A stretch of DNA of 50,313 bases from Ruminococcus sp. (GTDB lineage: Bacteria; Bacillota; Clostridia; Oscillospirales; Ruminococcaceae). The DNA lies in the NCBI GenBank assembly GCA_017519145.1, contig JAFWTA010000053.1, positions 1 through 50,313 on the forward strand. The letters run 5' to 3'. The position numbers and the translations under genes are program-made. Below are positions 1 to 50,313 of this stretch, one piece after another. The notes below the pieces were generated by a model. It searched no databases. It was not told where the DNA came from and was given only the letters and a program-made list of their open reading frames with translations. Position 1 is the stretch's first letter. The number at the start of each line of letters is the position of its first letter.

Positions 1-3000
1 AATACCAATGTGTACTTCCTGTAGTTATCATTGTACTTGAAGTCCTTTATCGTCAGTGTCTCTCCTGTGGAGTTTACTGTGATTATTGCATTGTAGCTGG
101 ATCCGTCATAGGCTGCGTGTACGTCTGTTGATTTAAGTCCTGCGAACTTTATTGTATTCGCACCATTGTAGTCATGGATAGTATCATTTCCGAAGCCTCT
201 TGCAAAAACATAGGTATCGTTGCCTGCTCCGCCTGCGAGCATATCATTTCCGATACCGCCGAAAAGGGTATCATCACTGGCAGTGCCTGAAATATTGTCC
301 GAAGCGCCTGTACCTGCATAGATATTGTAAGCTGCCAGAGTCTTGTTGAGCCTGCCGCTCAGATCACGCTCATATGAGAAGAATGTGGTGAGATCCAGAA
401 GAATATCCAGGTTGATCTCTTTATCCTTGCCGTAGGCCATAATATGCTTGCATATGTCATTGAGTATTGACGAATCAGGATGCTCTTCAAGCTCCTTCAT
501 TATGTCAAAACGCATGAAGCCGGTATAGATCTGCTGCTTGCCTTCATTGTCTTCATAAGACACGAGCTTATCAAAATAGGGCTTTACGATCTCTGTATTG
601 AATATCGAATAATATGTGTCGCTTATTCTGGTATAGATCTGGTCGAGTATCCTTGCAGCGTTGGGATTGGGATTAGGTCCGTTAGCTCCCACAAAAGGCT
701 GACCTGTAATAGTTTCTATAACATGAAGCTTCTTTGCATCAAAGTTTGCTCCTCTTGAGCCAACAGCTATATTCTGAGCGCCGGACATAGTGAAAAGAAT
801 ACTGTTGAGAGCTTCATTCTTTTCGTCCTGACTTACAGCATTGCGGAAGCTGTCTATATATCCGCGCAATGTGCCGTCATCAGCTGAAAGCGCAACTGCC
901 AGAGAGGGCATATTTCCTGCATTGTTGAAATTAAGGCCTTCAGCAGCTGCTTCTGCGATCTCCTTTGTGTCATAGAGGTTTGCAGTTGCCCAGAGCGCCC
1001 CCATGCGTCCCTTTGTACCGTCTGAGTACTCAAATGAAGAGGTACCTTCGATAACAGCAGCTGTATCCGTGCTTATAGTTTCTTCATCCGGGGTTGCGGA
1101 TATGGAAACGATATTATGATCTGCAAGAGTGCTGAGCTCTGATGCCTGTGAAATACCGTCGCCGTTTGCATCGACCCACAGTCTGAGGTCACCGAATACA
1201 GAGTCCTCGCTGTTGATAACTCCGTCATCATTCTCGTCATATTGTTTAAGTGCAGAGAAACCGTTCTGTGCATACTTATCTTCAACGTTGATAAATGTAG
1301 TGTCGCCGAAGAGCTCGGTACCGTTGTCTATCCTGCCGTTGTTATTGCGGTCAAGAGCGAGGAAAGCATCCTTTCTTGTCCAGTCGATACGCTCTCTGTA
1401 GCCGTTATTGTCCTTATCGAAATAAGCGCCCTCTGACTTGTCGATGATATTGAAGCCGTCGTTATCCAGATCAAGTATCAGCGGATCAAACTTTATTATC
1501 TCTGCATCGATCAGCAGATCAATAATATCGGCTATTCCGAGCATTTTAATTACGTCAACTGAAGCGTCACAGAAGTTTTCACCCCATTTACTGAGGAAGT
1601 TAACATCTTCTCCATTTACCCAGGCGTCAATACAATCAAAAAAAGTATCTCCCGTAACATCTAAAAGGAATCCTAATTCCAGAACACCTAATGCAACCCA
1701 TCCGCCGCTCAATCCTGCAGCTCCTAAACCTCCGCCAGCTAATCCACTCAAAGAAGTAACAGCTCCATCAGTGCCCAATGTTATTGCTCCATCAATAACC
1801 AGTCCTATACCCATTTTGCCAAGTTCTCTGCAAGCAGCATCTTCTGCTTCTTGATCTGATTTGCCTTCTGCTTTAGCCTCCCAATAGCTTAATGCTACGC
1901 CACCGATACTCAATGTGATTCCGATACCGCTTGGTAAACCATCAACACCATTATAATCAGCCAAAGCATCCGATCCATCTACATAAAGTGAAATCAGTCC
2001 ATGGATTCTATTAGCGTCATCAATGTCTATAGGAAATTTTCCCTGCCCTCCGGATGAGCCGCCTGACGTTCCTCCGGGTGTGCCGCCTGTATTTCCACCT
2101 GCGGAGCCACCGGAAGTTCCACCGGAAGTTCCACCGTTTGTTCCGCCTGTTGTCCCACCTGTTGTGGGCGAGGGAGTCAGAGTTCCGCCGGTGCCCATTG
2201 AAATGCCGACTATAGACGGCTTTTTACCGCTATTGGAACCACTGCCGCCTGTAGAAGGATTTCCATTACTGCCGCCGTTGCCGTCATCGGGCTTTCCCGG
2301 CTCAACGGGATCGCCGCCGGAACCGTCATCAGACTGTCCGGGCTCAACAAGGTCACCGCCGGAACCGTCTTCATTCTGCCCCGGCTCTACAGGATCCGTA
2401 CCGTTATCGCTTCCGGGATCCTGCACGGGAAGAACGACATCATTAGTTGGATCGTCGGTCGGAACTACAGGAGTAACAGGATCATCATTGTGCTCCTGTT
2501 CCCATGATGTTACCTCATCGATGCAGAGAATAATATACTCTGAGCGGTATTCATATCCGTTGGGATACATTCTCTGAAGCACAGAGTATTCCTTTAATGC
2601 GGTATCAAGGTCGCAGCCTATGAGAGCTGTCAGCTTTTCAACCGAGTCTTCGCTGATAACATCTCCGTACTCTCCCAGGAAGTATATCGCGTCTGCTCTG
2701 AGATTATCCGAATCAGTCTTGAATTCTATCAGTGTACGGTAATTCTCAAGGAGACCTGAGCCATATACTCTGTTCCAGAATTCAGTGGAAGTCTCATTTG
2801 GGCCAACGGTATAGAGATTATTATCGGTATAGCCTGTGGATATGAACTCAACATACTGTACCAGTAACTCCGCAGCCTTATCGGTAGAATAACCGAGGTA
2901 CTGAATGCTGAATGCACTCATTTCTAAAAGGCCGTTCTTTTCCACACCGTTTATCTTAGCAATGTTTTCATTTGCAAATGCAGCAGAAAGCAGTGTGCTG

Positions 3001-3482
3001 CTGTAAATATGATCATCGTCTGCGGGGGAAGCCACCATAACGATCTCGGAAGCAGAGCTGTTCATTATAAGTCCGCTGTACACGAAATCCCTTATGGCAG
3101 ATTCACCTTCAAATGCAATACCTGTTACTGTGTTATCATTTACTGTGCCGTTGTATAATATGTCGAACCATTCTTCTCCCACAGCAGCAGACATGGCTGT
3201 TTTGAATTCATCGCTGTTTATAAGTACGATCGCTTCATCATTGTTCAGTACAGAAAAAGTTCCCTTTTCAAATCTGTTCGTGATGCCGGCTATAAATTCC
3301 GCATCATCATTTGAACTTATGATAAGTGTGTTTGCAGCTGTTTCGGTCTGAAATGAAAAATTGTTTTTAAGGTCTGATAAAAAAGCTTTTGCCTGAGCAT
3401 CTGTCAATACTGCATCGGCGGATATAGCGTTGGCTTCGCGCCAGCCGCTTATCCATGTTATTATTGCTGATTCGTTTTCCAT
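1..3482 (-). CDS. RTX-type calcium-binding repeat protein, 3' end outside window
   Basis: Open reading frame from an ATG at 3482 (GGAGG five bases upstream) that runs off the left edge after 1160 complete codons. Order of parts: an N-terminal region of about 330 residues with no family I can name; a low-complexity linker (about 331-480) rich in Pro, Gly, Ser and Thr with repeated VEPG and GGT units; a Gly-rich hydrophobic stretch (about 500-615) that may insert into or cross a membrane; an FrpC-like segment near 667 with LDLDNDGF; EF-hand-like loops (LDRNNNGRIDNGTELFGD near 700-725, and NENDDG and DANGDG near 750-780); and hemolysin-type nonapeptides near 1063-1105 (GGIGNDMLAGGAGNDTYVF). There is no Sec signal peptide, so export by a type I system through a C-terminal signal is expected from the family. 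The facing exporter genes are broken. RTX proteins are mainly a Gram-negative family, so horizontal origin is plausible. Toxin, adhesin or bacteriocin roles cannot be told apart. Confidence 0.88.
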   Translation of the reverse strand, partial: MENESAIITWISGWREANAISADAVLTDAQAKAFLSDLKNNFSFQTETAANTLIISSNDDAEFIAGITNRFEKGTFSVLNNDEAIVLINSDEFKTAMSAAVGEEWFDILYNGTVNDNTVTGIAFEGESAIRDFVYSGLIMNSSASEIVMVASPADDDHIYSSTLLSAAFANENIAKINGVEKNGLLEMSAFSIQYLGYSTDKAAELLVQYVEFISTGYTDNNLYTVGPNETSTEFWNRVYGSGLLENYRTLIEFKTDSDNLRADAIYFLGEYGDVISEDSVEKLTALIGCDLDTALKEYSVLQRMYPNGYEYRSEYIILCIDEVTSWEQEHNDDPVTPVVPTDDPTNDVVLPVQDPGSDNGTDPVEPGQNEDGSGGDLVEPGQSDDGSGGDPVEPGKPDDGNGGSNGNPSTGGSGSNSGKKPSIVGISMGTGGTLTPSPTTGGTTGGTNGGTSGGTSGGSAGGNTGGTPGGTSGGSSGGQGKFPIDIDDANRIHGLISLYVDGSDALADYNGVDGLPSGIGITLSIGGVALSYWEAKAEGKSDQEAEDAACRELGKMGIGLVIDGAITLGTDGAVTSLSGLAGGGLGAAGLSGGWVALGVLELGFLLDVTGDTFFDCIDAWVNGEDVNFLSKWGENFCDASVDVIKMLGIADIIDLLIDAEIIKFDPLILDLDNDGFNIIDKSEGAYFDKDNNGYRERIDWTRKDAFLALDRNNNGRIDNGTELFGDTTFINVEDKYAQNGFSALKQYDENDDGVINSEDSVFGDLRLWVDANGDGISQASELSTLADHNIVSISATPDEETISTDTAAVIEGTSSFEYSDGTKGRMGALWATANLYDTKEIAEAAAEGLNFNNAGNMPSLAVALSADDGTLRGYIDSFRNAVSQDEKNEALNSILFTMSGAQNIAVGSRGANFDAKKLHVIETITGQPFVGANGPNPNPNAARILDQIYTRISDTYYSIFNTEIVKPYFDKLVSYEDNEGKQQIYTGFMRFDIMKELEEHPDSSILNDICKHIMAYGKDKEINLDILLDLTTFFSYERDLSGRLNKTLAAYNIYAGTGASDNISGTASDDTLFGGIGNDMLAGGAGNDTYVFARGFGNDTIHDYNGANTIKFAGLKSTDVHAAYDGSSYNAIITVNSTGETLTIKDFKYNDNYRKYTLV

Positions 3483-3682
3483 TTTTTCCTCCATAATTTG
3501 AATAGCGCATAAAACGCTGGGTTTAAGGTATGAATGTGGAGCTTATTATGTTATTATTGTTGTTTGGTATTTCCGATAACGTCATAAATAGTCTGAAAAC
3601 AATACTGACCTGCATAACATAAAAGCTGTTTCGCTTATAAAAGAGCAAGGATCGCTTAAAAACTGTCAACTATTCACGATAT

Positions 3683-3711
3683 ATTATATATTATTTACTA
3701 AAAAATGTCAA
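3683..3711 (-). promoter_or_regulatory. Consensus promoter for the RTX gene
   Basis: Read on the minus strand: TTGACA at 3711-3706, a 17-base spacer, TATAAT at 3688-3683, matching the sigma-A consensus at every position. The RTX start codon lies about 190 bases downstream, giving a long leader. The leader contains no obvious gene. Confidence 0.75.
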
Positions 3712-3814
3712 CTCAAAATTCCTTTTTAGCCCGATTTACAGGCTAAAACAACGTATTACCGTTGAATACTTATATATATAAGCATAAAATCAGCAAGAAC
3801 AATTATGAAAAGCA

Positions 3815-3843
3815 TTGACGTATATAAGTATCTGTGATAAAAT
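3815..3843 (+). promoter_or_regulatory. Promoter upstream of the type I secretion remnant
   Basis: TTGACG at 3815-3820, a 17-base spacer, TAAAAT at 3838-3843. A strong ribosome-binding site (GGAGG, then TAAAAAT before the ATG at 3961) is also intact, so the decayed genes may still be transcribed and their first fragment translated. Confidence 0.6.
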
Positions 3844-3960
3844 ACCAATGTATGTGAATTGCGTAATTCTTATTACAAATATCTATATTTATGTAATGTC
3901 TCTGGTATTATCATATTCGTTCGATACAGTATATTTGTAGTGTAAACGGAGGTAAAAATA

Positions 3961-4183
3961 TGACAAAGAAACAAGACAGCGGAATGTCCTGTTTTATGAT
4001 AGTGATGAAGTTCCACGGCATACCCATAACCAAGGAACAGGCGTGGGAGTCGTGGGACGAAGCGGTTCGGGTAAAAGTACTATTTCCAAACTGATACAAA
4101 GGCTTTACATTCCCGAAGCAGGAAAAATATCCGTAGACGGAATGGATATCTCCCTCGTGAACCCTGCTATGCTGATACGCCAG
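3961..4183 (+). pseudogene. Remnant of an HlyB-like type I secretion ABC transporter
   Basis: Two pieces of one family lie here in different frames. From the ATG at 3961 about 26 residues resemble the start of the C39-like peptidase domain (DSGMSCFMIVMKFHGI; Ser stands where processing peptidases have the catalytic Cys, as in RTX exporters). At about 4038 the homology jumps frame to the nucleotide-binding domain (VGVVGRSGSGKSTISKLIQR), with a complete Walker A and the downstream IPEAGKISVDG segment, and stops at MLIRQ near 4180. The transmembrane domain and the second half of the ATPase are absent. An intact exporter is about 700 residues, so this cannot work. Base composition and codons still look clean, which points to recent large deletions rather than slow decay. 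Confidence 0.85.
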
Positions 4184-4543
4184 CGGCACAATAAAGTCCA
4201 TAAACGTGGAGGAAGGCGACTATGTAACAACGGGACAGGTTCTCATCGAGCTTGACACCCAGAGCCTTGATATAGACGTTGATACCCTGAACAATCAGAA
4301 AAAGGTGCTGGAGGCACAGAAGTCCTTCTACATGATGATAAGAGATCAGGAGGATATATCCGCAGTGGATATCTCGGGATATTCGGGCAATATCCAGCCC
4401 TATCTCCTCACCATCATAGACAATGACAAGGCTTATCACAACAATCTGAGCACACTGGAAAGCAAAAAGGCAAACGCTCCATTATGCGCTACTTCCTTGA
4501 TCCGATCGTCAAGGGATTCGGGGATAGTTTGAAGGAAAAATAA
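4182..4543 (+). pseudogene. Remnant of an HlyD-like membrane fusion protein
   Basis: Immediately after the ABC transporter fragment a third frame encodes SGTIKSINVEEGDYVTTGQ and VLIELD, the biotinyl-lipoyl-like hairpin entry of HlyD adaptors, followed by a coiled-coil stretch (about 98 residues to STLESKKANA near 4479). A further frame change then gives MRYFLDPIVKGFGDSLKEK and a TAA at 4541-4543, which fits the conserved end of HlyD proteins. An intact HlyD is about 400-470 residues, so most of the periplasmic-type arm and beta-barrel is missing. The start region with its membrane segment is also gone. Together with the HlyB remnant this is one operon cut down by at least three deletions. Confidence 0.8.
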
Positions 4544-4625
4544 GTACATACCGCAGAGCATCCATTTATGGCACAGTTCGTAAAAACTCTGTTATAAATT
4601 AAAGAATGATCTGTCATAGATACAA

Positions 4626-4657
4626 AAAGTCCTTCTGTGGAACCACAGGAGGACTTT
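4626..4657 (+). terminator. Intrinsic terminator after the secretion remnant
   Basis: Near-perfect hairpin (AAAGTCCTTCTGTGG, loop AA, CCACAGGAGGACTTT) flanked by A and T runs, so it can act on both strands. Confidence 0.7.
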
Positions 4658-4685
4658 CTTTATATTATGTTGTACTGTAAGACTA

Positions 4686-5018
4686 TTAGTTCATTGATGA
4701 ATTTACAAGAAGCTGAGAAAGTGCAGAAGTATTATCTGTAATATCACCGATGTTGATATTGTCGGAAATCTGGCTGTCATTGCTGAATGCAGCCATATTC
4801 TCTGCAATTATCATTGCCTGAACATTTGTGATATCGGATATCTCACTCTTCTCCTCATTTATGCTGATGCTGTCTGAGTAGTCAGAAGCAACCGTATTAT
4901 CTGCAGTAAGCTCTCCACTTAACATCTCATCGGTATAGATATTGCTGAGATACTCTGTAAGAGTTTTCTCAACTGTAACACTTGTACCTTCCATGTCGAT
5001 AACAAATTCTGATTTATC
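4686..5018 (-). pseudogene. Orphan RTX protein C-terminal tail
   Basis: A 102-codon frame from an ATG at 4994 has no good ribosome-binding site, and its reading frame extends upstream (DKSEFVID before the ATG) to a TAA near 5018. The sequence (many Asn, Asp, Ser and hydrophobic residues; QAMIIAENMAAFSND, then NIGDITDNTSALSQLLVNSS) resembles the extreme C-terminal secretion region of RTX proteins. I read it as the broken 3' end of a former RTX gene. It lies on the same strand as the RTX gene at 1-3482, but the two are not continuous. A short independent protein is possible but unlikely. Confidence 0.6.
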
Positions 5019-5030
5019 TTAGCAAATATA

Positions 5031-5067
5031 AAGCTCCTGAGCGCTTCAAGCACTCAGGAGCTTTTTT
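5031..5067 (+). terminator. Hairpin with T-run between RTX tail and the coiled-coil gene
   Basis: AAGCTCCTGAG (5031-5041) pairs with CTCAGGAGCTT (5053-5063), with further pairing inside and TTTTTT following. It lies just beyond the stop of the minus-strand gene at 5075, for which the T-tract on that strand is weaker (TTTATATTT). It may serve both directions. Confidence 0.65.
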
Positions 5068-5074
5068 CACTGTA

Positions 5075-7312
5075 TCAGATATTGCCGCTGTTTACGGAGA
5101 TTATCTTCATGGAATTGAAACGGAATGTGCCGTCTTCCTTTTCGGTGAGCTTGTACTCAGCCTGCTTGGCGACGTTCTTTTCCATCCATGTGGGAAGCTC
5201 CGCGATATAATCAACGGTAAGTGTGTATTCGCTGCCGTTCTTGACGATGGACTTTACCTCGGGAGCGTATGTATGGGTGATAGGCTTCACCTTTACGTTA
5301 TATGCTCCGTCGGAGTAGTAAAATCTTGACTCAACAGGTCCTACGGTGCAGTGGTTGAACGGTGGGATATTCTCGCCGAACAGCTCTACTGCGTACTTCT
5401 CTACGTCAACGTCGGGGATAGTAACTGTGTCAAGTGTGGCGTCATACTTGGATATCTTGCTGTCGTCCATGATGATGGACCAGATGGTAGCGGTAACGAT
5501 CTGCTCAGATGTGAGCTGCGAGGGATCGCTGAATGGCTCGATATCCATTATTGCGGCAGGGTAGACCATCTGTGTGAAGCTGTCCTTCTTGACCTCGCCC
5601 GATGTGAAGCTTCTTGCCAGTCCGATACCCTTGACAACTGTGGCAATGATGCCGATGATGGCAAATGCTGTCATTACTACGCCGAGAATGGTGTAGAGGA
5701 GCTTCTTTCTGCCGGGATCCTTTGCGGTGTCTGCGGAGCTGCTCTCCACGTTTTCTCTGCGCTGAGCGATGAGCTCGTCGGGATCCTCGTCAAGTATCCT
5801 CTCAAGTGCAGAGGTGACCTTGCCCTTGGGCTTCTCATCCTTTACGGGAGCTGCTTCCTCAGGCTTTTCTTCCTCTTCGGGCTTTTCGGGAGCTGGTTCC
5901 TCTGCCTTTTCGGCAGTTTCAGGCTCCTCGGGAGCTATATCCTCATCGGGGAGTATGTCCTCCTCGGGCTCGTCAATAACGATAGGGGGGGCAATGGCAC
6001 CCATCTGTGCGCGGCGCATCTCGATGACCTGCTGCTGCTTGTCGGCAGGGAGTGCGTCAAAGCGCTCCTTCAGGTCGGGGGTGAGTCCCGAGATTATGTC
6101 CTCATCGGACATTATAAGGGGCTCAGAGCTTGTGCTTTCGGGCTCCTCAGCCTTTGCCCCGTCCATGTCGGCAATGGCTTCTGCCGCGTCCTCACGGATA
6201 TTCTCAAGCATACTTCCCACGGGATCGCTCTCGTGAGACACTTCCTCATCGTGTATAGCGGCTATGGCTGCGTCGATAAGGTCGGTAGCGGAGGGCTCAT
6301 CGGCAGGCTCAAAGAGTCCGTCCTCGGGAGCAGTTTCCGTTTCGGGCTTGGGCTCGTCCTTGCCCTTGTTCTTCAGCTTCTTGAAAAGGCTTATCTTCTT
6401 GGGCTTTGCTGTTTCGGCAGCTTCATCTGCCATCTCCTCGGCAGGAGCAGCGGCAGCTTCTCCGAGAGCCTCTATTGCTGCGTCAACAGCCTCCTCGGCG
6501 GAGGAATTGACTATCATCTCCTCGGCGAATGTAACGGGTGCGGGAGCTTTTTCCTCGGCAGCTTCCGCAAGGCGCTTCATTTCCTCTATGCGGCGCTGTC
6601 TCTCGGCTTCTTCCTCTGCAAGTCTGCGCTTTTCGGCTTCCTCAGCAAGACGTGCCTGCTCAGCTTCCTCAGCAAGGCGGCGCTGTCTCTCAGCTTCCTC
6701 CTGTGCAAGTCTGCGCCTTTCGGCTTCCTCAGCAAGGCGCTGTCTCTCGGCAGCAGCCTCAGCAGCTCTCCTTGCTCTCTCGGCAGCTCTCGCTTCTTCT
6801 GCGGCAGCTTCCGCAGCTCTCTGCGCCTGCTGCTCTCTTTCAAATTCCTGACGGCGGAGCGCCTCATAGTCGGGCAGCTCTCCCGTAATAACTATCTTTT
6901 TCTTCTTTGCAGGCTTGGGGAGCTCCTCGCTTACAGGCACCGTGTCGAATACCCTTGTCATTTCCGCAGCAGGCTCTGTGTGCATCACCTCGGCAATGAT
7001 ATTGGGCACCTCCTCGGCAGAGGGCTCCTCTGGGACGATATTCTCGGGTGATGGAGCAAATTCGTGTGTGGGCGGAGCAAATTCCCATGACGCAGGCGGC
7101 GTATTATCGGGAATTGCAGGCTGCGCGTCCTCGATGTGGTGTTTTTCCTCCTCGAGGGCATGGAGCAGGTCGTCCACCGACATATTGTCGAATTTGCTCT
7201 TGCGCACAGCCCTTGGTGTGGTATGGCTCCTTGCAGGCGTACTGCTGTTTCCGCTTCCGCCGCCGTCCATAAGGCTGTTGAGCATATCGTCAAGATCTTT
7301 TCTAATAGCCAT
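5075..7312 (-). CDS. Ala/Glu-rich coiled-coil protein with one C-terminal membrane span
   Basis: 745 residues from the ATG at 7312, chosen over the upstream ATG at 7354 because GGAGG sits five bases before it. The N-terminus (AIRKDLDDMLNSLMDGGG) is followed by a disordered part. Residues about 141-256 are built from short repeats of Ala, Glu and Arg (for example RRLAEEAERQRR), a long highly charged helix. An acidic Pro/Glu-rich stretch follows to about 530, then a single hydrophobic segment (about 536-563, LLYTILGVVMTAFAIIGIIA) and a 150-residue C-terminal domain with no recognised motif. The topology suggests a large cytoplasmic N-terminal region and an external C-terminal domain. The gene follows proA by 55 bases and may be the last of that operon. 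No function can be assigned; a cell-envelope or structural role is a guess. Confidence 0.85.
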   Translation of the reverse strand: MAIRKDLDDMLNSLMDGGGSGNSSTPARSHTTPRAVRKSKFDNMSVDDLLHALEEEKHHIEDAQPAIPDNTPPASWEFAPPTHEFAPSPENIVPEEPSAEEVPNIIAEVMHTEPAAEMTRVFDTVPVSEELPKPAKKKKIVITGELPDYEALRRQEFEREQQAQRAAEAAAEEARAAERARRAAEAAAERQRLAEEAERRRLAQEEAERQRRLAEEAEQARLAEEAEKRRLAEEEAERQRRIEEMKRLAEAAEEKAPAPVTFAEEMIVNSSAEEAVDAAIEALGEAAAAPAEEMADEAAETAKPKKISLFKKLKNKGKDEPKPETETAPEDGLFEPADEPSATDLIDAAIAAIHDEEVSHESDPVGSMLENIREDAAEAIADMDGAKAEEPESTSSEPLIMSDEDIISGLTPDLKERFDALPADKQQQVIEMRRAQMGAIAPPIVIDEPEEDILPDEDIAPEEPETAEKAEEPAPEKPEEEEKPEEAAPVKDEKPKGKVTSALERILDEDPDELIAQRRENVESSSADTAKDPGRKKLLYTILGVVMTAFAIIGIIATVVKGIGLARSFTSGEVKKDSFTQMVYPAAIMDIEPFSDPSQLTSEQIVTATIWSIIMDDSKISKYDATLDTVTIPDVDVEKYAVELFGENIPPFNHCTVGPVESRFYYSDGAYNVKVKPITHTYAPEVKSIVKNGSEYTLTVDYIAELPTWMEKNVAKQAEYKLTEKEDGTFRFNSMKIISVNSGNI

Positions 7313-7367
7313 TTCGACCTCCAAAATCAAGTGAATATTCTGATATTGCCGCACGGAGGCGGCGGTT

Positions 7368-8615
7368 TTATCTTATCTGACCGTCTCCGTTGATCAGGTA
7401 TTTTACTGTGGTAAGTTCAGTAAGTCCCATGGGACCTCTTGCGTGGAGCTTCTGGGTGGAAATGCCTATTTCTGCGCCGAAGCCGAATTCACCGCCGTCT
7501 GTGAAGCGTGTGGAAGCATTGACATAGACTGCTGCTGCGTCTACCTGCTTCTGGAATTTCCGTGCGTTTGCAAGGGAGCTCGTAACGATGCACTCCGAAT
7601 GCTTTGTGCTGTACTTTCTTATATGTGCGATAGCCTCGTCGATGTCGTCAACTACCTTGACTGCTATGACGAAGTCGTTGAATTCTGTGGCGTACTCGGT
7701 CTCGGTAGCCTTTTCGATGCCGCTGCCGAGAATAGCGATGGTCCTGTCACAGCCGTATATCTTCACATCGTGCTCCTTGAAGCGCTCTGCTATAAGGGGC
7801 AGGAACTTGTCTGCGATGTCCTTGTGTACCAGCAGGCTCTCGATGGCGTTGCAAACCGAGGGACGCTGTGTCTTGGCGTTGTCGGTGATGTTCACAGCCA
7901 TATCAAGGTCTGCGGATGCGTCTATGTAGGTGTGGCAGTTGCCTGCGCCTGTTTCGATAACGGGAACAGTTGCGTTCTTTACTACTGCCTGAATGAGGTT
8001 GGCGCTTCCTCTGGGGATTATGACGTCCACATAGCCGTTGAGACGCATGAGCTCGTTGGTGGTCTCGCGGTCTGTGTTGTCAACGACCTGTATAACGTCC
8101 GCAGGGAGACCTGCTTCCTCCACAGCCCTGCGCATGATGTTTCCGAGGCAGATGTTGGAGTTTATAGCCTCCTTGCCGCCCTTGAGTATAACAACGTTGC
8201 CTGCTTTGAGGCAAAGTGCAGCCGCGTCAACGGTAACATTGGGGCGTGACTCGAAGATTATTCCGATAACGCCCAGCGGTACGCGGGTCTTGATTATCTG
8301 CAGGCCGTTGGGACGGTTTCCGCCGCCGATGACCTCACCGATGGGGTCCTTCAGGGCGATGAGCTCGTCAACTCCCTTGGCGATGCCCTCGATGCGTTTT
8401 TCGTCAAGCTTCAGTCTGTCCTGCTTAGCCTCGGTCATGCCGTTTGCCTTTGCGGCGGCGATGTCCTTGGCGTTAGCCTCGATTATAAGCTGCTTGTTTT
8501 CAATGAGCGCCTTTGATATAGCTGCAAGGGCGCTGTCCTTCATCTGAGTTGAAGCGCCTGCTGCGGCAGCTTCGGCTGCCTTGGCTCTTTTTCCCAGTTC
8601 CTCTGTATAGCTCAT
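7368..8615 (-). CDS. proA: Gamma-glutamyl phosphate reductase
   Basis: 415 residues. Catalyses NADPH-dependent reduction of L-glutamyl 5-phosphate to glutamate 5-semialdehyde, the second step of proline synthesis. The sequence matches ProA throughout, with the NAD(P) region (GVIGIIFESRPNVTVDAAALCLKAG in outline), the catalytic-Cys segment PSVCNAIESLL, and the C-terminal GGEFGFGAEIGIST and HARGPMGL motifs. The ATG at 8615 is preferred over the GTG at 8624, because the AGAGGTG ribosome-binding site overlaps the latter. proB lies upstream in the same direction, separated by a dCMP deaminase gene. Confidence 0.96.
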   Translation of the reverse strand: MSYTEELGKRAKAAEAAAAGASTQMKDSALAAISKALIENKQLIIEANAKDIAAAKANGMTEAKQDRLKLDEKRIEGIAKGVDELIALKDPIGEVIGGGNRPNGLQIIKTRVPLGVIGIIFESRPNVTVDAAALCLKAGNVVILKGGKEAINSNICLGNIMRRAVEEAGLPADVIQVVDNTDRETTNELMRLNGYVDVIIPRGSANLIQAVVKNATVPVIETGAGNCHTYIDASADLDMAVNITDNAKTQRPSVCNAIESLLVHKDIADKFLPLIAERFKEHDVKIYGCDRTIAILGSGIEKATETEYATEFNDFVIAVKVVDDIDEAIAHIRKYSTKHSECIVTSSLANARKFQKQVDAAAVYVNASTRFTDGGEFGFGAEIGISTQKLHARGPMGLTELTTVKYLINGDGQIR

Positions 8616-8715
8616 TATTAACACCTCTTGTTTGATCTCTGTTATATATTACGAATATCTTGTTTCCTGTACATGATGAAGCCGCTGTTACGGTCTGTAT
8701 AAGCAGCTTTATGAC

Positions 8716-9204
8716 TTATCCCTCAAGGTACCATTCAAGCTTTTCGGCAGGCATTTTTATATAGTCGTTGGGAGCGCCGCTCTGTCGGAGGTATACGTTC
8801 CTTATCCCTGCCTGTATTATCATCCTTGCACACAGGGGACAGGGCTTTGCTTTGTGTATGCTGCCGTCGGAGGGGTTCACGCCTGTCAGATAAAGGTCAG
8901 CGCCCACGGTCTGCTCGCGGGAGCAGTTCAGCAGCGCATTCGCCTCGGCGTGTACAGCTCTGCACATACCGTAGCCCTCACCCTGATGGAGACCAAGGGG
9001 TATCCTCGGACATTCTCCTCTGTCACAGCAGTTTTCCGTGCCTCGGGGAGAGCCGTTGTAGCCTGTTGACAGCACCGCGTCGTTCTTGACTATGACTGCG
9101 CCGTATTTGCGCTTGAGACAGGTGCTCCTGTAAGCGAAGACCTCAGCGCAGTTGAGGTAGGTGTCCTCCTTGGACACTCTCTCGCTGCCCTTGGAAATTA
9201 TCAT
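8716..9204 (-). CDS. Deoxycytidylate (dCMP) deaminase, ComEB-like
   Basis: 162 residues; the length suits the family. Converts dCMP to dUMP for dTTP supply. The zinc site is complete: HAEANALL (His and catalytic Glu) and PCPLCARMI (two Cys ligands). The dCMP-specific N-terminal part is also present (STCLKRKYGAVIVKN, GYNGSPRGTENC), with extra Cys residues in CCDRGECPR. ATG at 9204 with GGAGG seven bases upstream. The gene sits between proB and proA, 28 bases after proB, so it is probably cotranscribed with proline genes without sharing their pathway. Confidence 0.93.
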   Translation of the reverse strand: MIISKGSERVSKEDTYLNCAEVFAYRSTCLKRKYGAVIVKNDAVLSTGYNGSPRGTENCCDRGECPRIPLGLHQGEGYGMCRAVHAEANALLNCSREQTVGADLYLTGVNPSDGSIHKAKPCPLCARMIIQAGIRNVYLRQSGAPNDYIKMPAEKLEWYLEG

Positions 9205-9232
9205 ATCAGACCTCCGTTAATGGTGTCGGCGG

Positions 9233-10024
9233 TTATTTTGCCTTGAAAAGGGTACCTATCTCCTTGTCCTCAAAGAGGTCGTAGAGCTTCTCGGGGTCCC
9301 TGCCGTTCATGATGACCATGTCGATGCCTGCGTTTGTGGCTATCTTTGCGGCGGTTATCTTGGTGGACATACCGCCTGTGCCCAGACTTGTTCCTGCGCC
9401 GCCTGCCATTGCCTCTATCTCGGGAGTTATCTCCTCAACAAGGGGGATGGGCTTTGCGTCGGGATTTGAACGGGGATCATCGTCGTAGAGAGCGTCGATG
9501 TCCGACAGTATCAGCAGAAGGTCTGCTCCTGACAGCTCCGCAACAAGGGCGGAGAGTGAGTCGTTCTCGCCTATCTCAAGTTCCAGCTCGTCGATAGCGA
9601 TGGTGTCGTTCTCGTTTACGATGGGGATAACGTCCATATTCACCAGCTTCTCCACGGTATTCATGAAGTTCTCGCAGTGATTGGGGTTGTTGATGATGGT
9701 CTTGGTGAGCAGTATCTGCGCCACCGTAACGCTGTATTTCGCGAACATATCGTCATAAACGTGCATGAGCTCGCACTGACCGATAGCGGCAACAGCCTGC
9801 TTGGTCTTGGTGTCCTTGGGCTTTTCGGGGAGTCCCAGCTTGCCTGCACCCAGACCAACGGCTCCCGAGGAGACCATGATTATCTCTCTGCCCGAGTTGT
9901 GCAGGTCGGAAATAACGCGCACAAGGTTGGTCATTCGGCGTATATTGAGCTTGCCCGTCTTGTGAGCGAGGGTAGAAGTTCCCAGCTTTATGACGATACG
10001 CTGTTTTTCGGATATATTTCTCAT
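9233..10024 (-). CDS. proB: Glutamate 5-kinase, short form without PUA domain
   Basis: 263 residues. Phosphorylates L-glutamate with ATP, the first step of proline synthesis. Amino-acid kinase fold: VIKLGTSTLAHKTGKLN at the N-terminus, SSGAVGLGAGKLG, NENDTI, and the C-terminal SLGTGGMSTKITAAKIAT. The roughly 100-residue C-terminal PUA domain of the E. coli enzyme is missing, and the frame simply ends after the kinase domain; kinase-only ProB proteins are known. It starts 15 bases after the dehydrogenase gene upstream and probably shares its transcript. Confidence 0.95.
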   Translation of the reverse strand: MRNISEKQRIVIKLGTSTLAHKTGKLNIRRMTNLVRVISDLHNSGREIIMVSSGAVGLGAGKLGLPEKPKDTKTKQAVAAIGQCELMHVYDDMFAKYSVTVAQILLTKTIINNPNHCENFMNTVEKLVNMDVIPIVNENDTIAIDELELEIGENDSLSALVAELSGADLLLILSDIDALYDDDPRSNPDAKPIPLVEEITPEIEAMAGGAGTSLGTGGMSTKITAAKIATNAGIDMVIMNGRDPEKLYDLFEDKEIGTLFKAK

Positions 10025-10039
10025 AGGTACTGACTTCCT

Positions 10040-10990
10040 TCAGTTGACTTTATTCTGCGGTTTTCCGCTCTGCCAAGCCCTTATGTTCTCACATACGATA
10101 TCCACAAGGCGCTGTCTGGTCTCCAGAGGTGCCCATGCGGTATGGGGAGTGATGACGCAGTTTTTTGCGCCCTTGAGGGGAGTATCGGGAGACATGGGCT
10201 CCTTTACCAGCACATCAAGATAGGCAGCGGCTATTTTTCCGCTGCTGAGCGCAGCTGCAAGGTCGGCTTCGTTGACCACTCCGCCTCTTGAAGTATTTAT
10301 CAGCATTGCCGAGGGCTTCATATGGGAGAGGAGCTCCTCATTGATGATGCCTGCGGTCTGCTCGGTAAGAGGGCAGTGGAAGGTGATTACGTCAGCCTTT
10401 TCTGCCGCTGTGAACAGGTCTGTGACCTCATAGGGGCAGTCCTTGGGCTGAGTCCTTGTGCTTATGACTATGTTCATGCCGAAGGCTGAGCCTATCTCGG
10501 CGACCTTTCTTCCTATCGAGCCGTAGCCCACTATGGCAAGGGTCTTGCCTGCCAGCTCTGAGGTGGGCACGGGAAAGTATGAGAACGCAGGGGAGCGCTC
10601 CCACTCGCCGTTTTTCACGGCGGTATCGTAGTCTCTCACGCGGCTGAAGCGGTCAAGTATGTAGGCGAAGGTCTGCTGAGCCACAGCGTTGGTGGAGTAC
10701 TGACCTGCGTTGCATACGGTTATGCCCTTTTCAGCGGCATAGGCGATGTCCACGTTATTGAAGCCCGTGGCGAAGAGCCCCACATATTTTATATTGGGGC
10801 AGGCGTCCATTACCTCCTTGGTGATGAGCACCTTGTTGCAGAGGACTATGTCTGCATCGCCGATATTGGCGGCGGTCTCCTCGGGCTTTGTAAGCGGTAT
10901 TATCTTTACCTCGCCAAGCTCCTCGAGCTGAGTCGTGGGGATATCCCCGCTTATGTTGACCGTGTACCAGTCAAGGACTGCTATCTTCAC
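10040..10990 (-). CDS. D-2-hydroxyacid dehydrogenase (glycerate/hydroxypyruvate-type)
   Basis: 316 residues. NAD-dependent reduction of a 2-keto acid to a D-2-hydroxy acid. Rossmann motif VGYGSIGRKVAEIG, catalytic Arg in INTSRGG, Glu in LVKEPMS, and His in TPHTAWAP are all present. The closest overall resemblance I see is to hydroxypyruvate/glycerate dehydrogenases, but substrate cannot be read from sequence. Follows the small membrane protein gene by three bases. A second, different family member lies at 41266-42246. Confidence 0.9.
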   Translation of the reverse strand: MKIAVLDWYTVNISGDIPTTQLEELGEVKIIPLTKPEETAANIGDADIVLCNKVLITKEVMDACPNIKYVGLFATGFNNVDIAYAAEKGITVCNAGQYSTNAVAQQTFAYILDRFSRVRDYDTAVKNGEWERSPAFSYFPVPTSELAGKTLAIVGYGSIGRKVAEIGSAFGMNIVISTRTQPKDCPYEVTDLFTAAEKADVITFHCPLTEQTAGIINEELLSHMKPSAMLINTSRGGVVNEADLAAALSSGKIAAAYLDVLVKEPMSPDTPLKGAKNCVITPHTAWAPLETRQRLVDIVCENIRAWQSGKPQNKVN

Positions 10991-10993
10991 GGT

Positions 10994-11365
10994 TTATTCC
11001 TCCTCGTCAGCCTTGTCGCTGCCGTCTTCCTCAGTCTTTGCCTCGGCAGCTGCAGCAGCAGCCTCAGCTTTCTTGGGCTTGAATATGAAGGAAGATACGA
11101 TAGCAAGAAGAATGAGTATAAGCTCGATAATTCCCACAGTGTAGTAGAGAGTCTTGTTATTGGATACCCATAACAGCAGCGAGATAGGTGTTGCGATGGC
11201 AAAAATGAGCTGGTATGGCTTTTTCTGTACTGCAAATCTGAAACCGAAAAAGATCACGGATATTATAACGATAGCGATGTGCATGGGAAATGGGAATGGG
11301 AAGATCGTAGGATTTTCTGCGTCCGAGATCTGTGCAAGATTGGTGAGCATATTTGTGAAGTTCAT
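10994..11365 (-). CDS. Small membrane protein with Ala/Glu-rich cytoplasmic tail
   Basis: 123 residues from the ATG at 11365 (GGAG six bases upstream), preferred over an in-frame start at 11392. After a short N-terminus (MNFTNMLTNLAQ), three hydrophobic segments follow (near HIAIVIISVIFFGFRF, LIFAIATPISLLLW and TVGIIELILILLAIVSSFIF). A charged tail then begins with KPKK and continues as Ala-rich AEAAAAAAEAK. I do not recognise the family. It is the first gene after the promoter at 11474-11446. Confidence 0.8.
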   Translation of the reverse strand: MNFTNMLTNLAQISDAENPTIFPFPFPMHIAIVIISVIFFGFRFAVQKKPYQLIFAIATPISLLLWVSNNKTLYYTVGIIELILILLAIVSSFIFKPKKAEAAAAAAEAKTEEDGSDKADEEE

Positions 11366-11445
11366 ATTATCTCCGATCCTCCGCCCTTTCATGGTGTTTT
11401 ACATAAAGGCGGATAATTATAAGATTGCAAAAGTCTGCACATTAC

Positions 11446-11474
11446 AGTATAACACAAACAGCCGAGAAATTCAA
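11446..11474 (-). promoter_or_regulatory. Promoter of the dehydrogenase-proB-proA run
   Basis: On the minus strand: TTGAAT at 11474-11469, 17-base spacer, TATACT at 11451-11446, about 80 bases before the first start codon. All genes down to 5075 are closely spaced on the same strand with no strong terminator between them. Confidence 0.65.
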
Positions 11475-11546
11475 CTATAATTTTAAAAAATACACAAAAA
11501 ATTTATGACGGGTCTCCGCGTATTTTCGGCTGTTTTTAACAGGGAC

Positions 11547-11575
11547 TTGAATTTTTTCACAAAGCGACGTATAAT
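11547..11575 (+). promoter_or_regulatory. Promoter of the two-component system
   Basis: TTGAAT at 11547-11552, 17-base spacer, TATAAT at 11570-11575. It lies about 70 bases back to back with the minus-strand promoter at 11446-11474. TGTCAGACCACTGACC, an imperfect inverted repeat, follows at 11582-11597 where an operator could sit. Confidence 0.65.
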
Positions 11576-11647
11576 ATTATTTGTCAGACCACTGACCGCA
11601 AAGTAATGATAACGTATCACTCCCGTGCAGGGAAAGGAGACTTTTTT

Positions 11648-12331
11648 ATGATATATATGCTTGAGGACGAGGAGGGCATCAGAAATTTCGTCATTTATGC
11701 CCTGAAAAGCTCGGGCTTTGAAGCCGAGGGCTTTGAGACTCCCCCAGCGCTCTATGAGGCTATAGAAGAGGAGCTTCCCGAGCTGCTGCTCCTTGACCGT
11801 ATGCTCCCCGAGGAGGACGGTCTTGAGGTGCTGAAAAAGCTCCGCAGCGCCCCCGGGACGCGGAAGCTCCCTGTGATAATGCTGACCGCAAAGGGCACGG
11901 AGCTTGACAAGGTGGAGGGGCTGGACAACGGCGCTGATGACTATATCGCCAAGCCCTTCGGCACTATGGAGCTCATCTCACGCATAAAGGCGCTGCTGAG
12001 ACGCACCTACGGCAGCTCCGCAGATACAGAGAAGCTGTCACTGGGCGGTATCACCGTCTATCCCTCAAAGCATGAGGTGTTTGCCGACGGCGAAAAGGTG
12101 AATCTTACCCTGAAGGAGTACGACCTGCTGCTGATGCTCATGAGGAACAGGGGACAGGTGTTCTCGCGGGACAGCCTCCTCAGGGAGATCTGGGGCTATG
12201 ACTTCGCAGGCGAGAGCCGCACCGTTGACGTTCATGTAAGGACTCTCAGACAGAAGCTGGGAGACTGCGGAGAGCTCATCGAGACTATCCGCGGAGTAGG
12301 TTACAAGGCAGGTGACGGCAGTATTGACTAA
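11648..12331 (+). CDS. OmpR/PhoB-family response regulator
   Basis: 227 residues from the ATG at 11648 (AAAGGAGACTTTTTT before it); the frame extends 14 codons upstream without a ribosome-binding site. Receiver domain with the acidic pair E6/D7, phosphoacceptor Asp50 (LLLLDRMLPEEDG) and the Lys of the AKPFG segment, then a winged-helix DNA-binding domain (about 130-225; LTLKEYDLLLML and RTVDVHVRTLRQKLG). The kinase gene overlaps its 3' end. Resembles PhoP/PhoB regulators, but the signal cannot be deduced and no phosphate genes are near. Confidence 0.93.
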   Translation: MIYMLEDEEGIRNFVIYALKSSGFEAEGFETPPALYEAIEEELPELLLLDRMLPEEDGLEVLKKLRSAPGTRKLPVIMLTAKGTELDKVEGLDNGADDYIAKPFGTMELISRIKALLRRTYGSSADTEKLSLGGITVYPSKHEVFADGEKVNLTLKEYDLLLMLMRNRGQVFSRDSLLREIWGYDFAGESRTVDVHVRTLRQKLGDCGELIETIRGVGYKAGDGSID

Positions 12332-13994
12332 GAAGATATTCCTCAGTATCATCACCATTTGCAGCCTTTCTGTCGTGGCTGCGATCATCATAGTCACCGC
12401 CATTCTCTACGGAGCTTCCGCAGAACTTGCCGCCTCTGAGGTGAGGACGGAAGCAAAGCTCATTTCCTCTGCCGTGGAGCAGAACGGGAGCAGCTACCTT
12501 GAGACTGCGGATATAGACGATGCTGTCCGCGTGACATGGATAGGCAGGGACGGACGGGTGCTCTTTGACTCCGAGGAGGAGGTCTCCGAGCTGGAAAACC
12601 ACTCCGACCGCAAGGAGATCCGTGAGGCTGTGAAAAACGGCGAGGGAAGCTCCTCGCGATACTCTGCCACCATAATGCAGAAGACCGTGAACTACGCTGT
12701 AAGGCTGTCAGACGGCTCTGTCATAAGAGTCTCGGGAGTACATACCTCCCTGACAGCTCAGCTGCTGAAGGTGCTGACACCCATGCTGCTGACTTTGGCG
12801 GTATTGGTGCTGTTTTCTGCACTGGCAGCTTCAAAGGTGTCCCGAAACATAGTCAAGCCCATAAATGACATCGACCTTGCCCATCCGACTACCATAAAGG
12901 GCTATGAGGAGCTGGCTCCGCTGCTGGATAAGCTGCGCACCCAGAATATAAAGGTAAGCCGCCAGATGGACGAGATACAGAGCCGCCGTGAGCAGTTCAC
13001 CCTCATGACCGAGAGCATGACCGAGGGACTTATCATCGCGGACCCCAAGCTCAATGTGCTCACCTGCAATTCCAGCGCAAAAAGACTCCTCGGAGCAGGC
13101 TCATTCACCGAGGGACAGAGCATCTATACCCTCAACAATTCAGAGGTGTTCCGCCGCTGTCTCCTCAATGCCCTCGGAGGCAGGCGCTCGGAGTGCATCC
13201 TCCGAACGGGTGACGGTCAGCGCGAGGTCATCGCCAGTCCTGCCAACAGCATAGATATGGTCTGCGGACTGGTGGTGTTCATCATGGACGTTACCGAAAA
13301 GCAGGAGCTTGAGACCATGCGCCGAGAGTTCACTTCAAATGTGTCCCACGAGCTGAAAACTCCCCTGACCACCATCTACGGAACTGCCGATATACTGGCA
13401 AACGGCATGGTGAAGCAGGAGGATGTGGCAGAGTTCGGCGGAAATATCCGCAGCGAGTCGGAAAGGCTCATAAATCTCATAAATGATATAGTTGCCCTCT
13501 CCAAGCTGGACGAGGACTCTGCTCCCCGTGAGAATGAGAGCGTTGAGCTCTATGCTCTGGCAGAGGAGATACTTGAACGCCTGAAGCTCAGCGCCGAGGA
13601 AAAGGGTGTTACGGTCTCAGTGTCGGGAGAGAGAGTCTCACTCATGGGCAGCAGGACCATTCTCGGAGAGGTGATGTACAACCTCTGCGACAACGCCTTA
13701 AAGTACAACGTAAGCGGCGGAAAGCTTGATGTGAAAATTGCCCACAGTCCCCAGAGAGCCATTATCACCGTCAGCGATACGGGCATGGGTATACCCAAGG
13801 AGCATATCGGACGTATCTTCGAGCGCTTCTACCGCGTGGACAAGAGCCGTTCGCGCAGGATAAAGGGCACGGGTCTGGGACTGTCCATAGTCAAGCACGG
13901 CGTCATGTACCATAACGGTACTGTCCGCGTTGACAGCGAAGCAGGCAGGGGAACGGTTTTCACCGTTGAGCTGCCCATTGAGAAAAAACAGTGA
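12324..13994 (+). CDS. PhoR-like sensor histidine kinase
   Basis: 556 residues if it starts at the TTG at 12324 (AGGTGA eight bases upstream, overlapping the response regulator stop); a GTG at 12312 would add four residues. Layout: N-terminal membrane segment (about 8-32), an extracytoplasmic sensor region, a second membrane segment (about 145-165), a degenerate PAS-like domain, HisKA with the phosphorylatable His near residue 342 (SNVSHELKTPL), and an ATPase domain with N (NLCDNALKYN), G1 (DTGMGIP), F (IFERFYRVD) and G2 (GTGLGLSI) boxes. A cognate pair with the preceding regulator. The rhodanese-TtcA gene starts nine bases later. Confidence 0.93.
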   Translation: MTKKIFLSIITICSLSVVAAIIIVTAILYGASAELAASEVRTEAKLISSAVEQNGSSYLETADIDDAVRVTWIGRDGRVLFDSEEEVSELENHSDRKEIREAVKNGEGSSSRYSATIMQKTVNYAVRLSDGSVIRVSGVHTSLTAQLLKVLTPMLLTLAVLVLFSALAASKVSRNIVKPINDIDLAHPTTIKGYEELAPLLDKLRTQNIKVSRQMDEIQSRREQFTLMTESMTEGLIIADPKLNVLTCNSSAKRLLGAGSFTEGQSIYTLNNSEVFRRCLLNALGGRRSECILRTGDGQREVIASPANSIDMVCGLVVFIMDVTEKQELETMRREFTSNVSHELKTPLTTIYGTADILANGMVKQEDVAEFGGNIRSESERLINLINDIVALSKLDEDSAPRENESVELYALAEEILERLKLSAEEKGVTVSVSGERVSLMGSRTILGEVMYNLCDNALKYNVSGGKLDVKIAHSPQRAIITVSDTGMGIPKEHIGRIFERFYRVDKSRSRRIKGTGLGLSIVKHGVMYHNGTVRVDSEAGRGTVFTVELPIEKKQ

Positions 13995-14003
13995 GGTGTT
14001 CTG

Positions 14004-15140
14004 ATGGGAAACAGTATTACGGCGGAGGAGCTGGCAAAGCTGGAAAGCGGCTCCTTTGCACTTATAGATATACGCGACAGCTCCGCCTTTGAGTACGGAC
14101 ATATCGACGGGGCTGTGAATATCGCGCAGGAGGATATCTCCGCGGCGGAGCTGCCCGAGGACAGGAAGCTCATCATCTGCTGCCGCAGCGGTATCATCAG
14201 CCGCGATATTGCAGATGAGCTCTGCGACAAGGGCTTTGACGTATACAACCTTGAGGGCGGCTATGTGGAGTGGCTGAGGCTTAAAATGGAGAACAGTCAG
14301 GTCACCGAGGCTGTGGAGCTGAGCCTGCGGAAGAAGTTCAAGAAGTCAATATGGTGCAAATTCACCAAGGCAATAAACGAGTATGAGCTTGTAAAGCCCA
14401 ATGATAAAATAGCCGTCTGTATCTCGGGCGGCAAGGACTCAATGCTCATGGCAAAGCTCTTTCAGGAGCTGAAACGCCATGACAAGTTCCCATTTGAGGT
14501 GGTGTTCCTTGTCATGGATCCCGGGTACAGTCCCGAGAACCGCCGCGTTATCGAGGAAAATGCCCGTTCAATGTCCATACCCGTCCATATATTCGAGTCG
14601 GATATCTTCGACTCGGTGTACAATATCGAGAAGAACCCCTGCTATATATGTGCGAGAATGAGAAGGGGATACCTTTACAGTCACGCAAAGGCTCTGGGCT
14701 GCAACAAGATAGCTCTCGGTCACCACTTCGACGACGTTATCGAGACTATCCTCATGGGGATGCTTTACGGCGGTCAGGTACAGACCATGATGCCAAAGCT
14801 CCACAGCACCAACTTCGAGGGCATGGAGCTGATCCGTCCCCTCTATCTGGTCAGGGAGGACGATATCAAGCACTGGAGAGACTACAACGGGCTCCACTTC
14901 ATACAGTGCGCCTGCAAGTTCACCGATACCTGCACCACCTGCGCTCCCGACAGCCGCTCGGTGTCAAAGCGCCTTGAGATAAAAAATCTTATCGCTGAGC
15001 TGAAAAAGGTAAATCCGCAGGTGGAGAAGAATATCTTCCGCAGCGTCGAAAACGTAAACGTCAACACCGTTATCGCCTATAAGGACGATGAGGGAGTCCA
15101 CCGCTTCCTCGATACATACGATACAAAGGCGGACAGCTGA
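14004..15140 (+). CDS. Rhodanese domain fused to TtcA-family tRNA thiolation protein
   Basis: 378 residues. Residues about 1-92 form a rhodanese domain with an active-site loop CRSG (Cys60), which can carry persulfide sulfur. Residues about 110-370 form an adenine-nucleotide alpha-hydrolase of the TtcA/TtuA type: PP-loop SGGKDS (141-146), a CYIC pair (213 and 216), GHHFDDVIETIL, and a later Cys cluster (CACKFTDTCTTC) that likely binds a [4Fe-4S] cluster. TtcA makes 2-thiocytidine at tRNA position 32. The fusion suggests that the sulfur donor is built in. The position of the third cluster Cys and the exact tRNA target are inference. Probably cotranscribed with the two-component genes. Confidence 0.88.
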   Translation: MGNSITAEELAKLESGSFALIDIRDSSAFEYGHIDGAVNIAQEDISAAELPEDRKLIICCRSGIISRDIADELCDKGFDVYNLEGGYVEWLRLKMENSQVTEAVELSLRKKFKKSIWCKFTKAINEYELVKPNDKIAVCISGGKDSMLMAKLFQELKRHDKFPFEVVFLVMDPGYSPENRRVIEENARSMSIPVHIFESDIFDSVYNIEKNPCYICARMRRGYLYSHAKALGCNKIALGHHFDDVIETILMGMLYGGQVQTMMPKLHSTNFEGMELIRPLYLVREDDIKHWRDYNGLHFIQCACKFTDTCTTCAPDSRSVSKRLEIKNLIAELKKVNPQVEKNIFRSVENVNVNTVIAYKDDEGVHRFLDTYDTKADS

Positions 15141-15236
15141 CATATTTGCTCATCATAATTTTTCCATGTAATAAAAAAAGCCGCGAAGGCTATAATACTA
15201 TCACGGCATCAATATTTTTTCAAAGGAGAAACAGCA

Positions 15237-15434
15237 ATGAGCAATAACAGCAATAACAAGGGCGTAATGACACAGAAGGGCAGAGAGGCTCTCGAAAGAT
15301 TCAAGATGGAGTCCGCAAACGAGCTGGGCATCGACCTCAAGGAGGGCTATAACGGTGACCTTACCTCAAGAGAGGCTGGCTCTATCGGCGGCAGCATGGT
15401 CAAGAAGATGATCGACTCATATAAGATGCAGTAA
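15237..15434 (+). CDS. Alpha/beta-type small acid-soluble spore protein
   Basis: 65 residues, the usual family size. These proteins coat and protect DNA in the dormant spore and are degraded on germination. The sequence has the family core: ERFKMESANELGIDL (region of the germination protease cut) and GDLTSREAGSIGGSMVKKMI. GGAG-type ribosome-binding site (AAAGGAGAAACAGCA before the ATG). The preceding sequence (GGCTATAATACTATC near 15188) could hold a sporulation-sigma -10 element of the CATACTA type, which I cannot confirm. Its presence implies that the organism or its recent ancestor sporulates. Confidence 0.92.
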   Translation: MSNNSNNKGVMTQKGREALERFKMESANELGIDLKEGYNGDLTSREAGSIGGSMVKKMIDSYKMQ

Positions 15435-15447
15435 CAGCTGTATCATA

Positions 15448-15476
15448 AAAAGGGAACGCGATATGCGTTCCCTTTT
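15448..15476 (+). terminator. Bidirectional terminator between spore protein and XRE genes
   Basis: AAAAGGGAACGC (15448-15459) pairs perfectly with GCGTTCCCTTTT (15465-15476) around GATAT. It separates two convergent genes. Confidence 0.8.
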
Positions 15477-15478
15477 CG

Positions 15479-16057
15479 TTATTTCAGCAGCCATGCAACC
15501 AGTATGCAGACTGTGAAGCCTATCATGGCGGATACTGCGCCGAACATCGCCTTCATGAGGTTTTTGCTGCCTTTTTTTATGCGCTCGGCAGATATCTCGT
15601 CAAGGGGCTTGCCCTCCATATAGGCTTTTATCTCCTTATATGTGGTGAGGTCGTTTGCCTTTTTCAGCTTTTCCACTTTTGCGGCAGTAAACAGCGACAC
15701 CGCCGTTATGACTCCCCAGATGGCTCCGCCGACCCAGCCGAGGTACTTTATCAGCGGCAGGGGAGATAATAACATTATAATGTACTCCGCTGCCAGCAGC
15801 CATGAAAGGGCATTGAATCTCTTTACCTCATTTTTGCTTATTTCGTTGTTCATGGTTTCAACATCTCCTTTGACTAATTCGTCAAGAGATATATTGAAAA
15901 GCTTTCCGAGGATGAGGAGGCTGTGGATATCGGGATAGCTCTTGCCGTTCTCCCAGTTGGATATGGTCTGGCGGCTGACATATGCATTTTCCGCAAGGGT
16001 CTCCTGCGACCATTTGAGTCTGGTTCTGTGTTTTTTGATCTGGTTTCCGATCTCCAT
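15479..16057 (-). CDS. XRE-family regulator with C-terminal membrane segments
   Basis: 192 residues, GGAGG five bases before the ATG. Residues 1-65 form a lambda-repressor-like helix-turn-helix (KWSQETLAENAYVSRQTISN in outline, then WENGKSYPDIHSL). The C-terminal half has hydrophobic stretches near 90-130 (two short spans) and a final span near 170-192 (MFGAVSAMIGFTVCILVAWLL). Such membrane-tethered XRE regulators are common in Firmicutes and may respond to envelope signals. Target and signal are unknown; autoregulation is possible. Confidence 0.88.
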   Translation of the reverse strand: MEIGNQIKKHRTRLKWSQETLAENAYVSRQTISNWENGKSYPDIHSLLILGKLFNISLDELVKGDVETMNNEISKNEVKRFNALSWLLAAEYIIMLLSPLPLIKYLGWVGGAIWGVITAVSLFTAAKVEKLKKANDLTTYKEIKAYMEGKPLDEISAERIKKGSKNLMKAMFGAVSAMIGFTVCILVAWLLK

Positions 16058-16275
16058 GTTTCCTCCTTCGGAGCTTTTGTCTCCTGACAGATACCAGTAT
16101 ACCTGCCCCGTGAGAAAAAAGCTACCAATCTGTTTTTACATCTGCAAAAACGGCTGCAAAAAGTCATTGACAAGGGGTGAAAAAACGATGTCAAAGCCCT
16201 TTTACATCCCGAAATACAGGCAAATGCGTACATCAAAAAAGACGGAGCGGCTGCCCTGTCTCTTTTGAGTTTATA

Positions 16276-17148
16276 TCACTTGTTCTTGCGTCTTACCAGT
16301 ACCGCTACCAGCTCGGGACCTATGTTTGCTGTGACAACTGCGCCGATGCTGCCGTACATCTCAGCCTTTCTGCCTGTCTTTTTGTAGAGCTCCTTCTCCA
16401 CTTCCTTTGCAAGGGTGTTGTCCTTGCCGTGTATCATCAGGTAGGGAGTCTGGGGAGTCATGTTTTTCTCCACTATCTCTGCCAGCTTGGGAACGATGTT
16501 CTTCTCGCCCCTTATCTTGTCAACGGTGGTCGTAGTACCGTCTGCAAAGAGGATAACGGGCTTGAGACCTAAAAGCTCTCCCGCAAAAGCCTTTGCTGCG
16601 GAGATGCGTCCCGACTTCTTGGCGTACTTGAGGTTGTAGGGAACTGCATATATTCCGCAGACATTGAACCAGTCCTCAAGATATGCCACTATCTCCTCGG
16701 CGTCAGCGCCGCGGCGTATCTTCTTTGCGGCTTCCATAAGGGGATAGCCGTAGAAAAGGGTGTAGCACTTGGAGTCAAGGTTGAAAATGCGGATCTTGTC
16801 CTTTGCCTCGGGCACATTCTCGAAGAAGTCGTTCTTTCCGATGATGGAATTGTTGTATGTGCCTGAGCCCTGAGAGTTGATGGATACACTGATAATATCG
16901 GTGTAGCCCTGCTCAAAGAGCTCCTTGTAAGCTTCCTCGAAGGTGACGGGAGATATCTGCGAATGCTTGGGTATCTCGTCTGTTTTTTCAAGGAGCTCAT
17001 AGAATTCCTGAGTTGACTTGTCTATGGTCTCCCTGAAACTCTCGCCGCCAACAGTGAGGGTGAATGGGAGCAGCTTTATTCCCAGCTCCTCGATAGTCTC
17101 CTTTGTAAGGTCGCAGCATGAATCGGTAAGCAATACGATCTTTGACAT
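16276..17148 (-). CDS. DegV family fatty-acid-binding protein
   Basis: 290 residues, AAGGAG seven bases before the ATG. The family (FakB-like) binds fatty acids and presents them to a kinase, FakA, for phosphorylation and phospholipid entry. Family signatures: N-terminal LLTDSCCDLTKETIEELGI, the PKHSQISPVTFEEAY segment, SINSQGSGTYNN, and the C-terminal GAVVTANIGPELVAV. No fakA gene lies in the window. It follows trmL by 13 bases and is likely cotranscribed with it. Confidence 0.92.
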   Translation of the reverse strand: MSKIVLLTDSCCDLTKETIEELGIKLLPFTLTVGGESFRETIDKSTQEFYELLEKTDEIPKHSQISPVTFEEAYKELFEQGYTDIISVSINSQGSGTYNNSIIGKNDFFENVPEAKDKIRIFNLDSKCYTLFYGYPLMEAAKKIRRGADAEEIVAYLEDWFNVCGIYAVPYNLKYAKKSGRISAAKAFAGELLGLKPVILFADGTTTTVDKIRGEKNIVPKLAEIVEKNMTPQTPYLMIHGKDNTLAKEVEKELYKKTGRKAEMYGSIGAVVTANIGPELVAVLVRRKNK

Positions 17149-17161
17149 AATAATATCTCCT

Positions 17162-17659
17162 TTACCATTCGTATTTTGTCAGTTTTCCCTCGCGGGAAAG
17201 GTCGGGATAGTCCCACTGCCGAAGGACCTCATATACCGCTATGGCTACGGAATTGGAAAGGTTCAGGCTCCGCAGCTCGTTTCGCATGGGTATCCTTACA
17301 CAGCTTTCGGGGTTGTCATGCAGGAGCTCCTCGGGAAGCCCTTTGTCCTCACGTCCGAAGACGAGATAGGCGTTGTCGGGGTATTCCGCTTCACTGTGGA
17401 CATGGAGCCCTTTTGTGGTGAAGTAGAAGAAATGCCCGTCCTTGTTCTTCTCAAAGAAGTCCGCAAGGCTGTCGTAGTATGTGATGTCCAGCTTGTCCCA
17501 GTAGTCCAGACCTGCACGCTTCAGGTGCTTGTCGCTTACCTCGAAGCCCAGCGGACGGACGAGGTGGAGCCTTGCTCCCGTAACGGCGCAGGTTCGGGAG
17601 ATATTTCCCGTATTCTGCGGTATCTGGGGTTCTACCAGTACGATATTAAGGTTCTGCAT
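17162..17659 (-). CDS. trmL: tRNA (cytidine(34)-2'-O)-methyltransferase
   Basis: 165 residues, typical of TrmL. SPOUT-class knotted methyltransferase that 2'-O-methylates the wobble base of certain leucine tRNAs. Motifs: NIVLVEPQIPQNTGNISRTC at the N-terminus, LVFGREDKGLPEELL, IPMRNELRSLNLSNSVAIAVYE (split here for reading) at the knot. The upstream 235 bases up to 17895 hold no gene that I can support, and no clear promoter was found. Confidence 0.94.
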   Translation of the reverse strand: MQNLNIVLVEPQIPQNTGNISRTCAVTGARLHLVRPLGFEVSDKHLKRAGLDYWDKLDITYYDSLADFFEKNKDGHFFYFTTKGLHVHSEAEYPDNAYLVFGREDKGLPEELLHDNPESCVRIPMRNELRSLNLSNSVAIAVYEVLRQWDYPDLSREGKLTKYEW

Positions 17660-17894
17660 AATTATCCTTCTGTTATTTATAATAGTATTGTTCTCCTCTT
17701 TAAGGAGGAAAGGGTGTTTATTTGGCTAAAAGAGCCTTTATACAGCAGTTGTCTCTGCCGCTGCCGGAAGCAGGAAAAGGGCTGCGAGTTTTGCTTTTAT
17801 GGCTTTCTCCTTATGTTCTCAGAATATTTTTCTCTGAAATACAGATAATATCATCGTCCGCCGAAACGGACAATAACTGACGGGAGTGTTTGGA

Positions 17895-18068
17895 ATGGAT
17901 ATTAAGTCACTTGCAAAAGGGGCAGCCGCAGGTGCGGCGGTAGGTTTTGCCTGCTATGCGCTCTCAAGCGCACGTCCCATCAAGAAGATGAGCATAAAAC
18001 GGGACGCAGGAAAGGCTCTCAGAGCTGCAGGGAACCTTCTTGACGACATCAAGTCGGTAATTATGTAG
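17895..18068 (+). CDS. Small Ala/Gly-rich protein with one hydrophobic segment
   Basis: 57 residues from the ATG at 17895 (GGGAGTG upstream); an in-frame GTG lies nine bases earlier. MDIKSLAKGAAAGAAVGFACYALSSA forms a possible membrane helix, followed by a basic amphipathic part (SIKRDAGKALRAAGNLLDD). No family recognised, but similar short proteins with a GAAAGAAVG-like segment occur widely in clostridia. Its 3' end overlaps the end of the convergent ruvX gene by eight bases. Confidence 0.7.
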   Translation: MDIKSLAKGAAAGAAVGFACYALSSARPIKKMSIKRDAGKALRAAGNLLDDIKSVIM

Positions 18069-18489
18069 CCTCGCCGGAATTGCGTCTGAAGCCTAAATAG
18101 CTCTCGAGGATGAGCACAGCCGCAACAGCGTCCACAACGGCCTTGCGCTTCTTGCCGCGGGTGTTGGTGACGTTGAGGGCGTTATGCGCCGAAACCGTGG
18201 TGCAGCGCTCGTCCCAGAGCTTTACGGGACAGCCTGTGAGCTTTTCGAGCTCCTCGGCGAAGAGCTTGCATTTCTCGGCTCTTTCGCCGACTGTTCCGTT
18301 CATATTCATAGGATAGCCGACGACTATCTGCTCGGCACGCTGCTCCTTTGCAAGGGCAGCGGTCTTTTCTATACATTTGTTGAAGTCTTTTTCGGCAATG
18401 ACCGTGACGGGTGAGGCTATCATCTCGCTTTTTCCGCAGACAGCTATGCCCGTTCTTGCGTCGCCGAAGTCAACTGACATTATTATCAT
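18061..18489 (-). CDS. ruvX: RuvX/YqgF-type RNase H-fold nuclease
   Basis: 142 residues from the ATG at 18489 (GGAGG five bases upstream); the longer reading frame upstream runs through a palindromic element and is not coding. Motifs: MSVDFGDARTGIAVCG with the catalytic Asp, VGYPMNMNGTVGERA, LWDERCTTV, and KAVVDAVAAVLILE. YqgF proteins act in pre-16S rRNA 5' processing and have been proposed as Holliday-junction resolvases. The palindromic repeat lies directly before its ribosome-binding site. Confidence 0.93.
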   Translation of the reverse strand: MIIMSVDFGDARTGIAVCGKSEMIASPVTVIAEKDFNKCIEKTAALAKEQRAEQIVVGYPMNMNGTVGERAEKCKLFAEELEKLTGCPVKLWDERCTTVSAHNALNVTNTRGKKRKAVVDAVAAVLILESYLGFRRNSGEAT

Positions 18490-18502
18490 TATATCCTCCG
18501 AT

Positions 18503-18641
18503 AAATCAAAATTCAGCTTTGCTGAATTTTGATTTGAGTAAGTAGAGAGTAGAGAGTAGAAGTTGATGCACTGAATAATACTACTCACTACTTACTACTC
18601 GCTACTCACTCGGAATTTAACACCGCAGGTGTTAAATTCCG
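18503..18641. repeat. Palindromic intergenic element with three nested inverted repeats
   Basis: 139 bases between pyrD and ruvX. Left: a perfect 15-bp hairpin (18503-18517 with 18521-18535, loop TTT). Right: a perfect 14-bp hairpin (18611-18624 with 18628-18641, loop GCA). Between them a GAGTAAGTAGAGAGTAGAGA tract (from 18536) faces a CTACTCACTACTTACTACTC tract (from 18581) that can pair imperfectly with it. It looks like a REP- or MITE-type element. There are no target-site duplications that I can define. Confidence 0.75.
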
Positions 18642-18643
18642 AT

Positions 18644-19555
18644 TTACCACGGCTTTACTGTTCCGATTATGTCCCTTACGGACGCTATTCCCTTGCTGTC
18701 GAGCCATTCGTTCATTTCCTCAGCTATCCTTACGGGAGCGTAGGGGTCTGTGAATATGGCTGCACCCACCTGTACTGCGGAGGCGCCTGCCATCATGAGC
18801 TCTATGGCGTCACGCCCCGATGACACGCCTCCCATGCCGATAACGGGGATGTTCACGGCGTTAGCTACCTGCCATACCATGCGTACAGCTATGGGGAATA
18901 CCGCAGGACCGCTCATGCCGCCTACATTGTTGCGGAGTATGGGTCTGCCTGTGTTTATGTCTATCCTCATGCCGAGGAGAGTGTTTATCAGTGAAACTGC
19001 GTCTGCACCTGCGGCTTCAACGGACTTTGCAATATCCGTGATGCTGGTGACATTGGGTGAGAGCTTTACCACAAGGGGCTTTTTCGTTGCTGCACGGACC
19101 TTTCTTGTGACCTCGGCTGCCATTTCGCAGCTTGTGCCGAAGGCTGCTCCGCCCTGCTTCACATTGGGGCATGAGATGTTAAGCTCTATCATGTGGACGT
19201 CGGTGTCCTCCAGCTTTGCAGCTACCTCTGCGCACTCCTCGGGCGTAGCACCTGCGATATTCGCAAGGACTACAAGGTCCTTTGTGAGCAGATAGGGGAG
19301 CTCGGTGCTGATGAAGTGGTCGATGCCGGGGTTCTGGAGACCTACGGAATTGAGCATACCCGAAGGGGTCTCAGCTATTCTGGGAGCGAGATTTCCCGTG
19401 CGGAGATGGAGGGTGGTTCCCTTTGTGGCGATACCGCCAAGCTTTTCAAGAGGGAAGAGCTCCTCGTACTCCCTGCCGTAGCCGAATACGCCTGAAGCGG
19501 GGATTATTGGGTTCTTGAAGTCTGTACCGCAGACTTTTACAGAAAGATCAGCCAT
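18644..19555 (-). CDS. pyrD: Dihydroorotate dehydrogenase B, catalytic subunit
   Basis: 303 residues. FMN-dependent oxidation of dihydroorotate to orotate in pyrimidine synthesis, working with PyrK and NAD+. TIM-barrel motifs: NPIIPASGVFGYGREY, LNSVGLQNPGI, ELNISCPNVKQGG with the class 1B catalytic Cys, VKLSPNVT, NTLLGMRID, PVIGMGGVSSGRDA and GASAVQVGAAIF. The start codon overlaps the pyrK stop (TAATG), so translation is probably coupled. Confidence 0.96.
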   Translation of the reverse strand: MADLSVKVCGTDFKNPIIPASGVFGYGREYEELFPLEKLGGIATKGTTLHLRTGNLAPRIAETPSGMLNSVGLQNPGIDHFISTELPYLLTKDLVVLANIAGATPEECAEVAAKLEDTDVHMIELNISCPNVKQGGAAFGTSCEMAAEVTRKVRAATKKPLVVKLSPNVTSITDIAKSVEAAGADAVSLINTLLGMRIDINTGRPILRNNVGGMSGPAVFPIAVRMVWQVANAVNIPVIGMGGVSSGRDAIELMMAGASAVQVGAAIFTDPYAPVRIAEEMNEWLDSKGIASVRDIIGTVKPW

Positions 19556-20325
19556 TACCAGAGCACCTCCTCAGCGTTGAATACGGGGCCGTCCTTGCAG
19601 ACATGAGCGAAATATTCCTCGTCGTTTCTCTTTGTACGGCAGGCACAGCCCAGACAGGCTCCTATGCCGCAAGCCATCCTCTCCTCAAGGGAGATCTGGC
19701 AGAATATGCCCTTTTCCTTGCAGATGGCTGCTATGCCCTTGAGCATGGGCAGGGGTCCGCAGGCGTAAACTGCGTCTATACCGCCTTTTTCAGCCAGCTC
19801 GGTAAAGGGCTGTGTAACAAAGCCGTGGATACCTGCGGAGCCGTCATCGGTGCAGAGAATGGTCTCGGCGCCTGTGCTGCGGAAGTCCTCCTGAAGGATA
19901 GCCGCAGAGGCGTTCCTGAAGCCGCTTATGGCAACTGCTTTGCCACCGTATATCTTTGCAAGGGGAAGCATGGGAGGTGTTCCGATGCCGCCGCCGATGA
20001 GTACGACCTTATTATAGGAACTGTCCACGGTAAAGCCGTGACCGAGGGGTGCCAGCATATCAATAAGGTCTCCCTTGTTGAGCTTGGCGATCTCAGCGGT
20101 GCCCTCGCCGCGTATCTCGAAAACTATGCGGAGGGTGCCCTTTTCCTTGTCTATGCCGCAGATAGAGATGGGTCTGCGGAGAGTAAAGCCCTTAGCCCTG
20201 ATGTGTACGAACTGTCCGGGACAGGCTGCCTCTGCCACCTCGGGACATGAGATGGTGAAGCTGTATATCTCACGGGCTATGGCGTGTTTATCAGTAATGA
20301 TATACTGACCCTGAGTATATTTCAT
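19555..20325 (-). CDS. pyrK: Dihydroorotate dehydrogenase B, electron transfer subunit
   Basis: 256 residues from the ATG at 20325 (AAGGAGGTCTAT before it); the frame extends 31 codons upstream without support. Ferredoxin-reductase-like subunit carrying FAD (FTLRRPISICG) and NAD (LIGGGIGTPPMLPLA) sites, and a C-terminal [2Fe-2S] cluster whose four Cys lie in CGIGACLGCACR and HVCKDGPVF. Passes electrons from PyrD to NAD+. Other pyr genes are not in the window. Confidence 0.95.
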   Translation of the reverse strand: MKYTQGQYIITDKHAIAREIYSFTISCPEVAEAACPGQFVHIRAKGFTLRRPISICGIDKEKGTLRIVFEIRGEGTAEIAKLNKGDLIDMLAPLGHGFTVDSSYNKVVLIGGGIGTPPMLPLAKIYGGKAVAISGFRNASAAILQEDFRSTGAETILCTDDGSAGIHGFVTQPFTELAEKGGIDAVYACGPLPMLKGIAAICKEKGIFCQISLEERMACGIGACLGCACRTKRNDEEYFAHVCKDGPVFNAEEVLW

Positions 20326-20389
20326 ATAGACCTCCTTGTGTATATCGCTCCATAATGCATGATATGCCGAGCATTTCAAGTATGTACTA

Positions 20390-20418
20390 ATTATAACATA
20401 TAAGTATGAAAATAGCAA
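20390..20418 (-). promoter_or_regulatory. Promoter of pyrK-pyrD
   Basis: On the minus strand TTGCTA at 20418-20413, 17-base spacer, TATAAT at 20395-20390. No PyrR-type attenuator hairpin pair is evident in the 65-base leader. The flanks resemble the promoter at 23679-23651. Confidence 0.6.
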
Positions 20419-20604
20419 GATGCGCGGAGAAAAACTGACTGTTCTGATATTTATACCGCGAAACAGCCTGCGGGGGCTCCCCGCTTATACTATATATTAT
20501 ATGATAAAGCATACAGCGCGGAGAAAAGGTGCAGTTTCAGGGAGATCTTTGCCCCGAAACAGTGGTGTCGGATACTGTATATATCAAGTGGTCAGACCAA
20601 TGCG

Positions 20605-20678
20605 AAAAAACGTGAAAAAGTGTGAAAACTAATGAAATAGTGTGATAAATACAAAAAAATATCTGAAAAAGCTCAAAA
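20605..20678. promoter_or_regulatory. Helically phased A-tracts (predicted DNA bend)
   Basis: Eight runs of A centred near 20607, 20617, 20626, 20636, 20647, 20656, 20668 and 20676, about one per helical turn. They end 18 bases before the -35 hexamer of the next gene. Such phasing is known to curve DNA and can act as an UP-like activating element. Confidence 0.65.
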
Positions 20679-20695
20679 TCATCCCGAGATAACAT

Positions 20696-20724
20696 TTGAA
20701 GTTCAGCTGAACCTGTGATATAAT
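20696..20724 (+). promoter_or_regulatory. Promoter of the DUF1836 gene
   Basis: TTGAAG at 20696-20701, 17-base spacer, TATAAT at 20719-20724. The spacer and -35 include TTCAGCTGAA, a perfect 10-base palindrome that could be an operator. Confidence 0.7.
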
Positions 20725-20754
20725 CATATCATCGTCAGAGAGGAGTTAAAGACT

Positions 20755-21321
20755 ATGAACAGACTTATTCCCGGAACAACAATGAAATTTTCGGAACAGG
20801 CAAGAGAATCGGCGTTTTCGCTTATCTCTCCCGTTCTTGAAGCCACAGGCGGACTTACGCTGTCGCAGCTCTCAAAGCTCACAGGTCTTGAGGGCACTAC
20901 CATCCAGAACTGGATCAAGCGCGGCTGGGTCTCGGCTACAAAGGGTAAGAAATATTCCGAAAAGCAGATCCTGCGCATACTGCTTATCAATATGCTCCGC
21001 AAGGCTATGAAGCTGGAGGACATTGCGAACCTTATGCGCTACATAAACGGCGATGTGGAGGATACCTCGGATGATATCATCGAGGAGGTCCTTCTCTACG
21101 ATATCCTTTGCAGGATAATCTTTACCGCCGAGGACGAGGGCGCTTTTGACACTGACCACATAAAAACTCTGGTAGCCCGTGAGGTGGCGGAGAATACCAA
21201 AGAGATCGCCGATGACGAAAAGATGAAAAAAGCTATGTTCGTCATGGTAATGGGTTACAGAAGCGGTTTCCTCAGGACCGAAATGGAAAAGGGTCTGGAG
21301 ATAATTCTCGACGAGATGTAA
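20755..21321 (+). CDS. DUF1836-type helix-turn-helix regulator
   Basis: 188 residues, GAGGAG before the ATG (AGAGAGGAGTTAAAGACT). The MerR-like N-terminal half (LTLSQLSKLTGLEGTTIQNW, then KRGWV and KKYSEKQILRILLINMLR) and the middle MKLEDIANLMRYINGD match the DUF1836 family of clostridial proteins as I know it. The C-terminal half is helical and acidic. Probably binds DNA; target unknown. The promoter contains a palindrome inside the spacer, consistent with autoregulation. Confidence 0.82.
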   Translation: MNRLIPGTTMKFSEQARESAFSLISPVLEATGGLTLSQLSKLTGLEGTTIQNWIKRGWVSATKGKKYSEKQILRILLINMLRKAMKLEDIANLMRYINGDVEDTSDDIIEEVLLYDILCRIIFTAEDEGAFDTDHIKTLVAREVAENTKEIADDEKMKKAMFVMVMGYRSGFLRTEMEKGLEIILDEM

Positions 21322-21338
21322 ACCGATCAGGGAATACT

Positions 21339-21578
21339 ATGAAAAATGAAGATGTAAACAGGAAAACACCGCATAAGGATCAGGGATCGTATCTGTCGTG
21401 CTTTATGTGTATCGGAATGAGCATGGGGATGCTCATAGGACAGGCGTTGTTAAAAAATATGGCACTGGGTATGGGAATAGGGATGTCCGTCGGCACTGCC
21501 GCGGGCGCATACCTTGACGCTAAGAAACGCAGGGGGTCCGGTACGGGGGACAGCAAAAACGGCGATACGCAGAACTGA
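21339..21578 (+). CDS. Small Gly/Met-rich membrane protein
   Basis: 79 residues, AGGGA before the ATG, 17 bases after the DUF1836 gene. Residues about 18-60 make two short membrane helices with Gly spaced as in glycine zippers (GMSMGMLIGQALL and ALGMGIGMSVGTAAGAYL). A charged tail follows (DAKKRRGSGTGDSKNGD). No family assignment. Its transcript would continue into the hairpin-rich region downstream, since no terminator lies in between. Confidence 0.75.
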   Translation: MKNEDVNRKTPHKDQGSYLSCFMCIGMSMGMLIGQALLKNMALGMGIGMSVGTAAGAYLDAKKRRGSGTGDSKNGDTQN

Positions 21579-21590
21579 CCTTCCATGGAT

Positions 21591-21998
21591 AGTCTTTCGG
21601 GGGAAATGACTGCTGCTCTCGGAGCGGCGATGAAAGCTTTTCTTGCTCTCCGTTCGGGGGGACGGAGAGTGAGACAACTCATCTGGCCAAGTTAGGGATT
21701 CGAAGCTGAAATAAGAGAAGGCTTCATTAATGATAGTGCGCGGAAGATCTGGGGGGAACAGATGCGCACAGGGGTAAACAACTTTTTATAATGACGCAGC
21801 AATAGTGACACAACAGCCATGATATAGGGGTGATCGGGGCAATGATCGCTCTGCCGCATAGGGGTATGCGGAAAAAAGCTTCCTCTTATGAAACGCAAAA
21901 AATATAACATGATTTCAGACGGATCTCTGAAGGGATAAGGGGATTATCTCTTGATAAGGGGAAAAGAAAAGGCTCATGTAGGGGTACATGAGCTTTTT
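21591..21998 (+). ncRNA. Candidate structured RNA with G-rich hairpin loops
   Basis: A 408-base stretch without a credible gene folds on paper into a chain of hairpins: AGTC-TTTC/GAAA-GACT with loop GGGG (21591-21611); GCTGCTC/GAGCGGC (21612-21628); CTCTCCGT/ACGGAGAG with an inner G5 loop (21646-21669); GAAGC/GCTTC (21702-21725); GTGCGC/GCGCAC enclosing ATCTG/CAGAT with loop GGGGGAA (21736-21769); CCGCATA/TATGCGG with loop GGGG (21854-21871); GATAA/TTATC with loop GGGGA (21934-21948); and the terminator with loop GGGG (21972-21993). Two further AGGGGT copies lie outside clear stems (21770-21775 and 21826-21831). It may be the 3' untranslated part of the upstream operon, or start at its own promoter (TATAAT at 21787, weak -35). 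I do not recognise a known RNA family. Confidence 0.5.
21972..21998 (+). terminator. Intrinsic terminator with GGGG loop
   Basis: GCTCATGTA (21972-21980), loop GGGG, TACATGAGC (21985-21993), then TTTTT. A-rich sequence before it provides a T-tract on the other strand, where it would end the amidohydrolase transcript. Confidence 0.8.
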
Positions 21999-22004
21999 CG
22001 CATT

Positions 22005-22805
22005 TTATCGGATATTAAGGAGCTTCTCTGCGTTTTTGCAGAAGATGAGCTCCTTTTCTTTTTCTGTGAGAGAAAGCCTGTTTATCATGGCTATCTCATT
22101 GGCAGGGTCGTCCCACGGACAGTCGCTGCCGAAGAGGACCTTGTCCGCTCCCTGCATACGGATTATGCGGAGAAGCTGTTCGTCCTCGATATATCGGGAG
22201 ATAACTCCCACATCGAACCAGAGGTTCTCATATTTTCCTGCGGTGTATCTCTCGACATCGTCCCACATACCGAGTCCGCCGAGATGTGCGGCGACTATGG
22301 TCAGGTGGGGGAAGGCTTCCGCAAGGGCTGCAAAGCTCTGAGGAGTCGCTCTTACGATGTCCTCGGAGTATGGGTCCCAGCCGCCGTGGAAAACGGCGAT
22401 GAGCCCGAGTTCGGCTATTTTTTCGTATATGGGGAACATTCTCTCCTCATGTGGGGAGAACTTCTGATACTCGGAGTGGAATTTGACGCCGCAGAGCCCG
22501 AGAGACTTTATCCTCTCGACCTCTCGGACTGCGTCCTCTGCATCGGGGTGGACAGTGCCGCAGCAGAAGAGCCCGTCCCCCATTATTTCGGCAGCCCAGT
22601 TGTTGATGGTGGTCTGCTGTGAGGGCTTTGTGGCAACAGGCAGAAGCAGGGCGCGGTCTATGCCGTTTTCAGCCATTTTTTTGCGCAGCCCCGCAAGGGT
22701 GCCGTCTGTGGCGGGAGTTATGCCGCTGGTGTCGGCAAGTCCCGAAACTGCTCTTTCTGCAAGGGCGTCGGTGAATGCGTGGGTGTGAAAATCAAAATAT
22801 CTCAT
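22005..22805 (-). CDS. Amidohydrolase-family (amidohydrolase_2) metal-dependent hydrolase
   Basis: 266 residues. TIM-barrel hydrolase with the N-terminal metal motif FDFHTHAF, then VKFHSEYQKF, VFHGGWDP, VAAHLGGLGMWDD and a C-terminal LFGSDCPWDDP holding the likely catalytic Asp. These match the decarboxylase-like subgroup, whose substrates vary widely, so none is proposed. Its ribosome-binding GGAG overlaps the stop of the ArsR gene eight bases upstream, so expression is linked to that regulator. Confidence 0.87.
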   Translation of the reverse strand: MRYFDFHTHAFTDALAERAVSGLADTSGITPATDGTLAGLRKKMAENGIDRALLLPVATKPSQQTTINNWAAEIMGDGLFCCGTVHPDAEDAVREVERIKSLGLCGVKFHSEYQKFSPHEERMFPIYEKIAELGLIAVFHGGWDPYSEDIVRATPQSFAALAEAFPHLTIVAAHLGGLGMWDDVERYTAGKYENLWFDVGVISRYIEDEQLLRIIRMQGADKVLFGSDCPWDDPANEIAMINRLSLTEKEKELIFCKNAEKLLNIR

Positions 22806-22813
22806 GCTGTGTG

Positions 22814-23164
22814 TTACTCCATAACGTGCTCCATGGCGTGGTAGAAAATGGTCTTTACATGGTCGTCACAGAGGGAGTAGAATATGGTCTTGCCCTCACG
22901 TCGGGAGCTTACCAGACGCGCCTGCTTGAGCACTCTCAGCTGATGAGAGATGGCAGACTGTGTCATGCCGAGGAGCCTTGCTATATCGCAGACGCACATC
23001 TCGCTCTGGCAGAGCACGAATATTATCCTTATCCTTGTGGAGTCGCCGAATACTTTCAGCAGCTCCGCAGCGTCGTAGAGAACGGCTTCGTCGGGCATTA
23101 CCTTCGATACCTTTTCGACTATGTCCTTGTGGACACCGTGAGTGCCGCAGATGTGTTCCTCCAT
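22814..23164 (-). CDS. ArsR/SmtB-family metal-responsive repressor (CadC-like)
   Basis: 116 residues, GGAGG six bases before the ATG. Winged helix (FGDSTRIRIIFVL, MTQSAISHQLRVLKQARLV, REGKTIFYSL). Two metal sites can be read. The alpha3N-type thiolate site has Cys in the N-terminal HICGTHG segment and the EMCVCDIA motif. The alpha5 site has the spacing Asp-x-His-x10-His-x2-Glu in DDHVKTIFYHAMEHVME. CadC has both, so Cd/Pb/Zn sensing is expected from the family. No efflux ATPase is adjacent; the gene sits between a membrane protein and an amidohydrolase. Confidence 0.9.
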   Translation of the reverse strand: MEEHICGTHGVHKDIVEKVSKVMPDEAVLYDAAELLKVFGDSTRIRIIFVLCQSEMCVCDIARLLGMTQSAISHQLRVLKQARLVSSRREGKTIFYSLCDDHVKTIFYHAMEHVME

Positions 23165-23173
23165 AATTTCCTC

Positions 23174-23608
23174 CTATGATATAAAGAACAGTATCGCCGC
23201 TGCTGCACAGGCAATACCTATGATGGTGCCCGTAGTGCAGGTGATGCAGGCAAATCTGTCAAAAACGAATTTCCTGTTTCTGCTGAGAAAGACGGTGTAA
23301 TCCCTGTCTGTGCGGTAGAGCTTGCTGTGAAGAAAGCTCTCCACAGGGAAGATGTTGGGGTATTCCGTTCCGTCTATTATGTAGTATGCAGCCATGAACC
23401 TGCTGCGCGGACTTTTGTCAATGCGTGAGAACACGGCTTTGTGTTTTTTTGAGAATAAAAGGCGCACAAAAAAGAAGGCAAGAAGCAGCATGGACGCTGC
23501 AAAGGCTGCCGCTACGAGAATTACTGCGGCAAATAACAGATATATGGCTTTTACGCCCAGTATTATGCACAGAACGACTATGACCGCTATTACAGCTATG
23601 GCTTCCAT
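23174..23608 (-). CDS. Membrane protein of unknown function
   Basis: 144 residues, GGAAGG before the ATG. Two long hydrophobic segments at the N-terminus (MEAIAVIAVIVVLCIILGV and YLLFAAVILVAAAFAASMLL), a soluble middle with aromatic and charged residues (about 55-115), and a last span (ITCTTGTIIGIACAAAAILF). First gene of a likely operon with the ArsR repressor and the amidohydrolase (gaps of nine and eight bases). No family recognised. Confidence 0.78.
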   Translation of the reverse strand: MEAIAVIAVIVVLCIILGVKAIYLLFAAVILVAAAFAASMLLLAFFFVRLLFSKKHKAVFSRIDKSPRSRFMAAYYIIDGTEYPNIFPVESFLHSKLYRTDRDYTVFLSRNRKFVFDRFACITCTTGTIIGIACAAAAILFFIS

Positions 23609-23650
23609 ATGTACACCTTCCCATGAGTTTTCAGGGTATGATTTTACTTA

Positions 23651-23679
23651 ATTATAGCATAAATATATAAAAATAGCAA
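23651..23679 (-). promoter_or_regulatory. Promoter of the membrane protein-arsR-amidohydrolase operon
   Basis: On the minus strand TTGCTA at 23679-23674, 17-base spacer, TATAAT at 23656-23651. The flank CATCTTGCTATTTT is identical to that of the pyrK promoter. Confidence 0.6.
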
Positions 23680-23687
23680 GATGAGCA

Positions 23688-24638
23688 TTATCCGAATGCC
23701 TCGGTTATGATCCCTGTGAGCTCCGGTCTTGCAGCGATAAAATAGTCAAGCTGCCCGAGAAGCTCCTCTGCTCGGCAGATACAGTCCGCTGTGGTCTTGC
23801 CGCGGAAGTACTTTTCCTCGCGGAGACTGTCTGCAAGATACCTGACAGCAAGCTCAGCCGTGCTGCGCAATATGCCGCAGTACAGGGAGCTTACTTCCTC
23901 TGCGGTGAGAAGTCCGTCCAGTCCCTCGGCAAAGCCCTGTGCGGCTGCGCGGACAGTGGACAGGTCTGACATATCGCCTCCGCATACCGAGCGCACAAGG
24001 TCACCGAAGTCTATGGCAGCATAGCCCCTCATTGCGGTGTCAAGGTCGATGACTGTCAGGGCGTCCCCGATGAGGACATTGTCCGCCTTTGCATCGCCGT
24101 GTATGATACGTCTCGGGAGCTCCTCCGTGAACACGGCATCAAGCTCGGCTTTCAGCCGTGCAAGCTTAGGAGCTTCTCCGCCCAGAGCTGTAAGCTCGTC
24201 GTAATAGCCGCCAAAGTCGTGGTAGCCGCTCGGCAGAGCGGCAGAGTTCAGCTCCCTGCCGTCTATGATCCTGATAAAGCTGCCGAATGCCCGTCCCGCA
24301 GCCGCGGGTTCAGCCGCGGCTGTTGCGGCCGCGGAAAGATACCTGTAAATACGCCATACTTTTCCCTCCGCGACCGCATATGTTTTATCGCCGGAGGCGA
24401 TAAAACACGGGACGGCTGTATCGGAGCCGCCTGACTCCGCAAAGGCACGGGAGATGACAGAGATGTTGTCCATAACAGCTTCGGGACAGGGGAATACTGC
24501 GGGATTAAGTGCCTGAAGCACATATCGCTCTCCGCCGCAGTCCGCGAGGAATGTGCGGTTTATGTGTCCTGTGTTAAGCTCCGTCAGCCCGGCGGCTTCG
24601 GGGAGCCCGAAAAGTGTAGGTATATAGCGGATATCCAT
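23688..24638 (-). CDS. APH-fold kinase, N-acetylhexosamine 1-kinase-like
   Basis: 316 residues, AAGGTG before the ATG. Aminoglycoside-phosphotransferase fold: N-terminal GHINRTFLAD and YVLQALNPAVFPCPEAVMDN, which are like the start of NahK-type sugar kinases, and the catalytic loop HGDAKADNVLI followed by VIDLDTAMRG (metal-binding Asp). NahK phosphorylates GlcNAc or GalNAc at C1 for salvage. The protein is somewhat shorter than NahK, and no partner enzymes (phosphorylase, epimerase) are near, so the substrate is uncertain. Confidence 0.8.
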   Translation of the reverse strand: MDIRYIPTLFGLPEAAGLTELNTGHINRTFLADCGGERYVLQALNPAVFPCPEAVMDNISVISRAFAESGGSDTAVPCFIASGDKTYAVAEGKVWRIYRYLSAAATAAAEPAAAGRAFGSFIRIIDGRELNSAALPSGYHDFGGYYDELTALGGEAPKLARLKAELDAVFTEELPRRIIHGDAKADNVLIGDALTVIDLDTAMRGYAAIDFGDLVRSVCGGDMSDLSTVRAAAQGFAEGLDGLLTAEEVSSLYCGILRSTAELAVRYLADSLREEKYFRGKTTADCICRAEELLGQLDYFIAARPELTGIITEAFG

Positions 24639-24656
24639 GTTATCACCTTACAAAAC

Positions 24657-24677
24657 AGGGCGGAGAAGCTCCGCCCT
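24657..24677 (-). terminator. Terminator after the zinc-ribbon membrane protein gene
   Basis: AGGGCGGAG (24657-24665) pairs with CTCCGCCCT (24669-24677), loop AAG. On the minus strand it is followed by GTTTTG, and it lies just after the stop codon at 24682. Confidence 0.75.
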
Positions 24678-24681
24678 TTAG

Positions 24682-25161
24682 TCATAGATATTTGTCGGGA
24701 ACATTGTACCCCAGATCTGCAAGGAGCCTTGCGTATGATCTGTCCATGAGGCGCTGCTCGGACTCGGCTCTTTTTCTGTCCAGACTCTTCTGCTTTGCGC
24801 CTGTTTTTACACGGACAGCGTCGATGATACCGAACAATATCAGTACGATACTCAGGATCATCGTCAGAAGTGCTTTCATGCTGTAATATCCGTGGTGCGA
24901 GATGGTGGAAAGGGTAAGGGCGCCTGAGATGACGAAAATGATAAGTCCCAGCAGTGCGATCTTCAGTCCTGCACCTGCTTTAAAGTCGCGTGGGGCAGGA
25001 GGTTCCACCGCAAGCTCTATATAGCGGCTGTCGAGGTATTGCTGTCCGCAGCCCTTGCAGGTCCTTATGGGAGAGCCGTAATCGCGGGCGGCGGAGCTGT
25101 ATCCGATAACAGCCTTTCCGCAGCTTGGACAGGTGCCGTTAGTGTTGCGAATATCTGTCAT
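24682..25161 (-). CDS. Zinc-ribbon protein with two membrane spans
   Basis: 159 residues from the ATG at 25161, chosen because the GGATG ribosome-binding site overlaps the alternative ATG at 25170. Four Cys in CPSCGKA and CKGCGQQY form a zinc ribbon (residues about 10-40). Two hydrophobic spans follow (about 65-85, IALLGLIIFVISGALT, and 97-117, LLTMILSIVLILFGII), then a basic and acidic tail. Family unknown. Confidence 0.8.
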   Translation of the reverse strand: MTDIRNTNGTCPSCGKAVIGYSSAARDYGSPIRTCKGCGQQYLDSRYIELAVEPPAPRDFKAGAGLKIALLGLIIFVISGALTLSTISHHGYYSMKALLTMILSIVLILFGIIDAVRVKTGAKQKSLDRKRAESEQRLMDRSYARLLADLGYNVPDKYL

Positions 25162-25234
25162 ATAGATCATCCTTTTCTTGGAAAAAACAGTAGTGGGAAT
25201 AGTGATGAGTTTTTACGGAAGTGCAGATCTTTTG

Positions 25235-26593
25235 TCAGTTCTTCAGGCTCTGCATAGGTGCAGGGATACGTCCGCCGCGGTTGATGAACTTGGCAGGAGA
25301 CTTCTCCCTGATGGGCATAACAGGACCGCTTCCCAGCAGACCGCCGAATTTGAGGGTGTCGCCCTCTTTCTTGCCGATGGCAGGGATAAGACGTACTGCT
25401 GTGGTCTTTGAGTTCACCATGCCGATAGCAGCCTCGTCCGCAATGATAGCGGATATGGTCTCGGGACTTATCTCACCCGGAACTACTATCATGTCAAGTC
25501 CGACAGAGCATACAGCTGTCATTGCTTCCAGCTTTTCAAGGCTGAGAACACCTGCGACTGCGGCATCTATCATGCCTGCGTCCTCGGATACGGGAATGAA
25601 TGCGCCCGAGAGTCCGCCGACAGTGGATGAAGCCATTACGCCGCCCTTCTTGACTGCGTCGTTGAGCATAGCGAGGCAGGCAGTGGTGCCGTGGGTGCCG
25701 CACATTTCCAGACCCATTTCCTCGAGGATATGTGCAACGCTGTCGCCCACAGCAGGTGTGGGAGCCAGAGACAGGTCAACTATGCCGAAGGGAACGCCAA
25801 GGAGCTCGGAAGCTCTTGCACCTACCAGCTGACCCATACGGGTTATCTTGAATGCGGTCTTCTTGATGATGTCCGCAATTTCGTTTATTGAAGCATCGGG
25901 GTACTTTGTAAGAGCTGCGCGGACAACTCCGGGACCCGAAACGCCGACGTGTATCTCGCAGTCGGGCTCGCCTACGCCGTGGAATGCGCCTGCCATGAAG
26001 GGGTTATCCTCAACGGCATTGCAGAATACTACCAGCTTTGCAGGTCCGATACAGTCGCGGTCTGCGGTCTTTACGGCAGCTTCCTTGACTATCTGACCCA
26101 TGAGCTTTACAGCGTCCATGTTGATACCCGACTTTGTTGAGCCGATATTTACGGATGAGCAGATGTTCTGTGTAACGTCAAGAGCCTCGGGGATAGACTT
26201 GATGAGTGCCATGTCGCCTGCACTGAAGCCCTTGTGTACCAGCGCCGAATAGCCGCCTATGAAGTTGACGCCGCAGGTGTCGGCAGCTCTCTGGAGTGCC
26301 TTTGCGAACTTGACGGGATCACCGTCGGGGCAGGCTGCTGCCAGCATGGCTATGGGAGTTACGGAGATACGCTTGTTTACGATGGGGATGCCGTACTCCT
26401 TTTCGATCTGCTGACCGACAGGCACAAGCTTGCCTGCCTTGGTCACTATCTTGTTGTAGACCTTCTCGCAGGCCTTGTCGATATCCGTGTCGATACAGTC
26501 AAGGAGAGAGATACCCATGGTGATAGTACGGATATCAAGGCACTCGTCCTGTATCATGCGGATAGTTTCGAGAATATTATATACGTTAAGCAT
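25235..26593 (-). CDS. UPF0210/PFL-like protein (DUF711)
   Basis: 452 residues, the family length. Conserved from N-terminus ([20 protein letters not shown]) to C-terminus ([13 protein letters not shown]), with [32 protein letters not shown] and [20 protein letters not shown] (in outline). The family adopts a glycyl-radical-enzyme-like barrel, and its biochemical role is not established. It is almost always paired with an ACT-domain protein, as here (18 bases upstream). Confidence 0.93.
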
Positions 26594-26611
26594 TGAGCGG
26601 ACTTCCTTTCA

Positions 26612-26881
26612 TCAGACACTGTGCATCGAGTTGAAGATATCCTCGTGCATTGTGTGGATAGAGAGACCAAGCTCTGTGCCGAGGGCAGTCATCCTGTCAA
26701 CAAGCTCCGAGAAATCGCCCTTGATAGCCGATATATCCACCAGCATTATCATAGCGAACATATCCTGAAGAACGCTCTGTGTCACCTCTATAACATTAAC
26801 ATTGTACTCGGCACAGATACCGCTTACCTTGTGGAGGATACCGACAGTATCCTTACCGATAACAGTTACAACTGCTCTCAT
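26612..26881 (-). CDS. ACT-domain protein (UPF0237)
   Basis: 89 residues made of one ACT domain (RAVVTVIGKDTVGILHKVSG, then NVNVIEVTQSVLQDMFAMIM). GGAGG before the ATG. Such domains bind small ligands, often amino acids, and regulate partner enzymes. The constant pairing with UPF0210 suggests that it controls that protein. Confidence 0.93.
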   Translation of the reverse strand: MRAVVTVIGKDTVGILHKVSGICAEYNVNVIEVTQSVLQDMFAMIMLVDISAIKGDFSELVDRMTALGTELGLSIHTMHEDIFNSMHSV

Positions 26882-26934
26882 AATAAAAACCTCCGTTTTG
26901 TTGTAATATGGGGACTCCCCACATGATTGATATA

Positions 26935-26963
26935 ATTATATCATACCTGTCCCGTAAAGTCAA
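26935..26963 (-). promoter_or_regulatory. Promoter of the ACT/UPF0210 operon
   Basis: On the minus strand TTGACT at 26963-26958, 17-base spacer, TATAAT at 26940-26935. The leader contains GTGGGGAGTCCCCAT, a small GC-rich hairpin. Confidence 0.75.
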
Positions 26964-26978
26964 TATCGCTTTTTCGGT

Positions 26979-27073
26979 GATCAGTGCATAATGCTTAGCA
27001 GGGACGCCCATCGGGCGTCCGCAAATAACGCAGTAAATCACACTGATCCGTGTAGGGGCGGCGTCCCCTGCAC
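26979..27073. repeat. GC-rich multi-hairpin element
   Basis: GATCAGTG (26979-26986) and CACTGATC (27041-27048) frame a perfect 8-bp hairpin GGACGCCC/GGGCGTCC (27002-27020, loop ATC). It is followed by a 9-bp stem with one G-T pair (27050-27058 with 27065-27073). It lies between two divergent operons. It resembles REP/MITE-type intergenic repeats and is GC-rich relative to its surroundings. Confidence 0.65.
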
Positions 27074-27140
27074 AGCTCACTAATAACTTACCGCTATTCA
27101 CTTTTTTTAAAAAACAGTGGAAATTTGCTTCGTTATGTGC

Positions 27141-27146
27141 TATAAT
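27141..27146 (+). promoter_or_regulatory. Extended -10 element before the PHP phosphatase gene
   Basis: TGCTATAAT with the TGn extension at 27138-27140. No good -35 hexamer at 17 bases. Confidence 0.45.
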
Positions 27147-27176
27147 AATAAAATACACTAAAAAGGGGCTGAAACT

Positions 27177-28025
27177 ATGAATCTGATCGACTGCCATACC
27201 CATACTCAGTTTTCCTTCGATTCCGATGCTCCCATAGCGGACTGCATAAAACGGGCGGAGAGTCTGGGACTTGCTGCCTATGCCATCACCGATCACTGCG
27301 AGTGCAACTGGTGGTATTCCCGTGAGCATTACGGCGAGGACGTTCAGTCCGAGGACTTCGGTTTCGGTCAGGACTTTGAGCGCTCTGTGTCCGCGGTGGA
27401 CAGGATAAAGGCGGAATACAGCGGCAGGACCCGTATCATATGCGGTACGGAAATGGGACAGGGACACCATGCTCCCGATATTGCGGCGAGGATAGCGGCT
27501 GACAAGCGCCTTGACTTCATTATCGGCTCCCTGCACCAGATACGCAATGAGTGGGACTTCTACTACATCGACTGCAAGGACTTCTCCGGGGACAGGATAT
27601 ATGAACTGCTGGAGCGGTACTTCCGCGAGATATACGAGATGTGTACCACTGTGGAGTTCGATGTGCTGGCGCACCTTACCTACTGCCTGCGCTATATGAA
27701 GCAGAGGGACGGCATTGAGCCCGATATAAGCCGGTTTGATGAGCTTATCGCCGAGAGCTTCCGCGCACTGATCGAAAAGGGCAGGGGCATTGAGATCAAT
27801 ACCTCGGGTATACGTCAGGGCTTCGGGGACTGCTTCCCCGACCTTAAATACGCAAGGCTTTTCCGTGACCTCGGGGGAGAGATACTCAGCATAGGCTCCG
27901 ACGCTCACAAGGCTGAGGACATAGGCTCCGACATAGAAAAGGGCATTGACATAGCGCGAGCGGCAGGCTTTCGCCGCATTGCTTACTTTATTAAAAGAAA
28001 ACCTTATTTTATTGACATAGACTGA
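27177..28025 (+). CDS. PHP-family phosphatase, histidinol-phosphatase-like (HisJ family)
   Basis: 282 residues, AAGGGG eight bases before the ATG. Metal-binding PHP motifs: DCHTHTQFSFDS, ITDHCECN, CGTEMGQGHH, FIIGSLHQI, FDVLAHLTYCLR and SIGSDAHKAEDIG. Family members hydrolyse histidinol phosphate in histidine synthesis, but no other his genes are present, and related PHP proteins have other phosphoester substrates. First gene of a four-gene operon. Confidence 0.87.
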   Translation: MNLIDCHTHTQFSFDSDAPIADCIKRAESLGLAAYAITDHCECNWWYSREHYGEDVQSEDFGFGQDFERSVSAVDRIKAEYSGRTRIICGTEMGQGHHAPDIAARIAADKRLDFIIGSLHQIRNEWDFYYIDCKDFSGDRIYELLERYFREIYEMCTTVEFDVLAHLTYCLRYMKQRDGIEPDISRFDELIAESFRALIEKGRGIEINTSGIRQGFGDCFPDLKYARLFRDLGGEILSIGSDAHKAEDIGSDIEKGIDIARAAGFRRIAYFIKRKPYFIDID

Positions 28026-28049
28026 TATTATATGAAAGGAACTGATACC

Positions 28050-28526
28050 ATGAACGACATCGTAAAAATATTACAGCAGAACGCCCGTATCTCCGACGCG
28101 GCGCTGGGAGAGATGCTGGGCATATCCGCGGAGGAGGCTGCTGCGGAGATAGAAAAGCTTGAAAAGAGCGGAGTCATCAAGGGCTACAGCGTTATCGTTG
28201 ACGACGACCTCTACGACAAGTCCACTGTTTACGCTACCATCGAGCTGAAGGTCACTCCTCAGAGAGACTGCGGCTTCGACGATATCGCCAAGACTATCAT
28301 GATGTATGATGAGGTCGAGAGCGTGAGCCTTATGTCCTCGGGCGCATATGACCTTGCCGTTGAGGTAAAGGGCGACAACCTCAAGGACGTTGCCTTCTTC
28401 GTATCCGAGAGACTTGCCACCATCGACGGCATACTCTCCACATCTACCCACTTCATTCTGAAAAAATACAAGGAAAAAGGCATCTTCATCGACAGTGAAG
28501 AGCCCGATGAAAGGGGACTCGTTTGA
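28050..28526 (+). CDS. Lrp/AsnC-family transcriptional regulator
   Basis: 158 residues from the ATG at 28050 (AAAGGAACTGATACC before it); the upstream in-frame ATG at 28032 lacks a site. Helix-turn-helix (NARISDAALGEMLGISAEEA, then IEKLEKSGVIKGYSVIVDD) and a RAM ligand domain (ATIELKV, VESVSLMSSGAYDLAVEVKG). The aminotransferase start overlaps its stop, so it probably responds to an amino acid handled by that enzyme. This last point is inference. Confidence 0.92.
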   Translation: MNDIVKILQQNARISDAALGEMLGISAEEAAAEIEKLEKSGVIKGYSVIVDDDLYDKSTVYATIELKVTPQRDCGFDDIAKTIMMYDEVESVSLMSSGAYDLAVEVKGDNLKDVAFFVSERLATIDGILSTSTHFILKKYKEKGIFIDSEEPDERGLV

Positions 28527-29707
28527 TCGTGATCGACTACGATAAGGTCCTTTCGGACAAAATAAAGAATATCAAGCCCTCGGGCATACGAAAGTTCTTC
28601 GATATTGCAGGAACTATGGAGGGCGTCATCTCCCTCGGCGTGGGCGAGCCCGACTTCAACACCCCTTGGGCTATCAGAAAGGCTGCCATTAAGGTGCTGG
28701 AGCGCAAGCACATCATCTACGGTCCCAACAAGGGACTTGTGCCCCTGAGAAACACCATTTCCGCTCACCTTGAGAAAAAGCACGGCGTAAAGTACGATCC
28801 CGACAAGGAAATGATCGTGACCGTGGGCGGTTCCGAGGCTATCGACCTTGCAGTAAGAGGTCTCCTTGACCCCGGCGACGAGGTGCTGGTGGTGGAGCCC
28901 TGCTTCGTGTGCTATGCTCCTCTGGTGGAGCTTGCAGGCGGCGTGCCCGTATCGGTGCCCACAAGGATAGAGAACAACTTCAAGCTTACTCTTGAGGACT
29001 TCAAAGACAAGGTCACGGAGCGCACAAAGCTGCTCATACTGCCATTCCCCAACAATCCTACGGGAGCAGTAATGACCAAGGAGGATCTGGAGCCTATTGC
29101 CGAGTTTCTCCGCGATACAAATATAATGATACTCTCCGATGAGATATATTCGGAGCTCACCTACGGCAGAAAGCATTTCTCCATCATCGAGCTGGAGGGC
29201 ATGAGAGAGCGGACTATCTACGTCAACGGCTTCTCAAAGGCTTATGCCATGACGGGCTGGAGACTGGGCTATGTTGCCGCTCCCGAGCCTGTTATCAGTC
29301 AGATATCGAAGATACACCAGTACGGTATCATGTGCAGTCCCTTTATCAGCCAGAATGCCGCTGTTGAGGCGCTTACCTCCTGCGACGCCGAGGTGGACAA
29401 GATGGTGGACGAGTACAATATCCGCCGCCGCTACCTTGTGGGTGAGTTCAATCGTCTGGGACTTACCTGCTTTAATCCCGAGGGAGCCTTCTATGTGTTC
29501 CCCTGTATCAAGAGCACGGGTCTCACCAGCGAGGAATTCTGCGAGAGGCTGCTATTTGAGGAGAAGGTGGCAACAGTTCCCGGAAGCGCATTCGGAGAGA
29601 GCGGAGAGGGCTATATCCGTATTTCATATGCCTACTCCCTCAAGCACCTCATGGAGGCTATAAGCCGTATCGAGAAGTTCCTGAAGAAGCTGGAGGCTGA
29701 GAAGTAA
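28523..29707 (+). CDS. Class I/II PLP-dependent aminotransferase
   Basis: 394 residues, TTG start overlapping the Lrp stop (TTGA) with AGGGG six bases upstream. Fold-type I motifs: SLGVGEPDFNTP, YGPNKGLVPLR, VGGSEAIDLAVRGLL, PNNPTGAVMTKEDL, SDEIYSELTY, the PLP Lys in NGFSKAYAMTGWRLGY, and the substrate Arg in YIRISYAYS. Aspartate- or aromatic-type amino acid transamination is likely, but the exact substrate is not readable. Confidence 0.92.
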   Translation: MIVIDYDKVLSDKIKNIKPSGIRKFFDIAGTMEGVISLGVGEPDFNTPWAIRKAAIKVLERKHIIYGPNKGLVPLRNTISAHLEKKHGVKYDPDKEMIVTVGGSEAIDLAVRGLLDPGDEVLVVEPCFVCYAPLVELAGGVPVSVPTRIENNFKLTLEDFKDKVTERTKLLILPFPNNPTGAVMTKEDLEPIAEFLRDTNIMILSDEIYSELTYGRKHFSIIELEGMRERTIYVNGFSKAYAMTGWRLGYVAAPEPVISQISKIHQYGIMCSPFISQNAAVEALTSCDAEVDKMVDEYNIRRRYLVGEFNRLGLTCFNPEGAFYVFPCIKSTGLTSEEFCERLLFEEKVATVPGSAFGESGEGYIRISYAYSLKHLMEAISRIEKFLKKLEAEK

Positions 29708-30564
29708 TGAGGGTAAAGACTGCTGCAAAGATAAATCTTGCACTGGACGTTACGGGAAAGCTGCCTGACGGCTACCACACCATTGAGAGCGTTTTCCAGA
29801 CAGTGGGGCTTTACGATGAAGTAAGTGTGGAGCTGACCGAGGTCGGCATAGAGCTTGGCTGTGAAGTTCCCGAGGAGTTCGCAAGCGCGGACCCCATACC
29901 CTGCGATGAACGCAATATCGCTTACAAAGCCGCAAAGCTGTTCTTTGAGGAGAACGGTATGGACTGCGGCTGCCGTATACATATAAAAAAAGGTATCCCC
30001 TCACAGGCAGGCATGGGAGGCGGAAGCACCGACGCGGCTGCCGTGCTGTACTGCCTCGGAAAGCTTACGGGCAAAAAAGTCGGTGCTCCCGAAAAGCTGG
30101 GGGCGGACGTTCCTTTCTTCCTTACGGGAGGGACTGCCTATGTTGAGGGCATCGGCGAGGTAATAAAGCCTATTGCCGATTATTCGGGACGCATCCTTGT
30201 TATCGCCAAGGGCGGCGAGGGAGTCTCTACCGCCGAGGCTTACAGGAACATAGACGCACTCGAAGCTCCGCACCACCCCGACGCAAAGGCTCTTGCGGAG
30301 ACTATCGGCAGCGCTCCTGACAGAGCTTACGAGCACTTCGGCAATCTCTTTGAACAGGCAGTCTGCCTTGAGGATGTGGATAAGCTGAAGTCAGCGATGC
30401 TCAACAAGGACGCTCTCAGAGCTGTCATGACCGGAAGCGGCTCGGCAGTATTCGGGCTTTTCGAGACCCGCGATCAGGCTGAGATATGCGCGGAAAAGCT
30501 GGAAAAATGGGGCTATTTCGCCGCTGTCTGCGAGACTGTTCCCGAAAGCTTTATAGTGATCTGA
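29707..30564 (+). CDS. ispE: 4-diphosphocytidyl-2-C-methyl-D-erythritol kinase
   Basis: 285 residues. GHMP kinase of the non-mevalonate isoprenoid pathway, phosphorylating CDP-ME at the 2-hydroxyl. Motifs: AKINLALDVTGKLPDGYHTI at the N-terminus, the ATP loop GIPSQAGMGGGSTDAAAVL, LGADVPFFLTGGTA and MTGSGSAVFGLF. Starts in the TAATG overlap with the aminotransferase stop, so the two are translationally coupled. Confidence 0.95.
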   Translation: MRVKTAAKINLALDVTGKLPDGYHTIESVFQTVGLYDEVSVELTEVGIELGCEVPEEFASADPIPCDERNIAYKAAKLFFEENGMDCGCRIHIKKGIPSQAGMGGGSTDAAAVLYCLGKLTGKKVGAPEKLGADVPFFLTGGTAYVEGIGEVIKPIADYSGRILVIAKGGEGVSTAEAYRNIDALEAPHHPDAKALAETIGSAPDRAYEHFGNLFEQAVCLEDVDKLKSAMLNKDALRAVMTGSGSAVFGLFETRDQAEICAEKLEKWGYFAAVCETVPESFIVI

Positions 30565-30608
30565 CAAAACTTCCGCTGTAAGGGCAGCGGGATATATATG
30601 CATATCAT

Positions 30609-30637
30609 GGGACGGATAATGCCGTCCCTTTGCTTTT
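30609..30637 (+). terminator. Terminator of the PHP-ispE operon
   Basis: GGGACGG (30609-30615), loop ATAATG, CCGTCCC (30622-30628), then TTTGCTTTTTT. Confidence 0.75.
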
Positions 30638-30738
30638 TTACGCTGTATATAGCAGAACCGGAAGGTATCTGCTGCTGATGAGCTGCTGTAAGTTTTTGTT
30701 CATAATTTTGGCGTTTTGATGAAAATTAACAAAATCTA

Positions 30739-30767
30739 TTGACAAGATGATAATATTCAGTTATAAT
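30739..30767 (+). promoter_or_regulatory. Perfect consensus promoter of the DUF1508 gene
   Basis: TTGACA at 30739-30744, 17-base spacer, TATAAT at 30762-30767. Full match to the sigma-A consensus, so strong constitutive expression is expected. Confidence 0.8.
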
Positions 30768-30830
30768 TATGGTGTAAATCGAAAAACAATCGATTTTGTA
30801 ATTCTTTGCTGAAAGGTGTTGAAAACATTT

Positions 30831-31217
30831 ATGGGTAAATTTATCATCAAGGCTACGAAAACAGGCTTCACATTCAGTCTGAAAGCAGGTAACGGCGAGG
30901 TCATAGCTACCGGCGGAGAGGTATACAACACTCTCGCCAGCGCAAAGAACGGTATAGCAAGCGTTGCCAAGAATGCTCCCGCTGCTAATCTTGAGGATCA
31001 GACCATTGAGGGATTCCAGTCAGAGACAAATCCGAAGTTCGAGATATACAAGGACAAGTCCGGCGCGTTCAGATTCCGCCTTAAAGCAAAAAATGGTGAG
31101 ATCATCGCCGCCAGCGAGGGCTATGTCAAGAAGGACAGCTGCAAGAAGGGCATTGCCAGCGTAAGAAAGAACGCTGTTGACGCTCCCGTTATCGAGCCCG
31201 AGCCCGAGAAAAAGTAA
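30831..31217 (+). CDS. Tandem DUF1508 (YegP-like) protein
   Basis: 128 residues with two copies of the family unit: KFIIKATKTGFTFSLKAGNG (about 3-50) and KFEIYKDKSGAFRFRLKAKN (about 65-112). Each ends in the conserved K-x-GIASV-x-KNA segment. A short Pro/Glu tail follows. ATG at 30831 with AAAGGTG 12 bases upstream; an in-frame TTG at 30816 is less likely. The family is widespread but its function is poorly known. The very strong promoter suggests abundance. Confidence 0.9.
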   Translation: MGKFIIKATKTGFTFSLKAGNGEVIATGGEVYNTLASAKNGIASVAKNAPAANLEDQTIEGFQSETNPKFEIYKDKSGAFRFRLKAKNGEIIAASEGYVKKDSCKKGIASVRKNAVDAPVIEPEPEKK

Positions 31218-31243
31218 GTCTGACCGTATATATCAGAACCATG

Positions 31244-31286
31244 AGCCATAGTATTTCTGCCTTTCGGAAGTACTATGGCTTTTTTA
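31244..31286 (+). terminator. Terminator after the DUF1508 gene
   Basis: AGCCATAGTA (31244-31253) pairs with TACTATGGCT (31271-31280), followed by TTTTTT. Confidence 0.8.
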
Positions 31287-31376
31287 TATTATCTGCATGA
31301 CATAGTTCAGCGCAGACAGCCGCTCCGATCACCCGTTGCATCAATGTGCTGCGGCGAAGAAATGTCCAAAAATCTA

Positions 31377-31405
31377 TTGACAGAACGGCTGAAATATTAT
31401 ATAAT
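31377..31405 (+). promoter_or_regulatory. Perfect consensus promoter of rny
   Basis: TTGACA at 31377-31382, 17-base spacer, TATAAT at 31400-31405, about 300 bases before the start codon. Confidence 0.78.
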
Positions 31406-31706
31406 AATTATGTTGTATTTATTTGCATAATATTACTATGGCAGTATATGCAGCTTTGTTTTACATCATTATCCGCACAGGCAAGATATATATACAAGCC
31501 GCGGTTTTTAAATATGATAACGGAACAAAAAATTTGGACGGGATAACGTCCGTCTATCTTTTGCGAGTCTGCCCGCTTGTCAGGGCACGGCTCTTGATCT
31601 ATATATTTATAAATGAATAAAATAATGCGGCATTTACCGCCTTTAAGTAATAATTAAAACATGATACAAACTTTTAATTATATCAGAAAAGGAGGTAATG
31701 CACTGT

Positions 31707-33284
31707 ATGAACCCGGGTCTGGCTATTGTTCTTATCCTCGTCGCACTTGCAGGCGGTGTCTTTCTTGGCTATCTTCTGTTCTTCAAGAAGGGCGTTGCAG
31801 CAGGTGTTGAACAGCGTAAGCGCGATGCAGAGGCTATCGTCGGTTCTGCTGAACAGCAGGCTGAGCGTATTGTCGAGGACGCCGAAAAGGATGCCGACAA
31901 TAAAAAGAAAAGCGCTCTCATAGAGGCTAAGGACGAAATACATAAGCTCCGCACAGAAGCGGACAAGGAGATCAAGGATCGCAGAGCAGAGCTGTCACGT
32001 CAGGAAAGACGTATGCAGCAGAAGGAAGAGAATTTAGACAAGAAAACCGATAACCTCGAGAAAAAGGAGGAAACCCTCAACCAGAAGATCAAATCAGCCG
32101 ATGAAAAGCTGAAGGAGGCTGACTCTATCAAGAAGAGCCAGATGGATATTCTGGAGCGTATTTCCGAATTTACCAAGGATCAGGCTAAGGAGTACATAAT
32201 CTCAAAGCTTGAGGACGACCTCGTCCACGAAAAGGCTGTCAAGGTCGCTGCTTACGAGCAGATGATCAAGGACGAATGTCAGGAGAAGGCAAGAAGCTAT
32301 ATCTCACTGGCTATCGCCAAGGTGGCTGCGGATCAGGTATCCGAGGCGGCTGTTTCAGTCGTTCCTCTCCCCAATGACGAGATGAAGGGCCGTATAATCG
32401 GCCGCGAAGGACGTAACATCAGGACTCTTGAGACCCTCACAGGTGTCGATCTCATCATCGACGATACCCCCGAGGCTATCACTATTTCCTGCTTCGACCA
32501 GATCAGACGTGAGGTCGCAAGGATCGCTCTCGAAAAGCTTATCGCTGACGGACGTATCCACCCCACCCGTATCGAGGAAATGGTCGAGAAAGCCCGCCGC
32601 GAAGTGGAATACCGCATCAAGCAGGAGGGCGAAAGAGCTGTTATCGAGACCAATGTTCACGGTCTCAACCATGAGCTCATCAAGCTTATCGGACGACTCA
32701 AGTTCCGTACAAGCTACAGACAGAACGTCCTTGACCACTCTATCGAGGTCGCCAAGCTCTGCGGAGTTCTCGCTTCCGAGCTGGGTGTTGACGCCAATAT
32801 CGCAAGGCGTGCAGGTCTTCTCCACGATATCGGTAAGGCTCTTACTTCCGAGATCGAGGGATCACACGTTCAGATCGGCGTTGACGTTTGTAAAAAATAC
32901 AACGAAAATCCTGTTATTATCCATGCTGTTGAGGCTCACCACAACGATGTCGAGCCCAGAACAGTCATTGCCTGCATAGTTCAGGCAGCCGACGCTATCT
33001 CCGCTGCAAGACCTGCCGCAAGAAGCGAAAACTACGAAAGCTATATCAAACGCCTTCAGAAGCTTGAGGAGATATGCAACTCCTATGACGGCGTTGAGAA
33101 GTGCTTTGCTGTACAGGCAGGACGTGAAGTCAGGATCATGGTCGTTCCCGAGGTCATCAACGATGAGAAGATGGTCCTCGTCGCAAGACAGATCGCTCAG
33201 CAGATCGAGTCTGAGATGGATTATCCGGGACAGATCAAGGTCAACCTTATCCGCGAGAGCAGGGTAACTGACTACGCGAAATAA
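31707..33284 (+). CDS. rny: Ribonuclease Y
   Basis: 525 residues from the ATG at 31707 (AGGAGG upstream; an earlier ATG at 31698 is too close to it). Membrane-anchored endoribonuclease that starts mRNA decay. N-terminal membrane helix (about 4-27, [20 protein letters not shown]), long coiled coil (about 30-200, Glu/Lys-rich), KH domain ([15 protein letters not shown], about 228-245) and HD domain ([10 protein letters not shown] with metal His/Asp, and [10 protein letters not shown]). Length and order match the family. Confidence 0.97.
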
Positions 33285-33323
33285 TTCGACCGCTGCGGAT
33301 CGGATAGTTACCGCGTATGCTTC

Positions 33324-33360
33324 GGCTGTCGGGCTTTTTGCTCGACAGCCGTTCCTTTTA
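33324..33360 (+). terminator. Terminator of rny
   Basis: GGCTGTCG (33324-33331) pairs with CGACAGCC (33343-33350), followed by GTTCCTTTTATTTTG. Confidence 0.75.
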
Positions 33361-33439
33361 TTTTGCTGTGAAGGCAGGAGGGGAAACGGGGAGAGATATA
33401 TATAAAGATAACTTATCCTCATGTCTTCAGAACAAAATG

Positions 33440-33456
33440 TTCGTGTAAAACACGAA
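33440..33456 (+). promoter_or_regulatory. Hairpin directly before the protease ribosome-binding site
   Basis: TTCGTGT (33440-33446), loop AAA, ACACGAA (33450-33456), immediately followed by the GGGGG Shine-Dalgarno sequence. It could influence ribosome access or mRNA stability. Confidence 0.5.
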
Positions 33457-33468
33457 GGGGGTATTTTT

Positions 33469-35196
33469 ATGAAAAAAAGGTCATTTTTCAAATGGCTCAC
33501 CTCGGCAGCCTTTGCGGCACTGATGGCTGCTGCGGCAATACCTGCCTCTGCGGGCGCAGAATGGCGGCAGGTAGACAGAATGGGCGACCTTAACGGCGAC
33601 GGAGCTGTTAATGTTGCGGACATTATCACTCTTTCGAGGCATCTCCTCGGCAAGGAAAAGCTTTCGGACAAGAGCACCTACAACATCGGCAGCGCCTACT
33701 ACGCTATAGGCAGCGTAACGGACAAGAACAACCTTTCCTCTGCAGGAGCGGCTGTGGGAAAGAATGTGATCCAGAAGGCGGATCTCGACCGCGACGGGGT
33801 CATCGATTCCCTCGACCTTGCGAGCCTCAGACGGAATATCATTTCCGCAAAGCCCAAGGACGAGATATACCGCTGGTATGAGACAACAACTACTACCACC
33901 ACAACAACGACTACAACGACTACTACCACGACCACTACCACTACCACAACTACCACCACTCAGCCAAACAGGGATTTCATCCCTGCACCTATCTACGATA
34001 TGTACGGCACACTGCCGTCACAGGGTGACGCAAGACTGGTCATCTTCTATGTTGACTTCCCGGACTGCAAGTTCGACTATACGCCGGATATGGAGCGGCT
34101 GGACGAGATAGCCTTCGGTCCCGAGGATACTTCTTCGTCACAGTATCCCTTCGAGAGCTTCTCGGCATTCTACTCCAGAGCCTCAAAGGGAGAGATGAAC
34201 CTCAGCGGCAAGTCTTACAGGTATACCTGCAAGAAAAACAAGTCCAGCTATGAGGGCGACGTCTATAAGGCAGACTTCACCACCGAGGTCATAAAGGCTA
34301 TGGACAGCACCATAGATTACTCTAAGTTCGACGCCGACAACGACAAGATCATCGACGCTATACTTTTCTGCGTTCCCAAGAGCGCAGGCGATGACGAGTG
34401 GTGGCCGTGTGCAGGCGGCTTCGGCGGAAACTACTGGATGAGAGTTGACGGTATGTCAATAGGTCATGTCATTACAGGCAATGCTTCTGTAAAGGGCAAC
34501 ACCGACTACACCGACTTCGTTTCCACATATCTCCATGAAATGGGTCACTGTATGGGACTTCCCGACTATTATCTCTATAACAGGGATGACTATGAGGGAC
34601 TTCACGGCTCGGCAGGCTATGACCTCATGGACGAGGCATTCTCGGACTTCAGCTCAATATCAAAGCTCATGCTGGGCTGGTACAGACAGGATCAGATACA
34701 GGTCTATGACCCGTCAAAGGGCGCTCAGACCTTTAAGCTCATTAACGGTCAGACCGGCGAGGGCAACTGCCTTATCATACCGAGAGGCGAACTCGACAGC
34801 AAGTACAAGTCGGAGTACTTCATACTTGAATATACCACACTTGACGGCAATAACAGTCAGGTGGACGATTATTTCTGGTGGAGACCTACGGGAAGCGGCG
34901 TAAGACTGCTCCATGTGAATACCACCGAGGCTGACGACGGCTGGCGCAAGTACTTTATGTACGAGAGCGGCAACGACGAAATGACCAACAATGACGACGG
35001 AATACGCTACATAAGACTGGTCAACGACGGCGACAAGGACAATCTCCTCCGCAAGGGAAGCCGCGTGGACGGAAATACTCCCGGATTTGCATGGTATGAC
35101 CTGTCTACGGGAGCCGAGAACGTGCCCACTGACTTCATCATCACCGTGGGAGAAAAGAACGGCGACAGCTATTCCGTTACAGTATCACCGAAATAA
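33469..35196 (+). CDS. Secreted M6-type metalloprotease with N-terminal dockerin
   Basis: 575 residues from the ATG at 33469 (GGGGG eight bases upstream). Signal peptide 1-29 (KKRSFFKW, hydrophobic core, cleavage near SAGA). A type I dockerin follows (about 36-128) with two calcium loops, GDLNGDGAVNVADIITLSRH and ADLDRDGVIDSLDLASLRRN. Residues 139-164 are 26 consecutive Thr. The catalytic part has HEMGHCMGLPD (His356, Glu357, His360, possible third ligand Asp366), typical of M6/immune-inhibitor-A-like zinc peptidases. The dockerin would attach it to a cohesin of the cellulosome. N-terminal dockerins are less usual than C-terminal ones. The Thr tract uses mixed ACN codons. Confidence 0.88.
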   Translation: MKKRSFFKWLTSAAFAALMAAAAIPASAGAEWRQVDRMGDLNGDGAVNVADIITLSRHLLGKEKLSDKSTYNIGSAYYAIGSVTDKNNLSSAGAAVGKNVIQKADLDRDGVIDSLDLASLRRNIISAKPKDEIYRWYETTTTTTTTTTTTTTTTTTTTTTTTTTQPNRDFIPAPIYDMYGTLPSQGDARLVIFYVDFPDCKFDYTPDMERLDEIAFGPEDTSSSQYPFESFSAFYSRASKGEMNLSGKSYRYTCKKNKSSYEGDVYKADFTTEVIKAMDSTIDYSKFDADNDKIIDAILFCVPKSAGDDEWWPCAGGFGGNYWMRVDGMSIGHVITGNASVKGNTDYTDFVSTYLHEMGHCMGLPDYYLYNRDDYEGLHGSAGYDLMDEAFSDFSSISKLMLGWYRQDQIQVYDPSKGAQTFKLINGQTGEGNCLIIPRGELDSKYKSEYFILEYTTLDGNNSQVDDYFWWRPTGSGVRLLHVNTTEADDGWRKYFMYESGNDEMTNNDDGIRYIRLVNDGDKDNLLRKGSRVDGNTPGFAWYDLSTGAENVPTDFIITVGEKNGDSYSVTVSPK

Positions 35197-35227
35197 ATTC
35201 TGCAAAAGGCAGAAAGGAAAGAGATAA

Positions 35228-36688
35228 ATGCCAAAAACCATATTCAATTCATCCGAAAAATCAAACTTCATACTCAATATGACCGAGGAGCAGTTCTCAA
35301 AGCTGGCTTCAAGGGGACTTGCAATAGCTATGCTGATGACTCCGCTGTTCACTCTCGTTCCCGAGATAACGGACAAAGCTACATATGCTTTTTCCGCAGG
35401 CGGTCTCGTAGCGGGCGGCGTTATCGCCATGATAATCGCCATAATCGCCCTTATGAAGAAGTACATCGGCAAACGCCTCATTATCCCCATGGGAGCTATG
35501 CTCATCATGGAGCTCTGGGGAGTGTTCTCACTCGTTAAGGGCGTTGATCTGGGGATATCCTTCTACGGCTATCCCGAAAGAGGTGAGGGACTTCTTGCAC
35601 TTATCTTCTACTTCTGCTTCTTCATCTCTGCTTCGGCATTGAAGCGCGAAAGCGCCATTAAGACTGTTATCGACGGCGTTGTAGGCGTGGGACTCCTCAA
35701 CAGTATCGTGGGTCTTATACAGATATTCTCGGGACAGCTCAGTCATTACAAGCATATATATATAGACATACGGGCAAATGCGGCTTCGGGTCTCTCCATG
35801 TCGCCCCTGTTCCTTGCAATGGTGCTTACGCTTTCGCTTTCTGCCGCACTTATCAGCTTCATTGCTTCTGATAATAAAAAGCGCAGCATCGGTATGCTGG
35901 TCTGTGCAGCACTCTTCTCATTCGTTATGATGTACACCTATTCGTTCATCGGTTTCTGCGGACTTGCCTTTGCGCTCATCGCTGCTGTGGCAGCTGTATT
36001 TGCTCTGAAGGCTCCCAAGAAAAAGCTCATAAGCATCCCCGTCAGCATTGCTGCCGCAGCAGGTGCTGTTGCTCTTGTATTTGCGGGAGCTATCGGCGGC
36101 ATCGACTCCTACAGACTTTACGACGGAAGGATACTCTGGTGGGCAGACGGCTATATGAGAGCTTCAGCTTCCGGTAATTTCGACTCAAGAGTCATAGACA
36201 TCGACGATACCTATGACGTTTACTCCTACATGAACAGCAGAGCTATGGACGTTATCGAGAATAATCCGCTTGTGGGAACAGGCCCCGATCAGCTGGCATT
36301 CGCTCTTATCAGAGTCACCGAAGAGGATGCCGGAAAATACAGTGATATCAGTGATCTCATCTCAAGCCAGCTGGGCGTATTTGATAAGGTGTACAACGAG
36401 TATCTGTACGCAGCTGCTACAAGAGGTATCGCTTCGGCTGTATTCTTTGCGCTTACAGTCCTCTCGGCGGTCATTCTCGGTCTGAAAGCCTTCCGCAGAA
36501 GACTTACGGCTGAGTCCTTCACTGTGTTCATTCTCGCACTCGGCGGTGTGCTTATTTTCCTTGTGGGATGCAGCAGCATACCCTTCGCGCCTGTTTTCTG
36601 GGTTGCAGCAGGAGCTGCCTGCGCGGACATCAAGACCGAGAAGCAGAAGAAGGCAGAGATAAAGTCAACAAAGAAAAGCAAGGCGTGA
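35228..36688 (+). CDS. O-antigen-ligase/polymerase-like polytopic membrane protein
   Basis: 486 residues, GAAAGG nine bases before the ATG. About ten hydrophobic spans and a large external loop (about 290-380) containing RILWWADGYMRA and ENNPLVGTGPDQLAFAL, the pattern of the Wzy_C/WaaL family that joins or polymerises surface glycans. Begins 31 bases after the dockerin protease and probably shares its transcript. The acceptor or glycan is unknown. The Lys-rich C-terminus (KSTKKSKA) is cytoplasmic. Confidence 0.82.
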   Translation: MPKTIFNSSEKSNFILNMTEEQFSKLASRGLAIAMLMTPLFTLVPEITDKATYAFSAGGLVAGGVIAMIIAIIALMKKYIGKRLIIPMGAMLIMELWGVFSLVKGVDLGISFYGYPERGEGLLALIFYFCFFISASALKRESAIKTVIDGVVGVGLLNSIVGLIQIFSGQLSHYKHIYIDIRANAASGLSMSPLFLAMVLTLSLSAALISFIASDNKKRSIGMLVCAALFSFVMMYTYSFIGFCGLAFALIAAVAAVFALKAPKKKLISIPVSIAAAAGAVALVFAGAIGGIDSYRLYDGRILWWADGYMRASASGNFDSRVIDIDDTYDVYSYMNSRAMDVIENNPLVGTGPDQLAFALIRVTEEDAGKYSDISDLISSQLGVFDKVYNEYLYAAATRGIASAVFFALTVLSAVILGLKAFRRRLTAESFTVFILALGGVLIFLVGCSSIPFAPVFWVAAGAACADIKTEKQKKAEIKSTKKSKA

Positions 36689-36725
36689 TTCTTTGTGATG
36701 TGAAAATGAAAATAAGATGAAATTT

Positions 36726-36760
36726 AAAGCCTGAGAGTCTGACTCTCAGGCTTTCTTTCG
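36726..36760 (+). terminator. Terminator after the ligase-like gene
   Basis: AAAGCCTGAGAG (36726-36737) pairs with CTCTCAGGCTTT (36743-36754), loop TCTGA, then CTTTC. Confidence 0.8.
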
Positions 36761-36815
36761 GCGATTTTACGCGGTTTGACAGGTGTAAATGTAAGTGTCT
36801 GCTAACAAAAAAGCC

Positions 36816-36843
36816 TTGATTTTTGGCATGGATATGCTACAAT
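36816..36843 (+). promoter_or_regulatory. Promoter of the ferredoxin gene
   Basis: TTGATT at 36816-36821, 16-base spacer, TACAAT at 36838-36843. The leader has GGAGCACTGCTCC, a short palindrome. Confidence 0.6.
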
Positions 36844-36891
36844 ATAAATAACGAGGAGCACTGCTCCCGAATAACACGGAGGTGTATGTAT

Positions 36892-37062
36892 ATGGCATAT
36901 ATTATTTCTGACGATTGCGTAGCTTGCGGTGCTTGTGCAGGTGAGTGTCCTGTTGGCGCTATCTCTGAGGGCGACGGAAAGTACGTTATCGATGCAGACG
37001 CTTGCGTTGAGTGCGGTGCTTGTGCAGGAGTATGTCCTGTAGGCGCTCCTAACGCTGAGTGA
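36892..37062 (+). CDS. 2[4Fe-4S] ferredoxin, clostridial type
   Basis: 56 residues, the standard size. Two CxxCxxCxxxCP clusters: CVACGACAGECPVGAI and CVECGACAGVCPVGAP. Low-potential electron carrier for hydrogenase and oxidoreductases. The ATG at 36892 follows GGAGG by 11 bases; the longer frame upstream runs over the promoter. Confidence 0.96.
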   Translation: MAYIISDDCVACGACAGECPVGAISEGDGKYVIDADACVECGACAGVCPVGAPNAE

Positions 37063-37077
37063 TCTAACAAAAGGCAG

Positions 37078-37113
37078 ATAAGCAGTTCCATATGAGGAAC
37101 TGCTTATTTTTTG
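37078..37113 (+). terminator. Terminator of the ferredoxin gene
   Basis: ATAAGCAGTTCC (37078-37089), loop ATATGA, GGAACTGCTTAT (37096-37107), then TTTTTTG. Convergent with the DUF1540 gene. Confidence 0.85.
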
Positions 37114-37121
37114 CCCTTTGC

Positions 37122-37304
37122 TCAGCTGCAGCAGCCTGTGCGCTTTACGAATGAGTTGCAGTCGGTACATTCGGGCACTGTGGGATCGTCCTCATGTGTG
37201 CCTACGGAAATGCAGTCGAGAGAGCAGTAGTTCTCTGTCACAAGATTATGGCGGCACTGTGATACGTCACATTTGATGCTCTTGTTTTTCTTCTTATCGT
37301 CCAT
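37122..37304 (-). CDS. DUF1540 Cys-rich protein
   Basis: 60 residues from the ATG at 37304 (AGAGGTG before it). Family pattern of Cys and His: IKCDVSQCRHN, NYCSLDCISVG and PECTDCNSF, probably binding zinc. Common in clostridia and of unknown function. Ends GCCS, giving two extra Cys. Confidence 0.87.
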   Translation of the reverse strand: MDDKKKNKSIKCDVSQCRHNLVTENYCSLDCISVGTHEDDPTVPECTDCNSFVKRTGCCS

Positions 37305-37418
37305 GATAAACACCTCTTTATGAGTATTTACCCTTTCGGGCAAGGATATTATGCCGCATAATTTGTGAATTATTCGTGATGGAAAGATTACAGCATGAAT
37401 ACAAAATATATTCTGTTA

Positions 37419-37447
37419 TTGACTTTTGCAGAGCTTTGTGATAATAT
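37419..37447 (+). promoter_or_regulatory. Promoter of the Asp-rich membrane protein gene
   Basis: TTGACT at 37419-37424, 17-base spacer, TAATAT at 37442-37447. Confidence 0.6.
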
Positions 37448-37498
37448 TATCATATGGGGCTATATGCCCACAATGATATTTTACAGGAGGGGATCTGA

Positions 37499-39487
37499 AT
37501 GTTTAACAACGATCAGAACAACTACGAAAATCAGTCACTTAACGAAGAATTCAGCGTATCGGGCGTAGAGCCTGTTACAAAGAAGAGCAAGGGAAAGAAA
37601 GCAGCGGTGATCGGGGGTATATCAGCAGCTGTTCTCGTAGGCGGCAGTGCTGCGGCATACGGTCTTTCCGATACCGTAAAAAATCAGGTGAAGCTCCGCG
37701 TAAGCTCTCCCGAGAAGTATTACGCATGGGTGACAGAAAAGAATTCCAAGACAATCGGTGAAACAGTAAGTGAGGCTTATAAGAAGGGCCTTGACAAGTA
37801 TGAAAAGGGTCAGACTGTAGACTTTAAGGTAACATTTGAGCCTACGGATGAGACAAAGTCTCTTCTGAAGAATGAGCTCTTCGGTGACTATGTGGACACC
37901 GAGAACGAAGAGCTGAAATCCTTTATGGACATTATTGACAATAACGACAAATTCTCTGTCAGTGCAAACTGCGCAAGCAAAAAGGGCAATATCGACGCTG
38001 ATGTAAGCTTCGGACTTAACGGCGAGCGCGTTGCCGGTGCAGATATCGTCGGTGACGGAGGTGCTGCCGATTACTTCTTCCGTATACCCGAGCTGAAGGA
38101 TCAGTGGCTCGCTATTGAGTACGGCAAGATGCTTGACGATCTCGTAGAGGAAGCCGGTCTTGACGAAAATCCCGCATCTGCATACAAGGAGATCCTGAAG
38201 GATCCCGAGTCGTTCCTCTCACCCGAGGACGTTGAGACTGAGGTCAACAAATATGCGGCAGTATGGTCGAACTTCGCAAGCGATGTGGAGATCGAGAAGA
38301 AGGAAGAGGTGGATATCTGCGATATCACCGTAAACTACACAGTCGCTACGGTAGAGCTCACAGAAAAGGACGCTGCTAAGCTTGAGGTCGAGTTCCTCAA
38401 GGAGCTCCGCGATGACAAGGTGGTAAAGGATATCCTGACGGACAAGCTTGACGTTGTGGACAAGGATGAGTTCGAGTCAAGCATCGATGACGAGATCGAA
38501 GATATCAAGGAAGACCTCAAGGGCGACTATTATGACGATGAAGAGGTCGTTATCAGCATCGATACATATATCGACGGCACAGGTACTATCCGCGGTCTGA
38601 AGTTCTATAATGACGAGGGCGCTTTCAATGCTGTTATGGGTAAGGACGGCGACAGCATCCGCGGCGAGTTCTCATTCACAGAGGACGGCGAGGAGCAGTT
38701 CTCAGTCAAGCTTACAGCTGAGGATAACCACAAGAAGTACACAGGCGACATTGAGCTCACATACAGTGATGTTTCATACAACTACGTTGACGACGACTAT
38801 CAGAAGGAAGTAACTCCAGTTACAGTTTCCGTACTCTTTGAGGATGTTGAGATCGTAGACGAGGAGAAGGGCTACTTCAACGGTGATTTCACAGTGAATA
38901 TCCCCGATACAGCTCCTTTCGTTATCAGCTGCAGTGCTGACAAGGACGGTCAGAGCGTAAGCAGTGATATCGTTATCGACGGCACAAACTACGGAAAGCT
39001 GACATTCGATTACTCTGTTGACTATAAGGCAGATATCGATATCCCCGACAAGGGCGGCGCATTCATGATCGATCCCGAAAATTCCGATGATCTCAGATTT
39101 GAGGACTACGCTTCACAGGACGAGTTCAGCAGCTTCATGAAGGATATCCTTACAAAGGCAGGCATTGACAGCAAGTACGCAGACAAGTATGCAGGCTCAA
39201 TTACAGAAGCAGTATATGACGAGCTGGATTACGGCAGCATCGACCTTGATGATGACGATTTCGATTTCGACGATGACTTCGACGACGATGATTTCGACTT
39301 CGATGATGAAGACCTTGACTTAGATGATGAAGATGATTATGATGACTTTGAGTTCAGCTTCAATCCCGACGACTTCAAGTATGAGGACTATAAGGACTTC
39401 ATGACCGAGGATGAGTTCAACGAATGGATGGACGAGATGAAGAAGTACTACGACGAGTACGAGAGCTCATCAACTAAGGCAAACTGA
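37499..39487 (+). CDS. Membrane-anchored protein with Asp-rich C-terminal tail
   Basis: 662 residues, AGGAGG nine bases before the ATG. Short cytoplasmic N-terminus, one membrane helix (about 36-58, KAAVIGGISAAVLVGGSAAA), then a large extracellular part with many beta-type stretches and a high content of Asp, Glu and Lys. Residues about 580-625 are almost only Asp, Glu and Phe (DDDDFDFDDDFDDDD and similar), followed by FSFNPDDFKYEDY. No catalytic motif recognised. The acidic tail could bind calcium or another cation, or a basic cell-surface partner. Comparable single-span proteins with DUF-type repeats are found in other Ruminococcus genomes, but I cannot name the family with confidence. Confidence 0.82.
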   Translation: MFNNDQNNYENQSLNEEFSVSGVEPVTKKSKGKKAAVIGGISAAVLVGGSAAAYGLSDTVKNQVKLRVSSPEKYYAWVTEKNSKTIGETVSEAYKKGLDKYEKGQTVDFKVTFEPTDETKSLLKNELFGDYVDTENEELKSFMDIIDNNDKFSVSANCASKKGNIDADVSFGLNGERVAGADIVGDGGAADYFFRIPELKDQWLAIEYGKMLDDLVEEAGLDENPASAYKEILKDPESFLSPEDVETEVNKYAAVWSNFASDVEIEKKEEVDICDITVNYTVATVELTEKDAAKLEVEFLKELRDDKVVKDILTDKLDVVDKDEFESSIDDEIEDIKEDLKGDYYDDEEVVISIDTYIDGTGTIRGLKFYNDEGAFNAVMGKDGDSIRGEFSFTEDGEEQFSVKLTAEDNHKKYTGDIELTYSDVSYNYVDDDYQKEVTPVTVSVLFEDVEIVDEEKGYFNGDFTVNIPDTAPFVISCSADKDGQSVSSDIVIDGTNYGKLTFDYSVDYKADIDIPDKGGAFMIDPENSDDLRFEDYASQDEFSSFMKDILTKAGIDSKYADKYAGSITEAVYDELDYGSIDLDDDDFDFDDDFDDDDFDFDDEDLDLDDEDDYDDFEFSFNPDDFKYEDYKDFMTEDEFNEWMDEMKKYYDEYESSSTKAN

Positions 39488-39502
39488 TAAAACAGCAATA
39501 AT

Positions 39503-39534
39503 AAAGACCTCCGTGAGATACGGAGGTCTTTTTT
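39503..39534 (+). terminator. Terminator of the Asp-rich protein gene
   Basis: AAAGACCTCCG pairs with CGGAGGTCTTT around TGAGATA, followed by TTT. Convergent with the next gene. Confidence 0.85.
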
Positions 39535-39537
39535 ATG

Positions 39538-40059
39538 CTAATATAACTGACTTTCGCGGTATTTTCTGAGAATGAAAAAGGCAAAGAGCAGTACAAGTCC
39601 GACTATAAGACATATACAGCCAAGGACCGTGAATGTGATGCCTGATGCATTTATGCTGTCCTCAGTCTCATTAAAGTAGAAAAGAGCGGTGTCATTCGGG
39701 TCGTAGTGGATAGTTACCCTGCTGCCCACGCTCAGTGATGTATCTGAGGAGGAGAGGGTCGGGTATTTGAAAATATCGTCGTTCTCCACGGTTATAGTGT
39801 ATTTATTGCGGGTCTTGGTACGATTTTTTTCCCTGCCGTTTAAGTAATAGCTGTCATTGTAGTGTTCTGTCTTAACATCTGTCACAACGCCATAGACCGT
39901 GCCTGTGCATTTTTTCTCCAGACTGCTTGTGAGGCAGTCACAGAAGATGGTCAGCAGGAAAAATATAGCTGCCAGACCGAGAAATACTGCAACAAGAGTT
40001 ATCTTGCTCTTTCTGCTCATATCGTCCTTGAAGACGAAGCCGCTGTCACCGCCTGTCAT
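39538..40059 (-). CDS. DUF3592 membrane protein
   Basis: 173 residues if starting at the ATG that overlaps the coaBC stop (TAATG); an in-frame ATG at 40020 with AAGGA upstream would give 160. Two membrane spans (about 20-45, TLVAVFLGLAAIFFLLTIF, and 140-165, FTVLGCICLIVGLVLLF) flank an external domain with TGTVYGVVTDVKTE and GSRVTIHYDPNDTALFYF, the DUF3592 pattern. Function unknown. Confidence 0.83.
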   Translation of the reverse strand: MTGGDSGFVFKDDMSRKSKITLVAVFLGLAAIFFLLTIFCDCLTSSLEKKCTGTVYGVVTDVKTEHYNDSYYLNGREKNRTKTRNKYTITVENDDIFKYPTLSSSDTSLSVGSRVTIHYDPNDTALFYFNETEDSINASGITFTVLGCICLIVGLVLLFAFFILRKYRESQLY

Positions 40060-41255
40060 TACTTTTCGGAAAGGCTCCTGAGCCTGCTCAGGATTATATT
40101 TGCGGCATCAAACTTGGACATGAGCTCCATCTCCTCGTCGCCGTCCTTGGTTATCATGGTGATTATATTGGTGTCGGTGCCGAAGCCCGAGCCTGCCTTT
40201 TTCAGAGAGTTGGCGCATATCATATCGCAGTTTTTCTTGGTAAGCTTCTTGCGCGAGTTCTCGATGACGTTGTCGGTCTCCATGGAGAAGCCGCAGACCA
40301 CCTGCCCCTCGCGGCGGTGCTCGCCGATATAGGCAAGTATATCCGTGGTGCGCTTCAGAGGTATGCTCATATCACCGTCGGACTTCTTTATCTTGCTGTC
40401 GGCAGTGGTAACGGGAGTATAATCCGCTACGGCGGCAGCCTTTATGATGATATCGGTATCGTCAAGGTGCTCCCTTACGGCATTAAACATATCCTCCGCA
40501 GACTTGACGGGTACCACATTCACGAACATAGGTGGCTCCACATCGGTATGTGCGGCAACTACCGTCACCTCTGCGCCGCGGAGCATTGCTGCTCTTGCAA
40601 GTGCAAAGCCCATCTTGCCGCTGGAGTGGTTGGAGATAAAGCGGACGGGGTCGATGCTCTCACGGGTAGCGCCTGCGGTAATGAGTATGCGCTTGCCTGC
40701 AAGGTCTTTTTCATAGGCAGCCTCGCGAACGATGTACTCCAGCAGGGTCTCCTCGTCGGGGAGCTTTCCGTCGCCGATATCGCGGTTAGCAAGCATACCG
40801 CGGACAGGCTCCACTATCTCATAGCCGAACTTTCTCAGCTTGTCAAGATTGTCCTGAACTATTGGGTTGTGGAACATATTATGGTTCATGGCAGGAGCGA
40901 TTATCTTCTTGCAGGTACACGCCATGACAGTAGTGGTCAGCATATCGTCGGCAATGCCGTTTGCTATCTTGCCTATGACATTTGCGGAGGCAGGAGCTAT
41001 CATTACCACATCAGCCTTCTTGGCAATGGAAACGTGCTCCACGCTGTACTCGAAGTTGCGGTCAAAGGTGTCGATGAGGCACTTGTGCTGAGTAAGAGTC
41101 TCGAATGTCAGGGGGTGTACGAAATTGAGCGAGTTGGGAGTCATTGCAACGTGTACATCTGCTCCCAGCTTTGTCAGCATACGGGCGAGGTTGCAGGTCT
41201 TGTAAATGGCTATGGAGCTTGTTACTCCCAGTAAAACAGTCTTTCCTGTAAGCAT
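40059..41255 (-). CDS. coaBC: Bifunctional phosphopantothenoylcysteine decarboxylase/synthetase
   Basis: 398 residues from the ATG at 41255 (GAGGTGG before it); the longer frame overlaps the dehydrogenase gene. Adds Cys to 4'-phosphopantothenate (CoaB, CTP) and decarboxylates the product (CoaC, FMN) in CoA synthesis. CoaC half: GVTSSIAIYKTCNLARML, FVHPLTFETLT, the active-site His in EHVSIAKKAD, and APAMNHNM. CoaB half: ITAGATRESIDPVRFISNHS, GKMGFALARAA, AAAVADYTP and KIKKSDG. All expected motifs are present. Confidence 0.96.
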   Translation of the reverse strand: MLTGKTVLLGVTSSIAIYKTCNLARMLTKLGADVHVAMTPNSLNFVHPLTFETLTQHKCLIDTFDRNFEYSVEHVSIAKKADVVMIAPASANVIGKIANGIADDMLTTTVMACTCKKIIAPAMNHNMFHNPIVQDNLDKLRKFGYEIVEPVRGMLANRDIGDGKLPDEETLLEYIVREAAYEKDLAGKRILITAGATRESIDPVRFISNHSSGKMGFALARAAMLRGAEVTVVAAHTDVEPPMFVNVVPVKSAEDMFNAVREHLDDTDIIIKAAAVADYTPVTTADSKIKKSDGDMSIPLKRTTDILAYIGEHRREGQVVCGFSMETDNVIENSRKKLTKKNCDMICANSLKKAGSGFGTDTNIITMITKDGDEEMELMSKFDAANIILSRLRSLSEK

Positions 41256-41265
41256 TTTATCCACC

Positions 41266-42246
41266 TCATATACGGAGCTCATTGGGGCACTCCTCACCCT
41301 TGTGGCAGGTGATGATGTTGTTCACAGTGGTCTCGGCGATGTTGCTGAGAGCTTCCTCTGTGAGGAATGCCTGATGAGAAGTTACGATAACGTTTGGCAT
41401 GGAAATAAGACGGGCGAGAGTATCGTCGGCGATGATGTGTCCCGAGAAGTCCTGAAAGAAAACATCGGCTTCCTCCTCGTATACATCAAGGCAGGCAGCG
41501 CCTATCTTACGGGCTTTTATGCCCTCAAGGAGAGCCTCTGCGTCGATGAGTGCGCCTCTTGAGGTATTGATGATGACAACGCCCTTTTTCAGCTTGTCGA
41601 TCGACTTTTCGCCGATAAGGTGATAGGTCTCGTCGGTGAGAGGGCAGTGGAATGAGATGATGTCGCTGCGGCTGAAAAGCTCGTCCAGCTCAACGTACTC
41701 GATACCGCTGTCCTTTGCGGGAAACTTGTCGTAGGCGATGACGTTCATGCCGAAGCCGCGGCATATATTGATGAAGATGCGGCCTATCTTACCTGTTCCC
41801 ACAACGCCTACGGTCTTGCCGTGAAGGTCAAAGCCTGTAAGTCCGTTAAGTGAGAAGTTGTGGTCTCTTGTGCGGATATATGCCTTGTGTACGCGGCGTA
41901 TGGACGTCAGCAGCAGCGCCATAGCGTGCTCGGCAACTGCATAGGGTGAGTATGCAGGTACGCTCACTACTTTGATCTTGTCCTTTGCGTATTTGATATC
42001 AACATTGTTGTAGCCTGCACAGCGGAGCGCCAGAGTCTTTACTCCCAGCTGGCACAGCCTGTCGATAACAGCGGCATTGACGGTGTCATTTACGAATACG
42101 CACACAGCCTCGCAGCCCTTAGCCAGCTCCGCAGTGTCCTCGTTGAGCTTGGTCTCGTAGAACTTGAAGCGGATACCGTTTTCTCCTCCGAATTTCTCGA
42201 ATGAGGGGATGTCGTAGGGCTTTGCGTCAAAAAAAGCGACTTTCAT
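41266..42246 (-). CDS. D-lactate dehydrogenase-like 2-hydroxyacid dehydrogenase
   Basis: 326 residues, AAGGTC before the ATG. D-LDH subfamily pattern: LALRCAGYNNVDI, VPAYSPYAVAEHAMALLL, VGTGKIGRIFINICRGFGM, INTSRGALID (Arg), CLDVYEEEADVFF (Glu) and TSHQAFLTEEALSNIAETT (His). Reduces pyruvate to D-lactate if the assignment is right; related 2-keto acids are possible. coaBC follows after ten bases. Confidence 0.9.
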   Translation of the reverse strand: MKVAFFDAKPYDIPSFEKFGGENGIRFKFYETKLNEDTAELAKGCEAVCVFVNDTVNAAVIDRLCQLGVKTLALRCAGYNNVDIKYAKDKIKVVSVPAYSPYAVAEHAMALLLTSIRRVHKAYIRTRDHNFSLNGLTGFDLHGKTVGVVGTGKIGRIFINICRGFGMNVIAYDKFPAKDSGIEYVELDELFSRSDIISFHCPLTDETYHLIGEKSIDKLKKGVVIINTSRGALIDAEALLEGIKARKIGAACLDVYEEEADVFFQDFSGHIIADDTLARLISMPNVIVTSHQAFLTEEALSNIAETTVNNIITCHKGEECPNELRI

Positions 42247-42276
42247 TCCATGACCTTCTTTCTTATTATGTGTTTA

Positions 42277-42299
42277 CAGCCGACGTTTTTCGTCGGCTG
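42277..42299. terminator. Hairpin between isochorismatase-like and dehydrogenase genes
   Basis: CAGCCGACG (42277-42285) pairs perfectly with CGTCGGCTG (42291-42299), loop TTTTT. T-tracts on either side are poor, so termination is only moderately supported. Confidence 0.5.
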
Positions 42300-42310
42300 C
42301 TTTAATTCTG

Positions 42311-42829
42311 TCACACTATCTTGGCAAATATTCCTGCCAGAGAAGCGATATATGTTTTCTGTACGGTCTCGGCAGGTATCACCTCGCCGTTTATTTCAAG
42401 GTCCATAGTAGCGCAGGCGTCTGCAACGAGTGACACCTCATAGCCGTGGTCCATAGCTGCGCGGACAGTGGTGTCAACGCACATATGGGTCATCATGCCG
42501 CATACTATGAGCTTTTCCACCCCGAGACTGCGGAGGCAGTCATTGAGCTCCGTTCCGAGGAAGCTGTTGGGGCAGTACTTATTGATAACAATGTCTGTGG
42601 GAAGTGGCTTTATGCGGTCGGATATCTCGCAGCCGTAGGTCCCTTCGTTAAAGAAAGTCTCGTCATCGGGGTTGATGTGGCGTATGTAGATAATATGCCT
42701 GCCTATGCGGCGGCTCTCGCTGATGAGCTCGGCAATGCGCTCCTCAGCCTGTCTCGGGTTGTGGAGCTCGCAGGCTCCGCCCTCGAAGTAGTCGTTTTGA
42801 ACGTCGATGATGATCAAAGCTTCTTTCAT
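42311..42829 (-). CDS. Isochorismatase-family cysteine hydrolase
   Basis: 172 residues from the ATG at 42829 (GGAG eight bases upstream; the ATG two codons earlier is too close). Catalytic triad of the family: Asp in IIIDVQNDYF, Lys in DIVINKYCPNSF, Cys in MMTHMCVDTTVRAAMDHGY. Members include nicotinamidases and other amidases. The metal-binding residues of nicotinamidase are not clear here, so the substrate is open. Confidence 0.88.
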   Translation of the reverse strand: MKEALIIIDVQNDYFEGGACELHNPRQAEERIAELISESRRIGRHIIYIRHINPDDETFFNEGTYGCEISDRIKPLPTDIVINKYCPNSFLGTELNDCLRSLGVEKLIVCGMMTHMCVDTTVRAAMDHGYEVSLVADACATMDLEINGEVIPAETVQKTYIASLAGIFAKIV

Positions 42830-42897
42830 ATACATATCTCCCTAAGAAAAAGTGCTGTATCCGCCTGCTTAGACAGCGGCAGATGTTTTTTTCTTTT

Positions 42898-42926
42898 AGT
42901 ATACCACATCGCGGCAGTTGTGTCAA
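42898..42926 (-). promoter_or_regulatory. Promoter of the isochorismatase-like gene
   Basis: On the minus strand TTGACA at 42926-42921, 17-base spacer, TATACT at 42903-42898. Confidence 0.75.
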
Positions 42927-43021
42927 TTAATTGAGCAGTAGTCATTATAACGAAATCTTATGCTCAAAACTGCAAAAAAATGTAAGGGGATGTGCAAAAG
43001 GGGAGATAAGACGCGCTTAGA

Positions 43022-43672
43022 TCACTGTTTTACGAAGTAGAGGTAAGCTCCTGCATCTTCCTTATTGTCCAGCCATGCCATGCCGTTGTTTTCGTCCTTT
43101 GCCGTGATATGGATATTGCCTGTGCCGTCTGTATATTCGGCAGCTGTGGAGACAGAGCCGTCCTCACCGATGGACACGCGGTTCTTTATGCCGTTTGTGT
43201 ATTCAAGCACCTGTCTGCCGCTGAAAATACCCGTAAAGAACCATGAGTAGGACTCATTGTCGCTGAGCTTGTGTGAGATGCTGACATAGTAGGTATCGCC
43301 CTTTAAATCTATCGAGAGAGAGTAGCTGCTGTCGTTCTGGTCAACATAATATCCTTCAAAGGGATCGTTGTGCAGTGACGAGCTGCTGTCTGCGGAAACA
43401 CTGCTGTCCGCTTCGGGAGCTGCCTCGGTCACGGCTGATGCGGTGGTCTCCTGTGCAGTCTCGGCGGTCTTGTTGTCGGCAGCAGCTGCGGTGGCAGTGG
43501 AAGCAGCAACAGCTGTATCTCCTTTTGTATCGGCAGCTGTTGTCTCCTGTGGAGCTGTAGCTGATGTTGTAGCCTTGGGAGCCAAAGCAAGTGAGCTTAC
43601 GTTATCCTGCATTTCTTCGCAGCCGCAGAGCATTGCTGCCATTGCCAGTGTAAGTGCGATAGTCTTTTTCAT
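43022..43672 (-). CDS. Lipoprotein with Ala/Thr-rich linker
   Basis: 216 residues, GGAGAG before the ATG. Signal peptide with lipobox ending LCGC (modified Cys near residue 18), then a low-complexity linker (about 30-105, Ala, Thr, Glu, Ser) that would span the wall. A C-terminal domain of about 110 residues (DPFEGYYVDQNDSSYSLSID, then WFFTGIFSGRQVLEYTNG) follows, probably a beta-rich fold. Unknown family; surface binding is plausible. Confidence 0.85.
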   Translation of the reverse strand: MKKTIALTLAMAAMLCGCEEMQDNVSSLALAPKATTSATAPQETTAADTKGDTAVAASTATAAAADNKTAETAQETTASAVTEAAPEADSSVSADSSSSLHNDPFEGYYVDQNDSSYSLSIDLKGDTYYVSISHKLSDNESYSWFFTGIFSGRQVLEYTNGIKNRVSIGEDGSVSTAAEYTDGTGNIHITAKDENNGMAWLDNKEDAGAYLYFVKQ

Positions 43673-43834
43673 AATTATCTCTCCTGTAAAGTTTATTTAC
43701 GGACTGTGCCGTTTTTGTTTCTATTATTATTTTCGCACTCTTTGCACATTCTGTTACATCATTGGAAAAAATATTTTCAATTCGGCGGAATGACTATATT
43801 ATCGGCGGACAAGTCCATATTACTGTACAGGCGC

Positions 43835-43880
43835 AAAAAGCCGCAGCATCTCCCGAGGGAGATACTGCGGCTTTTTGTTT
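43835..43880 (-). terminator. Terminator after the GH127/GH146 dockerin gene
   Basis: AAAAAGCCGCAG-ATCTCCC pairs with GGGAGAT-CTGCGGCTTTTT around a short loop, with A- and T-runs on both sides, so it is bidirectional. Confidence 0.85.
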
Positions 43881-43889
43881 TTGCTGTTA

Positions 43890-46800
43890 TTATGCGATGA
43901 GCATTCTTCTGAGAGCTGCCATGTCAAACACATCGGGAGCTGCATCGGAGATGATATCGGCTGCATAAGCCTGCTCGCCTGTGAGAGCGGAGCTGCCGAG
44001 GATATACTTCTGCATGAGCACTGCGTCGGAGACATTGACCTCACCGTCAAGGTTTATGTCGCCCTTTCTGCCCTTTGTGGAAGCGCCCTCTGTGTCAAGG
44101 GGACGGATAATGATATAGCAGAGGTTTATCGCCTTGTCCTCTGAGCGGAGGTTCACAGTCAGCTCGCCGTCGGTGACCTTTACATTGCCGCTTACGGCAG
44201 TCTTGTCCGTGGGAGCATTCTTCACGATGACAGATTCAGAGCTCTTGCCGTAGTTTGCATATGCCGTGGGAGACTTTGAGCAGCCCCACGGGTCGCAGAA
44301 GCACATCTCCACGGAGTAGGTGCCGTTGGGAAGCTCGAAGCTGTAATCAAGGTGACGGGCGATATTGTTCTCGTACTGGTTCTTGGTGTAGCGGAAGCTG
44401 TTTGACTTGTCGGCGCCGTCGGTGGTATTTGCCTCGTCGCACCATGTGTTGGCAGTGTACAGACCGCCGCTCTTGGCGGAGCCGTTGTACCGGTCGGTTG
44501 AGTCGTCTATGAGTCCCCACTTTTTGCCGCTTACCTCGTCCTCGCCGCAGAGCTGCTCGGTGACGCTGTTGTACATACCAAGTCTGTCCCTGCCTGTGAG
44601 GGTGCTGGAGTTATGGTCGCCGCAGTCCACGAAGTAGGCGATGTCATTGGTGTATTCGTATACGGGAGTAACTGCCTCCATGTAGATGAAGTCGCAGACC
44701 TTTGCGGAGCCTGCTCCCTCCTTGTCGGGAGAGAATGTAACGTCAAGGACGCTCCTCTCGGTGCCGTCGTCGCTTGTGGTATAGGTGCAGCGGTCGCGTA
44801 CATCCTCGGGAATGGTCAGCAGGAGGTCATAAACGTCCTTATTGCCGCTGTATGAGAGTGTTCCTGCCCAGAGGACAGCATCGCCCACGCGGACTCTCAG
44901 TGACTTGCCGTTGTCAGCTTTGCGGAGCTTTATGTGCAGGCGGAGCAGGGGAGCGCTTTCGTCCACTGCCATTCTGTATGTGAACCAGCCGTCCTTTTCC
45001 ACATAGCGGTAGGTGCTGTCGTTGGTGACTCCCACTGTGCCTGTCTCCACCATTGCGTGGAGCTGGTCGCTCTCGTACTGACCGTAGCCCGGCTGTACCG
45101 TATCGGTGACGGTGGTCTTGGCGCGGGGCAGCTTCTCCTCTATAACAGTACCGTTGGGCACGAACTTCCAGTAGATGCCGTAGCGCTGCTGATACTGCTT
45201 ATAATGGGGAGTGAACACCAGCTTGGTGTTGGTATCGTTGAGGGTGAAGGTGAGACCGTCGCCGCTGCGGACGAGGTGGTCGTTTATCTCAGCCATGAAG
45301 GAAGCCACGGACTGTCCCTGCTTTGATATCCTTATGGTCTCGCTTGCCACCTTTTTCTCCTTGGGGATGGTGACCCACATACCGGTGCTGTCGGTCTTCA
45401 TGTCCTCCTTGCCAAGCTCTGCGCTGAGTACAAGAGGTCCGTACTTGAAGCCGTATACATCTGGAGCGTCGGGCAGTGGATAAGCCCTTACCTTTGAGGG
45501 AACGGTGAGCTCGATAACGTCGCCGTCGGAGAAGTCTCCCGCAACGTCGGCGTAGCCGTTCACGGTCTTGTAGCTGTACCTGCTGCCGTTGACCGTAACT
45601 CCCATGGTGCCGTCTATCCAGTCGGGTATGCGGAACCTGAGGTCAAGGTCGGAACTGCCGCTTACGGTGAACTTTACGGAAGCTCCCTCGGGAATGGAGC
45701 TCTCCTGTGTTATCCTTACGTTCTTGTCAGCCCAGTCCAGTATGGAGCTCTGGTAGAAGTTGACGTAGAGGGTATTGTCATCGTGCATATATATGGTGTC
45801 GCCCAGCTTTGTGAAGCTCTCCATGCCGCTTCCCGTACAGCACCAGAACTTGTCCCAGCGTGTGCTGTATACCTTGAAAAATCCCGTAGCCATAGGCTGG
45901 AAGTAGGTTGTCATACCTGTTTCGGGGTTCTGTGAGGAGAGTATGGAATTGTAATAGGTGTTCTCGTAGAAGTCCATATACTTGCTGTCGTGGGTTATCT
46001 TGAAAAGCTCACGGGACAGCTTCAGCATATTGTAGGAGTTGCAGGTCTCGCAGTTGCAGTTGGTACGCTCGGCATCGAGGATATCGTCCTTGCCGAAGTG
46101 TTCCCACTCACTGTTGCCGCCTGTGATGTAGGTGTGGTGAGTGGTGACCATGTCCCAGAAATCCTCTGCGTACCTGAGGTATGCGGAGGCGTCCACCTGC
46201 TGACCGTTGACGGTCCTGCCGTCAAGGACGGTATAGCGCTTGAGAGCGCCGATGAACTTGGGGATAGTGGTGTTGGCGTGGCGGTTGTTGAGTACGTCAC
46301 GTCCGCCCTGAGCTACCTTCTGGAAGAGTGCGTCCTCATCGAATACATGAGCGGCTGCCGCGTGGCTGTCCTTGCCTGTTATAGCGTAGAGGTCATAAAG
46401 ACAGTCGTTCATTCCGCCGTATTCGATGGAAAGGACGGTATTCCTTGTCTGTGAGCTCCACTTGCTCACTCTGTTGCAGACCCAGTCGCCCAGTGAGGAG
46501 CCTACTTCCTTTGCAGGAGCGTAGCCCGTGGCGTTGTATACGTCAACTATGCCGGCGATGAGCTTGTGCATGGTGTACCACGGCACCCATGCGTCATCGA
46601 AGATATTGGCTTTTCCCACCTCTACGCGGTCGAACTGCCGCTCCACATTGCCGTCGGAGGGCACGGGAGCCGCCCACAGGAAGCCTGTCTTGCCGCGTGG
46701 GTGCTGCTGGCAGGTCTTCATGCCGTCGATGAGAGTGGTAATGCGCTTGTAGATGGCGTCCTTCTGCTGTGCAGTGGCGTTGGGATCCTGATATGCCTGC

Positions 46801-47138
46801 GCCAGAGCGGTGAGGTAGTGTCCCACGCAGTGACCTGCGATGTTGGTGTTTTCCCAGCCGCCGTAGCGTGTGGCACCGTTGGTGCTGAGTCCTGCGTTCT
46901 CGCGGAAGCCTGCAAGGAGCTTTTCCGTGTCGAAAGACAGCAGGTAGTCCAGTTCCTTGCTGAATGCGTTGGTGCAGTAGTCGTCGGTCATGGTCACATC
47001 GGATATAGAGAAGTCCTCTATATCAGCCTTGGCAGCGTTAGCTCCAAGACTGCCTGTGGGAAGGCTGCTGCCGGCGGAGCATACCACCGCGGCGGCAGAG
47101 CAGACCGAGACCAGTCTGCGGATCAAGTTGTTTTTCAT
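43890..47138 (-). CDS. Secreted GH127/GH146-type beta-L-arabinofuranosidase with dockerin
   Basis: 1082 residues, GGGGG eight bases before the ATG. Signal peptide 1-36. Catalytic domain (about 45-620): GGWENTNIAGHCVGHYLTAL, DAWVPWYTMHKLIAGIVD, then CETC (363-366) and FWCCTG (Cys433, Cys434). By comparison with HypBA1 the zinc site is Glu364, Cys366, Cys433 and Cys434, with Cys433 the nucleophile. A beta-sandwich tail region follows. About 690-1000 holds one or two carbohydrate-binding-like modules (FVDCGDHNSSTLTGRDRLG, then a malectin-like part). The C-terminus (about 1022-1082) is a type I dockerin. Its first repeat is normal (GDINLDGEVNVSDAVLMQKY) and its second is degenerate (DIISDAAPDVFDMAALRR). 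Likely removes arabinose from plant polysaccharide as a cellulosome component. Confidence 0.92.
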   Translation of the reverse strand: MKNNLIRRLVSVCSAAAVVCSAGSSLPTGSLGANAAKADIEDFSISDVTMTDDYCTNAFSKELDYLLSFDTEKLLAGFRENAGLSTNGATRYGGWENTNIAGHCVGHYLTALAQAYQDPNATAQQKDAIYKRITTLIDGMKTCQQHPRGKTGFLWAAPVPSDGNVERQFDRVEVGKANIFDDAWVPWYTMHKLIAGIVDVYNATGYAPAKEVGSSLGDWVCNRVSKWSSQTRNTVLSIEYGGMNDCLYDLYAITGKDSHAAAAHVFDEDALFQKVAQGGRDVLNNRHANTTIPKFIGALKRYTVLDGRTVNGQQVDASAYLRYAEDFWDMVTTHHTYITGGNSEWEHFGKDDILDAERTNCNCETCNSYNMLKLSRELFKITHDSKYMDFYENTYYNSILSSQNPETGMTTYFQPMATGFFKVYSTRWDKFWCCTGSGMESFTKLGDTIYMHDDNTLYVNFYQSSILDWADKNVRITQESSIPEGASVKFTVSGSSDLDLRFRIPDWIDGTMGVTVNGSRYSYKTVNGYADVAGDFSDGDVIELTVPSKVRAYPLPDAPDVYGFKYGPLVLSAELGKEDMKTDSTGMWVTIPKEKKVASETIRISKQGQSVASFMAEINDHLVRSGDGLTFTLNDTNTKLVFTPHYKQYQQRYGIYWKFVPNGTVIEEKLPRAKTTVTDTVQPGYGQYESDQLHAMVETGTVGVTNDSTYRYVEKDGWFTYRMAVDESAPLLRLHIKLRKADNGKSLRVRVGDAVLWAGTLSYSGNKDVYDLLLTIPEDVRDRCTYTTSDDGTERSVLDVTFSPDKEGAGSAKVCDFIYMEAVTPVYEYTNDIAYFVDCGDHNSSTLTGRDRLGMYNSVTEQLCGEDEVSGKKWGLIDDSTDRYNGSAKSGGLYTANTWCDEANTTDGADKSNSFRYTKNQYENNIARHLDYSFELPNGTYSVEMCFCDPWGCSKSPTAYANYGKSSESVIVKNAPTDKTAVSGNVKVTDGELTVNLRSEDKAINLCYIIIRPLDTEGASTKGRKGDINLDGEVNVSDAVLMQKYILGSSALTGEQAYAADIISDAAPDVFDMAALRRMLIA

Positions 47139-47197
47139 TTTAATTCCCCCTGAATAATGATTTGGTAAAATAATACATTATTTTTTCTGATAATATC

Positions 47198-47227
47198 ATT
47201 ATACTGTCATTTTGCTACAAAAGTCAA
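47198..47227 (-). promoter_or_regulatory. Promoter of the GH127/GH146 dockerin gene
   Basis: On the minus strand TTGACT at 47227-47222, 18-base spacer, TATAAT at 47203-47198, about 60 bases before the start codon. Confidence 0.7.
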
Positions 47228-47478
47228 CTCACATAGCACCGAAATAGTGGACAAAATGACTGATTTTTCGGGAGATTTTTCACGCGACAGATTCGCTGCC
47301 GAAACGGTGACGGGTTCTGAGGTTTTTATTTTACTATCCTGCGATATTTTTATAACAGTATACTTATTTACAATATATATGTTTTTTGCTGATTTTTATT
47401 ACTTTTGGAAGTATCGGGCTTATACAGCATCACCAAAAAACTGCCCGAAATTTCAGTTGTTCAATTTATACAAAAATA

Positions 47479-47507
47479 TTGAAGTGAACTGTGAGATATG
47501 ATATAAT
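47479..47507 (+). promoter_or_regulatory. Promoter of the CotH dockerin gene
   Basis: TTGAAG at 47479-47484, 17-base spacer, TATAAT at 47502-47507. Start codon 35 bases downstream. Confidence 0.7.
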
Positions 47508-47541
47508 AAGTTTATCATTAAATACGGAGAGGGGTATTTTT

Positions 47542-50181
47542 ATGAAATTTATTAAAAAAATGGGAAGCCTTGCCGCAGCCGTCATCATGATGGCTTCAAT
47601 GCCCTGTATTGCAGCCTTTGCCGCGGCTGAACAGGATGGGGCAGGGCTCTGCATAAACGAGGTCTGCACCCAGAACAAGAGCAGCTTCACCGACAGCCTC
47701 GGTAAGGCTTCCGACTGGATAGAGCTGTATAACGGCGGCAGCGAGGATATTGACCTTTCGGGCTTCGGACTGTCTGACAGCGCCGATGCGCCTATGAAGT
47801 TCGTTTTTCCGTCGGGCACTGTCATTAAAAAAGGGGAGCACCTCCTGCTGGCTGCCAGCAAGGATCAGCTCACCGAGCTGAACACAGGCTTTGCACTGAG
47901 CAAATCGGGCGAGACCCTTGTGCTGTCGGCTCCCGACGGCACTGTGCTCCAGACCGTCGAGGTGCCTGCACTTGCAGAGGATACCACCTACGGACGCACT
48001 CCCGACGGCGGCAGCAGCTTCGCAGTCATGGCTCCAACGCCTGCTTCTGCCAACCGTACTGCTCCTGCCGAGCCTGTTTTCTCGCTGGAGTCGGGCTTTT
48101 ACAGCGCCGACAGTGTGAACGGGCTGACCATAAGTTCCTCCGACACTGTATACTACACCCTTGACGGCTCCGACCCCACCACATCCGAGACCGCCATGGT
48201 ATACAGCGGCGCTGTGCCGATGTACGACAGGAGCATCGACGAGAATGTGTACAGCAAGTACCAGCATCAGGATAACAGTCCCTATTCGATTACCCTTAAT
48301 CAGCGGTTCAACGCCAATCCCGAGAAGTTTGACAAGGCGACGGTCGTCAGGGCAGCTTCAAAGGCGGATGACGGCTCATTCAGCAGAGTCGTCACCAAGA
48401 CATTCTTCGTCATGAGCGATGACAAGCTTGCCTACTACTCGGCGATACCCGTGGTGTCACTGGTCACCGATCCCGACAACCTGTTCGACAAGGACAAGGG
48501 CATATATGTTGCAGGTCAGCAGTATCTCGACTGGAAAAAGAGTCCCGATTATGACCCGAGAAAGAGCGAATGGGACACGGATAACGTCGCCAATTTCTTC
48601 TCAAAGGGCAAGGATTGGGAGCGCGAGGCTGAGATCACCTACTTTAAGGACGGCGAGCTGGGCTTCTCACAGAAAATTGGAATACGCATCAAAGGCGCTT
48701 CCACAAGGAACAGCCAGACCAAGAGCTTCAATGTCTATGCGCGCAGCGAGTACGGCGACTCAAAGCTTGATTATAAGCTCATTGATGACAATTACGCTGC
48801 TGATGACGGCAAGACCGTTAAGCGCTACGACTCATTCAGCCTGAGAGCTGTGGCGTGGGTGGACAGGATGAGAGAGCGTGTGGTACACTCCTCACTCCGC
48901 GATATACCCTCACTTGCCACCTATGACAGCGACAGGTGTATGCTGTTCATCGACGGAGAGCTCTGGGGAATGTACGAAATAATAGAAAAGTCCTCGGACT
49001 ATTACATACAGTCCAACTACGGTGTGCCTGCCGAGAACGTGGTCATGATAAAGAACGGCGAGGTTGAGGAGGGCACCGACAGCGACCTTGAGGAGCTTGA
49101 GGCTCTGGGAGAGTTTTGCAGCAAAAACGATATGGCCTCTGCTGCCAACTATGAGTATGTGACCTCAAAGATAGATGTTGAGAGCCTTATCGACTGCTAC
49201 TGCGCAGGTCTGTACCTCGGCACATGGGACTGGCCCAACCACAACTACCTCATGTGGAGAAACAGCGGCGAAGCCATAGAGGGAAATCCTTACAGCGACG
49301 GCAAGTGGAGGTTCGGCTCCTTTGATTTCGACTACTCCGTGGGACTGACCTATCAGAGCTTCGGCGGCGTTGAAGGCTATCAGTACGACAGCTTCCGCAA
49401 GATGGACAACTCACTGAAGGGGATGCCCACATCCATCTTTGCGGGACTTCTGAAAAATCCTCAGTTCAGACAGCAGTTCGCGGACAGGTTTTACTCATAT
49501 GCATATTCCGTATTCGAGCCCTCTAAGATGACTGCTGAGCTCGACGACGAGGAAAACAGGTACATGGACTACATGACTATGACCGCATGGCGCTGGAACA
49601 ACGGCAGACCCAATTCCGACTACAATACGTTCCTGTCACAGCAGAGGAGCTATTACCACAACGAAATGGAAAAAATGCGCACATTCTTCAAGCGCCGCGC
49701 AGATTACGCCGTTGAGGATATGCAGAACTATCTCGGCTTGTCAAAGAATACCGCAGCTGTGACCGTTACGGCGCAGGGCAAGGGCACACTTTCCGTGAAC
49801 TCTGCCGATGCTGCATTTTCGGGCGGCGTATGGACAGGCTCCTTTGACAGTGGAAAAACGGTAACCATTACAGCAAAACCTGCCGAGGGATACACCTTTG
49901 CAGGCTGGTCGGGAGCAGTCAGCTCCGACTCCGAGACTATAACCGTTACCGCTGACAAGGCAGTAACTCTGGTCTGCACCTTCAATAAGACCGAGTACGG
50001 ACGGGGCGATGTGAATATGGACAGCTCCGTAAACACTGCCGACCTTGTGCTCATGAGCAAGTACCTGCTGGGACGGGAGGATTTCACCAAAAAGCAGTAT
50101 GAGCTTGCCGATATGAACGAGGACGGTTCGGCTGATATATTTGACATGGTAAGCCTTCGCAAAGAGCTTCTCAAATCATAA
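47542..50181 (+). CDS. Secreted CotH-like kinase-fold protein with LTD and dockerin
   Basis: 879 residues from the ATG at 47542 (GAGGGG upstream). Order: signal peptide 1-28; lamin-tail-like domain (about 32-150, INEVCTQNKSSF, DWIELYNGG, DLSGFGLSD); chitobiase-C-like Ig module (about 176-290, YYTLDGSDPTTSET); CotH domain (about 300-700) with GIRIKGASTRNSQTKSF, LFIDGELWGMYEIIEKS and the metal-binding FDFDYSVGL near 593; a Flg_new/InlB-B-type repeat (about 739-818, FAGWSGAVSSDSETITV); and a type I dockerin (about 820-879, GDVNMDSSVNTADLVLMSKY and ADMNEDGSADIFDMVSLRKE). CotH proteins are atypical protein kinases in spore coats, and dockerin-bearing forms are known from cellulosome producers. Its substrate here is unknown. 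Confidence 0.9.
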   Translation: MKFIKKMGSLAAAVIMMASMPCIAAFAAAEQDGAGLCINEVCTQNKSSFTDSLGKASDWIELYNGGSEDIDLSGFGLSDSADAPMKFVFPSGTVIKKGEHLLLAASKDQLTELNTGFALSKSGETLVLSAPDGTVLQTVEVPALAEDTTYGRTPDGGSSFAVMAPTPASANRTAPAEPVFSLESGFYSADSVNGLTISSSDTVYYTLDGSDPTTSETAMVYSGAVPMYDRSIDENVYSKYQHQDNSPYSITLNQRFNANPEKFDKATVVRAASKADDGSFSRVVTKTFFVMSDDKLAYYSAIPVVSLVTDPDNLFDKDKGIYVAGQQYLDWKKSPDYDPRKSEWDTDNVANFFSKGKDWEREAEITYFKDGELGFSQKIGIRIKGASTRNSQTKSFNVYARSEYGDSKLDYKLIDDNYAADDGKTVKRYDSFSLRAVAWVDRMRERVVHSSLRDIPSLATYDSDRCMLFIDGELWGMYEIIEKSSDYYIQSNYGVPAENVVMIKNGEVEEGTDSDLEELEALGEFCSKNDMASAANYEYVTSKIDVESLIDCYCAGLYLGTWDWPNHNYLMWRNSGEAIEGNPYSDGKWRFGSFDFDYSVGLTYQSFGGVEGYQYDSFRKMDNSLKGMPTSIFAGLLKNPQFRQQFADRFYSYAYSVFEPSKMTAELDDEENRYMDYMTMTAWRWNNGRPNSDYNTFLSQQRSYYHNEMEKMRTFFKRRADYAVEDMQNYLGLSKNTAAVTVTAQGKGTLSVNSADAAFSGGVWTGSFDSGKTVTITAKPAEGYTFAGWSGAVSSDSETITVTADKAVTLVCTFNKTEYGRGDVNMDSSVNTADLVLMSKYLLGREDFTKKQYELADMNEDGSADIFDMVSLRKELLKS

Positions 50182-50313
50182 TTTCGAGCTGAGCCAGCTC
50201 GACCGCTTGCCACGTTGTCGCTCGTAAACTCGCTTAATAATATCAAAAATGATATTTGTACATCGCTTACAGCGCAATAAGTACGCCGAGCCTATGTAAG
50301 GGATTCCAAAGGG
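50182..50313. other. Hairpin-rich end of window
   Basis: After the CotH stop: a perfect hairpin CGAGCTG/CAGCTCG (50185-50201, loop AGC) and another AATATCA/TGATATT (50239-50256, loop AAAA). Neither has a good T-tract. The last bases AAGGGATTCCAAAGGG contain an imperfect repeat. This could be the edge of an intergenic repeat that continues beyond the window. Confidence 0.45.

Follow-up and report, generated by a model that had tools for sequence, protein, structure and literature searches.

A G-rich hairpin array downstream of a DUF1836 gene

The window analyzed here, a stretch of 50,313 nucleotides of contig JAFWTA010000053.1 from Ruminococcus sp., contains a region that we refer to as the G-loop RNA element (21579-22000), located between a small membrane-protein ORF, encoded on the same strand as a DUF1836 gene, and a convergent amidohydrolase gene. 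The element probably represents the 3' end of the transcript of the DUF1836 gene and the small membrane ORF, or an RNA processed from it. Matches to the DUF1836 gene were obtained in 95 of 100 genus genomes; the 79-aa product of the small membrane ORF yielded no Pfam match at E<=0.01. Upstream of the DUF1836 gene (20605-20650), TGAAA/TGATA recurs in steps of about 10 bp and is possibly a regulator site. The features of the locus are the following; nucleotide numbers of the sRNA refer to the putative partner described below.

20755..21321, plus strand: DUF1836/MerR-like gene, head of the operon (Pfam PF08876, PF13411)
21339..21578, plus strand: small membrane-protein ORF, 79 aa
21579..22000, plus strand: G-loop RNA element, fold z -6.56, kept in relatives
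21595..21606, plus strand: hairpin with a G4 loop (G5 run 21599-21603) on a 4-bp stem
21612..21628, plus strand: 5' hairpin GCUGCUCUCGGAGCGGC of the predicted fold, conserved in most aligned relatives
21641..21674, plus strand: 15-bp hairpin with a GGGG loop (21656-21659) within a G6 run (21656-21661)
21678..21685, plus strand: site A1, CTCATCTG, complementary to sRNA nt 96-103, conserved in relatives
21693..21700, plus strand: site A2, TAGGGATT, complementary to sRNA nt 80-87
21736..21769, plus strand: hairpin GUGCGC...GCGCAC around a G6 run (21751-21756), stem variable in relatives
21771..21780, plus strand: site A4, GGGGTAAACA, complementary to sRNA nt 45-54, which form the loop and 5' arm of the UACCCC hairpin, conserved
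21816..21841, plus strand: site B, GCCATGATATAGGGGTGATCGGGGCA (longer form GCCATGATATAGGGGTGATCGGGG at 21816), near-complement of the sRNA seed, nt 70-96
21854..21871, plus strand: hairpin CCGCAUA-GGGG-UAUGCGG, 7-bp stem, loop 21861-21864
21930..21952, plus strand: site C hairpin AAGGGAUAA-GGGGA-UUAUCUCUU, 9-bp stem, G4 loop 21939-21942
21966..21999, plus strand: intrinsic-terminator-like hairpin with an AGGGGU loop (G4 21981-21984), 15-bp stem and a U run in the 3' arm

The minimum free energy of the element is -147.4, compared with -112.6 +/- 5.3 for 100 shuffled sequences, none of which folded as well. A previous sequence-only reading of this DNA had described serial hairpins with G-run loops, and these were found where it had placed them, with six loops of G4 or longer, several of them G5 or G6; the GGGG terminator loop on its 15-bp stem and two extra AGGGGT copies (21770-21775 and 21826-21831) were confirmed as well. 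Further G4 runs occur at 21836 and 21958, bringing the runs of four or more G to 10, against a mean of 4.6 and a maximum of 9 in 300 shuffles, and there are no CCCC runs. When hairpins with a stem of >=6 bp and at most one G-U pair were counted, all three tetraloop hairpins of the element had a GGGG loop, compared with 1 of 88 on the plus strand of the rest of the window and with a mean of 0.002 GGGG tetraloop hairpins in 500 shuffles of the element.

Comparison with known RNA families

The covariance search against Rfam that the sequence-only reading had called for produced no match at gathering score, either in the window or in 12 loci of relatives. Relaxing the threshold to E<=5 for the region 21300-22060 resulted in seven matches, all far below gathering (the best at 17.6 bits against 50). 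Together with the fold z score, this upholds the earlier description of the region as an undescribed structured RNA. CsrB and RsmZ are titrating arrays of many hairpins with a constant loop motif that bind CsrA/RsmA through GGA, and the earlier reading had likened the element to them. The element shares with them the hairpin array and the constant loop motif and differs in that its loops are GGGG, its ligand is probably RNA, and CsrA was not found in its own genome, which is 94% complete. Among 125 genus genomes, 3 were found to encode CsrA. In the window, none of the CsrB, RsmY and RsmZ families reached its gathering score, RsmY scoring 12.3 bits against 57 (E 2). The comparison with CsrB/RsmZ hence fails as a mechanism, and a CsrA sponge was rejected for this genome.

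Conservation of the element in related genomes

A DNA search with the element matched 8 of 60 genomes, its own included, and the stretches behind DUF1836 were collected from 40 other genomes of the genus. In 14 sequences, that of the window among them, the element precedes the amidohydrolase gene; the profile built from these sequences matched 19 of 41 loci, 14 of them by construction, with L062 as the weakest (E 0.0033). The usual upstream neighbor of the element in relatives is a gene for an SPFH (Band_7) protein, which was matched in 73 of 100 genus genomes and was not found in the genome of the window. Four genomes in which no SPFH gene was found (G000, which is the genome of the window, G111, G071 and G095) retain the complete or almost complete element, and a piece of it is present in G069, where it is cut by an insertion-sequence-like stretch near the contig end (L046, about 418-556). 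The interrupting reading frame has what we take to be the start of a transposase (MKYSKEFKEEALKLSDEI).

Across species, the stems of the element core change and the loops remain constant. Distant species often keep, behind SPFH, only this core, namely CTCATCTG, (A)TAGGGA, a GGGG-loop hairpin and GGGGTAAAC; the number of G tracts falls to two or three in some minimal forms, and in several distant species no such core was detected behind SPFH. In site A2, TAGGG is invariant in all 16 aligned sequences. A survey of the first 460 nt of each of 78 regions yielded 174 distinct tetraloop hairpins (stem >=6); GGGG is the loop in 57 of them, followed by loops found four times each, which supports the earlier proposal that variable stems with constant loops reflect repeated recognition. 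The GGGG loops are closed by U-A (30), A-U (22) or C-G (5) pairs, never by G-C. RNAalifold analysis of core A2 yielded five pairs, none of them compensated; we think that this results from MAFFT failing to register hairpins of unequal length.

These alignments also bear on the possibility that the element has no function and that repeat-like terminators and intergenic hairpins have simply been conserved by descent, as might be argued from the missing 3' half in four relatives (L045, L052, L053, L057) and the rearrangement in L058. The conservation of loops and sites on freely changing stems, the shuffle tests and the complementarity to an sRNA that is conserved in its own right (see below) all speak against this reading, which we regard as extremely improbable.

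Several minor features were noticed in the same neighborhoods. Short elements resembling TATAGGGATTAT followed by a GGGG-loop hairpin precede small ORFs located in the DUF1836-SPFH interval in L370 (G089), L371 (G108), L372 (G098), L373 (G067) and L380 (G117), and the unit AAGGATTATTGGGAACAACATCAAGGAAATGACATAAGGGG recurs in tandem in G108. Tiny ORFs for amphipathic-looking peptides (e.g., MNRFKITIWDFLECGIELAIDIIGELI) are found between SPFH and the RNA in L062, L064, L069, L070 and L112, the end of the ORF in L062 being formed by the site CTCATCTGA. After the element in L062, L059, L105 and L112, a small protein is encoded that combines a membrane-like segment with a D-A-x-R-E-x-x-G-L-P-S-like motif.

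A small RNA conserved in the genus

A pattern derived from the element core matched the genome of the window at a second place, CATCTGCCATGATATAGGGA, and an sRNA gene was delineated elsewhere in this genome (G000:C28:105123-105253, minus strand). With up to two mismatches, a longer pattern was found in 72 of 90 genus genomes, in 66 of them as a single match, and in none of 59 genomes of other families (72 of 149 overall). Not all of these matches are the sRNA: those in G033 and G067 look different (L130, L144), and G020, G033 and G067 have no sRNA according to the covariance model R1. In searches of the genus and of an order-wide sample, both run with stricter filters, R1 matched 110 of 125 genus genomes at E<=0.01, with 108 firm matches (E<=6.5e-9) and two weak ones (G022 and G098, the latter match lying in the element itself), and, outside the genus, 7 of 196 genomes, weakly (E 8.7e-5 to 0.007). 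An exact 25-base piece of the sRNA occurred in 106 stretches of named genomes, and most of the 80 listed were labelled Ruminococcus or Oscillospiraceae. One contig with the sRNA is labelled Alistipes (L315, JAMPAJ010000002.1) and is probably mis-binned or mislabelled. Tandem pairs of sRNA genes were observed in L350 (G070) and L369 (G163), the second copy in G070 having diverged in the seed.

The predicted sRNA is about 130 nt long, with a conserved TATAAT-like -10 box and a U-run terminator. Transcription of locus L114 from the plus strand was rejected because box and terminator are both oriented for the minus strand and conservation stops there. Two domains covary, a hairpin with the loop UACCCC and the terminator hairpin, with double-sided changes in 15 of 27 predicted pairs (32 sequences). 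Between the two hairpins lies a 27-nt seed, AUCCCCAAUAAUCCCUAUAUCAUGGCA, which contains a second C4 tract, is predicted to be mostly unpaired and is exact in 61 of 66 aligned sRNAs; further seed variants occur in distant species (e.g., G063, G075, G077, G102, G168).

At all 10 loci read, an ORF for an OmpR/PhoB-like response regulator and a kinase ORF lie upstream of the sRNA on the same strand; at L393, the one locus checked for families, these are Response_reg with Trans_reg_C and HisKA with HATPase_c. The distance from the kinase stop to the sRNA seed is 124-161 nt in eight loci and 928 or 1081 nt in the other two, where one gene intervenes. A TTCACA repeat in the sRNA promoter scored best at spacing 11 (9.97, compared with 7.5-9.2 at spacings 8-14, in 66 sequences scored without a shuffle control), and TTCACA-like repeats at this spacing would be in keeping with a PhoB-type regulator. 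Downstream of the sRNA gene and on the same strand in L114, a SAM riboswitch precedes metK (1295-1395, minus strand).

No Rfam family reached its gathering score for the sRNA in 12 loci and then in 8 further loci; the matches at the first 12 were SAM riboswitches lying only beside the sRNA, and none occurred in the further eight. Among the weak matches of the sRNA, csRNA (RF02379) had the highest bit score, 30.6 against a gathering score of 57. Streptococcal csRNA1 is a CiaRH-dependent sRNA, and csRNAs are described as two hairpins with an unpaired stretch between them, transcribed under a two-component system from promoters with direct repeats 11 bp apart (RF02379; PMC3091779). The Ruminococcus sRNA resembles csRNA1 in its two hairpins, unpaired stretch and two-component neighbor, at a score below that of the family, and differs in that its unpaired stretch presents C4, C3 and CAU, an order that does not allow it to pair with a Shine-Dalgarno sequence and a following AUG. 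Among the literature titles listed, none concerned a csRNA sponge. No Rfam match named RosA or RoxS was obtained for the window or the sRNA, and RosA is possibly not represented in Rfam. Because all Rfam scores for the two RNAs are below gathering, assignment of either to a known family was rejected; both the element and the sRNA are absent from Rfam families by this measure.

Complementarity between the element and the sRNA

Pairing between the two RNAs, as predicted by sequence comparison, is well supported. Read 5' to 3', the element presents CTCATCTG (21678), TAGGGATT (21693), the G6 loop (21751) and GGGGTAAACA (21771), and the matching pieces of the sRNA follow each other 3' to 5', at nt 96-103, nt 80-87, the C4 tract near nt 70-76 and nt 45-54; in the G6 loop, the G4 core alone fits the C4 tract. 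U-GGGG-A loops are complementary to UCCCCA, and GGGGUA, formed by many A-GGGG-U loops with their flank, is complementary to UACCCC. When both strands of the 50 kb were scanned in 6702 sliding windows of 60 nt, site B gave the best value (-36.6 kcal/mol), compared with -32.2 for the best window elsewhere; site B is also among the four best DNA matches to the sRNA antisense in its own genome (E 0.27). Its duplex of -35.1 would retain about -16.7 kcal/mol after opening costs of 12.0 and 6.4. Within site C, 21931-21945 is also complementary to parts of sRNA nt 70-86 (-27.6 kcal/mol).

The complementarity extends over the genus. Among the 52 regions (of the 78) for which an sRNA sequence was available among the 66, the element region outperformed all 60 dinucleotide shuffles against its own sRNA in 39 genomes, that of the window included (median z -4.75), and the sense strand was better than the reverse complement in 45. 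In one compensatory change, sRNA AUAGCAG faces target CUGCUAU in G088 and AUGGCAG faces CUGCCAU in G072. Two further single cases were noted: in G112, the sRNA lacks ACCCC and the element lacks GGGGTAAAC, and in G069, the interrupted element is accompanied by AATTCC for AATCCC in the sRNA seed, one of five changed seeds. The U-to-C change in sRNA CAGAUG (G031, G097, G078) is not mirrored by the targets beyond a G-U pair.

Other results weigh against the predicted interaction. Co-folding of the whole RNAs, by a method that cannot model kissing loops, gave -16.6 kcal/mol and was not significant, with 5 of 60 sRNA shuffles and 4 of 60 target shuffles doing as well. There are 6 complementary runs of >=7 against 4.35 expected, which is not above chance; longer runs are above chance. 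Site A1 alone is insufficient to pay for opening the sRNA terminator stem (16.5 kcal/mol), the predicted fold leaves site A2 mostly paired (unpaired 0.02), and a contact through just one AGGGGUA loop would be about neutral (-5.7 against 3.3 to 3.4 plus 3.3). Of the 13 sRNA-bearing genomes that do not outperform all shuffles, six lack an element behind SPFH (G002, G003, G026, G074, G079, G100), one has its elements before SPFH (G108), and in the remaining six 1-3 of 60 shuffles are as good (G019, G032, G035, G073, G086, G089). The existence of sRNA-bearing genomes without an element behind SPFH indicates that the sRNA does not depend on the element as a partner. The constancy of the sRNA seed also exceeds what a single partner would explain. 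In the opposite direction, six genomes with the element yielded no sRNA even with laxer filters, although it may have been missed in these assemblies, which are 70-90% complete (G092, G114, G117, G120, G067, G098), the best matches having E values of 0.0054 or worse and that in G098 being again the element itself.

The sequence-only reading had left the ligand open among protein, RNA and cation. RNA, in the form of a genus-wide sRNA with a C-rich loop, is now the best explanation, and CsrA drops out as a candidate. Titration of an RNA-binding protein by the GGGG loops, in the manner of CsrB/RsmZ, or formation of a G-quadruplex by four loops would fit the constant loops on variable stems, the ten runs of G4 or more and the six genomes with an element and no detectable sRNA. 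The G tracts leave unexplained the loop flanks and the blocks CTCATCTG, TAGGGATT, GGGGTAAACA and GCCATGATATAGGG, all of which are complements of the sRNA; two or three G tracts are all that some minimal forms possess, and the near absence of CsrA from the genus weighs further against the protein version. We consider such a protein or cation ligand very unlikely.

The same pairing might operate in reverse, with the element being a cis target through which the sRNA controls the stability or translation of the DUF1836/SPFH/small-membrane-protein operon and sponging being a side effect. In favor of such control, the element stands behind SPFH in many genomes of the genus; intergenic copies also precede probable ribosome sites of small ORFs in G089, G108, G098, G067 and G117, which makes cis control of the operon the main rival. 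In addition, no SPFH match was obtained in 6 of 7 genomes whose sRNA lacks ACCCC, compared with 13 of 59 others (Fisher p 0.0017, ignoring relatedness). Against it, the element of the window is 3'-terminal and runs into a terminator-like hairpin, and the gene beyond it is encoded on the opposite strand; the element persists in the four genomes without a detectable SPFH gene; and there are several sites per RNA, more than one-site control needs. On balance, we judge cis control to be rather unlikely.

Proposed function and comparison with known systems

The complementarity of the element to the regulatory region of a trans-encoded sRNA is one of the properties expected of an RNA sponge such as RosA. 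We propose that the element probably acts as a multivalent antisense partner of this sRNA, most likely a sponge or decoy, because there are several sites per molecule, a terminator-like hairpin follows, and the element appears to survive where no SPFH gene was found. Our confidence in this reading is lowered by the six genomes with an element in which no sRNA was found.

The computed basis of the proposed mechanism is that the element and its homologues carry complements of the sRNA pieces, arranged antiparallel to them, separated by hairpins and present in additional copies (sites A, B and C and the G4 loops). The sRNA would be driven by the response regulator encoded upstream of it, and the element would form the tail of the DUF1836 operon transcript; in most genus genomes, this transcript would encode SPFH as well. 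The G4 loops may make the first contacts, with the C4 loop and C4 tract of the sRNA, after which sites A4, A2 and B would zip into longer duplexes. Such binding would titrate the sRNA or mark it for decay and thereby relieve its other targets.

The closest parallel is RosA, a sponge of RoxS and FsrA in Bacillus subtilis, the G-rich regions of which are complementary to C-rich sRNA regions and which has been proposed to titrate RoxS and speed its decay; RosA is described as an independent RNA of about 225 nt that is transcribed from a sigma-A promoter under CcpA repression, two of its three G-rich regions being predicted to be unpaired (PMC8216469). The two RNAs have in common G-rich regions directed at a C-rich sRNA in a Gram-positive bacterium, whereas the G tracts of the element lie largely in hairpin loops, its length is about 400 nt and it forms the tail of an operon. 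By analogy, the element most likely works like RosA, to which no match found here relates it. The same source describes RsaI (RsaOG) of Staphylococcus as a partner of RsaG, RsaD and RsaE with two G-rich regions that bind C-rich sRNAs (PMC8216469). RsaI, on this description, is a stand-alone sRNA of another bacterial class, in contrast to the element, and no match between them was found here.

A more specific version of the sponge reading, which we put forward tentatively, is that the element is loop-coded, i.e., a modular array of hairpins in which the loops carry most of the specificity (U-GGGG-A for UCCCCA and A-GGGG-UA for UACCCC) and kissing contacts, beyond linear antisense pairing, set affinity and valency. 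Hairpins might then be freely gained or dropped, over a range from about 70 to about 400 nt, tuning the amount of sRNA held beside the SPFH operon. The relatives provide a natural series in evolution, ranging from minimal forms to highly repeated ones, of RNAs that are conserved in loops rather than in stems, and loop-loop recognition between bacterial RNAs is therefore directly testable in this system.

If the sponge reading is correct, Ruminococcus, whose members degrade fibre in the gut and rumen, gains a post-transcriptional circuit consisting of a two-component system, an sRNA with a near-invariant seed and a sponge in the SPFH operon; among the literature titles listed, none dealt with an sRNA of Ruminococcus. 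As to other targets, a wobble pattern for sRNA targets matched the genome of the window at 6 places, the same number as its reversed control, and thus without excess. A 15-nt seed match in L394, inside a coding frame, was taken as chance. Outside the sRNA genes, TATAGGGATTATTGGGG was found with up to one mismatch at two places in 125 genomes, G106:C150 and G089:C19. The first (L376, G106:C150:3300-4000) contains at 311-327 the exact seed complement TATAGGGATTATTGGGG in the leader of a gene starting MVKNFNLRKHLKSVVSG...NIQGFGGINHPEWTG, a candidate GH30-type xylanase gene to judge from this start. The site in this leader is a possible mRNA target of the sRNA, and such a target, in this one relative, would link the circuit with fibre breakdown.
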